A DNA stretch of 56,798 nt from Pelagibacteraceae bacterium AG-422-B15 (GTDB lineage Bacteria > Pseudomonadota > Alphaproteobacteria > Pelagibacterales > AG-422-B15). Location of the stretch: contig CAJJBG010000037.1 of the NCBI GenBank assembly GCA_905182345.1, forward strand, positions 1-56,798. The letters run 5' to 3'. The notes under the pieces were generated by a model. That model was not told the origin of the DNA. It searched no databases and was given only the letters and a program-made list of their open reading frames with translations. The translations under genes were made by a program, and so were the position numbers. Numbering within the stretch: the first letter of the stretch is position 1; every line of letters starts with the position of its first letter. This document shows positions 1-56,798 of this stretch, in pieces.

Positions 1-1048
1 ATCAACACTCTTTAACGCATTAAATAAAAAAATCTCAGCCGAGGCTGCAAATTACCCATTCTGTACAATAGAGCCGAATGAAGGTACTGTAGCTGTGCCA
101 GATAGTCGAATATATGCACTAGCTAAAATAGCTAGTTCTAAAAAAATCATACCTGCCCCACTTACATTTTTTGATATTGCTGGATTAGTTAAAGGTGCAT
201 CAAAAGGCGAAGGCTTAGGAAATAAATTTTTATCTCATATTAGAGAGGTGGATGCAATTATTCATGTTGTCAGATGTTTTGAAGATGAAAACATAACGCA
301 TGTAAATAATAAAATTGATCCTATCGATGATGTTGACACTATTAATACTGAACTTATCCTTGCTGACCTTGAAATGGTCGAAAAATTAATTGGTAATTTA
401 GAAAAAGCGTTAAAAAAAGGTGATAAAGAAGCAAGTAAAAAAATTGATATTGCAAAAATAATTTATGATCACCTTGGTCAAGGTAACCCTGCACGTTCTA
501 TTGAAAATATTCATGAACAAGAAAATGAAATTAAAGAATTTAACTTAATTACAATAAAACCAATTATTTATGTAGGCAATGTTGATGAAGATTCAATTTC
601 TTCTGGCAATCAATTTACAAAAAAGTTTATAGAAAAGATTGATAATGAAAGTGTTATTATAATTTCAGCTGAAATAGAATCACAAATATCATTGTTAGAT
701 GAAACAGAACAAGAGGAGTTTTTAAAATCACTTGAATTAGATAATTCAGGCTTAAATAAGATAATAAGCAGTGGCTATGCAATACTTAATCTAGTAACCT
801 ATTTCACTGTTGGACCAGAAGAAACTCGTGCTTGGACTATAAAAAAAGACACTTTAGCACCTGATGCAGCTGGTAAAATACACACAGACTTTAAAAAAGG
901 TTTTATTAGAGCAGAAACCGTTTCATATGATGACTTTATTGAATGTAACGGTGAAAGCAAAGCAAGAGAATTAGGTAAACTTAGAAGCGAAGGTAAAGAA
1001 TATAATGTGCAAGATGGTGACATAATGCACTTCTTATTTAATAATTAA
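1..1048 (+). CDS. ychF: Redox-regulated ATPase/GTPase YchF (5' end cut by the window)
   Basis: This is an Obg-family P-loop NTPase (YchF/OLA1) that binds ATP and associates with ribosomes. The reading frame is open from base 2, giving STLFNAL, which is the tail of the usual GKSTLFN P-loop; about 16 N-terminal residues therefore lie outside the window. It continues with the family segment NYPFCTIEP, the DIAGLVKGASKGEGLGNKFL switch region and the C-terminal TGS-like domain (TYFTVGPEETRAWTI, then HTDFKKGFIRAET). The GTG at 95 is an internal codon, not the start. The gene ends 4 bases before gpt, so the two may be co-transcribed. Confidence 0.95.
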   Translation, partial: STLFNALNKKISAEAANYPFCTIEPNEGTVAVPDSRIYALAKIASSKKIIPAPLTFFDIAGLVKGASKGEGLGNKFLSHIREVDAIIHVVRCFEDENITHVNNKIDPIDDVDTINTELILADLEMVEKLIGNLEKALKKGDKEASKKIDIAKIIYDHLGQGNPARSIENIHEQENEIKEFNLITIKPIIYVGNVDEDSISSGNQFTKKFIEKIDNESVIIISAEIESQISLLDETEQEEFLKSLELDNSGLNKIISSGYAILNLVTYFTVGPEETRAWTIKKDTLAPDAAGKIHTDFKKGFIRAETVSYDDFIECNGESKARELGKLRSEGKEYNVQDGDIMHFLFNN

Positions 1049-1052
1049 AACT

Positions 1053-1499
1053 ATGGACCATAAACTTATATTTCCTACATATGAAGAAATGCATGATAAG
1101 GCTGTAAAGCTTGCTCATATCATCAAGACAAAAAAAATTAATTTTGATAAAATGGTAGTAGTCTCAAGAGGTGGATTTGTACCTGCTTCAGTTGTTGCCT
1201 ACACACTTGGAATTCAAGATGTTGATATAGTATCCATACAAAGCTATATGCACCGTGAAGTTGGTAAAACCATTGTTCACCGCGCACCTAAAACTAATGA
1301 GGTAGTGCTAGTAATTGATGATATTGTTGATCAAGGTGGTACAGCAAAATCTTTGGCAGAATATATGCCAAATATGCACCTTGCTGTAATCTATGCAAAA
1401 CCTAGAGGTATGCCTCTGGCTGGTAGCTATGTTGAAGAAATTTCCCAAGATACTTGGCCCGTCTTCCCTTGGGATGAGGAAGACAAAGCCAACCATTAA
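1053..1499 (+). CDS. gpt: Xanthine-guanine phosphoribosyltransferase
   Basis: The enzyme transfers phosphoribose from PRPP to guanine, xanthine or hypoxanthine in purine salvage, in the cytoplasm. The 148-residue protein follows E. coli Gpt along its whole length: VVVSRGGFVPA near residue 37, the PRPP-binding motif VLVIDDIVDQGGTA near 95-108, and the late segments YAKPRGMPL and QDTWPVFPWD. It lies tail to tail with a purine-type NCS2 permease, which fits import plus salvage of nucleobases. The assignment to Gpt rather than Hpt rests on length and the C-terminal motif; substrate preference is inferred. Confidence 0.88.
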   Translation: MDHKLIFPTYEEMHDKAVKLAHIIKTKKINFDKMVVVSRGGFVPASVVAYTLGIQDVDIVSIQSYMHREVGKTIVHRAPKTNEVVLVIDDIVDQGGTAKSLAEYMPNMHLAVIYAKPRGMPLAGSYVEEISQDTWPVFPWDEEDKANH

Positions 1500-1502
1500 C
1501 TT

Positions 1503-1520
1503 AGCTTTTTAAAAAGAGCT
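1503..1520. terminator. Possible bidirectional terminator hairpin between convergent genes
   Basis: The sequence AGCTTTTTAAAAAGAGCT forms an imperfect inverted repeat with T-rich and A-rich arms, lying just after the gpt stop and over the stop of the permease gene. An A/T arm on each side could supply a U-run in both directions. The stem has few G:C pairs, so the call is weak. Confidence 0.3.
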
Positions 1521-2882
1521 TACTGAATAAAAGTAAGGTATTGATATCAAGCCTATAAATATAGTGCCTGAATTTAACTCACTAAATTTACCGCTTAATG
1601 CTTTAATTACAAAGTAAGCAAGAAATCCAACTGCGATTCCATTTGCAATACTAAAAGTAAAAGGCATAACTACTGCAGCTAATACGGCAGGAGCATATTC
1701 AGAGACATCATCCCAATCAATATCAACAATGTTCCTCATAAAGAATGTTGCAATAAAAACTAGTGCAGGTGCAGAAGCATAATAAGGAACACTTTTAGCT
1801 AGTGGTGCTAAAAATATGCATAATAAGAATAATATGCCCACTGTTACTGCTGTAAGTCCAGTTCTGCCGCCTTCTTTGATTCCAGCGCCAGATTCGATGT
1901 ATGATGTTGTATTGGTTGTTCCAGCTAAAGCACCAACAGCAGTTGCAACTGAATCTGCAAGAACCGCTTTTTCAATGCCATCCACTTTACCATCTTGATC
2001 TACTCTACCACTTAAATTTGCAACTGACGTTAAAGTTCCAGCAGTATCCATAAAGTCAACAAATAATAAAGTAAGAATAGTTGAAACCATTCCAACTGTT
2101 AAAGCACTAGTAATATTAAGTTGCATAAATATAGTGTCTGCAAGTGATGGAACACTAAAAATTTGTGAAGGAAATTCAGTTGTGTGAACAAATCCTGGAA
2201 CATTAGCGCTAACAACTGCTGTTGTAAAAATATCTTCTACGCCAAAAATCATTCCTATTACTGTAACAAATATAATGCTTATAATGATACCACCACGAAT
2301 TCCTCTTTTATCAAAGACGGCCATTAATGCAAAAGCAAGACAACCTAACAAAACACTTGCAGATAAAATATTCCCTGCATTAAGCGTCACATAAGTTGCA
2401 GGATGAGAAACTACTATCCCCATCTCTTCAAGTCCTATAATAGCTAAGAACAGTCCAATCCCAGCACCAATACCAAATTTCATGCTTCTTGGAATACTAT
2501 TGATAATCCACTGTCTTAAAGGAGTTAAGCTTATAGCTATAAATAATATACCAGCAATAAATACTGCGCCTAAAGCTGTTTGCCAAGAAATATCACCACT
2601 GCCACCAAAACCAACCAAGGTATACGCAACAAAAGCGTTTAACCCCATACCTGGAGCAAGACCTATTGGCCAATTTGCATATAATCCCATTATTAAACAG
2701 CCAACGGCTGCAGCAACGATCGTAGCTATAAATACACCCTCATGAGGAAACCCTGCATCTGCTAAGATACTTGGATTAACAATAAGTATATATGCCATTG
2801 TTAAGAAAGTTGCGACACCAGCAAGGATCTCTGTCCTAGCAGTAGTGCCATGCTCACTTAACTTAAATAATTTTTCTAACAT
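1509..2882 (-). CDS. NCS2-family purine permease (AzgA/PbuG/GhxP type)
   Basis: This is a 457-residue inner-membrane symporter of the NCS2 family, AzgA-like branch, which takes up hypoxanthine, guanine or adenine. It opens with the typical LFKLSEHGTTARTEILAGVATFLTMAYI, followed by NPSILADAG, the GMGLNAFVAYT substrate-site segment and the late FVDFMDTAGTLTSVA and ESGAGIKEGGRTGLTAV motifs. Roughly a dozen hydrophobic segments are visible. A clear Shine-Dalgarno AGGAGA lies 6 bases before the ATG (2889-2894 on the opposite strand), which is rare in this window. It is convergent with gpt, so both may serve purine salvage. The exact base transported cannot be read from the sequence. Confidence 0.88.
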   Translation of the reverse strand: MLEKLFKLSEHGTTARTEILAGVATFLTMAYILIVNPSILADAGFPHEGVFIATIVAAAVGCLIMGLYANWPIGLAPGMGLNAFVAYTLVGFGGSGDISWQTALGAVFIAGILFIAISLTPLRQWIINSIPRSMKFGIGAGIGLFLAIIGLEEMGIVVSHPATYVTLNAGNILSASVLLGCLAFALMAVFDKRGIRGGIIISIIFVTVIGMIFGVEDIFTTAVVSANVPGFVHTTEFPSQIFSVPSLADTIFMQLNITSALTVGMVSTILTLLFVDFMDTAGTLTSVANLSGRVDQDGKVDGIEKAVLADSVATAVGALAGTTNTTSYIESGAGIKEGGRTGLTAVTVGILFLLCIFLAPLAKSVPYYASAPALVFIATFFMRNIVDIDWDDVSEYAPAVLAAVVMPFTFSIANGIAVGFLAYFVIKALSGKFSELNSGTIFIGLISIPYFYSVSSF

Positions 2883-3024
2883 TTATTATCTCCTGTGATT
2901 CAAAAATTAATTTTACAGCAAAGAAAAGTTCTATGCGAGTACAAGGAAATCAAGTTGTGGATAATATAAGGTAAATAAGATTATTAATTAAGCAATCTAA
3001 TCTATTGAATTAAAAATATAAATA
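2883..3024. other. Intergenic region, permease leader and petC downstream region
   Basis: The 142 bases separate the permease start from the petC stop; both genes read leftward. The permease ribosome-binding site AGGAGA lies at 2889-2894. I could not find a convincing -35/-10 pair, a purine-riboswitch core or a GC-rich terminator hairpin for petC. The rest is simple AT-rich sequence. Confidence 0.4.
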
Positions 3025-3795
3025 CTAATGTGAAGTATCTTTCCAGATTTTCTTATTAGTAAAATAAAGCAGGAAAGACAGGATTATTAGATACAATATC
3101 ACTTTAAATCCAATTCTTTTTCGCTCTTCTAGCTTAGGTTCTGCTGCCCAGGCAAGAAAAGTTGTGACATCATTTGCCATTTGAACTTCAGTGGCTGCAG
3201 TACCATCAGTGTACTCTACCCCATCTTCATAAATAACTTGAGGCATAGCAATTCTTTGATTTTTTGCATAGATATTATAATAAACTCCATCTTCTATGAT
3301 CAAATCTTTAGGAGACTCTTGGTAACCAAGTAATAATGAATAAATATAATCTGCACCACCAGCTCTAGCTTTAACAATTACTGATAAATCTGGAGGATAT
3401 GCACCTCCATTAGATATTCTACCTTCTTGTTCATTCTTCCAAGGGCTTACAAATCGATCTGATAAAATAGCTCGTCGCATAAACATTTCTGCATCTGCAT
3501 TAGGCCCATCTTCAACTTCAAACATAGCTGCCATTGCTTTTGCTTGATCTTTAGAGAACTCTGGCCCACCCGCTTCTGTTAAGTTTCTATAGCTTAATAA
3601 GTCCATTGAATGACAGCTTGCACAAACTTCCGTGTAAACCTGATAACCTCTTTGTAAATCAGCTCTCTTAAATTTACCTAAAGGTCCTTGAAAAGACCAG
3701 TCTGGACGCATTGGTTCATGAATTTCTGATGCAAATGCAGTGGTCAAAAATAATTGAAGTACTAGAAATGAAAGTATATTTGAAAATTTATTCAT
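3025..3795 (-). CDS. petC: Cytochrome c1 of the bc1 complex
   Basis: Cytochrome c1 passes electrons from the Rieske protein to cytochrome c on the periplasmic side. The 256-residue precursor has a signal peptide (residues about 1-22, ending AFA), a c-type heme site C58-ASC-H62, an IAMP segment that can supply the axial methionine, and a C-terminal membrane anchor (VILYLIILSFLLYFT) followed by a basic tail. Its start codon overlaps the petB stop by one base, so translation is probably coupled. It is the last gene of petABC. Length and order are normal for alphaproteobacteria. Confidence 0.95.
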   Translation of the reverse strand: MNKFSNILSFLVLQLFLTTAFASEIHEPMRPDWSFQGPLGKFKRADLQRGYQVYTEVCASCHSMDLLSYRNLTEAGGPEFSKDQAKAMAAMFEVEDGPNADAEMFMRRAILSDRFVSPWKNEQEGRISNGGAYPPDLSVIVKARAGGADYIYSLLLGYQESPKDLIIEDGVYYNIYAKNQRIAMPQVIYEDGVEYTDGTAATEVQMANDVTTFLAWAAEPKLEERKRIGFKVILYLIILSFLLYFTNKKIWKDTSH

Positions 3796-5051
3796 TATGC
3801 TCTAGCTGCCTTTTCTACCTTAGCTTTTTGTTCTTCTTTGGACAACACTGGTTCTGAAATACTTTTTGGTAGGGGTTTAGGTTTTTCAATAAATCCAATA
3901 AGTGGCATAATAAGAATAAAATGAAGAAAATAATAAGCTGTAGCAAGTCTACCAATTATTAAGTATATGCCAGTCGCTGCCTGTGATCCTAAATATCCAA
4001 GTAAAATAAAATCAGCTATTAGAAGCCAATAGAACTGTCTGTATAAAGGTCTGTATTTTGAAGATCTGACTTTTGATGTATCTAGCCAAGGTATGAATGC
4101 AAGTATAGCAATAGCTGAGACCATCATTATAACGCCTCCTAACTTATCTGGGATAGCTCTTAATATTGCATAAAAAGGCAAGAAGTACCATTCAGGCACA
4201 ATATGCTCAGGTGTTTGGAGTGGATTGGCCTGTATGTAGTTATCGCTATGACCAAGAATATTCGGACTAAAAAAAACAAATCCAGCAAATATAATTATAA
4301 ATACAACAAGTGCAAAAACATCCTTAATTACATAATGTGGGTGAAAAGGAACTGTATCTTGAGAGCCTTTAATAACATCTATACCTTCTGGATTGTTATT
4401 ACCTGGAACATGCAATGCCCAGATGTGCAAAATAACTAATCCAAATATTAGAAAAGGCATTAAATAATGAAGTGTAAAAAACCTTGTTAGTAAGGCGCTA
4501 CCTACAGAGTAATCTCCCCATAGCCAATTGGTTATAGCTTCGCCAAAAAAGGGAATTGCACTGAAAAGGTTTGTTATGACTGTTGCTCCCCAGAAACTCA
4601 TTTGCCCCCAAGGCAAGACATAGCCCATAAAGGCGGTTGCAATCATTAATAGAAAAATAAATACGCCTATAATCCAAATTAACTCTCTTGGTTCTTTGTA
4701 TGAGCCATAAAAAAGAGAACGTGCCATATGAAGATATACAGCAATGAAGAACATCGAAGCACCATTTGCATGAAGATATCGAAGTAACCAACCATAATTC
4801 ACATCGCGCATTATATGTTCAACGCTTGCAAATGCTAAATTTGCATCAGCAACATAATGCATTGCTAAAACTAAGCCTGTAATAATTTGAGTAATCAAAC
4901 AAAAAGTTAAAATGCCACCAAATGTCCACCAGTAATTTAAATTTTTTGGCGTTGGATAGGCAAGAACATGTCCTGCAAATAAAGTGAGCAATGGCAATCT
5001 TTTATCAAACCATTTTCCAAAAGCTGACTTAGGGGTGTAATCTTCGCTCAT
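3795..5051 (-). CDS. petB: Cytochrome b of the bc1 complex
   Basis: This is the membrane core of ubiquinol:cytochrome c oxidoreductase, carrying both b hemes and the quinol sites. The protein of 418 residues shows the N-terminal [12 protein letters not shown] segment, the heme-binding helix with [19 protein letters not shown], the [20 protein letters not shown] region and the Qo-site PEWY motif ([19 protein letters not shown]). Eight or more hydrophobic helices are visible. The C-terminus ends in a charged, Lys/Ala-rich tail. It lies 6 bases downstream of petA and overlaps petC, as expected for one operon. Confidence 0.97.
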
Positions 5052-5057
5052 AAATAA

Positions 5058-5582
5058 TTATCCAATTTTTATAGTGTTATCATCTAAGAATACATAGCTT
5101 GGTATTTCTAAATTTTTTGGAGCAGGTCCTTTTCTAATTCTTCCTGAGGTATCGTAGTGTGATCCGTGACATGGACAGAACCATCCATTGTAATCACCTT
5201 TATTGCCCAGCGGTATACAACCTAGATGTGTACATACTCCAACCATGACTAGCCATTCAGATTTTAGAACTCTTGACTCATCAGTTTCTGGATCAGGCAA
5301 ATCAATTATTTCTACCGATTGAGCTTCAGCAATCTCATCTTCAGTTCTTCTTCTAATGAAAACAGGTTTGCCACGCCATAAAATGGTTATGCTTTGACCA
5401 GGAAGTATTGGTGACAAGTCCACTTCAGTAGATGCCAAAGCTTTGACAGAAGCATCTGGATTCATTTGTGCAATAAATGGCCATACAGCTGCTCCAACTC
5501 CAACAGCTGTGAAGCTGCCTGTTGTAAGGTATAAGAAGTCTCTTCTAGTGACTTTTGTATCTGTATCTTTATCTATGTTCAT
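5058..5582 (-). CDS. petA: Rieske iron-sulfur subunit of the bc1 complex
   Basis: This subunit carries the [2Fe-2S] cluster that takes the first electron from ubiquinol. A twin-arginine motif R13-R14-DFL precedes a single membrane helix (about 20-38), so Tat export is likely. The cluster ligands are all present: C117-T-H119 and C136-P-C138-H139, with C122 and C138 positioned for the usual disulfide. The 174-residue length is typical. It is the first gene of petABC and is preceded by a 136-base divergent promoter region that holds a redox-box-like dyad. Confidence 0.96.
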
Positions 5583-5634
5583 TATGTAATATAATGAATT
5601 ATATATACGTTAATTATGGATTTTCCACAAAAAT

Positions 5635-5665
5635 AAAATACTCTCTTTGTAAGCTCTTGTGTCAA
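5635..5665 (-). promoter_or_regulatory. Candidate petABC promoter
   Basis: Reading leftward, an exact TTGACA lies at 5660-5665 and a TATTTT lies at 5635-5640, 19 bases apart; an alternative AGTATT at 5637-5642 gives a spacing of 17. The perfect -35 is notable in this AT-rich sequence, but the -10 match is only fair. The -35 overlaps the dyad at 5659-5673. Confidence 0.35.
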
Positions 5666-5673
5666 GATGACGC
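5659..5673. promoter_or_regulatory. RegA/RegR-like redox regulator box upstream of petABC
   Basis: The sequence GTGTCAAGATGACGC is an imperfect dyad (GTGTC-N5-GACGC). Its last seven bases plus C and A at positions 5-6 recur in the matching site upstream of ctaC at 38118-38132. On the petA-coding strand it reads GCGTC-N5-GACAC, close to the RegR/RegA half-site pattern known from alphaproteobacteria as I recall it. It lies 77-91 bases before petA and covers the candidate -35. The function is inferred. Confidence 0.35.
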
Positions 5674-5687
5674 ATATATTAGATATC

Positions 5688-5693
5688 TATAAT
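5688..5693 (+). promoter_or_regulatory. Candidate -10 box for trmL-hemF-greA
   Basis: An exact TATAAT lies 25 bases before the trmL start codon. The best -35 candidate is GATGAC at 5666-5671 with a 16-base spacer, which overlaps the shared dyad. Only the -10 is convincing. Confidence 0.35.
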
Positions 5694-5718
5694 TAATAAA
5701 TAATTAACAATAGTAAAA

Positions 5719-6162
5719 ATGAAATTAGCATTGTTTCAACCTGATATACCTCAAAATACTGGTGCAATGATTAGAATCTGCGCTTGTTTTGATGTTGGTA
5801 TAGATATTATTCATCCAACTGGCTATGTCTTTAATCAAAAAAATATCAAGCAAGTTGCTATGGACTACCTCTCAAGCGTTTCGCTAAATGAGCATGATTC
5901 GTGGAACAATTATTTAGAGGCTAATAAAGGAAATAGAATTATTCTTCTTTCTACAAAAGGCAAAATTAAATATTCAGATTTTAACTTTAAAAATAGTGAT
6001 AGTGTCCTAGTGGGACGTGAAAGTGCAGGTGTTCCAAATGAAGTTTATAATAGTGTAAATGAAGTAATAACCATTCCAATGAGTCAAAATGCAAGATCAT
6101 TAAATGTAGCTGTATCCGCAGGTATAGTGCTTGCTGAAGCTAGAAGACAGTTAGTAAAATGA
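5719..6162 (+). CDS. trmL: tRNA (cytidine/uridine-34 2'-O)-methyltransferase
   Basis: TrmL is a SPOUT-class enzyme that methylates the wobble ribose of tRNA-Leu species using SAM. The 147-residue protein has the family start LALFQPDIPQNTGAMIRICACF, then the knot-forming motifs VLVGRESAGVP near residue 96 and IPMSQNARSLNVAVSAGIVLAE at the C-terminus. No Shine-Dalgarno precedes the ATG. The stop overlaps the hemF start (ATGA). A trmL gene between petABC and hemF is a familiar alphaproteobacterial arrangement. Confidence 0.92.
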   Translation: MKLALFQPDIPQNTGAMIRICACFDVGIDIIHPTGYVFNQKNIKQVAMDYLSSVSLNEHDSWNNYLEANKGNRIILLSTKGKIKYSDFNFKNSDSVLVGRESAGVPNEVYNSVNEVITIPMSQNARSLNVAVSAGIVLAEARRQLVK

Positions 6163-7007
6163 TTAAAGCTCAAAAGCTAGCTACAAAAGAATGGTTCAGA
6201 GATCTTAGAGATCAAACAATTAAAATCTTTTTAGAAATAGAAAATAGTAACTCAAGCCCAAAGAAAATAAATAAATTTCAAATTAAAAAATGGAAACGCA
6301 AACTTGAGCAGGGTAAAGATACAGGAGGTGGCACTATGGCAATTATGCATGGAGAAATATTTGAAAAGGTAGGTGTAAATATTTCAACAGTTTATGGAAA
6401 ATTTAATAGTCGCTTTAAAAAACAAGTTTCAGGTGCTTCTAAAACAGGGAAATTTTGGGCGAGTGGTATTTCAGTAGTCGCCCATATGAAATCACCACAT
6501 ATCCCATCTTTCCATTTTAATACAAGATATATAGTTACAGAGAATAGTTGGTTTGGAGGTGGAATGGATATGACGCCATCATTTATTAATGTAAAAAATA
6601 AAAATGCTCTTCATAATAATTTAGAAGCTATGTGTAACAAGCATAGTAAAAAATATTACAAAAAATTTTCTAAGCAATGTGAAGAGTATTTTTATCTGCC
6701 ACACAGGGATGAAACTCGTGGTGATGGAGGTATTTTCTTTGACCACTTAAATACTGATAAGTTTGATAGAGACTTTTCATTTGTAAAGGATGTGGGAAAA
6801 TCATTTCTTACCATTGCACCTGAAATTATTTATAAAGATATTGATAAGAAATGGTCTGATAAAGACAAGATTAGGCAAAAAATAAAACGTGGTAGATATG
6901 CTGAGTTTAATTTACTATATGACAGAGGAACAAGATTTGGCCTAGAAACTGGTGGAAATATTGATGCCATACTAATGTCAATGCCTCCGGAAGCAATATG
7001 GAAATAA
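6159..7007 (+). CDS. hemF: Oxygen-dependent coproporphyrinogen III oxidase
   Basis: HemF makes protoporphyrinogen IX from coproporphyrinogen III using O2, in heme synthesis. The 282-residue protein shows GGGTMAIMHG near residue 57, the substrate region HFNTRYIVTENSWFGGGMDMTP, RGDGGIFFDHL, and the C-terminal signature GRYAEFNLLYDRGTRFGLETGGNIDAILMSMPP. It overlaps trmL by 4 bases and is followed 3 bases later by greA. Use of the oxygen-requiring enzyme fits an obligately aerobic cell, and the location beside petABC fits supply of heme to the respiratory chain. Confidence 0.95.
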   Translation: MIKAQKLATKEWFRDLRDQTIKIFLEIENSNSSPKKINKFQIKKWKRKLEQGKDTGGGTMAIMHGEIFEKVGVNISTVYGKFNSRFKKQVSGASKTGKFWASGISVVAHMKSPHIPSFHFNTRYIVTENSWFGGGMDMTPSFINVKNKNALHNNLEAMCNKHSKKYYKKFSKQCEEYFYLPHRDETRGDGGIFFDHLNTDKFDRDFSFVKDVGKSFLTIAPEIIYKDIDKKWSDKDKIRQKIKRGRYAEFNLLYDRGTRFGLETGGNIDAILMSMPPEAIWK

Positions 7008-7010
7008 ACT

Positions 7011-7487
7011 ATGACTACAGAACCAATTACACTAAGTGGCCTAAAAAAACTTCAAGATGAACTTGCTTCATTATCTGGAAGTAAGCGTCAGAAAGTAATT
7101 AAAGCTATTGCTGAAGCGAGAGCCCATGGTGATTTAAAAGAGAATGCTGAATATCATGCTGCCAAAGAAGAACAAAGTCATAATGAAGGTCGAATTCAAG
7201 AAATTAAATCTGTACTGGCAAATTCTGAAGTTATAGATATCAAGGATATTAGCCATAACAACAAAGTTGTCTTTGGAAGTACGGTTCACTTAAACGACCT
7301 AGATACTGATGAGAGAAAAAAATTTAAGATAGTTGGACACGAAGAAGCTGATATTGAAAATAATTTACTATCATACAAATCGCCTGTAGCAAAAGAATTG
7401 ATTGGAAAAGAAAAAAATGATTTTGTAACAGTCAACGCTCCTAAGGGAGAAAAGAGCTATGAAATTATAAAGATTTTATATGAGTAA
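7011..7487 (+). CDS. greA: Transcription elongation factor GreA
   Basis: GreA enters the RNA polymerase secondary channel and stimulates cleavage of backtracked RNA. The 158-residue protein has the N-terminal coiled coil with the acidic tip region (ARAHGDLKENAEYHAAKEEQ) and a C-terminal FKBP-like domain (SPVAKELIGKEKNDFVTVNAP). Length is standard. It is the third gene of trmL-hemF-greA. Its stop abuts the stop of the convergent cca gene exactly, forming TAATTA at 7485-7490. Confidence 0.95.
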   Translation: MTTEPITLSGLKKLQDELASLSGSKRQKVIKAIAEARAHGDLKENAEYHAAKEEQSHNEGRIQEIKSVLANSEVIDIKDISHNNKVVFGSTVHLNDLDTDERKKFKIVGHEEADIENNLLSYKSPVAKELIGKEKNDFVTVNAPKGEKSYEIIKILYE

Positions 7488-8717
7488 TTAATGTTGAGCA
7501 AAGCAAATTGCTTTAAGTCTTTCTATTAATGAAAACTTGTCATCAATAAAATCATTATTTACCCACCACTCTTCTAGCTCTTTCATTATTTCCCCAATTC
7601 TTGGGCCTTCAGGTATACCCATGTTCATAATATCGGACGCTTGTATATTGAACTCAGGTTTAATCCAAGATCTAGAAATCTCTAAAAGAGTTCTCCAGTT
7701 AATATTATTTTTATCATTTCTATCATTGCACCATCTTAATAAAATCTGGTTTATAAAATTAGATTGACCAAGTCTATATAAGTGTGCCCTCATCTCCTGC
7801 ATTGACATGTATGAAAGGATAGACTCATTTATATTTGTGAGATTCAATAAAGTATCTTTTTCTAAATTAGAAAGAGGATTGTCGTCTATAAAACTATGGA
7901 TATTTTTATTATTATTATTTAACAGACAACTCAACTTACACATTAAACTATTTCCAATTTGTACATCCAATAGAATGTTATTAAGTTTTTCGTAATTTTT
8001 ATTAATACTTAGGCCCGGAAAAATAACTGAAAAGAGCCCAATTTTTTCCATATCTTTAAGGGCTGCAAGTGAAGTTTTGAGACTTAAGATATGTTTAAAT
8101 TCAGCCCAGATTCTTTCTTTAGATACTTTATTCAATCCTGCTATATGGCTTTGAATAACAACTAAATCTTTTTCTTCAATTTTATTATCATGATAAACAG
8201 ATTGAAATCTAAAAAATCTTAAAATCCTTAAATAATCTTCTTGTAATCTATGATCAATATTTCCAATAAATCTGACTTTATTCTCTTTTAAATCATTAAT
8301 TCCATTATGAAAATCATATATTTTACCAGCACTATCGACATAGATAGCGTTAAAAGAAAAATCTCTTCTAGCTGAATCTTTTTCAATATCTTTGGTATAC
8401 TCTACTTTTGCATGTCTTCCATCAGTTGCAATATCTTTACGGCAGGTAGTAATCTCAAATTTATTTTTATCAATTATTGCTGTTATAGTTCCATGATCCA
8501 GACCAATGTCTAAAAACTTAATATTATTTTTATCTAGAATATTAATAATTTCTTTAGGCTCTAATATGGTGGCAAAATCAATATCATTAATAATCTGGTT
8601 GCTAAGGGCATTTCTAATGCACCCTCCTACTAAATAAAGCTTATCATTGTTAATAACATTAAAAAGTTGAGCTACGCCTGGACGCTCTAGAATTGCTGAA
8701 ATATTCTTATCTCTCAT
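7488..8717 (-). CDS. cca: CCA tRNA nucleotidyltransferase / poly(A) polymerase family
   Basis: A class II nucleotidyltransferase that adds or repairs the 3' CCA of tRNAs. The catalytic region is at the N-terminus: LVGGCIRNAL near residue 29, then the metal-binding DID (INDIDFA), and the downstream RRDFSFNAIY and ILRFFRFQSVY motifs. The 409-residue length and the short C-terminal domain match the alphaproteobacterial CCA-adding type. Both tRNAs in this window already encode CCA, so the enzyme would serve repair here. It overlaps the Nudix gene by 4 bases. Confidence 0.9.
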   Translation of the reverse strand: MRDKNISAILERPGVAQLFNVINNDKLYLVGGCIRNALSNQIINDIDFATILEPKEIINILDKNNIKFLDIGLDHGTITAIIDKNKFEITTCRKDIATDGRHAKVEYTKDIEKDSARRDFSFNAIYVDSAGKIYDFHNGINDLKENKVRFIGNIDHRLQEDYLRILRFFRFQSVYHDNKIEEKDLVVIQSHIAGLNKVSKERIWAEFKHILSLKTSLAALKDMEKIGLFSVIFPGLSINKNYEKLNNILLDVQIGNSLMCKLSCLLNNNNKNIHSFIDDNPLSNLEKDTLLNLTNINESILSYMSMQEMRAHLYRLGQSNFINQILLRWCNDRNDKNNINWRTLLEISRSWIKPEFNIQASDIMNMGIPEGPRIGEIMKELEEWWVNNDFIDDKFSLIERLKAICFAQH

Positions 8718-9367
8718 TTTAATCTTTCATAAAGATTTATTAGAATACTGGCTGTTGCTCCCCAAATATAGTGGGAATTATAATTAATAACATTAAAATT
8801 ATAATCATAGGTAATGCTTCCATTATTATAATGCTTTCTATCAACTTGATGATTACTCGCATCCATCAAAAAACTTAATGGCAGTTTAAATATACTTTCA
8901 ACTTCATTAGAATTTATTTTAGTTTTATGTTGCTGACTAATTAATGATATTATTGGCAATATTTGATAGCCAGTCCCTGTAACGTAGGTATCTAAATTTC
9001 CTATAATCTCTATATATTTTTCTTCTATACCCACCTCTTCATAAGTCTCTCTAATCGCAGTATGAACTGGCGATGCATCCTGCGCATCAATTCTTCCACC
9101 TGGAAAACTAATTTGACTTGCATGATCCTTTAAGTCCGCAGATCTATATGTCAAAATTATGCTGTAGTTACCATCATCAAAAACTATTGGAATCAAAACA
9201 GAAGATTTGGTTAATTTTCTGTCTAGCAGTTTATTAATCTCACTGTTTTGATTTATGCTTGCATCAGTTCTGAGTTCAAGCTTGTTAAAATACTCATGAG
9301 ATATTTCATTTTTATTCTTTAAGATTGATCTAAGATATTTTTCAGATATTTCTTGGTTAGTATTCAT
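8714..9367 (-). CDS. Nudix hydrolase, CoA pyrophosphatase-like
   Basis: This 217-residue protein holds a Nudix box beginning at GGRIDAQDASPVHTAIRET and ending YEEVGI, preceded by the SFPGG element typical of the NudL/YeaB CoA-pyrophosphatase branch. It probably cleaves CoA or a related dinucleotide. It sits between a DUF1285 gene (11-base overlap) and cca (4-base overlap); that trio is conserved in alphaproteobacteria. Substrate is inferred from family and neighbours. Confidence 0.82.
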   Translation of the reverse strand: MNTNQEISEKYLRSILKNKNEISHEYFNKLELRTDASINQNSEINKLLDRKLTKSSVLIPIVFDDGNYSIILTYRSADLKDHASQISFPGGRIDAQDASPVHTAIRETYEEVGIEEKYIEIIGNLDTYVTGTGYQILPIISLISQQHKTKINSNEVESIFKLPLSFLMDASNHQVDRKHYNNGSITYDYNFNVINYNSHYIWGATASILINLYERLK

Positions 9368-9935
9368 ATATTTTGAATACCTCTCTATTGCTCTCTAAAT
9401 ATAGACATTTTTTACCATCAATAACTCCTTCTGATGCTAGTTCTATCAGCTCATAAAATACTGATCTTAAAATTAAAGCTTTTAAATTTTTTCTAACAAG
9501 AACATAAGGAGAAGGCTCATCATTTTTTTTATTAATCTTAATTTCAATTGGATTATTCTTTGAAAGTAAAATTTTTTCTTGCATGTTGGTTACAAAATAC
9601 AGGTTATCTATATTATTATTATTTTCTTTAATTAAAGATATTGCTACAAAAGGGGCATCTTCAACTTTAATTCTTACTTTTTCTACTGGCGTCACAAGAT
9701 AATAAAAATTATCTGAATCTAACCTTATGATGTTTGAAAATAATTTTACCATTGCTGGTCTTTTTATTTCTGTGCCCATATAAAACCATGTACCATTTTT
9801 CATTATTTTTATATCTATATCACCACAAAAATCTGGATTCCATTTGTCAACAGGAGGTAACTGATTTTTTTCTTTTTTACTAAATTCGTAAATTGTGTCG
9901 AGACCTTTTACAAAATTATATTGATCATTAGACAT
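9357..9935 (-). CDS. DUF1285 domain protein
   Basis: This 192-residue protein has the DUF1285 pattern: PPVDKWNPDFCGDIDIKI near residue 27, then NGTWFYMGTEIKRPAMVKLFS, then LVTPVEKVRIKVEDAPFVA. The family has no established function. No signal peptide or membrane segment is visible. It starts at the base where the GNAT gene stops and overlaps the Nudix gene, so it is probably co-translated with them. Confidence 0.85.
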   Translation of the reverse strand: MSNDQYNFVKGLDTIYEFSKKEKNQLPPVDKWNPDFCGDIDIKIMKNGTWFYMGTEIKRPAMVKLFSNIIRLDSDNFYYLVTPVEKVRIKVEDAPFVAISLIKENNNNIDNLYFVTNMQEKILLSKNNPIEIKINKKNDEPSPYVLVRKNLKALILRSVFYELIELASEGVIDGKKCLYLESNREVFKIYEY

Positions 9936-10423
9936 TATTTAAATTCCATTATTGTATAGTTACTTACTTCTAATTTTTGATTAATATCAAGAGTTAAGAC
10001 TTTACTCTTATTAACCGGACCATAAAAATTAAATGGTTCTTTTGTTTTTTTAAAACCAAACCTTTCATAATAATCATAATCACCAACAACAAGAATAAAA
10101 TCATAATTAGAATCAGCTATTATAGCTTTAATTGACTTTTCTACTAATGCGACTCCATAGCCTTTACCTTTATACTGTGGCTCAACTGCCAATGGTCCTA
10201 ATAATAATCCTTGAATTTCATTGTTAATAGACGTCACAGAATAAGAGATTGATGCGACAATTTTACCTTTAAGTTCATAAACATATGAAAATTCTGGATG
10301 ATATCCTGATTTTTCTCTCAGTCGATAAACTGATCTTGCAAATCTTCCTGGACCAAAGGCTCTATTTAAAAGACCATTAATTATATTGCTATCAGTTTTA
10401 TACATCTGTCTTATATTGCTCAT
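9935..10423 (-). CDS. GNAT-family N-acetyltransferase
   Basis: A 162-residue single-domain acetyltransferase of the YhbS-like type. The acetyl-CoA loop is visible as V-x-P-Q-Y-K-G-K-G-Y-G (near residue 97), followed by a VGDYDYYERFGFKK segment where the fold usually places its late beta-bulge. The substrate is unknown. It is the first gene of the leftward GNAT-DUF1285-Nudix-cca run and shares a 68-base divergent region with the MaoC gene. Confidence 0.8.
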   Translation of the reverse strand: MSNIRQMYKTDSNIINGLLNRAFGPGRFARSVYRLREKSGYHPEFSYVYELKGKIVASISYSVTSINNEIQGLLLGPLAVEPQYKGKGYGVALVEKSIKAIIADSNYDFILVVGDYDYYERFGFKKTKEPFNFYGPVNKSKVLTLDINQKLEVSNYTIMEFK

Positions 10424-10491
10424 AATAAAAATATATATTTTATAATAATTTAAGATATTATTTTATTAATTAATAAATAGGGAGTTTATGT

Positions 10492-10947
10492 ATGTTATCT
10501 GTTGATTTTAGTGAGCTAGAAAATTTTATTGGAAAAGAACTTGGTAAGTCTGATTGGATTGTAATTGATCAAAATAGAATTCAACAGTTTGCAGAGGCAA
10601 CTGGTGACCATCAATGGATACATCTTGATGTTGAAAGAGCTTCAAAAGAATTGCCAACAAAATCTACTATTGCTCATGGCTTTCTAACACTTTCTTTGCT
10701 TGTTCCACTTAGTTCAATGATTTGGACAATTACTGGAACCAAAATGGCTATAAATTATGGCCTTAATAAAGTTAGATTTATTAATATGGTACCAGTAGAT
10801 TCAAAAGTGAGACTTAGTTTAAAAGTAAATGAAGTAAATAAACTTGATAATGGTGGTACACAATTAATTTCTGAAGCTACATTGGAAATTGAGGGTCACG
10901 ATAAGCCTGCTTATGTTGCAGAATCAATTATGGTTGCATTTGCATAA
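10492..10947 (+). CDS. MaoC-like hot-dog dehydratase
   Basis: A 151-residue hot-dog protein of the MaoC/NodN group, likely an (R)-specific enoyl-CoA hydratase or acyl-CoA dehydratase. The hydratase signature FAEATGDHQWIHLD (residues about 38-51) carries the catalytic Asp and His, followed by IAHGFLTLSL. It is preceded by a purine-rich GGGAG about 8 bases before the ATG. No fatty-acid neighbours are present, so the acyl substrate is unknown. Confidence 0.85.
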   Translation: MLSVDFSELENFIGKELGKSDWIVIDQNRIQQFAEATGDHQWIHLDVERASKELPTKSTIAHGFLTLSLLVPLSSMIWTITGTKMAINYGLNKVRFINMVPVDSKVRLSLKVNEVNKLDNGGTQLISEATLEIEGHDKPAYVAESIMVAFA

Positions 10948-10956
10948 ATAATAGAG

Positions 10957-11796
10957 ATGCCTGATAAGTCTTTTTCAGATTTAGATGCTTATGGTGAATT
11001 GACTAATGGCAAGCAAATCAAAGTTCTAACTTGGAACTTATGGTGGAAATTTGAAAATTATTTAGATCGTCAAAAGCTTATATTTAATGAGCTTAAAGAG
11101 CTAAATCCAGATATCTTATGTCTACAGGAAGTTTGGGAAGACTCAGATAGCAGTCAAGCTAAAAAAATAGCTGATTTATTCTGTTGCGAATACACTTACT
11201 CAAAGTCATTTGAAATTGATGGTGTCTCATTTGGCAATGCTATTATTTCTAAGTTTCCTATTTTAAATTCTTCATCACATTTAATCCCCACAGCAGTAGA
11301 ATTTAATGAAAATCGAATACTGCTACATAGTGCAATCAATTACGATGGTTTTAAAATAGATGTTTTATGCACCCACTTAAACTATAAGTATAACCAAAGC
11401 GATATACGTCAAAGTCAGGTAGCTTTTATTCTAGAATATATTAGCAAATTAGAAAAATCTAAATTCCCACCTATTCTTTGTGGTGATTTTAATGCCGATC
11501 CATTAAGTGAAGAAATAATGCAAATAACTGGCCTGAAAACTCCTATTAAAAGAACTGTATTACGCGATGCTTGGCAAGTTACAAACCGGGATGATTCCGG
11601 ATATACTTGGTCAAATAGCAACTGTTATGCAAAAAGAAGTTTAGAGGTAGATAGAAGAATTGATTATATTTTTGTTAGTAAACCCAAAACAAAAGGTGTG
11701 GGACATCCACTTAAAAGCATATTAGTGGGTACATCTCCAAAAGATAATGTATATCCTAGTGATCACTTTGGCATTATGACTTATCTTGAAGGATAA
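10957..11796 (+). CDS. Endonuclease/exonuclease/phosphatase-fold hydrolase
   Basis: A 279-residue EEP-superfamily protein. Motifs occur in the standard order: LTWNLWW (metal-site Asn), LCLQEVW (catalytic Glu), CTHLNY, CGDFNADP (Asp/Asn), RRIDYIFV and SDHFGI (final His). No signal peptide is visible. It could act on nucleic acid, a phosphodiester lipid or an inositol phosphate; the sequence does not decide. It lies 9 bases after the MaoC gene and 3 before crcB. Confidence 0.82.
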   Translation: MPDKSFSDLDAYGELTNGKQIKVLTWNLWWKFENYLDRQKLIFNELKELNPDILCLQEVWEDSDSSQAKKIADLFCCEYTYSKSFEIDGVSFGNAIISKFPILNSSSHLIPTAVEFNENRILLHSAINYDGFKIDVLCTHLNYKYNQSDIRQSQVAFILEYISKLEKSKFPPILCGDFNADPLSEEIMQITGLKTPIKRTVLRDAWQVTNRDDSGYTWSNSNCYAKRSLEVDRRIDYIFVSKPKTKGVGHPLKSILVGTSPKDNVYPSDHFGIMTYLEG

Positions 11797-11799
11797 ATT

Positions 11800-12177
11800 A
11801 TGAAAATATTGTTAATAATTTTTTTTGGCGGAGGCGCTGGATCTGTAACAAGATATTTACTAATTAATTACTTTAATAGAATAATGCCAAGCTCTATTCC
11901 ATATGGAGCAATGTTAGTAAATCTAGTTGGAGCACTGACAATAGGAATAATCTATTATTTTATAACTACAAAACTTTTAATCAACGAGCAGTTAAAAATA
12001 TTTTTTACTATTGGCTTTCTAGGAGGCTTCACAACCTTCTCAACATTTAATCTAGATTTTTTTAAATTAATAGAATCTGGAAACTTAGGTTTGGCAATTA
12101 CTTACGCTGCTATTACGTTTATTGGAACAATTACACTTTTCTATATTGGATTTAGTCTAGCCAAGCTAGTAGCTTAA
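11800..12177 (+). CDS. crcB: Fluoride channel CrcB/Fluc
   Basis: CrcB exports fluoride as a dual-topology dimer in the inner membrane. The 125-residue protein has four membrane helices and the family markers GGGAGSVTRYLL at the start, the PYGAMLVNLVGA pore helix with its conserved Asn, and GFLGGFTTFSTF (Phe-box residues). Length is standard. Only 3 bases separate it from the preceding gene, so there is no room for a fluoride riboswitch directly upstream. Its stop abuts the convergent gene's stop (TAATTA). Confidence 0.92.
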   Translation: MKILLIIFFGGGAGSVTRYLLINYFNRIMPSSIPYGAMLVNLVGALTIGIIYYFITTKLLINEQLKIFFTIGFLGGFTTFSTFNLDFFKLIESGNLGLAITYAAITFIGTITLFYIGFSLAKLVA

Positions 12178-12729
12178 TTAATTTTTACGCTTTTCAATCA
12201 TGTACTCAGCAAGTCCTTGGTAGCCTTTTTGAATCATCATTCTAACTGATGCAGAATTCATGGTTTCATTTAAAGCTGGTATTTTATGTGCTCTTACAGT
12301 TGTGTTCATATATTGAGCTGCACTACAAATAGCAATTATTTCGGAAATAACATTCTCAGGAAACCCATTGGATAGAATTCTATCTACATCATCTTGAGTT
12401 ATAGAATCTATATCTTCATTAACTTTGTGCGAAAAAGTTAAAACAGATTTAAACTCTTCCTGTATAGAAGACAAGGAAATATTTTGTAAAGATGAGTTTT
12501 CCTCCATATCTACTATTAGCTTTTTAGCTATTTCTTTATGTATATTTTTACAGTAAGTACATCCATTTAGTTCTGACACATATGCAAAGATCATTTCTTT
12601 TATATAAATAGGGAGTATGGTTTCTTGGTACATTAGCTTTTCAAGGAATAGTACGTACTGAGATTGATAATTCCAATTATCTAAAAAAACATTATATACT
12701 GAATTATATTTATTTAAAAAATCACTCAT
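12178..12729 (-). CDS. AhpD-like/carboxymuconolactone decarboxylase family protein
   Basis: An all-helical protein of 183 residues with the AhpD-type motif SELNGCTYCKNIH (residues about 53-65), that is Cys-x-x-Cys followed three residues on by His. Members act as peroxidases or disulfide reductants. The tail MIQKGYQGLAEYMIEKRK is unremarkable. It follows the tRNA-Gln gene on the same strand by 13 bases and may be read from the tRNA transcript. The specific reaction is unknown. Confidence 0.75.
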   Translation of the reverse strand: MSDFLNKYNSVYNVFLDNWNYQSQYVLFLEKLMYQETILPIYIKEMIFAYVSELNGCTYCKNIHKEIAKKLIVDMEENSSLQNISLSSIQEEFKSVLTFSHKVNEDIDSITQDDVDRILSNGFPENVISEIIAICSAAQYMNTTVRAHKIPALNETMNSASVRMMIQKGYQGLAEYMIEKRKN

Positions 12730-12742
12730 AATTTTGAATTAT

Positions 12743-12817
12743 TGGCTGGGGCGGGAGGATTCGAACCTCCGAGTGCCGCTACCAAAAAGCGGTGCCTTAC
12801 CACTTGGCCACGCCCCA
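12743..12817 (-). tRNA. tRNA-Gln (anticodon UUG)
   Basis: Read leftward, the sequence folds as a full cloverleaf: acceptor TGGGGCG paired with CGCCCCA, a D arm GCC...GGC, an anticodon stem CCGCT/AGCGG around the loop TTTTGGT (anticodon TTG), and a T arm with GGTTCGAATCC. The discriminator is G and the 3' CCA is encoded (75 bases in all). It lies between ispE and the AhpD-like gene on the same strand. Confidence 0.96.
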
Positions 12818-12864
12818 ATGTTAATTAAATATATAAATAGTGCACCAGAAATGAAATGCAATCA

Positions 12865-13731
12865 TTAAATAATGCTTACCAACCTAGACCACCACCTAGG
12901 ATAATTAACTTTAAAATATGTTTCCGCTGCGTTAGCAGCTATTTTATCCTCAAATAGTGCGAAATAAGTTGACCCACTTCCAGTCATCCTGTGGGCAAAG
13001 GAGCCTTCTTGATTTTCTAATTCCTTTTTAACCTCAATAATATCAGGGCAAATTTTACTCGCAGCCTCCTCTAGATCATTAGATGAATTATTCATAACCC
13101 CTTTAAGATCTCTTATGATAATTGGCATATTAAAGTCTTTAATTAATGTATATTTTGTATTTGCATTAAACACATCTGCAGTACTTAAATTCATAGATGG
13201 TTTTACTAATAGAGCTTTGTATACTTTTTTAAAGTTTATGAACTTATCTATAACTCCCTTGCCACTTATTAGTGCTGAAGAATCATGTAAAAAAAACTCT
13301 ATGTCAGAGCCTAGTGATCTAACAATCTTATTAATATTCTCATCTTTCTTAATAATATCTAATTTTTGTAATACAGCTATTACTGTTGCAACATTACTAG
13401 AACCTCCACCTAGACCAGCTCCAACTGGAATTAGCTTATCTATAGTAATTTTATAATTAATTTTTTTAATTAAGTCGTGCTGTAAAAGATATTTGTGCAG
13501 CTTAGAAATATTATTGTTTAAAATAGATTTGCTATGTAGTCCTTTAAATACTACTTCAAAATTATCATTTTTTTCAAAAGTTATTGTATCATAAAGATCA
13601 ATGCGACTGATCAAGCTTGAAATATTATGATAACCATCGACTCTTTTATTTAACACGTGCAAAAACAGATTTATTTTTGCATATGATTTAAATTCTAATG
13701 TTTCTAGCACAATAAATTTATAGCAATTCAA
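12865..13731 (-). CDS. ispE: 4-diphosphocytidyl-2-C-methyl-D-erythritol kinase
   Basis: IspE phosphorylates CDP-methylerythritol in the MEP isoprenoid pathway. Family motifs are AKINLFLHVLNKRVDGYH at the N-terminus, the GHMP ATP loop PVGAGLGGGSSNVAT near residue 103 and MTGSGSTYFAL near the C-terminus. No ATG precedes the first motif. The TTG at 13731 overlaps the upstream stop (TTGA), which suggests translational coupling, while a GTG at 13710 would give a leader of more usual length; I cannot decide between them. It ends the ETF-QO-TPR-ispE operon. Confidence 0.93.
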   Translation of the reverse strand: MNCYKFIVLETLEFKSYAKINLFLHVLNKRVDGYHNISSLISRIDLYDTITFEKNDNFEVVFKGLHSKSILNNNISKLHKYLLQHDLIKKINYKITIDKLIPVGAGLGGGSSNVATVIAVLQKLDIIKKDENINKIVRSLGSDIEFFLHDSSALISGKGVIDKFINFKKVYKALLVKPSMNLSTADVFNANTKYTLIKDFNMPIIIRDLKGVMNNSSNDLEEAASKICPDIIEVKKELENQEGSFAHRMTGSGSTYFALFEDKIAANAAETYFKVNYPRWWSRLVSII

Positions 13732-15389
13732 TATCCCTTTAGCAATTTAACTTTAATTTTCTTAATTAAATCATTTGGTGGCTTAAGATCTAAAGCCCTA
13801 TTCCACTGGTATCTTGCCTCAATGTACCTGCCAACTTTCCAAAGGGTATCTCCATAATGCTCATTAATAATTGCATCTGTTGGCTCTAGGTGAGCCGCGT
13901 AACTTAGTAAAGAATTAGCCTGTTCAAAATCTTTAGTTTTAAAATAATACCATGCAAGGCTATCTATAAAATAGGCATCATCTGGCTTTTGTTTAAGAGC
14001 AGATTCAATCATCAGCTTGGCTTCATCCATATTAATTTCACTATCAATCCAAGAGTAGCCTAAGTAGTTTAAAACGTCTGGTTGTCCTTTTTTTAATGTG
14101 AGGGCTTTTAAAAAATCTTGCTCTGCTAATGTCCAATTATTTGACCGCTCGTAAGCAATACCTCTACGGTAATAGACATTCCATAAATCTGATTCTATTA
14201 AATATCTATTGTCTTTAATAATTTTACCATAGTTTTCTATGGCTTTTTTCCAATCTTCTTCGTAACGAAAATGATCAGCAAGTGTCATTAAAACTTTGAA
14301 GTTTTTATGTGTTTTTAGAAAATTTTGTAGAATTATTATAGCCTGGTCTTTTTGGTCATCTAGGCTAAGTAAGTTAGCTGATTGTATGGTTGATAATCCT
14401 CCTAAATAATGAGTTTTGGGTATTGATTTATATAAAGCTAATGCCTCATTATATAAACTTGAATTATGAAGAAGGTTCGCCAATAAAAAATTAACCTCAT
14501 AAAAATTAGGATAGCTAAAGTTAGCCAAAGTTAATATACTTCTAGATAGATCTATGCTTTCAAAACCAACTTCTTCCATCGCGTTATAAAGAACCACTCC
14601 AATCCCATTAATTTGACTCTTAATTAATCTCTGATTTTGGAGAACATTAGTATTTAATAAGTCATAGTTATTGCCTTGAAAGAGTTGCTTTAGAGCGCTT
14701 TCTTTTTTTTCATTTAAATTATTTCTGTGGAGAAAATTTAGGTAAAAATTCATCAAACTAAGGTCTTGGTTTTGTGCTATGGCTTGTTCATAAAAAATAC
14801 TAGCTAGCTCAACTTCATTAACTAAATCGTAAATTAGCGCCTTATGATATATTATTTCATTATGCATTTGACTTGATTGAATGCTGTCTAAAATTTTAAT
14901 ACTTTCTAAATAATTACTTAAGTTGGCCCAAGACCATGCTTCTAGTAAGTGCAAATATAAATCTTGCTTATTTATTTTTAAACTTACTTTTAAAAAAGCA
15001 GATGCTGCTTTGCTATTTCTATTTTTCTTTAAATATAAAGTACCATTTATTAAAGGGCCTGTAGATTGTAAAAAATCATTACAGTAGCTATCTAATTTAT
15101 TACATCCAATTTTGGATAACTTTTCATAATATCTATTTGCAGACTCAATATTGTTATTGAAAAGATTATTTTGAATTAACTTTATGTAGAGGTTTTGATT
15201 TGTGGGATCTATTTTAGACAATTTAACAAGATGCTTAATTGTAACATCATAGTCATTCAACTCCTCTGCGATTTCTGCTATTAAGAAACTACTTACGTCT
15301 AGAGAATTTAAATCTTTTGCGCTGTAAGCTAATGTTTGAAATGATGAAGCTAAGACTAATAAAAAAGTAAAAATTTTAATCTTATACAT
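13728..15389 (-). CDS. Secreted TPR-repeat protein
   Basis: A 553-residue protein with an N-terminal signal peptide (about residues 1-22, ending TLAYSA) and many degenerate tetratricopeptide repeats. The best repeats lie in the C-terminal third, such as YYRRGIAYERSNNWTLAEQDF, VLNYLGYSWID and DSLAWYYFKTKDFEQA. The protein is probably periplasmic and a scaffold for protein contacts. A TPR gene beside ispE and ETF-QO is common in alphaproteobacteria; its partner is unknown. It starts 5 bases after the ETF-QO stop. Confidence 0.82.
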   Translation of the reverse strand: MYKIKIFTFLLVLASSFQTLAYSAKDLNSLDVSSFLIAEIAEELNDYDVTIKHLVKLSKIDPTNQNLYIKLIQNNLFNNNIESANRYYEKLSKIGCNKLDSYCNDFLQSTGPLINGTLYLKKNRNSKAASAFLKVSLKINKQDLYLHLLEAWSWANLSNYLESIKILDSIQSSQMHNEIIYHKALIYDLVNEVELASIFYEQAIAQNQDLSLMNFYLNFLHRNNLNEKKESALKQLFQGNNYDLLNTNVLQNQRLIKSQINGIGVVLYNAMEEVGFESIDLSRSILTLANFSYPNFYEVNFLLANLLHNSSLYNEALALYKSIPKTHYLGGLSTIQSANLLSLDDQKDQAIIILQNFLKTHKNFKVLMTLADHFRYEEDWKKAIENYGKIIKDNRYLIESDLWNVYYRRGIAYERSNNWTLAEQDFLKALTLKKGQPDVLNYLGYSWIDSEINMDEAKLMIESALKQKPDDAYFIDSLAWYYFKTKDFEQANSLLSYAAHLEPTDAIINEHYGDTLWKVGRYIEARYQWNRALDLKPPNDLIKKIKVKLLKGY

Positions 15390-15394
15390 ATCAA

Positions 15395-17038
15395 TTACAT
15401 GTTTGAATATTTAGGGCCGCCACCACCTTCTGGGGTTACCCAGTTGATGTTTTGTGATGGCTCTTTAATGTCACAAGTCTTACAGTGAATGCAGTTTTGG
15501 CTATTTATTACAAAAACTGGCTCTGATGATGCGTCACTATCTTGCACCTCATAGACTCCAACGGGGCAATATCTTTGTGCAGGCTCAGCAAATTTACTTA
15601 GTGTATATTTGATAGGCAAGTCAGGGTCCTTTAATTTTAAGTGCACCGGCTGATTCTCAGCATGAAAGGTTCCTGACAAATAAACTGAGCTTGGCCTATC
15701 AAAAGTCAGAACTCCATCTGGTTTTGGATATACAATTTTTTTCATTTCATTTGCTGGCTTTAAGCTCTCATGATCGCTGTGCTTATGTCTTAATGTAAAA
15801 GGGAGTCTGCCTCTAAAAAACAACTGGTCTATTCCAGTTAAAATTATACCCAGTAAGAGTCCAAAGCCCATGAATGGCTTAACATTTCTTGCTAAAAATA
15901 GTTCTTTGTAAGCCCAGCTATTTTTAAAATTTGCTTCATATGATGAAAGATCTTTTAAACCTTTGGTGAATTTATCATTTATAGTTTCTGCAGCTATCAT
16001 GCCACTTTTTAAAGCTGTATGCGAACCTTTGATCTTTGGCATATTTAACGTACCGGCATCACAGCCTATCAATAATCCATTTGGCATATACATTTTTGGT
16101 AAACTTTGTAGTCCACCCTCTATAAGAGCTCTTGCGCCATATGAAACTCTTTTCCCACCTTTTAATATCTTAGAAACTGCAGGATGAGTCTTGAATCTTT
16201 GAAATTCTTCAAATGGAGATAGGTACGGATTCTTATAATCTAACCCAACAACATACCCAATAAATACTTGTTTATTTTCAGCATGATAAATAAAGCTTCC
16301 ACCATAAGTATCATTCTCTAGTGGCCATCCTGTTGTGTGTATAACTTGGCCTTCTTTGTGATTTTCCTTAGGAATATCCCATATTTCTTTTAGTCCAATT
16401 CCATATTGTTGGGGATCGCTATTTTCAGCTAAGTTATATTTTTCAATTAATGATTTGCCTAAATGTCCCCTACAGCCTTCAGCAAAAACAGTTACAGCTG
16501 CATGCAGCTCTATCCCAGGCTCAAAAGAATCTTTTTTTTCATAATTAGAATCACGACCCATGTCATTAGTTGCTACACCCTTAATTGAATCATCCTCGTT
16601 AAATAATACTTCTGATGCTGCAAACCCAGGATAAATTTCAACACCAAGATTTTCAGCAACTTGTCCGAACCAACGACATAGATTTGCTAAACTTATTATA
16701 TAGTTTCCTTTGTTATGTTGTACGGGTGGCAATAAAAAAGTGGGGAAACTAAAGTGTCTCTTCTTAGATAAAAATAAAAACTTTTCTGAGTTAACTTGGG
16801 TTTTTACTGGGCATCCATCCATAGTTCTCCAATTAGGTAAAAGCTCATCTAAAGCTTTAGTTTCAAATACATTACCACTTAAAATATGGGCTCCAACTTC
16901 AGATGCTTTTTCTACTATGCATACATTTGTTTCTGCATTTAGCTGCTTCAATCTAATGGCTGTGGCTAGTCCAGCAGGACCTGCACCGACGATAACTACG
17001 TCATATTCCATCGACTCACGTTGGTTTTCTGTATTCAT
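15395..17038 (-). CDS. Electron-transfer flavoprotein:ubiquinone oxidoreductase
   Basis: ETF-QO passes electrons from ETF (fed by acyl-CoA and other dehydrogenases) to ubiquinone. The 547-residue protein has the N-terminal FAD-binding VVIVGAGPAGLATAIRL (about 15-31), the ETF-QO signatures GAHILSGNVFE and GCDAGTLNMPKIKGSHTA, a hydrophobic segment near 395 that may dip into the membrane, and a C-terminal [4Fe-4S] site with CPVGVYEV and CIHCKTCDI. All four cluster cysteines are visible. It links amino acid and fatty acid oxidation to the bc1 and oxidase complexes encoded nearby. Confidence 0.95.
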   Translation of the reverse strand: MNTENQRESMEYDVVIVGAGPAGLATAIRLKQLNAETNVCIVEKASEVGAHILSGNVFETKALDELLPNWRTMDGCPVKTQVNSEKFLFLSKKRHFSFPTFLLPPVQHNKGNYIISLANLCRWFGQVAENLGVEIYPGFAASEVLFNEDDSIKGVATNDMGRDSNYEKKDSFEPGIELHAAVTVFAEGCRGHLGKSLIEKYNLAENSDPQQYGIGLKEIWDIPKENHKEGQVIHTTGWPLENDTYGGSFIYHAENKQVFIGYVVGLDYKNPYLSPFEEFQRFKTHPAVSKILKGGKRVSYGARALIEGGLQSLPKMYMPNGLLIGCDAGTLNMPKIKGSHTALKSGMIAAETINDKFTKGLKDLSSYEANFKNSWAYKELFLARNVKPFMGFGLLLGIILTGIDQLFFRGRLPFTLRHKHSDHESLKPANEMKKIVYPKPDGVLTFDRPSSVYLSGTFHAENQPVHLKLKDPDLPIKYTLSKFAEPAQRYCPVGVYEVQDSDASSEPVFVINSQNCIHCKTCDIKEPSQNINWVTPEGGGGPKYSNM

Positions 17039-17112
17039 TTTGATTATCTAATAGTATTATTTAAATTACTGATACAATAATTCAAGAATATGAGTCAATT
17101 TTATTAAAAATA

Positions 17113-17868
17113 ATGGGGAAAAATAAAATAAAAAGCAACCTAAAGACCTTAAGAGTACTCAGAGAAAGCGGCATAAGTGATAATTTGTCTAATTCGCCTA
17201 TAAATAGATTTGAAATAATAAGCCCTAAATTAAATAAAAAACCTAAAATTAATGCATCAAATAAAGTGCAATTAGTTAAATTGAGTACAGAAAAACAATT
17301 ATCTAAAATTCAAAATATTGAAGAATTAAAATTATATATCAATAATTTTAAAGGATGTGATTTATATAAAAGTGCAACTAATGCAGTATTTTCTGATGGC
17401 AATGAAAAGGCTAAAATAATGCTAATAGGAGAAGCTCCTGGTCATGATGAGGATCTTGAAGGAAAACCTTTTGTTGGCAGAAGTGGTAAGTTATTAGATA
17501 AAATGCTAAACGCAATTGATCTTGATCGTGAGAAGGTTTATATCGCGAATATTATCCCTTGGCGCCCACCAGCTAATCGTCGTCCGACAAAAGAAGAGAT
17601 AGAAATCTGTCTCCCAATAATATTAAAGCATATTGAGCTGATAAATCCAAAAGTGCTTTTGCTTTTAGGAAGCACCTCTACTTATGCTCTTTTAAAGAAT
17701 GATACGCCTATAACAAAGATTAGGGGAGAATGGTTTTCACTAGATGTTAATGGTAAAAAAATTCAAACTATGCCAACTTTTCATCCAGCATTTTTACTAA
17801 GACAACCAAAGCAAAAAAAGCATGTATGGACAGACCTTCAAAATGTAAGAGATAGTATAAGTAAATAA
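17113..17868 (+). CDS. Uracil-DNA glycosylase, family 4-like, lacking two cluster cysteines
   Basis: A 251-residue UDG-superfamily protein likely to remove uracil from DNA. Motif A is GEAPGHDED (106-114), followed by GKPFVGRSGKLLDKML and the late TFHPAFLLRQP. An N-terminal extension of about 70 residues is basic and low-complexity. Canonical family 4 enzymes bind [4Fe-4S] with four Cys; here only C82 and C166 remain, and the usual KCRPP is PWRPP (W150). It therefore probably lacks the cluster, as in related alphaproteobacterial forms. It precedes rnhB by 1 base. Confidence 0.82.
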   Translation: MGKNKIKSNLKTLRVLRESGISDNLSNSPINRFEIISPKLNKKPKINASNKVQLVKLSTEKQLSKIQNIEELKLYINNFKGCDLYKSATNAVFSDGNEKAKIMLIGEAPGHDEDLEGKPFVGRSGKLLDKMLNAIDLDREKVYIANIIPWRPPANRRPTKEEIEICLPIILKHIELINPKVLLLLGSTSTYALLKNDTPITKIRGEWFSLDVNGKKIQTMPTFHPAFLLRQPKQKKHVWTDLQNVRDSISK

Positions 17869-17869
17869 A

Positions 17870-18463
17870 TTGGAACCAACTTATTCATTCGATAAAAACT
17901 ACATAGCTCCTATTATAGGCGTTGACGAAGTTGGAAGAGGACCTTTGGCTGGTCCAGTTGTTTCCGCTGCAATTATACTGAATGAAGAAAAAATTCCCAA
18001 TGGAATAAATGACTCAAAAAAATTAACTAAAAAAAAACGTGAGCTATTAAACAAAGATCTTATTGACAATCATCACTATGCAATTGGTATAGCTTCCGTT
18101 GAAGAAATCGATAAACTAAATATTTTACAAGCTAGCTTACTATCAATGAAAAGAGCTATTCTTGCCTTAGATTCAAAACCTGGATCAATATTGATTGATG
18201 GGAATAAATTACCTGACTTAAGCTACAATATGTTTCCTATTATTAAGGGCGATAGCAAGTCCCTATCGATTGCAGCAGCTTCAATTGTTGCAAAGGTTTT
18301 CAGAGATAGTTTAATGGAAGATTTAGCGATTAAATATCCTGGCTACCATTGGGAAAATAATTCTGGATATGGAACAAAGCAGCACCTTTTGGCGCTACAC
18401 AATTTGGGTGTAACCCCTATACATCGAAAAACTTTTGCACCTATATACAAGATGTTGAATTAA
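17870..18463 (+). CDS. rnhB: Ribonuclease HII
   Basis: RNase HII removes ribonucleotides from DNA. The 197-residue protein carries the catalytic GVDEVGRGPLAGPVV motif (Asp-Glu pair near residue 18), the NDSKKLTKKKRE segment, and GDSKSLSIAAASIVAKVFRD with further acidic residues. The start is TTG at 17870; no ATG occurs upstream of the first motif in frame. It follows the UDG gene with a 1-base gap. An rnhB-ccrM-mutY neighbourhood is conserved in alphaproteobacteria. Confidence 0.93.
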   Translation: MEPTYSFDKNYIAPIIGVDEVGRGPLAGPVVSAAIILNEEKIPNGINDSKKLTKKKRELLNKDLIDNHHYAIGIASVEEIDKLNILQASLLSMKRAILALDSKPGSILIDGNKLPDLSYNMFPIIKGDSKSLSIAAASIVAKVFRDSLMEDLAIKYPGYHWENNSGYGTKQHLLALHNLGVTPIHRKTFAPIYKMLN

Positions 18464-18482
18464 GATTATCTTGTAACATATT

Positions 18483-18487
18483 GAGTC
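18483..18487. promoter_or_regulatory. GANTC site in the ccrM leader
   Basis: A GAGTC sequence lies 28 bases before the ccrM start codon, inside a possible weak promoter (TTGAGT at 18481-18486, 17-base spacer, TTAAAA at 18504-18509). GANTC is the CcrM target, and in Caulobacter methylation of such sites in the ccrM leader represses the gene. The site itself is seen; self-control is inferred. Confidence 0.4.
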
Positions 18488-18493
18488 TATTAA

Positions 18494-20722
<2,229 letters not shown>

Positions 20723-20724
<2 letters not shown>

Positions 20725-21202
20725 GGCATATAAAAAAAGACATTACGGATTAAATCCTTTATCAAAATTTCTACCAGAGGAAGCAAAAAAAAATTTAAAA
20801 AAACGTGGTTTTTTTGAAATTGAATTACTTAAATCTTGGAAAGAAATTATAGGTATTGAATACTACCAACTAACAAAGCCAAATAAAATTAAAAAATCTC
20901 AACTGAGCTTAAAAGAAATTGCCACATTAGAGATTAAAGCAGATCCAACAATAGCGTTCGCAATAGAACACAGTAAAACAAAGGTCATTTCTAAGATTAA
21001 TGGTTTCTTTGGCTACAATGCTATTAGTAAAATAACTATTATACAGGAGCGCCTTGATTCAAAAGACATTCATACTTCAAATAATAACAATATGTTAGAT
21101 GATGAACTTAAGATTGATTCTAAAAAATTTGGATCACTCTCATCCCACCCTAGACTTCAACAGAGTTTCCAAAAAATTGCTCGCAAAGTTAGCAAAAATT
21201 AA
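20723..21202 (+). CDS. DUF721 (DciA-like) protein
   Basis: A 159-residue protein of the DUF721 family, whose members include DciA, a loader or partner of the replicative helicase DnaB. Seen here are an N-terminal basic stretch, ELLKSWKEIIGIEYYQLTKP near residue 34 and the LEIKADPTIAFAIEHSKTKVISKINGFFGY core. The C-terminal 40 residues are polar. In alphaproteobacteria this gene sits between mutY and a dsbA-like gene ahead of smc, exactly as here. The helicase-loading role is inferred from the family. Confidence 0.8.
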
Positions 21203-21341
21203 AATTTAGCCACAATTTTTATCTACAATATAATTAATGGAAATGAGATTATTCTGTATAAATAAGTAACAATTATGTATATTCAATATATTGTACTGAG
21301 AAGGTCATAACTAACACTAAATGTAGGTAAAGGAAACGATA
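21203..21341 (+). promoter_or_regulatory. Likely promoter region for the dsbA-smc-atp chain
   Basis: This 139-base gap is the only sizeable non-coding stretch before a chain of seven tightly packed genes. An exact TATAAT lies at 21229-21234, but no good -35 stands before it. A TTGTAC nearer the gene also lacks a good -10 partner. A purine-rich AGGAAAC precedes the ATG. The promoter position is therefore uncertain. Confidence 0.3.
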
Positions 21342-21983
21342 ATGAGCCATATATTAAGAATATTAGTAATTTTAAGCCTGTGTTCTGCCACAGCACAGAC
21401 TTTAGCAAAAAATTCATGGAGCTTTGAGAGTGATAGCAATCTATCTATTCCTATGGTTATTGGTAATTTAGATTCAAGTATACATGTGGTTGAATACCGA
21501 TCATTAACTTGTAGTCATTGTGCAGATTTTGCAAGCAATGGGTTTGTTCATCTAAAAGAAAACTATATTGATACTGGGCTTATAAATTTTGAATTAAGGC
21601 CACTGCCTTTAAACCCACTTGATTTAAATGCTTTTAAGTTACTTTACTGTACTAATGAAGATAGCTTGTTTGAGTTTGATAAGACTCTTTTAAAGAATCA
21701 AAAAAAATGGTTCATAACAAAAGACGCTAAAACGTGGAAAGATGCCATGGACAAAAGTGAGCCTGAACTGTTAAAACAAGGCGCTCTATTTGGTGTATCT
21801 AAAGAAAGATATGAAAGCTGCATTTTAAATGAGGATTTAAATACCTTGATACAAACAAGCTTAGATTCTGCTAAAAAATATAAAGTTAACTCAACTCCAA
21901 GTTTTATTATTAATGGTGATCTTTATGAAGGAAATCTCTCTAATGAACGCATAGATGAAATATTAAAAGGCTATATTGATTAA
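21342..21983 (+). CDS. DsbA-like periplasmic thiol-disulfide protein
   Basis: A 213-residue thioredoxin-fold protein with a signal peptide (about 1-22, ending QTLA). The active site is C-S-H-C in EYRSLTCSHCADF, with the cis-proline segment NSTPSFIINGDLYEG and a helical insert between them. It resembles the DsbA/DsbG-like proteins that alphaproteobacteria keep just upstream of smc. It probably handles disulfides in exported proteins, perhaps cytochromes. It ends 2 bases before smc. Confidence 0.85.
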   Translation: MSHILRILVILSLCSATAQTLAKNSWSFESDSNLSIPMVIGNLDSSIHVVEYRSLTCSHCADFASNGFVHLKENYIDTGLINFELRPLPLNPLDLNAFKLLYCTNEDSLFEFDKTLLKNQKKWFITKDAKTWKDAMDKSEPELLKQGALFGVSKERYESCILNEDLNTLIQTSLDSAKKYKVNSTPSFIINGDLYEGNLSNERIDEILKGYID

Positions 21984-21985
21984 AC

Positions 21986-24580
21986 ATGAAATTTAAGAAA
22001 ATAAAAGTAGTTGGTTTTAAATCTTTTGTTGATCCAACAGAAATTATTATTGAAGAAGGGCTTACAGGAATTGTTGGTCCTAATGGCTGTGGTAAATCAA
22101 ATGTTGTTGAATCTCTTAGGTGGTGTATGGGAGAAACTTCTCCTAAAAGTATGCGAAGCACAGGAATGGAAGATGTAATATTTTCCGGAACAGCTGATCG
22201 ACCATCAAGAAACAATGCTGAGGTTACTATTTCATTAGACAATAAAGATAGAACTGCACCATCTGAATATAATCAAGACGAAGAGATTCAAGTTAAAAGA
22301 AAGATAGAAAAAGATCGAGGATCTGAGTATAGAATTAATGGAAAAGAAGTTAGAGCTAGGGATGTTCAGAGGTTATTTGCAGACCTTTCAACCGGAGCTC
22401 ACTCCCCATCACTTATTAGTCAGGGAAGAGTTGGTGCACTAATTAATGCAAAGCCTATTGATAGAAGGACTGTCTTAGAAGAGGCTGCTGGTATATCTGG
22501 ACTTCACTCAAGAAGACATGAGGCTGAATTAAAACTTAGGGCTGCAGAAACAAATTTACAGAGGCTAAAGGATATCATGAGGCAGCTGAGCTCTCAAATA
22601 TCTAACTTAAAGAAGCAAGCTCAGCAGGCTGAGACTTATAAGTCAATATCTACAGAGATTAATCGTCTTGAAGGAATTGTCATGTACCTTAAGTGGTACA
22701 ACTTAAAAGAATCTTTTGAAAAATCTAATGATAATTTAAAAACTAATGAAGCTCAGATACAGAAATATACATTAGAGGTTACCCAGGCAACAACCAACCA
22801 AGCTAAATCGAATGAAAAGATTCAACCTTTAAGAGAAAAAGAAATTGAAGCCGCAGCTAGGTTAAATAGAATTAATCTAGAAAGAGAATCTCTAGATCAT
22901 GAGGAAGAAAGAATAAAGCAAGCCAAAAATGCGTTAGAGCAATCAATTCAACAAATTATAGGTGATTTTGAAAGAGAGCAGTTTCAGTTAAAAGATGCTT
23001 CTAAAGACCTTGAAATACTAAATGCAAAAAAAAATGATGTTGATGGTGATCATGGTATCCATGAAATAGATAGTGATAAAATTGACCTACTTAAAGAAGA
23101 AAAAGATTTACTAGAAAACCAAATTGCTGATTTAGAAAAAAATATAAAACAATATAATATTATTAAAAACTCAAAAAGAGATGATTGGCAAAGAACGATA
23201 GTTTCAAATGAAAATACTAAGTCAAAACAATCTACTTTAAATGAAGTTGAGGGATATGATGATCCATCCCATTGGACTAAAATATTTAATGAGAAATTTT
23301 ATGGAAGTCTTGGAGAAGTATCGAAAAAAGTATCTGAGGCTGAAGAAATTTCTGATAGAGCAAAAGTTGCATATGATAAAGCAAGTAATGATGCAAAAAA
23401 TGCTGCCACATTATCATTGGAGTTAAGAGAAAAACTAAGGCAAAAAGATATTGAGCAAAAATACAGTGACTGGGCTTATGAGTTTCAAAGATTAAACAAA
23501 ACTATTAAATCTTCTAATGAACATATTGAAGAACTAGATCTCAGAAAGAAAAAGTCAGAAGAAGAATTAAAAAAAATTTCAAATAGACCTGAAGAAATTG
23601 CTCAGCGTAGAGGTCAATTAATTGAAACTAAAGGCTATGCTGAAACTGAAAGACAATTTGCTGCGGATAGACTAGCTGAAGCTGATAATGAGCTTAAACT
23701 TATTGAAAACATTCTTAGAAAATCTCAAAATGATCTTGCTAATATAAGAGAGTCAAAAGGTCGAACAGAAGCAACAAAAGAACTTGCTGAAGCTAGATTA
23801 AAAGAACTAGATAGCGATTCACTTGAAAAATTTTATTGCAAACCACAGGATATTATTCAGAAGTTAGAAATATCGGATGATCTTGAAACAATGCAATCTA
23901 ATTTGGAAAGAACTGAATCTAGATTAGAAAGATTAAAGCAGCAGCGTGAGACAATGGGTGCGGTTAATCTTAGGGCTGATTTAGAAACAAAAGAGATAGA
24001 CGATGAGCTAGAAAATATGAGTACTGAAAAAAATGAGCTGGACTCAGCAATTAAAAAAATGAGAGAATCAATTGAAGATCTAAATAAGGAAGGTAGAACT
24101 AGATTACTTAAGGCTTTTGAAGAAGTTAATAATCACTTTAAAGATGTTTTTGTTAAATTATTTAATGGTGGAAAAGCGCACCTTGAATTAGTTGATGCCG
24201 ATGATCCACTTGAAGCAGGCCTTGAGATGATGGTAAGTCCTCCTGGAAAAAAATTACAGTCAATGTCGTTATTATCTGGAGGAGAGCAAGCTTTGACTGC
24301 AATGTCTTTAATTTTTGCAATTTTCTTAACAAACCCATCTCCAATTTGTGTATTGGATGAGGTGGATGCACCATTAGATGATGCAAACGTTGAAAGATTT
24401 TGCAACTTGCTTGATGATATTAGTGCTAAAACTCAAACCAAATTTATGATTATCACTCACCATGCCTTAACTATGTCAAGAATGGACAGGTTATTTGGAG
24501 TAACTATGGCTGAAAGAGGCGTTAGTCAGATAGTTTCTGTGGACCTAAAACGTGCTGAGGAAATTGGTGCTGTTGCCTAA
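21986..24580 (+). CDS. smc: SMC chromosome-segregation ATPase, short form without an evident hinge
   Basis: SMC organises and separates daughter chromosomes. Both ATPase halves are intact: Walker A GPNGCGKSN (31-39), the ISQGRVG segment, signature LSGGEQ (763-768) and Walker B VLDEVDAPLDD (789-799). Coiled coils run about 172-415 and 443-715, with the MGAVNL marker at 657-662. At 864 residues the protein is about 300 shorter than usual. At the midpoint, where a 150-170 residue hinge is expected, only about 28 non-heptad residues occur (415-442, including EGYDDPSHW). There is no frameshift. It overlaps atpI by 1 base (TAATG). Confidence 0.9.
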   Translation: MKFKKIKVVGFKSFVDPTEIIIEEGLTGIVGPNGCGKSNVVESLRWCMGETSPKSMRSTGMEDVIFSGTADRPSRNNAEVTISLDNKDRTAPSEYNQDEEIQVKRKIEKDRGSEYRINGKEVRARDVQRLFADLSTGAHSPSLISQGRVGALINAKPIDRRTVLEEAAGISGLHSRRHEAELKLRAAETNLQRLKDIMRQLSSQISNLKKQAQQAETYKSISTEINRLEGIVMYLKWYNLKESFEKSNDNLKTNEAQIQKYTLEVTQATTNQAKSNEKIQPLREKEIEAAARLNRINLERESLDHEEERIKQAKNALEQSIQQIIGDFEREQFQLKDASKDLEILNAKKNDVDGDHGIHEIDSDKIDLLKEEKDLLENQIADLEKNIKQYNIIKNSKRDDWQRTIVSNENTKSKQSTLNEVEGYDDPSHWTKIFNEKFYGSLGEVSKKVSEAEEISDRAKVAYDKASNDAKNAATLSLELREKLRQKDIEQKYSDWAYEFQRLNKTIKSSNEHIEELDLRKKKSEEELKKISNRPEEIAQRRGQLIETKGYAETERQFAADRLAEADNELKLIENILRKSQNDLANIRESKGRTEATKELAEARLKELDSDSLEKFYCKPQDIIQKLEISDDLETMQSNLERTESRLERLKQQRETMGAVNLRADLETKEIDDELENMSTEKNELDSAIKKMRESIEDLNKEGRTRLLKAFEEVNNHFKDVFVKLFNGGKAHLELVDADDPLEAGLEMMVSPPGKKLQSMSLLSGGEQALTAMSLIFAIFLTNPSPICVLDEVDAPLDDANVERFCNLLDDISAKTQTKFMIITHHALTMSRMDRLFGVTMAERGVSQIVSVDLKRAEEIGAVA

Positions 24581-24867
24581 TGCCAAAAGATGAAATACGT
24601 CTAAAAGATCTAGAAAAAAAAATAAATACAGCAAAAGAGCGGATTAGAGGTAAAAATAATCCTGACATACAGCCTTCTCCTCTTGGGCAGGTAATGAAAC
24701 TTATTGTGGAAATTGTCGCAGCTATGGCAATTGGTATTGGTATTGGCCTGATTCTTGATAATTACTTTAATACCCGACCTTTATTCATAATTATATTCTT
24801 TTTATTAGGAAGTTTTGCAGGAATATTAAATGTTTTTAGGGTTGCAAAATCAATGCAAAATAACTAA
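24580..24867 (+). CDS. atpI: ATP synthase assembly protein AtpI/AtpZ-like
   Basis: A 95-residue protein with an N-terminal charged coil and two membrane helices (VEIVAAMAIGIGIGLILDNYF and IIIFFLLGSFAGILNVF). AtpI-type proteins help assemble the Fo c-ring. Its start overlaps the smc stop, and atpB follows 11 bases later, so it heads the Fo gene set. Confidence 0.85.
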   Translation: MPKDEIRLKDLEKKINTAKERIRGKNNPDIQPSPLGQVMKLIVEIVAAMAIGIGIGLILDNYFNTRPLFIIIFFLLGSFAGILNVFRVAKSMQNN

Positions 24868-24878
24868 AAAATACAACA

Positions 24879-25628
24879 ATGTCTGCTGAAAAATCACCAA
24901 ATTTAATTGATCCGATTCACCAATTTGTAATAACAACAATTGCACCCATTAAGATTGGTAACGTAGATATTTCTTTTACAAACTCTTCACAGTTCATGGT
25001 TATTGCTGTTATTGCAGTAATGTTCTTCTTTATTTTAGGCTTATCAAAAAGATCTATAGTCCCCAATAGATTCCAAATAATGTGCGAACTATCTTATGAG
25101 TTCATTGCTAATTTACTGAGAACAAATGTTGGTGATCAAGGCAGGGCTTTCTTTCCATTTGTCTTCTCACTATTTATGTTTATTTTTTTCTGCAATTTAA
25201 TTGGTCTAGTCCCTTACACATTTACAGTCACTAGTCATTTTGCTGTAACTTTTGCTTTTGCGGGTTTAATTTTTATAGGTGTTACTATTTTGGGCTTTGT
25301 AAAAAATGGTTTTGGTTATTTACGTATGTTCTATCCAAGTGGTGTTCCAATATATATGGCACCTGTAATCATACCTATTGAGATAATTTCTTATTTATCA
25401 AGACCTATAGCCTTATCGGTACGACTTATGGCTAACATGCTAGCTGGTCACAGTATAATAAAAATATTTGCAGGCTTTATAGTAATGATGGGCTTCTTTG
25501 GGGTTATTCCTCTTGCCGGCCTAGTTGCAATTTACGCTCTCGAAACTTTTATAGCCTTTTTACAGGCTTACATATTTACAATTTTAACATGCATATATTT
25601 AAATGATGCGCTTCACCCGCATCATTAA
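24879..25628 (+). CDS. atpB: ATP synthase Fo subunit a
   Basis: Subunit a forms the proton half-channels of Fo. The 249-residue protein has five or six helices; the essential arginine lies in SVRLMANMLAGH, and other family marks are NLIGLVPYTFTVTSH and the C-terminal YIFTILTCIYLNDALHPHH. Gene order atpI-atpB-atpE-atpF'-atpF, separate from the F1 genes, is the alphaproteobacterial pattern. Confidence 0.96.
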   Translation: MSAEKSPNLIDPIHQFVITTIAPIKIGNVDISFTNSSQFMVIAVIAVMFFFILGLSKRSIVPNRFQIMCELSYEFIANLLRTNVGDQGRAFFPFVFSLFMFIFFCNLIGLVPYTFTVTSHFAVTFAFAGLIFIGVTILGFVKNGFGYLRMFYPSGVPIYMAPVIIPIEIISYLSRPIALSVRLMANMLAGHSIIKIFAGFIVMMGFFGVIPLAGLVAIYALETFIAFLQAYIFTILTCIYLNDALHPHH

Positions 25629-25634
25629 AAATAA

Positions 25635-25889
<255 letters not shown>

Positions 25890-25912
25890 TCATCTAATTG
25901 ACACTAAAAAAT

Positions 25913-26464
25913 ATGAATTACATTAAGTTTTCAATTATCACCATCTTGTCTCTATATTCAGCCAATTCTATGGCTGAAGGTCAAGGTGGTGGATTGCCTC
26001 AAATGGATATAGGAACCTATCCTTCACAAATATTTTGGCTAATTGTAACTTTTGGAATTTTATATTTATTTATGTGGAAATTTGCAATTCCAAAGCTAAG
26101 AACGACTGTTGAAGAGCGTAAAGACAAAATTTCAACAGATATAGATGATGCTGATGAACTAAAAATTGAAGCTGAATCTATACTAAGTGAGTATGAGGCT
26201 AAAATTACTGAGAGCAACACAGAAGCTACTGAAATTTATAATTCTACCAAATCTACAATAGATAAAAAAACTGACTTATCTAAGCAAGAAAATGAACAAA
26301 AGCTAAAAAAGTTGATTGATGAATCTCAAGCGACCTTAAAGAAAAAAGAAAATGATGCTATAGAAGATATAATTATAAAAACAGTTGAAACAACTCAATT
26401 TATTGTTGAAAAATTTATTAATGAAAAAATTAGCGAAGAAGAAGTTAGAAAGTATTTAAACTAG
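25913..26464 (+). CDS. atpG: ATP synthase Fo subunit b'
   Basis: Subunit b' is half of the peripheral stalk in alphaproteobacteria. From the ATG at 25913 the protein is 183 residues; a TTG at 25898 would add five. It starts with a hydrophobic stretch that looks like a signal peptide, then the membrane helix FWLIVTFGILYLFMWKFAIP and a long charged coiled coil ending in KYLN. It precedes subunit b by 4 bases. The symbol atpG (b') is used for this gene in some genomes; atpF' is also used. Confidence 0.88.
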   Translation: MNYIKFSIITILSLYSANSMAEGQGGGLPQMDIGTYPSQIFWLIVTFGILYLFMWKFAIPKLRTTVEERKDKISTDIDDADELKIEAESILSEYEAKITESNTEATEIYNSTKSTIDKKTDLSKQENEQKLKKLIDESQATLKKKENDAIEDIIIKTVETTQFIVEKFINEKISEEEVRKYLN

Positions 26465-26468
26465 TATT

Positions 26469-26960
26469 ATGGAATTTTTCTCACAACCTGCATCTTGGAC
26501 GTTAGTTGCATTTATTATATTTATAGCAATAGCAATATATCTAAAAGTACCTTCAATGGTTACAAAGCTACTAGATGAACAGATTAAGAAAGTTGAACAA
26601 GAATTAAGTGATGCCATTAAATTGAAAGAGGAAGCAAATTCACTCCTAGCTGAGTACCAGAGAAAAAAAGAGGCAGCAGAGAAAGAAGCTGAGAACATCA
26701 TATCTTCTGCAAAAGACAGGGCTAAAGCATATGAAGCCATAGCCCTCAGTAAGGGTGAGGAGATGGTCAGACGACAAGAGGCTCAATCCATTGAAAAAAT
26801 TAATCAGGCCCAAATACAAGCAATAGCAAGAATTCGTGAAACTATTATTGAAAAGTCGATAGATTCTGCTGAAAAACTTGTATCTAAAAACTTATCATCA
26901 GAAAAAACAGATAAAATATTTACAGATAGCCTTAAAGATCTAGAAAAACTAAAGATATAA
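26469..26960 (+). CDS. atpF: ATP synthase Fo subunit b
   Basis: Subunit b is the other half of the peripheral stalk. The 163-residue protein has one N-terminal membrane helix (WTLVAFIIFIAIAIYL), the LDEQIKKVEQEL segment and a long coiled coil with the EYQRKKEAAEKEAE pattern. It is the last of the Fo genes; 69 bases follow before thrB. F1 genes are not in this window. Confidence 0.95.
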   Translation: MEFFSQPASWTLVAFIIFIAIAIYLKVPSMVTKLLDEQIKKVEQELSDAIKLKEEANSLLAEYQRKKEAAEKEAENIISSAKDRAKAYEAIALSKGEEMVRRQEAQSIEKINQAQIQAIARIRETIIEKSIDSAEKLVSKNLSSEKTDKIFTDSLKDLEKLKI

Positions 26961-27029
26961 TAAGTTCTATCTTATTAGTTTTATTAAAACTTCATTCCAA
27001 CTCAATCGAACATAAGCTATAACTATAAT

Positions 27030-27989
27030 ATGGCGGTATATACAGAAATATCAAAGGATGATTTGGACTCACTGTTGGAAAACTATGATATTAGTGAGAT
27101 TAATAAATTTACTGGAATTAAAGAAGGCGTTGAAAACTCGAACTACCTTCTAGAAAATAATGATTCTAAATTTATCCTAACAATCTTCGAAAAAAGAACA
27201 AATGAAGATGATCTCCCTTTCTTTTTTAAACTTATGAATCACTTAGAAAATAGTGGGATTAAATGCCCTCAAGTAATTCAAGACAGTTCTGGAAAACTCT
27301 ATAATTATATAAAGAATAAACCTGTAGTACTGACATCATTTCTAGAGGGTCACTCATTAAAAAAAATAAACCCTAAGCATTGTGGTGAATTGGGTGAAAA
27401 CTTGGCAAGGTTTCACTTATCTTCTGATAAGCTAAATATTAAAAGAGAAAACTCACTTGGTATTAAGCACTTAAATAGACTTGTTACTGAAGTTAATTCA
27501 TTTAAATCTGATGTACCTGAAAATTTATTAGAAACAATAAATAATGAGTATAATTATTTAAAAGACAAACTCCCAATAAGCTTGCCATCTGGAATTATCC
27601 ATGCAGATCTATTTCCTGATAATGTATTTTTTACTAATGATAAATTATCTGGCATTATTGACTTTTACTTTGCATGCAATGATTATTTTGCCTATGAAAT
27701 AGCAATTTGTTTAAATGCATGGTGCTTTGAAAGAAATAATGAATTTAATGTCTCAAAAGCAATGTTATTTCTTAAAAAATATAATTCTATTAGAAAAATT
27801 TCTATTGAGGAGTTAGAGGCATTGCCTACACTAGCTAGAGCAGCAGGGTTAAGATTCCTATTAACAAGATTGTATGACAAACTAAATCATAACAAGGAAG
27901 ATCTTGTGTCTGCAAAAGACCCATTAGAATATTATGAGAAACTTAAATTTCATCAATCCGTTAAAAATGTAAGTGAGTATGGCCTCTAA
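27030..27989 (+). CDS. thrB: Homoserine kinase, phosphotransferase-fold type
   Basis: This ThrB belongs to the aminoglycoside-phosphotransferase-like type used by alphaproteobacteria, not the GHMP type. The 319-residue protein shows GVENSNYLLE near residue 34, the Brenner motif IHADLFPDNVFF, and the metal site GIIDFYFACND. It works with ThrC, encoded at 31.1-32.5 kb. Two TATAA-like elements lie immediately before the ATG (TATAACTATAAT), so a very short leader or a leaderless message is possible. It overlaps rnhA. Confidence 0.9.
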   Translation: MAVYTEISKDDLDSLLENYDISEINKFTGIKEGVENSNYLLENNDSKFILTIFEKRTNEDDLPFFFKLMNHLENSGIKCPQVIQDSSGKLYNYIKNKPVVLTSFLEGHSLKKINPKHCGELGENLARFHLSSDKLNIKRENSLGIKHLNRLVTEVNSFKSDVPENLLETINNEYNYLKDKLPISLPSGIIHADLFPDNVFFTNDKLSGIIDFYFACNDYFAYEIAICLNAWCFERNNEFNVSKAMLFLKKYNSIRKISIEELEALPTLARAAGLRFLLTRLYDKLNHNKEDLVSAKDPLEYYEKLKFHQSVKNVSEYGL

Positions 27990-28410
27990 TAAAAATATAA
28001 ATATTTATACTGATGGGGCTTGCTCAGGTAATCCCGGTCCTGGTGGCTGGGGTGTTTATATTGATAATAATGGTGAAATTGTTGAACTATCAGGAAATGA
28101 AAGTGAGACTACAAATAATAGAATGGAATTACAGGCAATTATAGAGGCATTGAGTTATTTCTCTGATATATCTAAAATCAATCTTTTTACTGATTCAAAA
28201 TATGTTATTGATGGTGCTAATAGTTGGATGGTCAACTGGAAAAAAAATGGTTGGCAGACAGCACAAAAAAAGCCTGTTAAAAATAAAGATCTTTGGATCA
28301 AGCTCGATACATTAATTCAGACTCACAAACTAACCTGGAATTGGGTTAAGGGTCATGATGGGAATTTTGGAAATGAAAGAGCTGACTACCTAGCTACTTC
28401 AGCGATATAG
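27979..28410 (+). CDS. rnhA: Ribonuclease HI
   Basis: RNase HI degrades RNA in RNA:DNA hybrids. The protein of 143 residues from the ATG at 27979 (a GTG at 27973 would add two) has the catalytic IYTDGACSGNPGPGGWG, NNRMELQAIIEAL (Glu), LFTDSKYVIDG (Asp) and WVKGHDGNFGNERAD (His/Asp). It overlaps the thrB 3' end by 11 bases. The thrB-rnhA-peroxiredoxin order is conserved in alphaproteobacteria. Confidence 0.95.
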   Translation: MASNKNINIYTDGACSGNPGPGGWGVYIDNNGEIVELSGNESETTNNRMELQAIIEALSYFSDISKINLFTDSKYVIDGANSWMVNWKKNGWQTAQKKPVKNKDLWIKLDTLIQTHKLTWNWVKGHDGNFGNERADYLATSAI

Positions 28411-28902
28411 CTATCCAATAACTTCAAGCATTTTTTCAGCACCACTCAAATCAGCTTGTCCTGGTTTTTCTTCAATATTAATACTTTTAATTACAGTATC
28501 TTCAATAAGCATTGAGTATCTTTTGGATCTTACTCCTAAACCAAATACTTCTAAGTCAGCATCCATACCAACTGCTTTAGTAAATTTAGCACTACCATCA
28601 GCAGCAAGGATTACCTTATCACCTGAATTTTGATCTTTTGCCCATGCATTCATGACAAAATTATCATTCACAGATACACAAATTATTTCATCAATTCCCT
28701 TTTCTTTTAATTTATTATGATTCTCAATATAACCTGGTAAATGTGTCTGAGAGCAAGTTGGACTAAATGCTGCAGGAACAGCAAATATAACTACTTTTTT
28801 TCCTTTTGAAAATTCTTGCAAATTTAATGAAGTAACACCTTTTTCTTTTGAAGGTATGGTTAAAGGTTCGCTAACAATTTGATCACCAACTTTAATTGAC
28901 AT
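28411..28902 (-). CDS. Peroxiredoxin, Prx5-like
   Basis: A 163-residue thiol peroxidase of the Prx5 group that removes hydrogen peroxide and alkyl peroxides, usually with glutathione or glutaredoxin. The peroxidatic site is FSPTCSQTHLPGY, where most relatives read FTPTCS, followed by ICVSVNDNFVMNAWA. The Arg-containing RSKRYSMLIEDTVI segment is present. A resolving Cys near the C-terminus is absent, so a one-Cys mechanism is likely. The stop abuts the rnhA stop (TAGCTA). Confidence 0.9.
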   Translation of the reverse strand: MSIKVGDQIVSEPLTIPSKEKGVTSLNLQEFSKGKKVVIFAVPAAFSPTCSQTHLPGYIENHNKLKEKGIDEIICVSVNDNFVMNAWAKDQNSGDKVILAADGSAKFTKAVGMDADLEVFGLGVRSKRYSMLIEDTVIKSINIEEKPGQADLSGAEKMLEVIG

Positions 28903-28951
28903 AATGTTTTATCTTTCTAAATAGGTTTAATTATATTGGAAATATATAATT

Positions 28952-28978
28952 TTGATTAATAATACAACATATTATCAA
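28952..28978. promoter_or_regulatory. Inverted repeat between peroxiredoxin and yqgE
   Basis: An imperfect dyad with outer arms TTGAT and ATCAA and inner arms (AATA/TATT) spans 27 bases in the divergent gap of 126 bases. It precedes an exact TATAAT on the plus strand. It could be an operator for either gene, but the sequence is so AT-rich that chance is a serious alternative. Confidence 0.2.
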
Positions 28979-29028
28979 TATATAATTATAAGGACAAGTC
29001 ACAATAATAATTATATGAATAGAATCTA

Positions 29029-29598
29029 ATGAATATTCAGGAAAAATATATTGCAGGCAGGCTGCTAATAGCTATGCCTAATATGCCAGATACAAGATTC
29101 AAAAATACAGTAATATTTATTTACAGTCACAATAGTAGTGGTACTTTTGGCTTAATTCTTAATAAGCCATTAAAACAAATTAATCTGCATGAACTTTCTT
29201 CAGATTTAGGTTTAAAAAAGATAAAGAATGCTGACTACAATTTAGACATTTTTCTTGGAGGGCCAGTTGATATAACTAAGGGGTTTGTCCTTCACTCAAA
29301 TGATTATAATGAAGATAGCACAGAATCAATAACACCAGAAATTAGCCTTTCAACAAGTACTGATGTGCTAGAAAACATTAGTGATTATGAAAAACCAGAT
29401 AACAAAATGGTTTTATTTGGCTACGCAGGATGGGAATCCGGACAATTGGAACAAGAAATAGCTAACAATGAATGGCTGATAGGTAATGCCTCTAAAAATT
29501 TTATATTTAATTGTAAATCAGCTGAAAAATGGAATACAAGTATTTCCGAACTTGGCATTGATGTAAAATACCTGTCTTCTTTTGGTGGCAATGCATAA
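29029..29598 (+). CDS. YqgE/AlgH family protein
   Basis: A 189-residue member of the UPF0301 YqgE/AlgH family. Marks are GRLLIAMPNMPDTRFKNTVIFIYSHN at the N-terminus, LILNKPL near residue 43, the LGGPVD motif, and FGYAGWESGQLEQEIANNEWL near the C-terminus. The biochemical function of the family is unsettled. A position next to a peroxiredoxin is common in alphaproteobacteria. Confidence 0.9.
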   Translation: MNIQEKYIAGRLLIAMPNMPDTRFKNTVIFIYSHNSSGTFGLILNKPLKQINLHELSSDLGLKKIKNADYNLDIFLGGPVDITKGFVLHSNDYNEDSTESITPEISLSTSTDVLENISDYEKPDNKMVLFGYAGWESGQLEQEIANNEWLIGNASKNFIFNCKSAEKWNTSISELGIDVKYLSSFGGNA

Positions 29599-29629
29599 CA
29601 AAAATTAAATAATAAACTTAAGGAGAAAT

Positions 29630-30490
29630 ATGAACAATCTATCAGGTAAAACTTTATTTATAACCGGTGCTACTCGTGGCATTGGTTTTGCAATTGCAAA
29701 ACGAGCTGCTCAAGATGGGGCTAATATTGTTATAGCAGCAAAAACAGATGTGCCACATCCAACATTGCCTGGAACAATTCATACTGCAGCTGAAGAATTA
29801 AATGCAGTTGGCGGTAATGCTGTAGGTATTAAAACTGATATTAGATTTGAAGAACAAGTAAATTTTGCTGTTGAGGAGACTGTTAAAAAATTTGGTGGAA
29901 TTGATATTTGCATAAATAATGCAAGTGCTATTAATCTTAGTTCAACTCTGCACACAGATATGAAACGTTATGATTTAATGCATAACATCAATACAAGGGG
30001 AACTTTTTTAGTCTCTAAAACTTGTATTCCACATCTTAAAAAATCAGATAACCCACATATTCTAAATCTTGGTCCGCCACTAAATATGTCAGCTGAGTGG
30101 TTTAAACCTCATGTTGCTTATACAATGGCTAAATATGGAATGAGTATGTGTACATTAGGTATGTCAGAAGAGCTAAGGCCCTTTGCAATTGCTGTTAATT
30201 CATTGTGGCCAAGAACAATGATTGATACATCCGCAGTAAGAAATATTCTTGGATCAACCCTAGAGGACAAAGGTCTAAGCCAGTGTCGTAAACCTGAGAT
30301 TATGGCTGATGCTGCTTATATTATTCTTACCCAAGACTCAAAGAAATTCACAGGAAATATGTGTGTTGATGACAGCACCTTAATTGCCTCAGGCAAAACT
30401 AAGTTAGATGAATATTTAGCAACTCCTGATGCAAAGCCATTAGCTGATTTCTTTGTTGATGGTCACGATGGAAAGATTGAGCTAAACTAA
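29630..30490 (+). CDS. Short-chain dehydrogenase/reductase, HSDL2-like
   Basis: A 286-residue SDR of the HSDL2-like group. The cofactor loop is TGATRGIGFAIA, followed by the diagnostic AAKTDVPHPTLPGTIHTAAEE, the NNAS motif and the catalytic YTMAKYG. It is preceded by a strong Shine-Dalgarno (AAGGAGA), unusual here, so it may be well expressed. The substrate, perhaps a hydroxyacyl-CoA or other alcohol, is not known. The stop shares TAATTA with the convergent GNAT gene. Confidence 0.85.
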   Translation: MNNLSGKTLFITGATRGIGFAIAKRAAQDGANIVIAAKTDVPHPTLPGTIHTAAEELNAVGGNAVGIKTDIRFEEQVNFAVEETVKKFGGIDICINNASAINLSSTLHTDMKRYDLMHNINTRGTFLVSKTCIPHLKKSDNPHILNLGPPLNMSAEWFKPHVAYTMAKYGMSMCTLGMSEELRPFAIAVNSLWPRTMIDTSAVRNILGSTLEDKGLSQCRKPEIMADAAYIILTQDSKKFTGNMCVDDSTLIASGKTKLDEYLATPDAKPLADFFVDGHDGKIELN

Positions 30491-31078
30491 TTAATTATTA
30501 AGATCATCAGTAATAAAGGAAAGGACTGTATGATCCTGCCATTTATCATTTATTTTCAATAATTTACGTGCCGTACCCTCTACAATAAACCCATTCTTTA
30601 AAAGAACTTTAAGTGATGGTTCGTTATGTGGGAGGCAAGCCGCTTCAATGCGATGGAGTTTAAGCTCATTAAATATAAAACTTTTTGCCAATTCTAAAGA
30701 TTCCGACATCATCCCCTTGCCCACAGAGTCTTTTGAAATCCAATAGCCAATAGAACAAGATTGGATTACTCCACGCTGTACATTGCTGATATTTATTTCT
30801 CCAATAAATTCATGCATATCACGTTTAAAGATTAAAAAAGAGTATGCCTCATCGTGCAATGATAACCTTTCAAACATCCTAACTCTCTTTACAAATGAAC
30901 TTCTCTCAAGTTCATATAAAGTCCATAGTGGTTCCCATGGTTGTAAATATTTTTTATTGGTCTTTCTTTGCTCTGCCCATGCCTTCCAATCTCCATATTG
31001 AGGTGCACGCAAAATTACTTTAGACCCATTAATTTCAAATAAATTTTTCTTCAAGCTATAGGCATTTAAAAATGACAT
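30491..31078 (-). CDS. GNAT acetyltransferase, RimJ/RimL type
   Basis: A 195-residue acetyltransferase. RimJ-like marks are GDWKAWAEQRKTNKKYLQPWEP, IGEINISNVQRG, IGYWISKDSVGKGMMSESL (acetyl-CoA loop) and LHRIEAACLPHNEPSLKVLLKNGF. The group acetylates protein N-termini, often of ribosomal proteins, but the target is unknown here. It is the last gene of the leftward oxidase-thrC run, 5 bases after thrC. Confidence 0.85.
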   Translation of the reverse strand: MSFLNAYSLKKNLFEINGSKVILRAPQYGDWKAWAEQRKTNKKYLQPWEPLWTLYELERSSFVKRVRMFERLSLHDEAYSFLIFKRDMHEFIGEINISNVQRGVIQSCSIGYWISKDSVGKGMMSESLELAKSFIFNELKLHRIEAACLPHNEPSLKVLLKNGFIVEGTARKLLKINDKWQDHTVLSFITDDLNN

Positions 31079-31083
31079 TACTA

Positions 31084-32472
31084 CTATCTATTATAATTAC
31101 TTTTAATAATTTCTTTAACCTTGTTGGTCGAATTATCTAAGCTGTAAAATTTCTCTTCTTTTTTAAACATGTCAGCATATTCTTCATGTTCATCCATAGA
31201 TCTACCAATTGCCTTTTCAACTGTTTCAGAAAATTTTATTGGATGAGCTGTGCTTAGAATAAAGTTATTAGATAACGAGTCATTAATTGATCTTGAGGCA
31301 CTTAAACCAATTGCAGTATGTGGGTCAATTATATAATTAAACTTATTATAAGTTTCTTGAATTAGCTTACTAACTTCTTCTTGTGATACTTTTTTTGAAT
31401 CAAAAATATTTTTTGCCTTATTTACTTGAGAGTTATTTAAGGAAAATCTTTTAGCCTCATCTAATTCAATCATTTTAGCAGAAGTTTCAGATGTAGACTT
31501 GTTACACAAATCAAATAATAAACGTTCAAAATTACTAGCAATTGCTATGTCCATGCTTGGACTGGTTGTTTTTGTAACCTCTCCAATTGAATAAACTCCT
31601 GTTTTAAGAAATCGATCAAGTATATCATTCTCATTTGTTGCAATTATTAACTTGTTTATAGGCAGACCCATTTTATAGGCAACATACCCTGCATAAATAT
31701 CTCCAAAGTTACCAGTTGGTACAGAGAAATTTATTGGCTCATCAAAAGTGACATTGTTAACTATCAATGTATGAAAGTAATAAACTATTTGAATCATGAC
31801 TCTAGACCAGTTAATTGAATTAACAGCAGCAATATAAAACTCTTCTGAAAAAACTTTATCTATCAATATTGTCTTAACTATATTCTGGCAATCATCAAAA
31901 GTGCCATCTATTTCAATTGGAAATATATTTTTTCCATATAAAGTTGACATTTGTTTTCTCTGAAATTTTGATATTCTGCCTTTAGGAAAAAGACAAAAAA
32001 TATTTATATTAGGACTAGCCTGAACTGCACTTATGGCTGCAGACCCTGTATCACCAGAAGTTGCTACAATAAGATTTAATTTTTTATTTTCTTTTGACAA
32101 ATAATAATCAAAAATTGGGACTATAAGCTGCATAGCAAAATCTTTAAATGCAAGGGTTGGGCCATTAAAAAGCTCTACTACAGTTTCTTTTTGTTTGAGC
32201 ATTTTAAATGTAATAATATCTTTCTTACTAAAGTCCGCGTAAGCATTATTAATTAGTTTTTTAAGCTCTTCTTTACCGATATCATTGTTAATAAATGGGT
32301 AAATAATTTCTAAGGCAAGATCAGAATAGCTATTTAATGATTTTAATTTATTAAAATCTATGACTGGCCATTTTTCAGGAACGTATAAACCGCCATCAGA
32401 AGCTAGTCCAGCAAAGAGGATATTTTTAAATGTGAGGTCATTTCCTGCCCCCCTAGTACTTAAATATTTCAT
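31084..32472 (-). CDS. thrC: Threonine synthase
   Basis: ThrC converts O-phosphohomoserine to threonine with PLP. The 462-residue protein opens with the family start MKYLSTRGAG, has the PLP-lysine segment NGPTLAFKDFAMQL, the cofactor loop ATSGDTGSAAI and VPTGNFGDIYAGY. Its ATG overlaps the SURF1 stop (ATGA). It completes threonine synthesis with thrB at 27.0 kb. Position after the oxidase cluster is common in alphaproteobacteria. Confidence 0.96.
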   Translation of the reverse strand: MKYLSTRGAGNDLTFKNILFAGLASDGGLYVPEKWPVIDFNKLKSLNSYSDLALEIIYPFINNDIGKEELKKLINNAYADFSKKDIITFKMLKQKETVVELFNGPTLAFKDFAMQLIVPIFDYYLSKENKKLNLIVATSGDTGSAAISAVQASPNINIFCLFPKGRISKFQRKQMSTLYGKNIFPIEIDGTFDDCQNIVKTILIDKVFSEEFYIAAVNSINWSRVMIQIVYYFHTLIVNNVTFDEPINFSVPTGNFGDIYAGYVAYKMGLPINKLIIATNENDILDRFLKTGVYSIGEVTKTTSPSMDIAIASNFERLLFDLCNKSTSETSAKMIELDEAKRFSLNNSQVNKAKNIFDSKKVSQEEVSKLIQETYNKFNYIIDPHTAIGLSASRSINDSLSNNFILSTAHPIKFSETVEKAIGRSMDEHEEYADMFKKEEKFYSLDNSTNKVKEIIKSNYNR

Positions 32473-33155
32473 TTTTTATAAATATTTTGATAAATAAAGG
32501 TTACATACAAGCAAGCAATAGCCAAGGCTAGAGCAAACCATGTTATTGCATATTGTAGGTGATTATTTGGAATGTTTATAGCAGAAAACTCATTTAATAA
32601 ATCTGCATAATACTCTTGATCCAAGACTTTTAAAATATACTTTTGTCCATTTAGATTTGTATAATTATTCATTTCATTTACATTCATAAGATACCAATTA
32701 TTTTTTTCAACATCTGGAATTGGAGAAAATATTTTTCTATCTTTTGAATAAATAAGTATTCCCTTAAAATTTAATACATTTTTTAGAGATCTAAATTGAA
32801 ATTCTTTTTTATTAACATTGGTAAAACTAGTCCATCCCAAATCTACATAAATAGTTTTACCATTAGAAATTAAAGGAATTATAATATTATAGCCTGACTG
32901 ACCATTATTATTGATATTAAAAAAGTGCAACTCATTACTGTGATCTATTTTTCCAGAAACTAATGATTTTTTATAGGAATAAAGCTTTTTTTCTTCATCA
33001 AATGGATAATCTATATATTCTTCTGATTGACCATCTTTAATTAAGTTTAAAAGATTTGTTTTCCATTCAAGTCTTTGAATTTGCCAAATGCCTAAAAAAA
33101 CTAATGAGACTAGAGCAACTGAGAATAGTGAATGAAAGAAAAAGTTTTTTATCAA
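32469..33155 (-). CDS. SURF1-family oxidase assembly protein
   Basis: SURF1 delivers heme a to cytochrome oxidase subunit I. The 228-residue protein has the expected two terminal membrane helices with a periplasmic domain between them; the markers are LGIWQIQRLEWK near the N-terminus, VDLGWTSF, NNWYLMNV and the C-terminal NNHLQYAITWFALA. It lies 11 bases after ctaE and overlaps thrC by 4. Confidence 0.9.
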   Translation of the reverse strand: MIKNFFFHSLFSVALVSLVFLGIWQIQRLEWKTNLLNLIKDGQSEEYIDYPFDEEKKLYSYKKSLVSGKIDHSNELHFFNINNNGQSGYNIIIPLISNGKTIYVDLGWTSFTNVNKKEFQFRSLKNVLNFKGILIYSKDRKIFSPIPDVEKNNWYLMNVNEMNNYTNLNGQKYILKVLDQEYYADLLNEFSAINIPNNHLQYAITWFALALAIACLYVTFIYQNIYKK

Positions 33156-33166
33156 AGACTAACTCT

Positions 33167-33964
33167 TTAATATGAGCCCCATACATATATAGCAGCAAAT
33201 AAGAAGAGCCAGACTACATCTACAAAGTGCCAATACCAAGCTGCTGCTTCAAACCCAAAATGATGATCTGCTTTAAAGTGCCCCGCAATGGCCCTTCCAA
33301 GGCATACAGCTAAAAATATTGTTCCTATAATTACATGAAATCCATGAAATCCTGTTGCCATGAAGAATGTTGATCCATAAATATGTCCAGCAAAGTCAAA
33401 GTGAGCATGCATATATTCATAAGCTTGAAAGCCAGAAAAAATAAGACCTAAAATAACTGTTAAAATCAAACCTTGGATAACTTCTTTTCTGCGGCCTTCT
33501 TGAAGAGCGTGATGTGCCCAAGTTGCAGTTGTGCCGGATAGAAGGAGGATTAAGGTATTTATTAATGGAATATGCCAAGGATCTAGAAGTTGAATATCAG
33601 CAGGTGGCCATGCTGATCCAATTTGTTCTGTTGGAAACAGACTTGCATTAAAGTAGGCCCAAAACCAAGCAACAAAAAACATAACTTCTGAAGCAATAAA
33701 TAATGTCATTCCATATCTTAATCCAAGCTGAACAACTGCTGAATGATGGCCATCTTTTTCACCCTCTATAATGATGTCTCTAAACCACATAAAAGTGACA
33801 TAAATAACCGCTAAAAGACCTATGATCATAATCCAGGCACTATCTGTTCTAAAATAAATTACAGCTCCAAAACAGAGAATTAGTGCTCCAATAGAGGCCA
33901 ATAATGGCCATGGGCTTGGATCTACTAAATGGTACTGATGACCTTTTGAATTATTTGAGCTCAT
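33167..33964 (-). CDS. ctaE: Cytochrome c oxidase subunit III
   Basis: Core subunit III of the aa3-type oxidase. The 265-residue protein has seven helices, the N-terminal KGHQYHLVDPSPWPLLAS, MFFVAWFWAYFNASLFP, and the closing TGFHGFHVIIGTIFL and EAAAWYWHFVDVVWLFLF motifs. It lies between ctaG and SURF1 in the oxidase cluster. Confidence 0.96.
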   Translation of the reverse strand: MSSNNSKGHQYHLVDPSPWPLLASIGALILCFGAVIYFRTDSAWIMIIGLLAVIYVTFMWFRDIIIEGEKDGHHSAVVQLGLRYGMTLFIASEVMFFVAWFWAYFNASLFPTEQIGSAWPPADIQLLDPWHIPLINTLILLLSGTTATWAHHALQEGRRKEVIQGLILTVILGLIFSGFQAYEYMHAHFDFAGHIYGSTFFMATGFHGFHVIIGTIFLAVCLGRAIAGHFKADHHFGFEAAAWYWHFVDVVWLFLFAAIYVWGSY

Positions 33965-33969
33965 AAATT

Positions 33970-34521
33970 CTAGTTATCAGAAGTTTCATAAAAGGTATAG
34001 GATAAAGTGATCTCAGATAAGTTGCCAATAAATTTATCATTAACAATTTCTGGATCAATATAGAAATTTACTGGCATTGTTCTCTTTTCGCCAGGATTTA
34101 GTGTTTGCCTAAGAAAGCAAAAACACTCTAATTTACTAAAGTATTTACCTGCATCATTTGGACTAACATTGAATGAAGCCGTTCCATTGATTGGAATATC
34201 TGAATTATTAACAGCTATATAATTTGCCGTATAATCCTCACCTATTTTAAGACTATGTGTTTTTTGTTCTGGATAAAAATCCCAATTAAGGTCCGAAGAT
34301 ACATTTGCATCAAATCTTACTTCAATTCTTTCGTCTAAAACATATTCACTTTCTTCAAGGGTAATATTTGGAGTACCAGCAAAACCTGTAACTCTACAAA
34401 ATAGATTATAGAGTGGCACTGAGGCATATGCCAATAAAAGCATAGCCATAACTAAAGATAACAGAGTAAAAGCCAACCTATTATTTTTATTATTAATATG
34501 GCTTAGGAATGTGCTTTTCAT
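33970..34521 (-). CDS. ctaG: Cytochrome c oxidase copper-assembly protein Cox11/CtaG
   Basis: CtaG inserts copper into the CuB site of subunit I. The 183-residue protein has one N-terminal membrane helix and a periplasmic domain with the copper-binding LECFCFLRQTLNPGE motif and the YNLFCRVTGFAGTP segment after the helix. The start codon overlaps the stop of the small upstream gene (ATGA). Confidence 0.95.
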   Translation of the reverse strand: MKSTFLSHINNKNNRLAFTLLSLVMAMLLLAYASVPLYNLFCRVTGFAGTPNITLEESEYVLDERIEVRFDANVSSDLNWDFYPEQKTHSLKIGEDYTANYIAVNNSDIPINGTASFNVSPNDAGKYFSKLECFCFLRQTLNPGEKRTMPVNFYIDPEIVNDKFIGNLSEITLSYTFYETSDN

Positions 34522-34637
34522 GATGGATAAGTCATATTAGAAATCTTATAAATAGTGTACAGAAAAAAAGCAATCATCAAGCATGCCAAGAATATTGCAG
34601 TATAAATATTTTTCTTTTTTGTTTTTTTATCTACCAT
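34518..34637 (-). CDS. Small membrane protein between ctaB and ctaG (CoxF-like position)
   Basis: This 39-residue reading frame starts at the ATG at 34637. It reads MVDKKTKKKN, then one membrane helix (IYTAIFLACLMIAFFLYTIY) and a short tail. It lies 7 bases after ctaB and its TGA overlaps the ctaG start by 4 bases, which argues that it is translated. Alphaproteobacteria often encode a tiny membrane protein, sometimes called CoxF, at exactly this place. A basic N-terminus before one helix predicts the C-terminus is periplasmic. A role in oxidase assembly is inferred from position only. Confidence 0.7.
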   Translation of the reverse strand: MVDKKTKKKNIYTAIFLACLMIAFFLYTIYKISNMTYPS

Positions 34638-34644
34638 ATCAAAA

Positions 34645-35565
34645 TTACATTAACAAACTATCAATTAGTAAAATTGCAAAAATATTAAATAAAAATATAA
34701 TTGTAAAATAAAAAAACTGCTGAGCTTTTTTTTCAAAATCTATACTATCAATTGGCACACTTCTTAACTTAAATGACAGATAAACAAAGATTACACTCAG
34801 ACTAAATGAAGCAATTGTATAAAAGTATGAATAAAATAATCCTAAACTTACTGTCACTGGAAATAAAATAACACTATACATAACAATCATATTTAATGTT
34901 CTTTTGAGGCCAACAACAACTGGCATCATTGGAATTCCTGCTTTCTTGTACTCACCTGAGCGATATAAGGCTAAAGCCCAGAAGTGTGGTGGCGTCCATA
35001 AAAATATTATTACAAAAATTATTATCGGTTCATATGTTAAAGATCCTGAGATAGCCGCCCAACCTATCATTGGAGGGAATGCTCCAGCAGCTCCACCTAT
35101 AACAATGTTTTGTGGCGTTCTTCGCTTTAGCCATATTGTATAAACAAAAACATAATAAACTATCGTCAATAATAATAAGGACGCTGCCAATATATTAGAA
35201 GAATAATATAAAATAATTATTGATATCAATGATAGTACCGTTCCAAAAATCAATGCACTATTTGGGGAAATTATTCCAGCAGGTATGGCCCTGTTCATTG
35301 TTCTTGTCATAAGTTTATCAGTATCTCTTTCATACCACATATTTAGTGCACCTGAGGCTCCAGATCCGATCGATATTGCCAGAATAATTAGGCAACTCAT
35401 AAGAAGCGGTTTCTCTCCTGGTGCAATCATCATGCCAACAAAGCTTGTGAAGATAGATAAAGACATTACCCTTGGTTTTAATAAGGAAAAGTAAGCTTTT
35501 ATTCTAAAGATTGCCCCATTATTGCCGAGATTTTTTTCTTGTTCCAGAGTTGTTATATTTGACAA
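34645..35565 (-). CDS. ctaB: Protoheme IX farnesyltransferase (heme o synthase)
   Basis: CtaB farnesylates heme b to heme o, the precursor of heme a. The 306-residue UbiA-superfamily membrane protein has KPRVMSLSIFTSFVGM, the Asp-rich NMWYERDTDKLMTRTMNRAIP, IVIGGAAGAFPPMIGWAA and TPPHFWALALYRSGEYKKAGIPM. It starts 12 bases after ctaD. It needs heme b and farnesyl diphosphate, linking to hemF and ispE in this window. Confidence 0.96.
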   Translation of the reverse strand: MSNITTLEQEKNLGNNGAIFRIKAYFSLLKPRVMSLSIFTSFVGMMIAPGEKPLLMSCLIILAISIGSGASGALNMWYERDTDKLMTRTMNRAIPAGIISPNSALIFGTVLSLISIIILYYSSNILAASLLLLTIVYYVFVYTIWLKRRTPQNIVIGGAAGAFPPMIGWAAISGSLTYEPIIIFVIIFLWTPPHFWALALYRSGEYKKAGIPMMPVVVGLKRTLNMIVMYSVILFPVTVSLGLFYSYFYTIASFSLSVIFVYLSFKLRSVPIDSIDFEKKAQQFFYFTIIFLFNIFAILLIDSLLM

Positions 35566-35577
35566 GGATATATCCTA

Positions 35578-37200
<1,623 letters not shown>

Positions 37201-37205
37201 TTAAT

Positions 37206-38021
37206 TTATTTAGAAGCTAACCTAATTTGAGTTGATTCAATGGAAGCATATTCCTCTTTTGCAAATTCTATCCACTCATCAAATTCTTCTTGCGAAACTA
37301 CTTTCACGTTGATTGGCATAAAAGAATGTCTTGGCCCACAAAGTTCTGAGCATTGACCATAATAAATACCCTCCTTATTAACTTTAAACCATGTATCATT
37401 TATTCTACCTGGAACAGCATCCATTTTAACTGCAAATGCTGGAATAGTCCATGAATGCAAAACATCCTCCGATGTAATTAATAATTTAACGACCTTGTTT
37501 ACTGGAACTACAATTTGAGTATCTGTTTCTAAGAGTCTTAACTTAGGATCTGATAACTCGCTTTCACTAAGCATGTTTGCATCAATTGTGAAGTCGCCGT
37601 AATCAGGGTACTCATATGACCAATACCACTGATGTCCAGTCGCTTTAATCGTAATATCTGAATCTGGTATCGTTTCTGATACGTATAAAATTCTAAATGA
37701 GGGAATGGCAATTATAATTAATAATATAACTGGAATTACAGTCCATAATATTTCAATGACAGTATTATGTGTAGTAGTCGATGCTACAGGATTTCTGACG
37801 CTGTTAAATCTAAAATAAATATAAATAAGAAGGCCTAATACAAGAATAGAAATTGCTGTAATTATAGGAAGCAAAATATAACTATGAAAATTAATAACAT
37901 CAGCCATTAAATCTGTTGCTGGCTCTTGAAACCCAAGCTGCCAGTCGACAGATATATTATCTGCTAAAGTGAATGTAGCGCTCGTAAAAAGTATCAATAA
38001 TGTCTTTAAAAGTATTTTCAT
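37206..38021 (-). CDS. ctaC: Cytochrome c oxidase subunit II
   Basis: Subunit II accepts electrons from cytochrome c at CuA. From the ATG at 38021 (a GTG at 38027 would add two) it has a signal peptide ending TLA, two membrane helices, and the CuA site Y-G-Q-C-S-E-L-C-G-P-R-H-S-F-M. The aromatic stretch HQWYWSYEYPDYGDF is the cytochrome c docking and electron entry region. It is the first gene of the oxidase cluster, behind a divergent region with a redox-box-like dyad. Confidence 0.95.
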   Translation of the reverse strand: MKILLKTLLILFTSATFTLADNISVDWQLGFQEPATDLMADVINFHSYILLPIITAISILVLGLLIYIYFRFNSVRNPVASTTTHNTVIEILWTVIPVILLIIIAIPSFRILYVSETIPDSDITIKATGHQWYWSYEYPDYGDFTIDANMLSESELSDPKLRLLETDTQIVVPVNKVVKLLITSEDVLHSWTIPAFAVKMDAVPGRINDTWFKVNKEGIYYGQCSELCGPRHSFMPINVKVVSQEEFDEWIEFAKEEYASIESTQIRLASK

Positions 38022-38064
38022 AATCACAACTTGATTTACTAGGTAAATATAGCTATTTTATTCA

Positions 38065-38078
38065 ATTGCAATAGCAAT
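38065..38078. repeat. Perfect inverted repeat in the ctaC promoter region
   Basis: ATTGC-AATA-GCAAT is a perfect 5-bp dyad 44 bases before the ctaC start. It lies where a -35 would fall relative to a leftward TATATT at 38046-38051. It could be an operator, but no known factor is identified with it. Confidence 0.3.
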
Positions 38079-38117
38079 ATTAATGCCATTAACATTTTAT
38101 TTAATAGAACTGTTTTT

Positions 38118-38132
38118 GCTACAGAATGACGC
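38118..38132. promoter_or_regulatory. RegA/RegR-like redox regulator box upstream of ctaC
   Basis: The sequence GCTACAGAATGACGC shares 10 of 15 positions, including the block ATGACGC, with the site upstream of petA. On the ctaC strand it reads GCGTC-N5-GTAGC, near the published RegR pattern as I recall it (GNGRCRTTNNGNCGC; I count 9 of the 11 specified positions). It lies about 97-111 bases before ctaC, similar to the petA spacing. The same bases might instead be a -35 for tldD. Confidence 0.35.
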
Positions 38133-38177
38133 AATAAAAAGGGCATATTATCTAATATTTTAAACTATATAAAACAA

Positions 38178-39641
38178 ATGACTAACAAGAAAAAAATAAA
38201 CCCCAATCATAGCAATATTAATACAGATGAGCTGTTTTTTAATGATAGTGATTTGACGTCTGGATCCATAGATAAAATTGTTAGTGATTCTCTTCATAAA
38301 GCTGATGATGGTGAATTATTTTTAGAATTTTGTGAAAGTGAGAGCTTTGTTTATGATGATCAAAAATTAAAAAGTGCTTCTTTTGATGTTTCTAAGGGCT
38401 TTGGCTTAAGAGCTATTTCTGGAGAAGCAACAGGCTATGCCCATTCATCTGATATTGATTTAGCTTCTTTAAAAAAGGCTAGTGATACTGTTAACTTCAT
38501 TACTAAAAATAACAATGGAAGTTTTAATTCTAGTTTTACACGAACCAATAAGAAACTTTATACTGATTCAAATCCTGTTAATTCAGAAACATTCCAAAAT
38601 AAAATAAAAACACTTCAAAAAATAGATGAGTATGCTCGCGCTAAAAATCCTCTAGTTAAACAAGTGTCAGCTTCACTTAGTGGTGAGTGGCAGGTTGTTA
38701 GAATATATCGACCAGACGGTATTTTTATTGAGGATATTAGACCTTTGGTGAGACTAGGTATATCTGTAGTACTAGAAAAGAATGGTAGACTTGAATCTGG
38801 TAGTCGTGGTGTTGGTGGCCGTGTAGATTATCAAAAATTTTTAGAAGATGATTATTGGCAGCAGCAAGTAGATGGTGCTTTATCGCAAGCAGAAGTTAAT
38901 CTTCAGTCAGTTGACTCTCCTGTTGGTGAAATGGATGTTGTATTGGGTCCTGGCTATCCAGGTGTTCTACTGCATGAAGCTATTGGACATGGTCTTGAAG
39001 GTGATTTTAATCGGAAAAAAACTTCTGCATTTTCAAATTTAATGGGGCAAAGGATTGCACATGAATCAGTAACTGTTGTCGACGATGGCACCATTGATTC
39101 AAGGCGAGGTTCTATAAGTGTTGATGATGAAGGAACTCCAACAAATTGCACAACCCTAATTGAAAATGGAATCCTAACAGGGTACATGCAAGATCGTCAT
39201 AACTCGAAATTAATGGGAGTAAGTCCTACGGGGAACGGCAGAAGAGAAAGTTATGCTCATGCACCTATGCCAAGAATGACTAACACATACATGTTATCAG
39301 GCAACAAGGCGCCTGAAGAAATTATTAAATCTGTAAAGAATGGTCTGTATGCTGTTGATTTTAGTGGGGGCCAAGTTGATATTACCAGTGGTAAATTTGT
39401 ATTTACATGCACAGAAGCATATAAAATTGTTGATGGTAAAGTAAGTGAGCCAGTTAAGGGGGCAACACTTATTGGTAGTGGTCCAGATGTATTAAAAAGG
39501 GTTTCGATGGTTGGCAACGATAGTGCAATGGATACTGGAATTGGTACGTGTGGTAAGGGTGGGCAAAGTGTGCCTGTTGGTGTTGGTCAGCCTACAATGT
39601 TAGTAAACAACTTAACAGTTGGTGGAACAGCAGCATCTTAA
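38178..39641 (+). CDS. tldD: Metalloprotease TldD
   Basis: TldD and TldE (PmbA) form a zinc protease that trims unfolded or modified peptides. The 487-residue protein has the HEAIGHGLEGD zinc motif (HExxxH), SRGVGGRVDY, RHNSKLMGVSPTGNGRRESYAH and the closing GGQSVPVGVGQPTMLV. It is divergent from ctaC. Its partner pmbA is 3 kb downstream at 42.6 kb but in a separate unit. Confidence 0.95.
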   Translation: MTNKKKINPNHSNINTDELFFNDSDLTSGSIDKIVSDSLHKADDGELFLEFCESESFVYDDQKLKSASFDVSKGFGLRAISGEATGYAHSSDIDLASLKKASDTVNFITKNNNGSFNSSFTRTNKKLYTDSNPVNSETFQNKIKTLQKIDEYARAKNPLVKQVSASLSGEWQVVRIYRPDGIFIEDIRPLVRLGISVVLEKNGRLESGSRGVGGRVDYQKFLEDDYWQQQVDGALSQAEVNLQSVDSPVGEMDVVLGPGYPGVLLHEAIGHGLEGDFNRKKTSAFSNLMGQRIAHESVTVVDDGTIDSRRGSISVDDEGTPTNCTTLIENGILTGYMQDRHNSKLMGVSPTGNGRRESYAHAPMPRMTNTYMLSGNKAPEEIIKSVKNGLYAVDFSGGQVDITSGKFVFTCTEAYKIVDGKVSEPVKGATLIGSGPDVLKRVSMVGNDSAMDTGIGTCGKGGQSVPVGVGQPTMLVNNLTVGGTAAS

Positions 39642-40976
39642 TTAAAATGATAGCTCTTCATAAAGCTTTTTAAAATCACTATTCCAGTCGCCTTTAAATC
39701 TATTAAGTATTCTTGAACTTGCAACTTCTTTAGTCTTTAAAATATTAAATAAATATTCAAGGAATATTGTTTCGTTGTCTCCAGATACATTAAAATATTT
39801 TCTTTTTTCTAGTCCATGAGTTGCTATTTCTAAAATCTCTTCTGTTATTCTCCAGCCACTTTTATTATCTATTATCGCATCTAATCCTGTTTTTGCACTT
39901 TCGATCTTAAAATTTAAAATATCATTTAGCTTCCAGTTTTTAATAATATCATGACTAGCATCTAATGTTTCAGGATCGTATAACAATCCTGTCCATAATG
40001 CTGGTAATGAACATAGCGAGCCATAGCTCCCTGCGTCAGCTCCACGCATTTCAATATATGTTTTTAATCTTACTTCAGTAAATATTGTAGAAACATGTGT
40101 CAACCAGTCATCTATTGTAATTTCATCTGGCTTAACTTGATTATTTTTACCATCTAATAAGTCTTTAAAAGTATATTTAGTTGTATCAATGTATGAATTA
40201 TTTCGAGCAATAAAATAAACAGGTACGCCTAAAAGATAGTCTGTATACTCCTCAAAACTAAACTTTTCCTTTAACATGCCAGGCAATATTCCAGTTCTAT
40301 TTTTATCAGTGTTATCCCAAACTAAGCTTCGGTAAGATAAGTGGCCATTAGGAGCTCCATTCTTAAATGGTGAATTTGCAAAAAGGCCTGTGGCTAAAGG
40401 CTGTAAAGCAGCTGAAACATTAACTTTCTTTGCCATATCTTCTTCAGAAAAAAAATCAAAGTTAGCTTGAACAGTGCAAGTTTGATACATCATCTCCAAC
40501 CCCAACCCTCCCAAGCTTTCCATATAAGGTGTCATAATTTGCTGGTATCTTTTTTTTGGCACTTTAGGCATGTCTTTTAATTCGCCAAGCGGAATAAAAC
40601 CTATGCCTAAAAAACCAATATTAAATTCTTCTTCTAAAGATTTAGTAAAACTAAGATGGCTATTAATTTCTCGACAGGTTTCATGTAGATTTATTAACGG
40701 TGCACCCGATAACTCAAATTGACCACCTGGCTCTAATGTCACACTAGCACCATCTTTAGTTGCTCCAATAAGCTCACTCCCTTCCTTTACTGGCTCCCAG
40801 CCATCTTGTACAAATTTTTTTAAAATAGCAGATATACTTCTATTTCCATCAAAAGGTATTGGTGACAGATCATCTTTATCATAAATAAATTTTTCATGCT
40901 CAGTTCCAATTTTTTCTGAACCTTTAGACTTTGCTCCGTCTAAAAAATAGTTAACTAAATCATGTTTTGTTAGCAT
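39642..40976 (-). CDS. gshA: Glutamate-cysteine ligase, plant/alphaproteobacterial type
   Basis: GshA makes gamma-glutamylcysteine, the first step of glutathione. The 444-residue protein shows GTEHEKF, DGASVTLEPGGQFELSGAP, the MMYQTCTVQANFDFFSEEDM segment and EMRGADAG, all typical of the type found in plants and alphaproteobacteria. It overlaps rsmE by 7 bases. Glutathione could feed the peroxiredoxin at 28.4 kb. Its stop abuts that of tldD (TAATTA). Confidence 0.94.
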   Translation of the reverse strand: MLTKHDLVNYFLDGAKSKGSEKIGTEHEKFIYDKDDLSPIPFDGNRSISAILKKFVQDGWEPVKEGSELIGATKDGASVTLEPGGQFELSGAPLINLHETCREINSHLSFTKSLEEEFNIGFLGIGFIPLGELKDMPKVPKKRYQQIMTPYMESLGGLGLEMMYQTCTVQANFDFFSEEDMAKKVNVSAALQPLATGLFANSPFKNGAPNGHLSYRSLVWDNTDKNRTGILPGMLKEKFSFEEYTDYLLGVPVYFIARNNSYIDTTKYTFKDLLDGKNNQVKPDEITIDDWLTHVSTIFTEVRLKTYIEMRGADAGSYGSLCSLPALWTGLLYDPETLDASHDIIKNWKLNDILNFKIESAKTGLDAIIDNKSGWRITEEILEIATHGLEKRKYFNVSGDNETIFLEYLFNILKTKEVASSRILNRFKGDWNSDFKKLYEELSF

Positions 40977-41692
40977 TTAGTTAGGCTATCCTTTATTAAT
41001 GCAGTTGCAACTATTGCTGCTGTTTCTCCCTTTAAAATGTTATGGCCTAATGATGTCTCAATGATATTTTTGTTAGTCTTTATGGCATTAATTTCCTTTT
41101 CAGAAAAATCACCTTCTGGGCCTATTAATATTGAAATACAAGTATGCGTTGAGCCTCTTAATATTGAACTTATAGTTACATCTATACATTCAACAGTACA
41201 TGCAATAACTAATTCATTTTTTTCAATATTTTTAATAAATTCGATAAAGCTAGTTGTTTGATAAATTTTTGGAATGGATAGTTGTTCTGATTGCTCAACC
41301 GCTTCAATGGCAATCAGTCTTAAGCGTTCAGTATTAATTTTAGAAATATTAGTATGTTCCATTGTTACTGGTTGAAATATAGTGATTCCAATTTCAGTGC
41401 ATTTTTGAATAAGCACTTCATTGGGCGTTCTTTTAAGCGGCGAGAAATAGAGTTTTATTTCCTTATTATTTTTTCTATCTCTAGTCTTTTTATCAATAGC
41501 AATTATTATTTTTTTTGATTGAATATTTTTAATTATTGCCAGCCATTCTCCATCATTATTAAAGATAAGAATTTGCTCATCAACCTTACATCTCAATACG
41601 TTTAATAGATAATGCGCAATTTTATTCGTAAGAATAATTTGTTCTTCTATTTTAATTATTTGATCTAGAAAGATTCTATTTCTAATTTTCAT
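40970..41692 (-). CDS. rsmE: 16S rRNA (uracil-1498 N3)-methyltransferase
   Basis: RsmE is a SPOUT methyltransferase acting on 16S rRNA. The 240-residue protein has an N-terminal PUA-like domain (HYLLNVLRCKVDEQILIFNNDGEW), RTPNEVLIQKCTEIGITIFQPV, and the SAM knot ILIGPEGDFSEKEINAI with SLGHNILKGETAAIVA. It is divergent from ubiA and leads gshA in a two-gene unit, an arrangement shared with other alphaproteobacteria. Confidence 0.93.
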   Translation of the reverse strand: MKIRNRIFLDQIIKIEEQIILTNKIAHYLLNVLRCKVDEQILIFNNDGEWLAIIKNIQSKKIIIAIDKKTRDRKNNKEIKLYFSPLKRTPNEVLIQKCTEIGITIFQPVTMEHTNISKINTERLRLIAIEAVEQSEQLSIPKIYQTTSFIEFIKNIEKNELVIACTVECIDVTISSILRGSTHTCISILIGPEGDFSEKEINAIKTNKNIIETSLGHNILKGETAAIVATALIKDSLTKC

Positions 41693-41741
41693 GATATATT
41701 TAGCTATTATTAATTCTTTATTAGTTATACTTTTACTACTG

Positions 41742-42609
41742 ATGAATACTAAATTAAATTCTTATATAATACTAACAAGATTAAATCGTCCTACAGGATC
41801 ATTTCTTCTAATGTTTCCATGTCTCTGGGGATTATTAGCCGCATGTAAATCATTTTCAGATATAAAATATAATTTTTTTTTTATTTATAATCTTTATTTT
41901 AGGCTCTTTCATAATGAGATCTGCAGGCTGCGTAATAAATGATATATTTGATAGAAACATAGATGCACAAGTAGAAAGAACCAAGGACAGGCCTTTGGCT
42001 AATAATTCTATTACACTGCATGAAGCTCTGGTGATATTTTTTACCTTATCCCTAATAGGGCTTTGTATTTTATTAAGTCTTAACTGGATATCGATTCAAA
42101 TTGGCTTTTTTTCATTTGTACTATTAATACTCTACCCTCTAACAAAACGGATAACTCATTGGCCTCAACTAATGTTAGCATTAACTTTCAATACTGGAGT
42201 GTTGATTGCTTACTCTGCTATAACTAACTCTATATCAATTGATGTGTTGTTTTTATACTTAGCAGGAATTTTTTGGACATTAGGCTATGACACAATTTAT
42301 GCTTATCAAGATATAGATGATGATCTCTCGATTGGAGTTAAATCAACGGCCATTCTATTTGGAGAACAGTCAAAATACTGGATTTCATCTTTTTATGGCT
42401 TTATGACACTAAGTCTTTTGATGTTTGGCTATCTTTCATCTCAAAATGTACTGTTCTATATCTGCTTAATATTCATTTTTGCCCAACAAATTAGTCAAAT
42501 AATAAAACTAGATATTAAAAAACCTGAGGTATGTCTTGCAATATTTAAAAGTAATCAGTATCTAGGATTACTCATTTGTATAGGACTGGTATCAAGTTAT
42601 ATTTACTAA
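41742..42609 (+). CDS. ubiA: 4-hydroxybenzoate polyprenyltransferase UbiA, interrupted by a frameshift
   Basis: UbiA prenylates 4-hydroxybenzoate in ubiquinone synthesis. The gene is read in two frames. The first, from the ATG at 41742 (or 41691), gives YIILTRLNRPTGSFLLMFPC and stops after 41942. The second, from before 41914, gives GSFIMRSAGCVINDIFDRNID and all later motifs (YQDIDDD, FKSNQYLGLL). The switch falls in a run of ten T at 41873-41882; removing one T restores one protein of about 288 residues. It may be an assembly error, a real mutation, or corrected by slippage. pmbA follows at once. Confidence 0.85.
41873..41882 (+). repeat. T10 homopolymer at the ubiA frameshift
   Basis: Ten consecutive T residues mark the point where the ubiA frame shifts by +1. 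A frame-0 reading holds to this run, and the frame-1 reading opens 8 bases before it (after a TAA at 41863-41865), so the run is the most economical place for the change. Confidence 0.8.
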
Positions 42610-42610
42610 T

Positions 42611-43942
42611 ATGGAATTCAATAATTTAGCTAATCAAATCATCGAAAAAACTAAAGCAGCTGGTGCAACAGACTGTGACATTGTACTTGCTAAAGCAACA
42701 GGTAAATCAGTTTCATGTAGATTGGGAAAGATTGAAGACATAGAAGAATCTTCTGATAAAACTTTTGGAATTAGAGCGCTGATAGGTTCTCGGCAATCAT
42801 TTGTTTCATCTTCAAATTTTGATACAAAAAATATTGATACTCTTGTTACAAAAGTTGTTGAGATGGCCAAGCTTGCCCCAGAAGATGATACGGCATGTCT
42901 AGGAGATTCATCTAAATTAGAAACTGAGTTTGCTGAACTTGATTTATGTCAAAACTATGAAACTGATACGGCTATAATGGTTGAGAGTGTAAAAAAATGT
43001 GAAGATCAAGCTATAAGTGTAAAAGGTATAAGTAATTCTGAGGGCGCAGGTGCATCTTACTCAACTGGGGAATTTTTTTTAGCAACGAGTCATGGCTTTG
43101 TTGGAGGCTATAAGTCATCTAGTAATTCTATATCTTGCTCTGTTCTTGCTGGTGAAGGTTTAGCTATGGAACGCGATTATGATTATGCAGTTGCTCGACA
43201 TCATGAAGATTTAACAAATCCAGAAGAGATTGGGGCTAATGCTGCTCGTCTAACATTAAAAAGATTGAATCCTCGAAAAGTTAACTCGTGTAAAACTTCA
43301 GTTGTTTTCGACAAAAGAATTAGTAGTGATATAATTAGGTATGTGGCTGGAGCAATATCAGGCAACTCGATAACTCGTGGTACTAGTTTTTTAAAAGACA
43401 GTCTTAATAAGCAAATTTTTAGAAAAGACATCTCAATTATTGATGACCCAAAAATTACTAGAGGTTTGAAATCAAGCTTGTTTGATGGTGAGGGAGTTAG
43501 GAATCAGAAAACTGAACTAGTAAGTAATGGAGTCTTAAAAACTTGGTTATTAAACACCGCTACCGCAAAAAAATTAAATCTTAAGACTACCGGTCATGCC
43601 TCACGATCTGTTGGCTCACCTCCTGGCACAGGAACTACTAATTTATTTATGGCAAATGGAATGCTCTCTTATGATGATCTTGTGGGCTCTATAAATAATG
43701 GTTTTTATGCAACAGAGCTTATTGGTATGGGTATTAATTTAATTACAGGTGACTACAGTATGGGTGCAAGTGGGTTTTGGATTGAAAATGGTGAATTAGC
43801 CTATCCTGTTAGTGAGGTAACAATTGCATCTAATCTTACTGAGATGTTCTTAAATTTGTCTGCAGCTAACGATTTAGAATTTAAATTTGGCTCAAATGCT
43901 CCTACAATATGCATAGAAGGCATGACATTGGCCGGAAAATAG
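42611..43942 (+). CDS. pmbA: Metallopeptidase PmbA/TldE
   Basis: PmbA (TldE) is the non-catalytic or partner half of the TldD/TldE protease. The 443-residue protein has the N-terminal DIVLAKATGKSVSCR, the FGIRALIGSRQSFVSSS segment, ASYSTGEFFLATSHGF, and the C-terminal GMGINLITGDYSMGASGFWIENG. It lacks the HExxxH of TldD, as usual. Its start follows the ubiA stop by 1 base. Confidence 0.94.
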   Translation: MEFNNLANQIIEKTKAAGATDCDIVLAKATGKSVSCRLGKIEDIEESSDKTFGIRALIGSRQSFVSSSNFDTKNIDTLVTKVVEMAKLAPEDDTACLGDSSKLETEFAELDLCQNYETDTAIMVESVKKCEDQAISVKGISNSEGAGASYSTGEFFLATSHGFVGGYKSSSNSISCSVLAGEGLAMERDYDYAVARHHEDLTNPEEIGANAARLTLKRLNPRKVNSCKTSVVFDKRISSDIIRYVAGAISGNSITRGTSFLKDSLNKQIFRKDISIIDDPKITRGLKSSLFDGEGVRNQKTELVSNGVLKTWLLNTATAKKLNLKTTGHASRSVGSPPGTGTTNLFMANGMLSYDDLVGSINNGFYATELIGMGINLITGDYSMGASGFWIENGELAYPVSEVTIASNLTEMFLNLSAANDLEFKFGSNAPTICIEGMTLAGK

Positions 43943-43950
43943 CCTTATTT

Positions 43951-43967
43951 TAATTATTCAATAATTA
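43951..43967. repeat. Perfect AT palindrome between pmbA and msbA
   Basis: TAATTATT-C-AATAATTA is a perfect 8-bp inverted repeat around one base, lying 9 bases after pmbA. It has no G:C pairs and no U-run, so it is a weak terminator candidate; it could be an operator for the lipid A genes. Confidence 0.3.
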
Positions 43968-44007
43968 GAACTACTAAGCTGAAAATGATAGAATCTATTT
44001 TTCATAT

Positions 44008-45735
44008 ATGAATAACAAAGAAATCCTAAGTCGACTTTTTAAAGAGAACATTAGGCCTCAAATGGCCAAGTTAAGCTCGTCTTTTATATTTATGCTAATA
44101 ATTGCTTTGGCAACGGGTGCAACAGCCTGGTTGCTTGATCCAGCTATTGAGAAAATATTTTTAGACCGTGATCCACAAATGGTCTGGATGATACCTCTTG
44201 GAATAATCGGAATTTTATTAGTTAAAGGCACTGCTACGTTCTTTCAGGTTTCAATTTTAACTGAGGTTGGTCAAAAGATAATTGCTGATATTCAAATCAA
44301 AATGTTTACTAAAATTACTTATGCTGACTTAGGCTGGCTTCAAATTAATCACTCAGGTAAAATTATTTCAAATTTTCTTTATGATGTTACTTTGCTTCAA
44401 TCTGCAGTTAGCGATTGTTTGGCAAATGCTTTTAGAAATCTTCTAACTCTCATCTGTTTGTTGGCAGTAATGTTTTATCAAGACTGGGCATTATCATTAA
44501 TTGCAATGATTGCTATTCCTCTAGTTGGCTATTTTTCAAAGCGCTTAGGAAGACGAATGAAAAAAGCTTCTACAGGAACTCAAGTTGAAACTGGAGTGCT
44601 GGCATCTTTATTAAGTGAAAACCTCGATGGCACTAGAATTGTGAAAGCTTATCAACAAGAAGATGCTGAAATAGAAAAAGTTTCGGAATCTATATATCGA
44701 AGAATGCGACTTATAATAAAAGTTACAAAAACAAAGGCTGCGGCTGCTCCATTTTCTGAATTTTTAGCTGGTTTTGGTATAGCTGGAGCTATGTACTATG
44801 CTGGAATTAGAGGAATACAAGGTGATCTGCCGTTAAATGAATTTATATCATTTTTAGGCGCTATGATGCTAGCTTTTCAGCCACTAAGAAGTCTTGCCCA
44901 GGTTAACACTATGATGCAGGAAGGTTTTGCTGCTGGAGCAAGGGTGTTTGAATTGTTAGATCAGCCTGTTGAAATAGCTGAAAAAAAAGATGCACTAAAA
45001 TTAGTCGTTTCTAATGGAGAAATAGAATTTAAAAATGTTAATCTCTCATATGCTGAATCTAAACAAGTTCTAAATAATATAAATTTATTGCTACCTCAAA
45101 ATAGTATCACTGCTTTAGTTGGTCCTAGTGGCTCGGGCAAGACATCAACTCTAAACTTAATACCTAGATTCTATGATCCACAAAGTGGATCAATTACAAT
45201 AGATGGAATTAATACAAAAGACCTTAGTCTCTATTCGTTAAGATCTGCAATTGCCCTTGTAAGTCAAGAGCCCATTCTTTTTGACTTGTCTATAAAAGAA
45301 AATATTTCTTATGGTAGAAAAAATGCCTCTGATAAAGATATTATTAATGCTGCAAAATCTGCTTCTGCTCATGATTTCATATTAAATCTTCCAAATGGAT
45401 ATGAAACTTTAATTGGCGAAAAAGGCTATAGTCTTTCAGGTGGTCAAAAGCAAAGATTGTCTATTGCAAGAGCCTTCTTAAAAAATGCACCAATACTTTT
45501 ATTAGATGAGGCTACTTCAAGCCTAGATTCTGAATCTGAGCACGCTGTTCAGGAGGCTATACAAATACTTATGAAAGACAGAACAACTTTGGTAATAGCA
45601 CATAGATTAAGCACAATTGAAAATGCTAATAAAATTATTGTACTAAGTGAAGGAGAAATTAAAGAATCTGGTAATCATAAACAGCTTATAGAAAAGAATG
45701 GTCTTTATAAAAAGCTTTATGAACGCCAGTTCTAA
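44008..45735 (+). CDS. msbA: Lipid A export ABC transporter MsbA-like
   Basis: A 575-residue half-transporter with an N-terminal six-helix domain (about 20-310) and a C-terminal ATPase: Walker A GPSGSGKTST, Q-loop SQEPILFD, signature LSGGQKQR, Walker B LLLDEATSSLD and the switch IAHRL. The assignment to lipid A flipping rests on its place as first gene of a set with DUF374, waaA, lpxK and an lpxL-like gene. MsbA-type and multidrug transporters look alike by sequence. Confidence 0.85.
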   Translation: MNNKEILSRLFKENIRPQMAKLSSSFIFMLIIALATGATAWLLDPAIEKIFLDRDPQMVWMIPLGIIGILLVKGTATFFQVSILTEVGQKIIADIQIKMFTKITYADLGWLQINHSGKIISNFLYDVTLLQSAVSDCLANAFRNLLTLICLLAVMFYQDWALSLIAMIAIPLVGYFSKRLGRRMKKASTGTQVETGVLASLLSENLDGTRIVKAYQQEDAEIEKVSESIYRRMRLIIKVTKTKAAAAPFSEFLAGFGIAGAMYYAGIRGIQGDLPLNEFISFLGAMMLAFQPLRSLAQVNTMMQEGFAAGARVFELLDQPVEIAEKKDALKLVVSNGEIEFKNVNLSYAESKQVLNNINLLLPQNSITALVGPSGSGKTSTLNLIPRFYDPQSGSITIDGINTKDLSLYSLRSAIALVSQEPILFDLSIKENISYGRKNASDKDIINAAKSASAHDFILNLPNGYETLIGEKGYSLSGGQKQRLSIARAFLKNAPILLLDEATSSLDSESEHAVQEAIQILMKDRTTLVIAHRLSTIENANKIIVLSEGEIKESGNHKQLIEKNGLYKKLYERQF

Positions 45736-45739
45736 TTAA

Positions 45740-46420
45740 ATGTTTAAATATATTTTAAATATTTACCTTGTTAAAAAATTTCTTTCTTTGGTTGGCGCTT
45801 TATATATTTATTTTGTCTACATTACTTCAGAAAAAATTTTAATTAATAAGCGTGCACTAGATAAACTAACTCTAAAAAAAGAATCTTTTATTTACGCTTT
45901 ATGGCATGATCAACTTCTAATGTCGCCATCAACTTGGCAAAACAAGACAAGAATAGATATCTTAATTTCTAAACATAAAGACGGCGATATTATATCTGAT
46001 ACTATTAAATTTCATGGTTTTAATTCAATCCGCGGCTCCACAAATAACCCTAATAAGGAAAAGGAAAAAAATAGTCTAGCAACTATTCGAATGATTTTAA
46101 ATTCTCTAAAAAAGAATATTTCAATTGGTATAACTCCTGATGGTCCAAGAGGACCAAGACATGAGGTTAGCGAAGGAACAATTAATATTGCTAGGATAAG
46201 TAAAAAAAAGATACTTCCAATGGCCTTATCCTTTAAAAAAAAATGGACTTTAAATACATGGGATAAATTCTTAGTCCCAAAACCATTTAATAAGATTTGT
46301 ATTGTCTGGGGAGACCCGATAATTGTAAGTGGAAGGAAAGAATCTATATCTTCACAACAGATTTTACTCCAAGAAAACCTAATAAAACTTACTAATCTTG
46401 CAGCAAATAAGTTAAATTAA
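45740..46420 (+). CDS. DUF374 lysophospholipid acyltransferase-like protein
   Basis: A 226-residue DUF374 protein with an N-terminal membrane helix, ALWHDQLLMSP (acyltransferase His-x-Asp region), LISKHKDGDIISDTIKFHGFNSIRGS and the diagnostic TPDGPRGPRHEVSEG. The family is found beside waaA in alphaproteobacteria and may acylate lipid A or its precursor. It starts 4 bases after msbA and ends 4 before waaA. Confidence 0.83.
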   Translation: MFKYILNIYLVKKFLSLVGALYIYFVYITSEKILINKRALDKLTLKKESFIYALWHDQLLMSPSTWQNKTRIDILISKHKDGDIISDTIKFHGFNSIRGSTNNPNKEKEKNSLATIRMILNSLKKNISIGITPDGPRGPRHEVSEGTINIARISKKKILPMALSFKKKWTLNTWDKFLVPKPFNKICIVWGDPIIVSGRKESISSQQILLQENLIKLTNLAANKLN

Positions 46421-46424
46421 AATA

Positions 46425-47678
46425 ATGTTAATTATTGTCTACAAAATAATGTCTATTTTATTTAGACCTTTTGTTTACTTATATTTAAGTAAAAGAATTA
46501 AAAATAATAAAGAAGATATTAAGCGAATAAAAGAACGCTATGGTTATGCTGGTGTAGCTAGGAAGTCAGGAAAAATTGTCTGGATTCATGGCGCTAGTGT
46601 AGGAGAAAGTTTATCTGCTTTGTCTATAATTCACGCGCTTGAAAAAGACGCATCAATCTCACAAATCTTACTTACGACAGGAACAGTTAGTTCAGCTAAA
46701 ATATTAGATAATAAGTTAACTGGTAAGACCATTCATCAGTTTCTACCTCTAGATATACCTAGCTTTAATAAAAGATTCCTAAAATATTGGAAACCTAACG
46801 CAGCTATTTTCATAGAATCAGAAATTTGGCCTAACTTAATAACTCAAATAAAGAAATTAGATATTAATCTAGCAATTATTAATGGCAGAATGACTCTTTC
46901 TTCTTACAAAAAGTGGCTAAAGTTTAAACAAACATCTAGAAAACTATTTAACAATTTTGACTTGTGTTTAACACAGAACAAAGAAAGTTTATTTTTTTTT
47001 GATCAACTTGGCATCAAAGATACTCGCTACATAGGTAATCTTAAGTTTTGTACAGAAAAATTCACAATTGATTTAAACTTATTTAAACAATTAGAAGAAG
47101 ATTTTAAAGGTAGAAAAATTCTTGTTGCTGCAAGTACTCACCCTGGAGAAGAAAAAATTATTTCTGAAATAACTAAAAATATTAGGATAACCCATCCAGA
47201 ATTTATTTCAATAATTGTACCAAGACACCCTAATAGAAAACATCTACCAAGTGAGATAAATTCTTCTACACTTGCAGTTAGGTCTCAAAAAGATTTAATT
47301 GATCAAAATACAGATGTTTACTTAGCAGATACATTTGGAGAATTAGGCCTTTTCTATAAATTGGCAGATTTTGTATTTATGGGCGGAAGTCTTGTTCCTC
47401 ATGGTGGACAAAACCCTATTGAAGCTGCATACTTTTGTAAAAATATATTCCATGGAAAACATATAGAGAATTTTTTAGAAGTTTATGAAACATTAAATCA
47501 CTTTTCTATAACTGATATAGTTGAAAACCAAAGGCAATTAGAGATAAAACTATTAAACTGCTATAGTGACACTAAAATAAATGATGAAGCTTCATTAGAA
47601 TTAAAAATTAAATCTGAAGGTCTAGATATTATTAAGGGTACTATCGAGCAGCTAAACAATAAAATTTTAAACAAATGA
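46425..47678 (+). CDS. waaA: 3-deoxy-D-manno-octulosonic acid transferase
   Basis: WaaA (KdtA) transfers Kdo to lipid A precursor at the inner membrane. The 417-residue GT30 enzyme has the N-terminal IHGASVGESLSALS, IESEIWPNLI, the INGRMTLSSYKKW segment, ASTHPGEEKI, VPRHPNRK and FMGGSLVPHGGQNPIEAA. A start eight codons later (ATG at 46449) is possible. It overlaps lpxK by 4 bases. Confidence 0.95.
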   Translation: MLIIVYKIMSILFRPFVYLYLSKRIKNNKEDIKRIKERYGYAGVARKSGKIVWIHGASVGESLSALSIIHALEKDASISQILLTTGTVSSAKILDNKLTGKTIHQFLPLDIPSFNKRFLKYWKPNAAIFIESEIWPNLITQIKKLDINLAIINGRMTLSSYKKWLKFKQTSRKLFNNFDLCLTQNKESLFFFDQLGIKDTRYIGNLKFCTEKFTIDLNLFKQLEEDFKGRKILVAASTHPGEEKIISEITKNIRITHPEFISIIVPRHPNRKHLPSEINSSTLAVRSQKDLIDQNTDVYLADTFGELGLFYKLADFVFMGGSLVPHGGQNPIEAAYFCKNIFHGKHIENFLEVYETLNHFSITDIVENQRQLEIKLLNCYSDTKINDEASLELKIKSEGLDIIKGTIEQLNNKILNK

Positions 47679-48655
47679 TTCATAAGGCTTTAAACAATTT
47701 ATTCCTAAAAATTTGGTACAATAATAATTTCTTGTTTAGAATAATTGCACTTTCCTTAATACCCTTTTCTATACTTTACTACATAGCCTTTAATCTTAAA
47801 AAAACTCTTACACAAAAAAACAGTTTTAGTGCTAATATTATTTGTGTTGGAAATATTGTAGTTGGTGGATCTGGAAAAACTACTATTGCTTTATCTTTAA
47901 TTGAAATGCTTCCAAATAAAAAAATTGTGGTACTCTTAAGGGGGTATAAAGGTAATTTAAAAGAATTAACAAAAGTAAAACCTGAGCATACTGTAATCGA
48001 TGTAGGAGATGAGGCACTTCTTTATTCTCAAGTTGTTTCTACATATACCTGCTCAAATAGAAAAAATGCTATCAATAAAATTATTGAAAATGAGAATCCA
48101 GATTTAATTATTCTAGACGATGGCCTTCAAGATATGTCAATTAATAAAAATAAAAATATTATTGCGATTAATGGTAGGCGTGGTTTTGGTAATAAATTAG
48201 TGCTGCCAGCTGGACCAATGAGACAAACAATATCAACGGTACCAAAGAATAACTCAATTTTTTTGATCGTTGGCGATGACAAGACAAGTATCATACCTAA
48301 GTATGAAAATCATATGAATACTCTTTATCAAGCTAGACTAATAAGCAATATTCAAGGCGATGGCAATAAAATTTATGCTTTTAGTGGAGTTGCAGATAAT
48401 GAAAATTTTTTTGATACTTTGGAGAAACAAGATTTCAAAATAATTAATAAAACTTCATTTCCAGATCATTATAACTTTACAGATATAGAGATTAAAAAAA
48501 TAATTAATAATGCTATTAAAGACAAGGTAGATGTTTATACAACATCAAAAGACTGGGTTAGACTGAAAAAAGAGTACCAAGATATTATTAAACAACTACC
48601 AATAAAAATAGAGATAGATAATCAACAATCATTTATTAAATCCATTCTCAGTTAG
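47675..48655 (+). CDS. lpxK: Tetraacyldisaccharide 4'-kinase
   Basis: LpxK phosphorylates the lipid A disaccharide. The 326-residue protein has an N-terminal membrane helix, the P-loop GNIVVGGSGKTTI, VLLRGYKG, VGDEALL, LILDDGLQ and the LPAGPMRQ segment, then the second domain with FPDHYNF. It lies between waaA and an lpxL-like gene, confirming a lipid A cluster. Confidence 0.95.
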   Translation: MIHKALNNLFLKIWYNNNFLFRIIALSLIPFSILYYIAFNLKKTLTQKNSFSANIICVGNIVVGGSGKTTIALSLIEMLPNKKIVVLLRGYKGNLKELTKVKPEHTVIDVGDEALLYSQVVSTYTCSNRKNAINKIIENENPDLIILDDGLQDMSINKNKNIIAINGRRGFGNKLVLPAGPMRQTISTVPKNNSIFLIVGDDKTSIIPKYENHMNTLYQARLISNIQGDGNKIYAFSGVADNENFFDTLEKQDFKIINKTSFPDHYNFTDIEIKKIINNAIKDKVDVYTTSKDWVRLKKEYQDIIKQLPIKIEIDNQQSFIKSILS

Positions 48656-48661
48656 AATAAC

Positions 48662-49540
48662 ATGAAAAAACTATTAGATAATTTTATAAGATACCCCGTA
48701 GAAGGTTTGTTCATTATGTTTATTTATTCAATCTTCAAACTAATGCCTTTAGATACTGCAAGCAAATTAGGTTCAATTATAACTAGGGCAATAGGTCCAA
48801 ATTTAAATGTAAATAAAGTAATTCTACGAAATTTGAAAAGAGCATATCCAGATATGAATGATGCTTGGTATAAGAAAATTAATAATGAAACTTGGGATAA
48901 TTTTGGTAGAGTGGCAGCTGAATATTCTCACATTTCTACCCTGGCATCTACAAAGAGTGATCGAATAAAGATTATAGAAAATGAGCACTTTAAAAAATTT
49001 TTTGATGATAGTGGTTCAAAAATTCTAGTCTCCGCCCACAATGCAAACTGGGAAGTTATGGGGATTACATGTAGAAAAAAATCAAATAAAATATCTGGAA
49101 TAGTGCGGCAACCGAATAATCCATACGCAAGAAATATCATAAATAGTTTGAGAGATAAATTTAGTGTAAAGTGTTATGAAAAAAATATGATAGGTACAAA
49201 AAAAATAATAAATGATTTTAATAATGGAAATTCATTAGCTTTGTTAGCAGACTTAAAATTAAATTCTGGTATTGATAGTAAGTTTTTTGATATAAATGCT
49301 AAAACTACAACTCTACCAGCTCAAATCGCATTAAAATATAAGCGTCAAATTTATTTAGCTTGGGCAAAAAGAACTCAAAAATCTAATTTTGAAGTAGAGT
49401 TCTTTAGCCCAATAAACTCTGATAATATAGAGAATAATAGTATAAACATTAAAAAAATAACGGATCAAATTAACCAGTTTTTTGAAAAAAAAATCTCTGA
49501 AAATCCTGGTCAATATTTTTGGCTTCATAATAGATGGTAA
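48662..49540 (+). CDS. Lipid A biosynthesis acyltransferase (LpxL/HtrB family)
   Basis: A late acyltransferase that adds a secondary fatty acid to lipid A. The 292-residue protein has an N-terminal membrane segment, NLKRAYPDMNDAWYKKINNETWDNFGR, the catalytic SAHNANWEVMG (His-x4-Glu), GIVRQPNNPYARNII and the C-terminal ENPGQYFWLHNRW. It follows lpxK by 6 bases. Which position it acylates (LpxL, LpxM or LpxXL) cannot be told. Confidence 0.9.
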   Translation: MKKLLDNFIRYPVEGLFIMFIYSIFKLMPLDTASKLGSIITRAIGPNLNVNKVILRNLKRAYPDMNDAWYKKINNETWDNFGRVAAEYSHISTLASTKSDRIKIIENEHFKKFFDDSGSKILVSAHNANWEVMGITCRKKSNKISGIVRQPNNPYARNIINSLRDKFSVKCYEKNMIGTKKIINDFNNGNSLALLADLKLNSGIDSKFFDINAKTTTLPAQIALKYKRQIYLAWAKRTQKSNFEVEFFSPINSDNIENNSINIKKITDQINQFFEKKISENPGQYFWLHNRW

Positions 49541-49546
49541 TAAATA

Positions 49547-49705
49547 ATGATTAAAATAATTATAAAATTTTTCATCTATTTATTATTAATCTTTGTATCA
49601 ACATTATTGCTATTAACTATATATTTTTTATGGCCATCCAAATATAAACCACAAATTGGAAGCTTATCATTGAATAGAATTGGCAAAGTTAAACTTATTG
49701 ACTAA
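49547..49705 (+). CDS. Small single-helix membrane protein after the lpxL-like gene
   Basis: A 52-residue reading frame starts at the ATG at 49547, 6 bases after the lpxL-like stop. It has one long hydrophobic helix (IKFFIYLLLIFVSTLLLLTIYF region, residues about 7-28) followed by LWPSKYKPQIGSLSL and a short polar tail, so a mostly periplasmic C-terminus is likely. The spacing fits co-translation with the lipid A genes. It overlaps the convergent M23 gene by 11 bases. I do not recognise a family; it may be a small envelope protein. Confidence 0.55.
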   Translation: MIKIIIKFFIYLLLIFVSTLLLLTIYFLWPSKYKPQIGSLSLNRIGKVKLID

Positions 49706-50495
49706 TTAAAAGCTGCGGATCAACGTATTCATTAAACCACATGACTCCCCAATGTAAATGTGGTCCAGTAGATCTTCCTGTTGAGCCAACTTTACCAATC
49801 ATTTCTCCTTTTTTTATCCGCTGCTGATTTACCACATCTACAGCAGACAGATGCGCATAAATAGATTTAACACCGTGACCATGGTCAATTATAATGGTGC
49901 CACCAGTATAATACAGATTATCTTCAGCTAATGTTATTATTCCATCATTAGTAGCATAAACAAGCTCACCTTTTGGTGCAGCTATATCTAGCCCCCTATG
50001 TGGACTCTTTGGTTTCTCATTCAAAATTCTTTGGCTTCCAAATACTCCAGAAATTACTCCATTCGTAGGTATAAGAAATTTTTTCTTAAAAAAAACATTG
50101 TCTAGATCAAGCAGTTTAGCCTTAGATATAATTTTATTGTCTGCAATAATTTTTTTAAGTATTTCTTCATCTGGTGTAACCATTTTTTCTGGCAAACCAT
50201 TTATTTTCTGAATATCATACTCTCTTGTAATAATTTTTATTTGATTCAGTGATAATAATTTCTTGTTCTCAAATATGGCAATATTTAATGGACCAAGCTC
50301 ATCTCTTCCAACTGCGAATACAAAATACTTATTTTTACTAAGCTTTAATTTATTGCCATTTAATGTTATTTGATCACCTTGAGACAGCTGCCCAACAATT
50401 AAACTACCTTGTAATGTAGTTTCTGGTAAAACTTGACTGAGACTATTTTTAGTAAAAAAAATAATAATGAATATAATTGCTAATTTAAACTTCAT
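49695..50495 (-). CDS. M23-family (LytM-type) metallopeptidase
   Basis: A 266-residue secreted peptidase with a signal peptide (about 1-20, ending SLSQ). The N-terminal half is beta-rich with QGSLIVGQLSQGDQITLNG. The catalytic domain carries HRGLDIAAPKG (zinc His and Asp), DHGHGVKSIYAHL and THLHWG-like HLHWGVMW (zinc His). It probably cuts peptidoglycan cross-links or activates an amidase. It overlaps the DUF2093 gene by 11 bases and is transcribed with xseA. Confidence 0.9.
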   Translation of the reverse strand: MKFKLAIIFIIIFFTKNSLSQVLPETTLQGSLIVGQLSQGDQITLNGNKLKLSKNKYFVFAVGRDELGPLNIAIFENKKLLSLNQIKIITREYDIQKINGLPEKMVTPDEEILKKIIADNKIISKAKLLDLDNVFFKKKFLIPTNGVISGVFGSQRILNEKPKSPHRGLDIAAPKGELVYATNDGIITLAEDNLYYTGGTIIIDHGHGVKSIYAHLSAVDVVNQQRIKKGEMIGKVGSTGRSTGPHLHWGVMWFNEYVDPQLLISQ

Positions 50496-50691
50496 TTAGT
50501 TCTTTGAATCTCTTTAGGGCCACTTCAGGCGACGCATACACTTCCTGTAAGTCAACATTCCAATACTTTAATTCTTCAATTGGAATTATTTTTTGAGTTA
50601 TTGAACAAAGCACATGATCACCATTTTTTACAAAATTAAAATTACCATGTTCAAGCATAATTTCAGCTAACACTCCTTTGCTAGTATTCAT
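50485..50691 (-). CDS. DUF2093 domain protein
   Basis: A 68-residue protein of the alphaproteobacterial DUF2093 family, whose function is unknown. It shows MLEHGNFNFVKNGDHVLCSITQKIIPIEELKYWNVDLQEVY-type content: a metal- or nucleic-acid-like small beta fold with one Cys, followed by YASPEVALKRFKEL. A place directly after xseA is the family's usual context. It overlaps xseA by 4 bases and the M23 gene by 11. Confidence 0.85.
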   Translation of the reverse strand: MNTSKGVLAEIMLEHGNFNFVKNGDHVLCSITQKIIPIEELKYWNVDLQEVYASPEVALKRFKELNEV

Positions 50692-52046
50692 TTTTTTACC
50701 TCTGTTTGAATTATTCCAAACTTAGTTTCTATATTTATTCTATTATCTTCGATTATATCGGTTTTTTCACTTATTATCTTATTAGAACTGTTACGTGCTA
50801 CAGAAAAACCTCTTTTTATAACTGATTTATAACTTAAGCTTTCTAGAAGTTTATTTGTTGAATTTAATCTATTTGACAAGTTATTAAAATTATTCTTGTT
50901 AACTTTTACCAGCTGCTTAGTGCTAATCAATAAGTTACTTTGACTATTTTTAATTTTTTCTTTTAAGGTATTAAGGCTTAATTTTGATCCAATATTTTTA
51001 TAATTAGTCATTTCTTTTTGAATATATAATTTTAGTGCTCCTGGTAGTCTATGGGCTAAACTATTTAGGTCATTTGTCTTGGTGCTAAATAAATACTCAT
51101 AGCTAGGAAATAATTTTTGTACATTAACAACTCTTTCTTTGGCTATATTGATACAGCTATTAATACTGGCATTTATTCTATTCTCACTTTCAAATAGCTC
51201 AGATAGCAGGGCTTCTTTTGACGGTGTTGCAATCTCTGCTGCAGCTGTAGGCGTTGGAGCTCTTCGATCTGAAGCAAAGTCAACTAATGTTGTATCAGTT
51301 TCGTGTCCTACTGCTGAAATTAATGGAATTCTACTATTAGAAACTGCACGAACGATACTTTCTTCATTAAAACACCATAAGTCTTCAATGCTACCACCGC
51401 CTCTGGCAAGAATTATGATATCTGGCGTTGGTATATTTGAATTACTGTCTAAATTATTAAATCCCTCTATTGCACTAACAATAAGATCTGCAGCATCGTT
51501 ACCTTGAACCGGAACAGGCCACAACAAAACATTACATGGAAATCTCTCAGAAATTCTATGTTTGATATCTTGAAGCACCGCCCCAGTGGGAGAGGTAATT
51601 ACACCAATTACCTTAGGGTATAATGGGATACTTTTCTTATGCCGTTCATCAAACAAGCCTTCTTCATTTAATTTTTTCTTTCTTTCTTCCAGCACAGCCA
51701 TGAGAGCACCAACACCAGCTGGCTTCATACTATCTATGGTTATCTGATAGTTTGATCTTCCAGCAAATCGCCCCGGATTATAGCCAGTACTAATTTTTCC
51801 AGAACAAATAACTTCTAAGCCTTCTTCAGGTCGAATTTTAATCTTTGCAACGCTGCTTCTCCAGATAATTCCATTAATAACAGCATTTTCATCTTTTAAA
51901 GTAAGGTATATATGACCTGATGAATGGTTATTAATTCCTGATAACTCTCCCTTAATTCTAACATATCCAAACTGTTCCTCAATTGTGCTCTTGAGTGCTG
52001 TTGATAATTCTGTAACTGAATACTCTGGGATATTTTCTTTGGTCAT
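50688..52046 (-). CDS. xseA: Exodeoxyribonuclease VII large subunit
   Basis: XseA is the catalytic subunit of exonuclease VII, which degrades single-stranded DNA. The 452-residue protein has the N-terminal OB fold (FGYVRIKGELSGINNHSSGHIYLTLKD), the catalytic core with VITSPTGAVLQDI, ILARGGGSIEDLWCFNEE and AVGHETDTTLVDFASDRRAPTPTAAAE, then a long coiled coil and KSVIKRGFSV at the end. It needs the XseB small subunit, which I do not clearly find in this window. It is divergent from purD. Confidence 0.95.
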   Translation of the reverse strand: MTKENIPEYSVTELSTALKSTIEEQFGYVRIKGELSGINNHSSGHIYLTLKDENAVINGIIWRSSVAKIKIRPEEGLEVICSGKISTGYNPGRFAGRSNYQITIDSMKPAGVGALMAVLEERKKKLNEEGLFDERHKKSIPLYPKVIGVITSPTGAVLQDIKHRISERFPCNVLLWPVPVQGNDAADLIVSAIEGFNNLDSNSNIPTPDIIILARGGGSIEDLWCFNEESIVRAVSNSRIPLISAVGHETDTTLVDFASDRRAPTPTAAAEIATPSKEALLSELFESENRINASINSCINIAKERVVNVQKLFPSYEYLFSTKTNDLNSLAHRLPGALKLYIQKEMTNYKNIGSKLSLNTLKEKIKNSQSNLLISTKQLVKVNKNNFNNLSNRLNSTNKLLESLSYKSVIKRGFSVARNSSNKIISEKTDIIEDNRINIETKFGIIQTEVKK

Positions 52047-52099
52047 TTTTAATATAAACTAATATATATTATCATACTAATTAGTCTAAAAATAATATT

Positions 52100-53368
52100 A
52101 TGAATATCTTAGTTTTAGGAAATGGCGCTAGAGAGCATGCTTTGTGTTTTTCCATAGCCAAAAGCAAGCAATTATCTAGGTTGTTTTGTGCCCCAGGTAA
52201 CTATGGCATATCACAAATAGCTGAAGCACATAATATTGATATTAATAATTTTGATATTTTACATAACTTTTGTATAGCAAAAAAAATTGATTTAGTTGTA
52301 GTTGGCCCTGAGGTTCCTCTAGTAAATGGGGTAGTTGATTTTCTTAATAGTAAAAATATTAAAGCATTTGGTCCTAAAAAAATTCCAGCAGGTCTAGAAG
52401 GATCAAAAATATTTATGAAAGATATTTGCTCACAGTACAATATACCTACTGCCACATATAAAAGTTTTACAGAAAAAAAATTAGCTGAAGATTATTTAAA
52501 AAGCCATTCATTACCAGTGGTTATAAAAGCTAGTGGCTTAGCTGCTGGAAAAGGAGTGACTATTGCTACTTCACTTGATGATGGGCTTATTGCAATTGAA
52601 GATATTTTTAATAATAAATTTGGGTCAGGCTGTGAATTAGTAATAGAAGAATTTATGGATGGGGAAGAAGCAAGTTATTTTATATTTACTGACGGCACTA
52701 ATTATGTTCCTCTTTCAAGTGCACAAGACCATAAAAGAATTGGTGACGGAGATACTGGACCAAATACTGGAGGTATGGGTGCATATTCACCTGCACCAGT
52801 CTTTACTAAAGAAATACAAACACAAGTTAATCAAGAAATGATTGAGCCAACTTTAAAGGCTATGCGAGATCTTGGAACCCCCTATCAAGGAATTTTGTAT
52901 GCTGGCGTAATGATTAAAGATAACAAGGCAAAATTAGTTGAATATAATGTTCGTTTTGGTGATCCTGAGTGCCAAGTTCTTATGTTAAGACTTAAATCAG
53001 ATATTGTTGAACTTATGTTGGGAACCATCAATGGTAATATAAATGAGATAAAGGCCGATTGGGCTAATAATCATGCTGCAACAGTTGTCATGGCAAGTAT
53101 TGGCTATCCAAATGAATATAAAAAAGGCACTGAAATTAAAAATTTAGAATTAGCAGAAAATGAAGGAGGTATTAAAATATTTCATGCTGGTACTGAGCTA
53201 AAGGATGAAAAAATACTTGCTAATGGTGGGAGAGTCCTTTCTATTTCTGGAAGTGGAAATGATTTGAAGTCTGCTTTAAATGATATTTACTCTGCTATAG
53301 ATAAGATTGATTGGCCTGAAAGCACGTATAGAAAAGATATAGGATGGAGAGCAATAAATAATGGATAG
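52100..53368 (+). CDS. purD: Phosphoribosylamine-glycine ligase
   Basis: PurD joins phosphoribosylamine and glycine in purine synthesis. The 422-residue ATP-grasp enzyme has NILVLGNGAREHAL at the start, VVVGPEVPLVNGVVD, KASGLAAGKGV, the DHKRIGDGDTGPNTGGMGAYSPAP signature and EYNVRFGDPECQVLM. The purD-xseA divergent pair is conserved in alphaproteobacteria. It overlaps the next gene by 8 bases. Confidence 0.96.
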   Translation: MNILVLGNGAREHALCFSIAKSKQLSRLFCAPGNYGISQIAEAHNIDINNFDILHNFCIAKKIDLVVVGPEVPLVNGVVDFLNSKNIKAFGPKKIPAGLEGSKIFMKDICSQYNIPTATYKSFTEKKLAEDYLKSHSLPVVIKASGLAAGKGVTIATSLDDGLIAIEDIFNNKFGSGCELVIEEFMDGEEASYFIFTDGTNYVPLSSAQDHKRIGDGDTGPNTGGMGAYSPAPVFTKEIQTQVNQEMIEPTLKAMRDLGTPYQGILYAGVMIKDNKAKLVEYNVRFGDPECQVLMLRLKSDIVELMLGTINGNINEIKADWANNHAATVVMASIGYPNEYKKGTEIKNLELAENEGGIKIFHAGTELKDEKILANGGRVLSISGSGNDLKSALNDIYSAIDKIDWPESTYRKDIGWRAINNG

Positions 53369-54422
53369 AACCTCTCAGTTTAGTGGCACCAAAGATGTTG
53401 ATCCAAAACTTTTACTTGATCATGAGCCCCTAGAAAAATATTTAAAAAATTTATTAGGTAATGATACCAGTCTTCTAGATGTAAAACAGTTTAAAGGTGG
53501 CCAATCAAATCCCACATACTTAATTCAAACAAATTTAAAAAACTTTGTACTAAGAAGAAAGCCTCCTGGAAAACTTCTTGCGTCCGCACATGCTGTTGAT
53601 CGTGAATATAAAGTTATGACAGCTTTAAATCAAACAGATGTGCCCGTTCCTAAAACCTATGATCTATGTGAAGATTTAAATGTTGTGGGAACACCCTTTT
53701 TTCTAATGGATCATGTTGATGGAAATATATTTTGGGATCTAACTTTAGCTAAATGCTCTTCAGAAGAAAGAAGTAAAATCTATTGGTCTATGAATGATAC
53801 TATAGCAAAGTTACATAATGCTGATTTTAAAAGTATAGGGCTTAGTGATTATGGAAAATATGAAAACTATATGGCTAGACAAATAACTAGATGGTCAAAG
53901 CAGTACAAAGATTCAGAAACTACGCTCATTCCTGAAATGGATAATTTAATTCAATGGCTTCCAGAAAATATTCCATCTGGTGAAGAAACATCTATTGTTC
54001 ACGGTGACTTTCGGCTAGATAATATGGTCTTTGATAAAAATTCTAATGAAGTTATAGCTATATTGGACTGGGAATTGTCTACATTAGGCCATCCAATTGC
54101 TGATTTTACTTACCACATGATGTCTTGGAGAATGCCGTTAGCAATACAAGGAATTGGAATACTTGGTGCAAATTTGAAAGAATTGAATATTCCCAATGAG
54201 GATGAGTATGCTCAAGCATATTATAAGAAGACTAATAGAAATGAAATTCAAGATTGGGATTTCTTCTTGGCTTATAACATGTTTAGATTAGCTGGGATTA
54301 CACAAGGAATTGCTGGGCGTGTTAGAGATGGGACTGCGTCGAGTGATCAAGCTAAACAATACGGAGCATTTGTACCTATTCTTGCTCAAATGGCTTGGCA
54401 AACTGTACAAGCAATTAAGTAA
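53361..54422 (+). CDS. Phosphotransferase (ACAD10-like/aminoglycoside-phosphotransferase fold)
   Basis: A 353-residue kinase-fold protein of the type fused to or near acyl-CoA dehydrogenases in other organisms. Motifs are KQFKGGQSNPTYLI, FVLRRKPPGKLLASAHAVDREY, the catalytic IVHGDFRLDNMVFD and the metal site ILDWELSTLGHPIADF. No acyl-CoA dehydrogenase is near. A role in phosphorylating a hydroxyacyl substrate is possible, but the substrate is unknown. It starts inside purD by 8 bases, suggesting coupled translation. Confidence 0.82.
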   Translation: MDRTSQFSGTKDVDPKLLLDHEPLEKYLKNLLGNDTSLLDVKQFKGGQSNPTYLIQTNLKNFVLRRKPPGKLLASAHAVDREYKVMTALNQTDVPVPKTYDLCEDLNVVGTPFFLMDHVDGNIFWDLTLAKCSSEERSKIYWSMNDTIAKLHNADFKSIGLSDYGKYENYMARQITRWSKQYKDSETTLIPEMDNLIQWLPENIPSGEETSIVHGDFRLDNMVFDKNSNEVIAILDWELSTLGHPIADFTYHMMSWRMPLAIQGIGILGANLKELNIPNEDEYAQAYYKKTNRNEIQDWDFFLAYNMFRLAGITQGIAGRVRDGTASSDQAKQYGAFVPILAQMAWQTVQAIK

Positions 54423-54425
54423 CTA

Positions 54426-54584
54426 TTATTTTTTATTTTCAAACTTAGATTGTCTCTCTCTTTTTTGGCGTATTGATTCTTTCATAGAAAGACTTTCTAT
54501 TCTATGAAACTCATCCCAATATTCATCAAAAGATTTTACTTCAACTAGTTTGCCATAAGAATCTTTAATAGTTTTCTTTTTCAT
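54426..54584 (-). CDS. 52-residue protein downstream of the HDAC-family gene; possible remnant or diverged XseB
   Basis: The reading frame starts at the ATG at 54584, 4 bases after the HDAC-family stop, and ends TAA-TAG. It begins MKKKTIKDSYGKLVEVK, then SFDEYWDEFHRIESLSMKES and a highly charged tail rich in Lys, Arg and Gln. It is predicted helical, soluble and basic. In many alphaproteobacteria xseB follows the HDAC gene; SFDE...IE...LSMKESI recalls the XseB pattern SFEEAL...LSLEESI, but the protein is about 25 residues short. I do not claim the identity. Confidence 0.55.
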   Translation of the reverse strand: MKKKTIKDSYGKLVEVKSFDEYWDEFHRIESLSMKESIRQKRERQSKFENKK

Positions 54585-54588
54585 GATT

Positions 54589-55518
54589 CTATTCCTGTAA
54601 AGTTTTTATATGTGCTAACATAGAACGTTCTAAGGCATTTATATCATAACCACCTTCAAGCATAGATAGTATTTTTCCATCGCAAAATTCTTTAGCAATA
54701 TTCATAAGCTTTTTGGTGATTATTGAAAAATCGTTTTCTGATAAATTAATATTAGCTAGCGGATCATCTTTATGGGCATCAAAACCAGCAGAAATAATTA
54801 TAAAATCTGGTTTCTGAATTATTAATTGTTTAATTATTTTTTCATCAAATAAATCTTGATAAACAGCTGATTTAGTTCCTGCTTCAAGTGGAACATTAAA
54901 AATATTATTAATACCTACTTCATTAACATCTCCAGTACCTGGGTAAAGTGGGTATTGATGTGTTGAATAATAACTCACATTTTTATTTTCATAAAATATA
55001 TCTTGTGTTCCATTGCCGTGATGCACATCAAAGTCAATAATAGCAATATTTGAAAATCTATATCTATTAATTAAATAGTAAGTTGCTATTGCTACATTGT
55101 TAAATACACAAAAGCCCATTGATCGATCAATACATGCATGATGCCCTGGCGGACGTACAATACAAAATGCATTCCTACACTCTTTATTTAAAATTAAATC
55201 AATGGCATCAATGCCTGCTCCAGCAGCTCTTAATGTCGAATCTAGCGAGCCTTTGGAAACAGGAGTTTCTTGATCAAGGTAGATAATATCATCATTTTGA
55301 GGAAATTTATTTAGTGTATCTTTAACAAAATTGGTATCGTGAGCTGCATATATTAATTCTTTATTAATTTTATTTGGCTCAATTATTGATAAATTAGTTA
55401 AATTTTCTTTATTAATTAAATCTATTATATTCTCTACTCTTTTAGAACACTCAGGATTATTTAAAGTGGGAATATGATTTTCAAAATCTGTGTGGTAAAA
55501 TACTTTAGTAACAGTCAT
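54589..55518 (-). CDS. Histone deacetylase-family amidohydrolase (AcuC/APAH-like)
   Basis: A 309-residue zinc hydrolase of the arginase-deacetylase fold. The charge-relay site is RPPGHHACIDRSMGFCVFNN (H126-H127), and the zinc site is IDFDVHHGNGTQD (D164, H166) with a third ligand in SAGFDAHKDDPLA. It probably deacetylates acetyl-lysine, acetylpolyamines or similar amides. It starts 4 bases from the divergent tsaC gene and is followed 4 bases later by a 52-residue gene. Confidence 0.92.
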   Translation of the reverse strand: MTVTKVFYHTDFENHIPTLNNPECSKRVENIIDLINKENLTNLSIIEPNKINKELIYAAHDTNFVKDTLNKFPQNDDIIYLDQETPVSKGSLDSTLRAAGAGIDAIDLILNKECRNAFCIVRPPGHHACIDRSMGFCVFNNVAIATYYLINRYRFSNIAIIDFDVHHGNGTQDIFYENKNVSYYSTHQYPLYPGTGDVNEVGINNIFNVPLEAGTKSAVYQDLFDEKIIKQLIIQKPDFIIISAGFDAHKDDPLANINLSENDFSIITKKLMNIAKEFCDGKILSMLEGGYDINALERSMLAHIKTLQE

Positions 55519-55522
55519 AAAT

Positions 55523-56155
55523 ATGCATAATAAAATTATTAAATATTCTAAAAATAATATTGAATTACTTAAAGAAAGTCTAGTAAATGGAGAGGTAATT
55601 GCTGTCCCAACTGATACTGTTTATGGATTAGTAGCAAATGCGTATAATGAAAAAGCAGTAAATAAAATTTTTCAGATAAAATCTAGGCCTAAAAAACTCC
55701 CATTAATAATATTTGTCGCTTCCTTAGCTGATGCTAAAAAAATTGGTTATTTCTCTAAACGAGAAGAATTAATTGCAAAAGCTTTCTGGCCTGGAGATCT
55801 AACTCTGGTAGTGAAGAAAAAGAATAAAAAAATATTTTATGGTCATAATCTTTTGGCAACTGTAGGTATTAGAATTCCTAAACATAAAGCTTTATTAACT
55901 CTTTTAAAAGAAATAAACATTCCACTTGCTAGTACTAGTGCTAATGTTCATGGGGGAAAGATACAAAAAAATATTGATAAATTAGAAATACTAGGTAAAA
56001 AAAATCTATCTTATGCTCTTACTAGTATGCATAAAATTGAGGGAAATGAATCTACTATTGTTAGTCTAGCAAATGATAAAGTTAAAATAATTCGCAAAGG
56101 TAGAATTGGGAAAAAAATAATAGAAAAATTACTTAAGCATCCACAAAAGCATTAA
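55523..56155 (+). CDS. tsaC: L-threonylcarbamoyladenylate synthase (YrdC/Sua5 domain)
   Basis: TsaC makes threonylcarbamoyl-AMP from threonine, bicarbonate and ATP, for t6A at position 37 of ANN-decoding tRNAs. The 210-residue protein has the YrdC marks VIAVPTDTVYGLVANA, KIFQIKSRPKKLPL, FWPGDLTLVVKKK, VGIRIPKHKALLTLL and LASTSANVHGG. It lacks the extra Sua5 C-terminal domain. It overlaps the convergent 2OG oxygenase gene by 23 bases. Confidence 0.93.
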   Translation: MHNKIIKYSKNNIELLKESLVNGEVIAVPTDTVYGLVANAYNEKAVNKIFQIKSRPKKLPLIIFVASLADAKKIGYFSKREELIAKAFWPGDLTLVVKKKNKKIFYGHNLLATVGIRIPKHKALLTLLKEINIPLASTSANVHGGKIQKNIDKLEILGKKNLSYALTSMHKIEGNESTIVSLANDKVKIIRKGRIGKKIIEKLLKHPQKH

Positions 56156-56732
56156 AAGAGAAACTTCTACGTTCACCATCACCTCTAAATGGATGTACGT
56201 CATGCATTAAAAAAGATGGAAAAATAAATAAATCTCCTACTTTTGGTTTAAATGTCTGTCTATGACTTACTAATGGAGGACTATTTCGTGGCATAGATAC
56301 TCTGCCATCCATAAATGAGATTTGTCCTGCGAGTCCTTTTTCATTTCCATTTTTTATTGAATTGGGGATTTTAAGATAACCCACTCCACTAATATTGCCT
56401 CGATGAATATGAGGTGGATTAAAATCTCCCGCATACTGACAAACTACCCAGGCCGAATCAATGGTAATTTTTTTTACTTTAACTCCAGGTACTTTTAAAT
56501 AATATTCCTTGATAGAAGCTAAAATCTGTTTTTCTATATTTTTTTTAAAAACAGATTTAGTAATTAAAAATTGCTGCTCTACATTCCCTATTAATTTCTT
56601 GGAATGGTCTAATTTTTTACTTTTTGATTTACTGGTAATAACATCATCACAATAACCGTTAATATTTTTAATAATATTTTTACTCAGTGTCGTCTTGCTA
56701 ATAGTTGGTCCAAAAGGCTTAAAAAAATTCAT
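56133..56732 (-). CDS. Putative 2-oxoglutarate-Fe(II) oxygenase (TIGR02466/PF13759-like)
   Basis: A 199-residue protein from the ATG at 56732; the longer frame starting in the tRNA gene is not credible. The core shows a jelly-roll pattern with NPPHIHRGNISGVGYLKIP, a FPSFLMHDVHPFRG segment and the closing GERRSFSFNAFV, as in the TIGR02466 family of 2OG-Fe(II) oxygenases. The histidines in these two segments are the likely iron ligands and the last Arg the likely 2OG contact. The substrate is unknown. A similar gene is common in marine bacteria and phages. It overlaps tsaC by 23 bases. Confidence 0.78.
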   Translation of the reverse strand: MNFFKPFGPTISKTTLSKNIIKNINGYCDDVITSKSKSKKLDHSKKLIGNVEQQFLITKSVFKKNIEKQILASIKEYYLKVPGVKVKKITIDSAWVVCQYAGDFNPPHIHRGNISGVGYLKIPNSIKNGNEKGLAGQISFMDGRVSMPRNSPPLVSHRQTFKPKVGDLFIFPSFLMHDVHPFRGDGERRSFSFNAFVDA

Positions 56733-56747
56733 AATATTCCTTATTTC

Positions 56748-56798
56748 TGGTGCGCCCGGCAAGACTCGAACTTGCAACCCTCAGATTCGAAATCTGAT
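56748..56798 (-). tRNA. tRNA-Arg (anticodon UCG), partial, cut by the window end
   Basis: Read leftward, the visible part is the 3' half of a tRNA: anticodon stem TCAGA/TCTGA around loop TTTCGAA (anticodon TCG, an Arg anticodon), a five-base variable loop, T arm GCAAG-TTCGAGT-CTTGC, the acceptor strand CGGGCGC, discriminator A and encoded CCA. The D arm and 5' acceptor strand lie outside the window. Confidence 0.88.

Follow-up and report, generated by a model that had tools for sequence, protein, structure and literature searches.

Homopolymer tracts whose length sets the reading frame are known from phase-variable contingency genes, which are typically surface genes. Frameshifted genes with partial rescue by transcriptional slippage are described from the endosymbionts Buchnera and Blochmannia (PMC3017870, PMC5009743): eight tract-frameshifted genes of Blochmannia are counted as possibly functional (PMC3017870), and corrected transcripts at endosymbiont frameshifts are quoted at 12–50% (PMC5009743). 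Slippage of the E. coli RNA polymerase takes a run of about 7 T, and at T8 deletion slippage yields reporter at about 10% of the in-frame level (PMC6260861). In the Buchnera and E. coli transcriptomes, homopolymers show deletions less often than insertions (PMC5574713). At the DNA level, mutS and mutL are missing in the SAR11 subclades Ic and IIa.A (PMC12374537), and avoidance of long runs has been argued to mark the genomes in which they slip (PMC1088944). The statements with a citation are given as they stand in excerpts of these papers. Judged by titles and abstracts, no paper on a homopolymer frameshift in SAR11 was found; by title, nothing relevant was found on Pelagibacter ubiA or ubiquinone, nor on SAR11 frameshift pseudogenes in single-cell genomes.

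The ubiA gene described here is located in a stretch of 56,798 nucleotides from the SAR11 member Pelagibacteraceae bacterium AG-422-B15 (the whole analysed stretch, referred to as the window), and it is split between two frames at a run of ten T. As far as the excerpts describe the Buchnera and Blochmannia genes, ubiA resembles them in the AT-rich, reduced genome, in its core function, in the single indel, which falls within an A/T tract some ten bases long and leaves the frame otherwise unbroken, and in showing no accelerated evolution. The protein distance ratio (G000–G004 / G001–G004) of the UbiA C-terminal half is 0.99, and the same ratio has a median of 1.19 across 42 window genes including UbiA. 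The differences from this type, as excerpted, are that SAR11 is free-living and that ubiA is known here from DNA alone; moreover, the eight Blochmannia cases compare with one here, from the window and a sampled third of the genome, and long runs are depleted in the SAR11 genome. With the contingency genes ubiA shares the dependence of its frame on tract length, as well as a high expected slip rate, since MutS was not found. Unlike them, it is a housekeeping and not a surface gene, and the tract is not conserved in relatives. Events of this kind are known; here one affects a gene whose loss would surprise.

The split ubiA gene

The features of the lesion and of its surroundings are as follows.

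41742–41942, forward strand: N-terminal half of ubiA, 66 codons and a stop; beyond the T10 the residues no longer follow the UbiA frame; UbiA of the relatives aligns from 41742.
41873–41882, forward strand: T10 tract; the stretch aligned with it is one base shorter in all four same-genus relatives.
41878–42609, forward strand: C-terminal half of ubiA, with both Asp-rich motifs; frame +1 relative to the N-terminal half; PF01040 match with E 4.5e-56.
40970–41692, reverse strand: 16S rRNA methyltransferase-type gene, RsmE-like by its domains (PF04452, PF20260); divergent neighbour outside the lesion.
42611–43942, forward strand: pmbA/tldE-like gene, intact, directly downstream of ubiA.
34645–35565, reverse strand: ctaB (heme o synthase), the sole other UbiA-fold gene found in the genome and no substitute for ubiA.

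The first-pass annotation let the two halves meet in different frames at the T10 (41873–41882) and counted one T too many in a gene otherwise complete. Both points are borne out. In tblastn, UbiA of the four same-genus relatives matches 41742–41879 in one frame and then 41902–42603 in another, and the MAFFT alignment places exactly one extra base at the T10 with respect to 4/4 of these relatives, with both Asp-rich motifs kept. The four relatives, with which a comparison had been proposed, have an open ubiA and only short T runs at the tract position. The upstream frame (mechanical ORF 41691–41942) is closed by the stop codon at 41940–41942, and the frame after the T10 stays open up to the ubiA stop at 42607–42609. 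The gene start at 41691, also given by the first-pass annotation, is that of the mechanical ORF and had to be moved: the N terminus by homology is the ATG at 41742. The stretch 41691–41741, which abuts the divergent RNA methyltransferase gene, probably lies outside ubiA.

The C-terminal half alone scores 292.8 bits with TIGR01474 (UbiA), over the curated cut-off of 275.45. Nine residues are invariant across 11 UbiA sequences (N21, D22, D25 and D29, together with Y141, Q144, D145, D148 and D149), forming two Asp-rich clusters which we take to be the active-site motifs. The gene is like that of a 4-hydroxybenzoate polyprenyltransferase (TIGR01474; solved relative 4od4) in its family score over the cut-off and in both motifs, and unlike it in that the one continuous reading frame of the family is broken by one base, the frames being split at the T10. 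From 380 ORFs of relatives compared with the window, 206 match, and the sole split homologue among them is ubiA (with all four same-genus queries), so the split is no chance finding. Two more split matches in the window come from ORFs antisense to ubiA and to ctaB/coxA.

Ubiquinone genes and UbiA in related genomes

The assembly has a completeness of 98.69% and consists of 39 contigs with 1,206,175 bases in total. It had been claimed that the bc1, ETF-QO and oxidase genes of the window depend on ubiquinone, an argument that a second intact ubiA would remove. The claim agrees with the genes found: the window carries cytochrome b, cytochrome c1, Rieske, ETF-QO and the cytochrome c oxidase subunits I and II (a subunit III-like gene is below the curated cut-offs), and the ubiG, ubiB and UbiH-type hydroxylase genes have open frames and score over their cut-offs. 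Judging by this gene content, the ubiquinone pathway appears to be kept in the genome and ubiquinone appears to be needed. A genome-wide search with PF01040 gives two places, ctaB and the split ubiA, with no second ubiA in the 98.69% complete genome, and nothing else found there looks able to replace UbiA.

A TIGR01474 search of 60 genomes (own included) gives a match in 59, with 54 over the cut-off; among the 248 genomes of the order, 231 give a match at E <= 1e-20 and 223 exceed the cut-off. The nearest ubiA among the genomes compared shows 75% DNA identity. The longest A/T run in 31 intact ubiA genes from whole genomes is 9, and the runs are also at most 9 in 17 more ubiA loci from named records, partly of the same genomes. 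For ctaB, taken as the control gene, 57 of the 58 rows have an open frame of 303–327 codons and one has a frame of 270. The viral contigs were also searched and nothing was found.

Eleven of the genomes with the lowest UbiA scores, the window's own left out, were searched again. They are not a set of further frameshifts, as 10/11 merely run into a contig end. Of the SAR11 genomes with ubiA cut by a contig end, 10/10 keep the N-terminal side (L176–L185; a post hoc observation), and no homopolymer common to these ends was seen by eye.

No sign of relaxed selection on ubiA is observed. The C-terminal half evolves no faster than the other window genes (ratios given above), and consequently the frameshift is recent, tolerated or harmless in its effect, or an error.

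Mismatch repair and long A/T runs

MutS1 (TIGR01070) was found in 0/25 SAR11 genomes (G000–G015 and G037–G045, own included), with 11/14 of the control genomes positive. This absence extends the report on two subclades, as excerpted from PMC12374537, to the family of the window genome.

Among coding runs of 10 or more, the counts are 6 for A, with 23.8 expected (sd 3.8), and 2 for T, with 5.8 expected (sd 1.8). The expected values were obtained by synonymous codon shuffling of 440 genes from the window and the stretches L059–L078. Runs of this length are thus depleted three- to four-fold, with A8 enriched 1.34-fold. Long A/T runs are unstable or costly in the window genome, and the shortage of coding runs of at least 10 makes this cost measurable. 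Since long runs are depleted and MutS was not found, the tracts are expected to slip in replication and to be selected against.

Origin of the extra T

The split ubiA most likely goes back to a recent, ordinary slip at a fragile site in the DNA, or to a sequencing error, rather than to a designed genetic switch. The first-pass annotation had listed four explanations without ranking them: an assembly or homopolymer read error, a real recent mutation, transcriptional slippage and programmed frameshifting. Of these, the results favor a recent slip by a single T, be it real or technical, which may be leaky by transcriptional slippage; programmed frameshifting is disfavored.

We tentatively prefer a real, recent and leaky slip mutation, while holding it short of probable. 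The gene would have been normal and functional until recently, with substitutions in the lineage building up a long coding T tract, presumably of nine T in the ancestor. Replication slippage would then have added one T, in a lineage where no MutS mismatch repair was detected, and the extra T would be present in the DNA of the cell and be no product of the sequencing process. RNA polymerase slipping on the U10 (one U fewer or two more) would restore the frame and could leak some full-length UbiA, by which the cell may retain some ubiquinone. The real slip is favored by the one extra base with respect to four relatives in an otherwise intact ubiA, by the open ubiA in the same-genus genomes, by MutS1 not being found and by the depletion of long runs. 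It is favored further by the lack of relaxed selection, the open ubiG, ubiB and UbiH-type genes, the precedents of slippage leak, and an otherwise clean assembly in which ubiA is the sole split window gene with relatives. The estimate of leaky expression is tempered by deletions being rarer than insertions, as stated in the excerpt of PMC5574713, and it speaks against the real slip that living cells should seldom carry a frameshift in a presumably essential gene, unless the leak is sufficient. With a real T10, the locus would be a natural test of frameshift survival in a likely essential gene, in a streamlined free-living organism whose mutS was not detected, and of the capacity of transcription slippage to buffer the ubiA frameshift. 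With an erroneous T10, it would warn against gene-loss calls at homopolymers in such genomes.

A technical origin, in which whole-genome amplification, PCR, sequencing or assembly added the T at the homopolymer and ubiA of the organism is intact, is a serious possibility, to which we give somewhat less credence. The absence of decay in ubiA and the kept pathway are as expected of a really intact gene; a same-genus genome (G004) and others nearby carry isolate names in the style of single-amplified genomes, for which amplification precedes sequencing; and a run above 9 occurs in 0/31 intact ubiA. A lone homopolymer error at the T10 would give the identical sequence picture. A systematic homopolymer fault of the assembly, in contrast, is unlikely. 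In 456,798 bases (the window and the 20 stretches L059–L078, about a third of the genome beyond the window) 61 A/T runs are at least 9 long, of which 40 lie deep in open ORFs; of the ten ORFs with runs of at least 10 that were scanned, nine contain Pfam domains. Both counts weigh against the technical origin, as does the lack of any other split window gene with a relative, which means that such runs are, at the least, not a frequent site of errors. The T10 motif has 24 overlapping matches in the genome, which collapse to 16 runs, and ORF inspection revealed no clearly broken gene at these runs other than ubiA (some are near or in gene starts, or intergenic). A split-frame signature searched for at all runs gives 27 candidates in 4268 tests, with ubiA alone at a run > 7; the remaining 26, all at runs of 6–7, have candidate status only. 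In the sampled third of the genome 58/527 ORFs of relatives had a match, and the control genomes G001 and G004 show 0 splits among 211 and 195 matches, respectively. Widespread frameshift errors were not seen in the window and about a third of the genome.

A fixed dependence on transcriptional slippage, with the species carrying the T10 for long and living on slipped transcripts, appears unlikely. It is consistent with the normal constraint on ubiA, with the AT-rich, reduced genome and with the Buchnera and Blochmannia precedent (excerpts of PMC3017870 and PMC5009743), but the long tract is absent from all four same-genus genomes, and the depletion of runs of 10 or more indicates that they are costly in the window genome.

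Another split ubiA occurs in G175, the eleventh of the genomes searched again and a SAR11 genome of another family. Its gene runs through three successive frames owing to two single-base insertions, one base being added at or next to a T7 and the other within a T10 (T runs G175:C5 31999–32005 and 32439–32448). In the 80 kb around it, 81/147 ORFs of relatives match and only ubiA is split, the neighbours being intact; among the matches at E <= 1e-5 there is no second ubiA, except for a ctaB-like one. It is very doubtful that in SAR11 without mismatch repair the T tracts of ubiA act as a reversible, slip-driven switch to off or low ubiquinone, leaky via RNA polymerase slippage, with the window genome and, independently, G175 caught in the off state. 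More doubtful still is a true loss, by which ubiA would be dispensable, or in the course of being lost, in some SAR11 cells: the state of G175 speaks for it, and the other ubi genes, bc1 and ETF-QO kept in the window genome, together with a UbiA over the cut-off throughout most of the order (223/248) and selection that is not relaxed, speak against it.

Least probable of all is a product made from two frames by programmed ribosomal frameshifting or by re-initiation at the in-frame ATG 41914: this codon does lie just before the first Asp-rich motif and U runs are slippery in general, but the slippery T10 is conserved in 0/4 same-genus genomes, the RNA around the tract shows no structure stimulus (-11.8 vs a shuffle mean of -15.66, z +1.35; 191/200 shuffles equal or exceed it in folding, nested structures only), the -1 shift favored by a U run misses the C-terminal half, which is +1 of the N-terminal half (41742, 41878), and a product from 41914 would be devoid of the N-terminal part kept in all relatives.

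Two other runs were observed within ORFs. At L036:1427–2041, an ORF of 205 codons with no Pfam match contains an in-frame 13-base A run, a possible further slippage site, and at L053:1362–2849 a photolyase-related (DPRP) gene with an in-frame T10 is intact.
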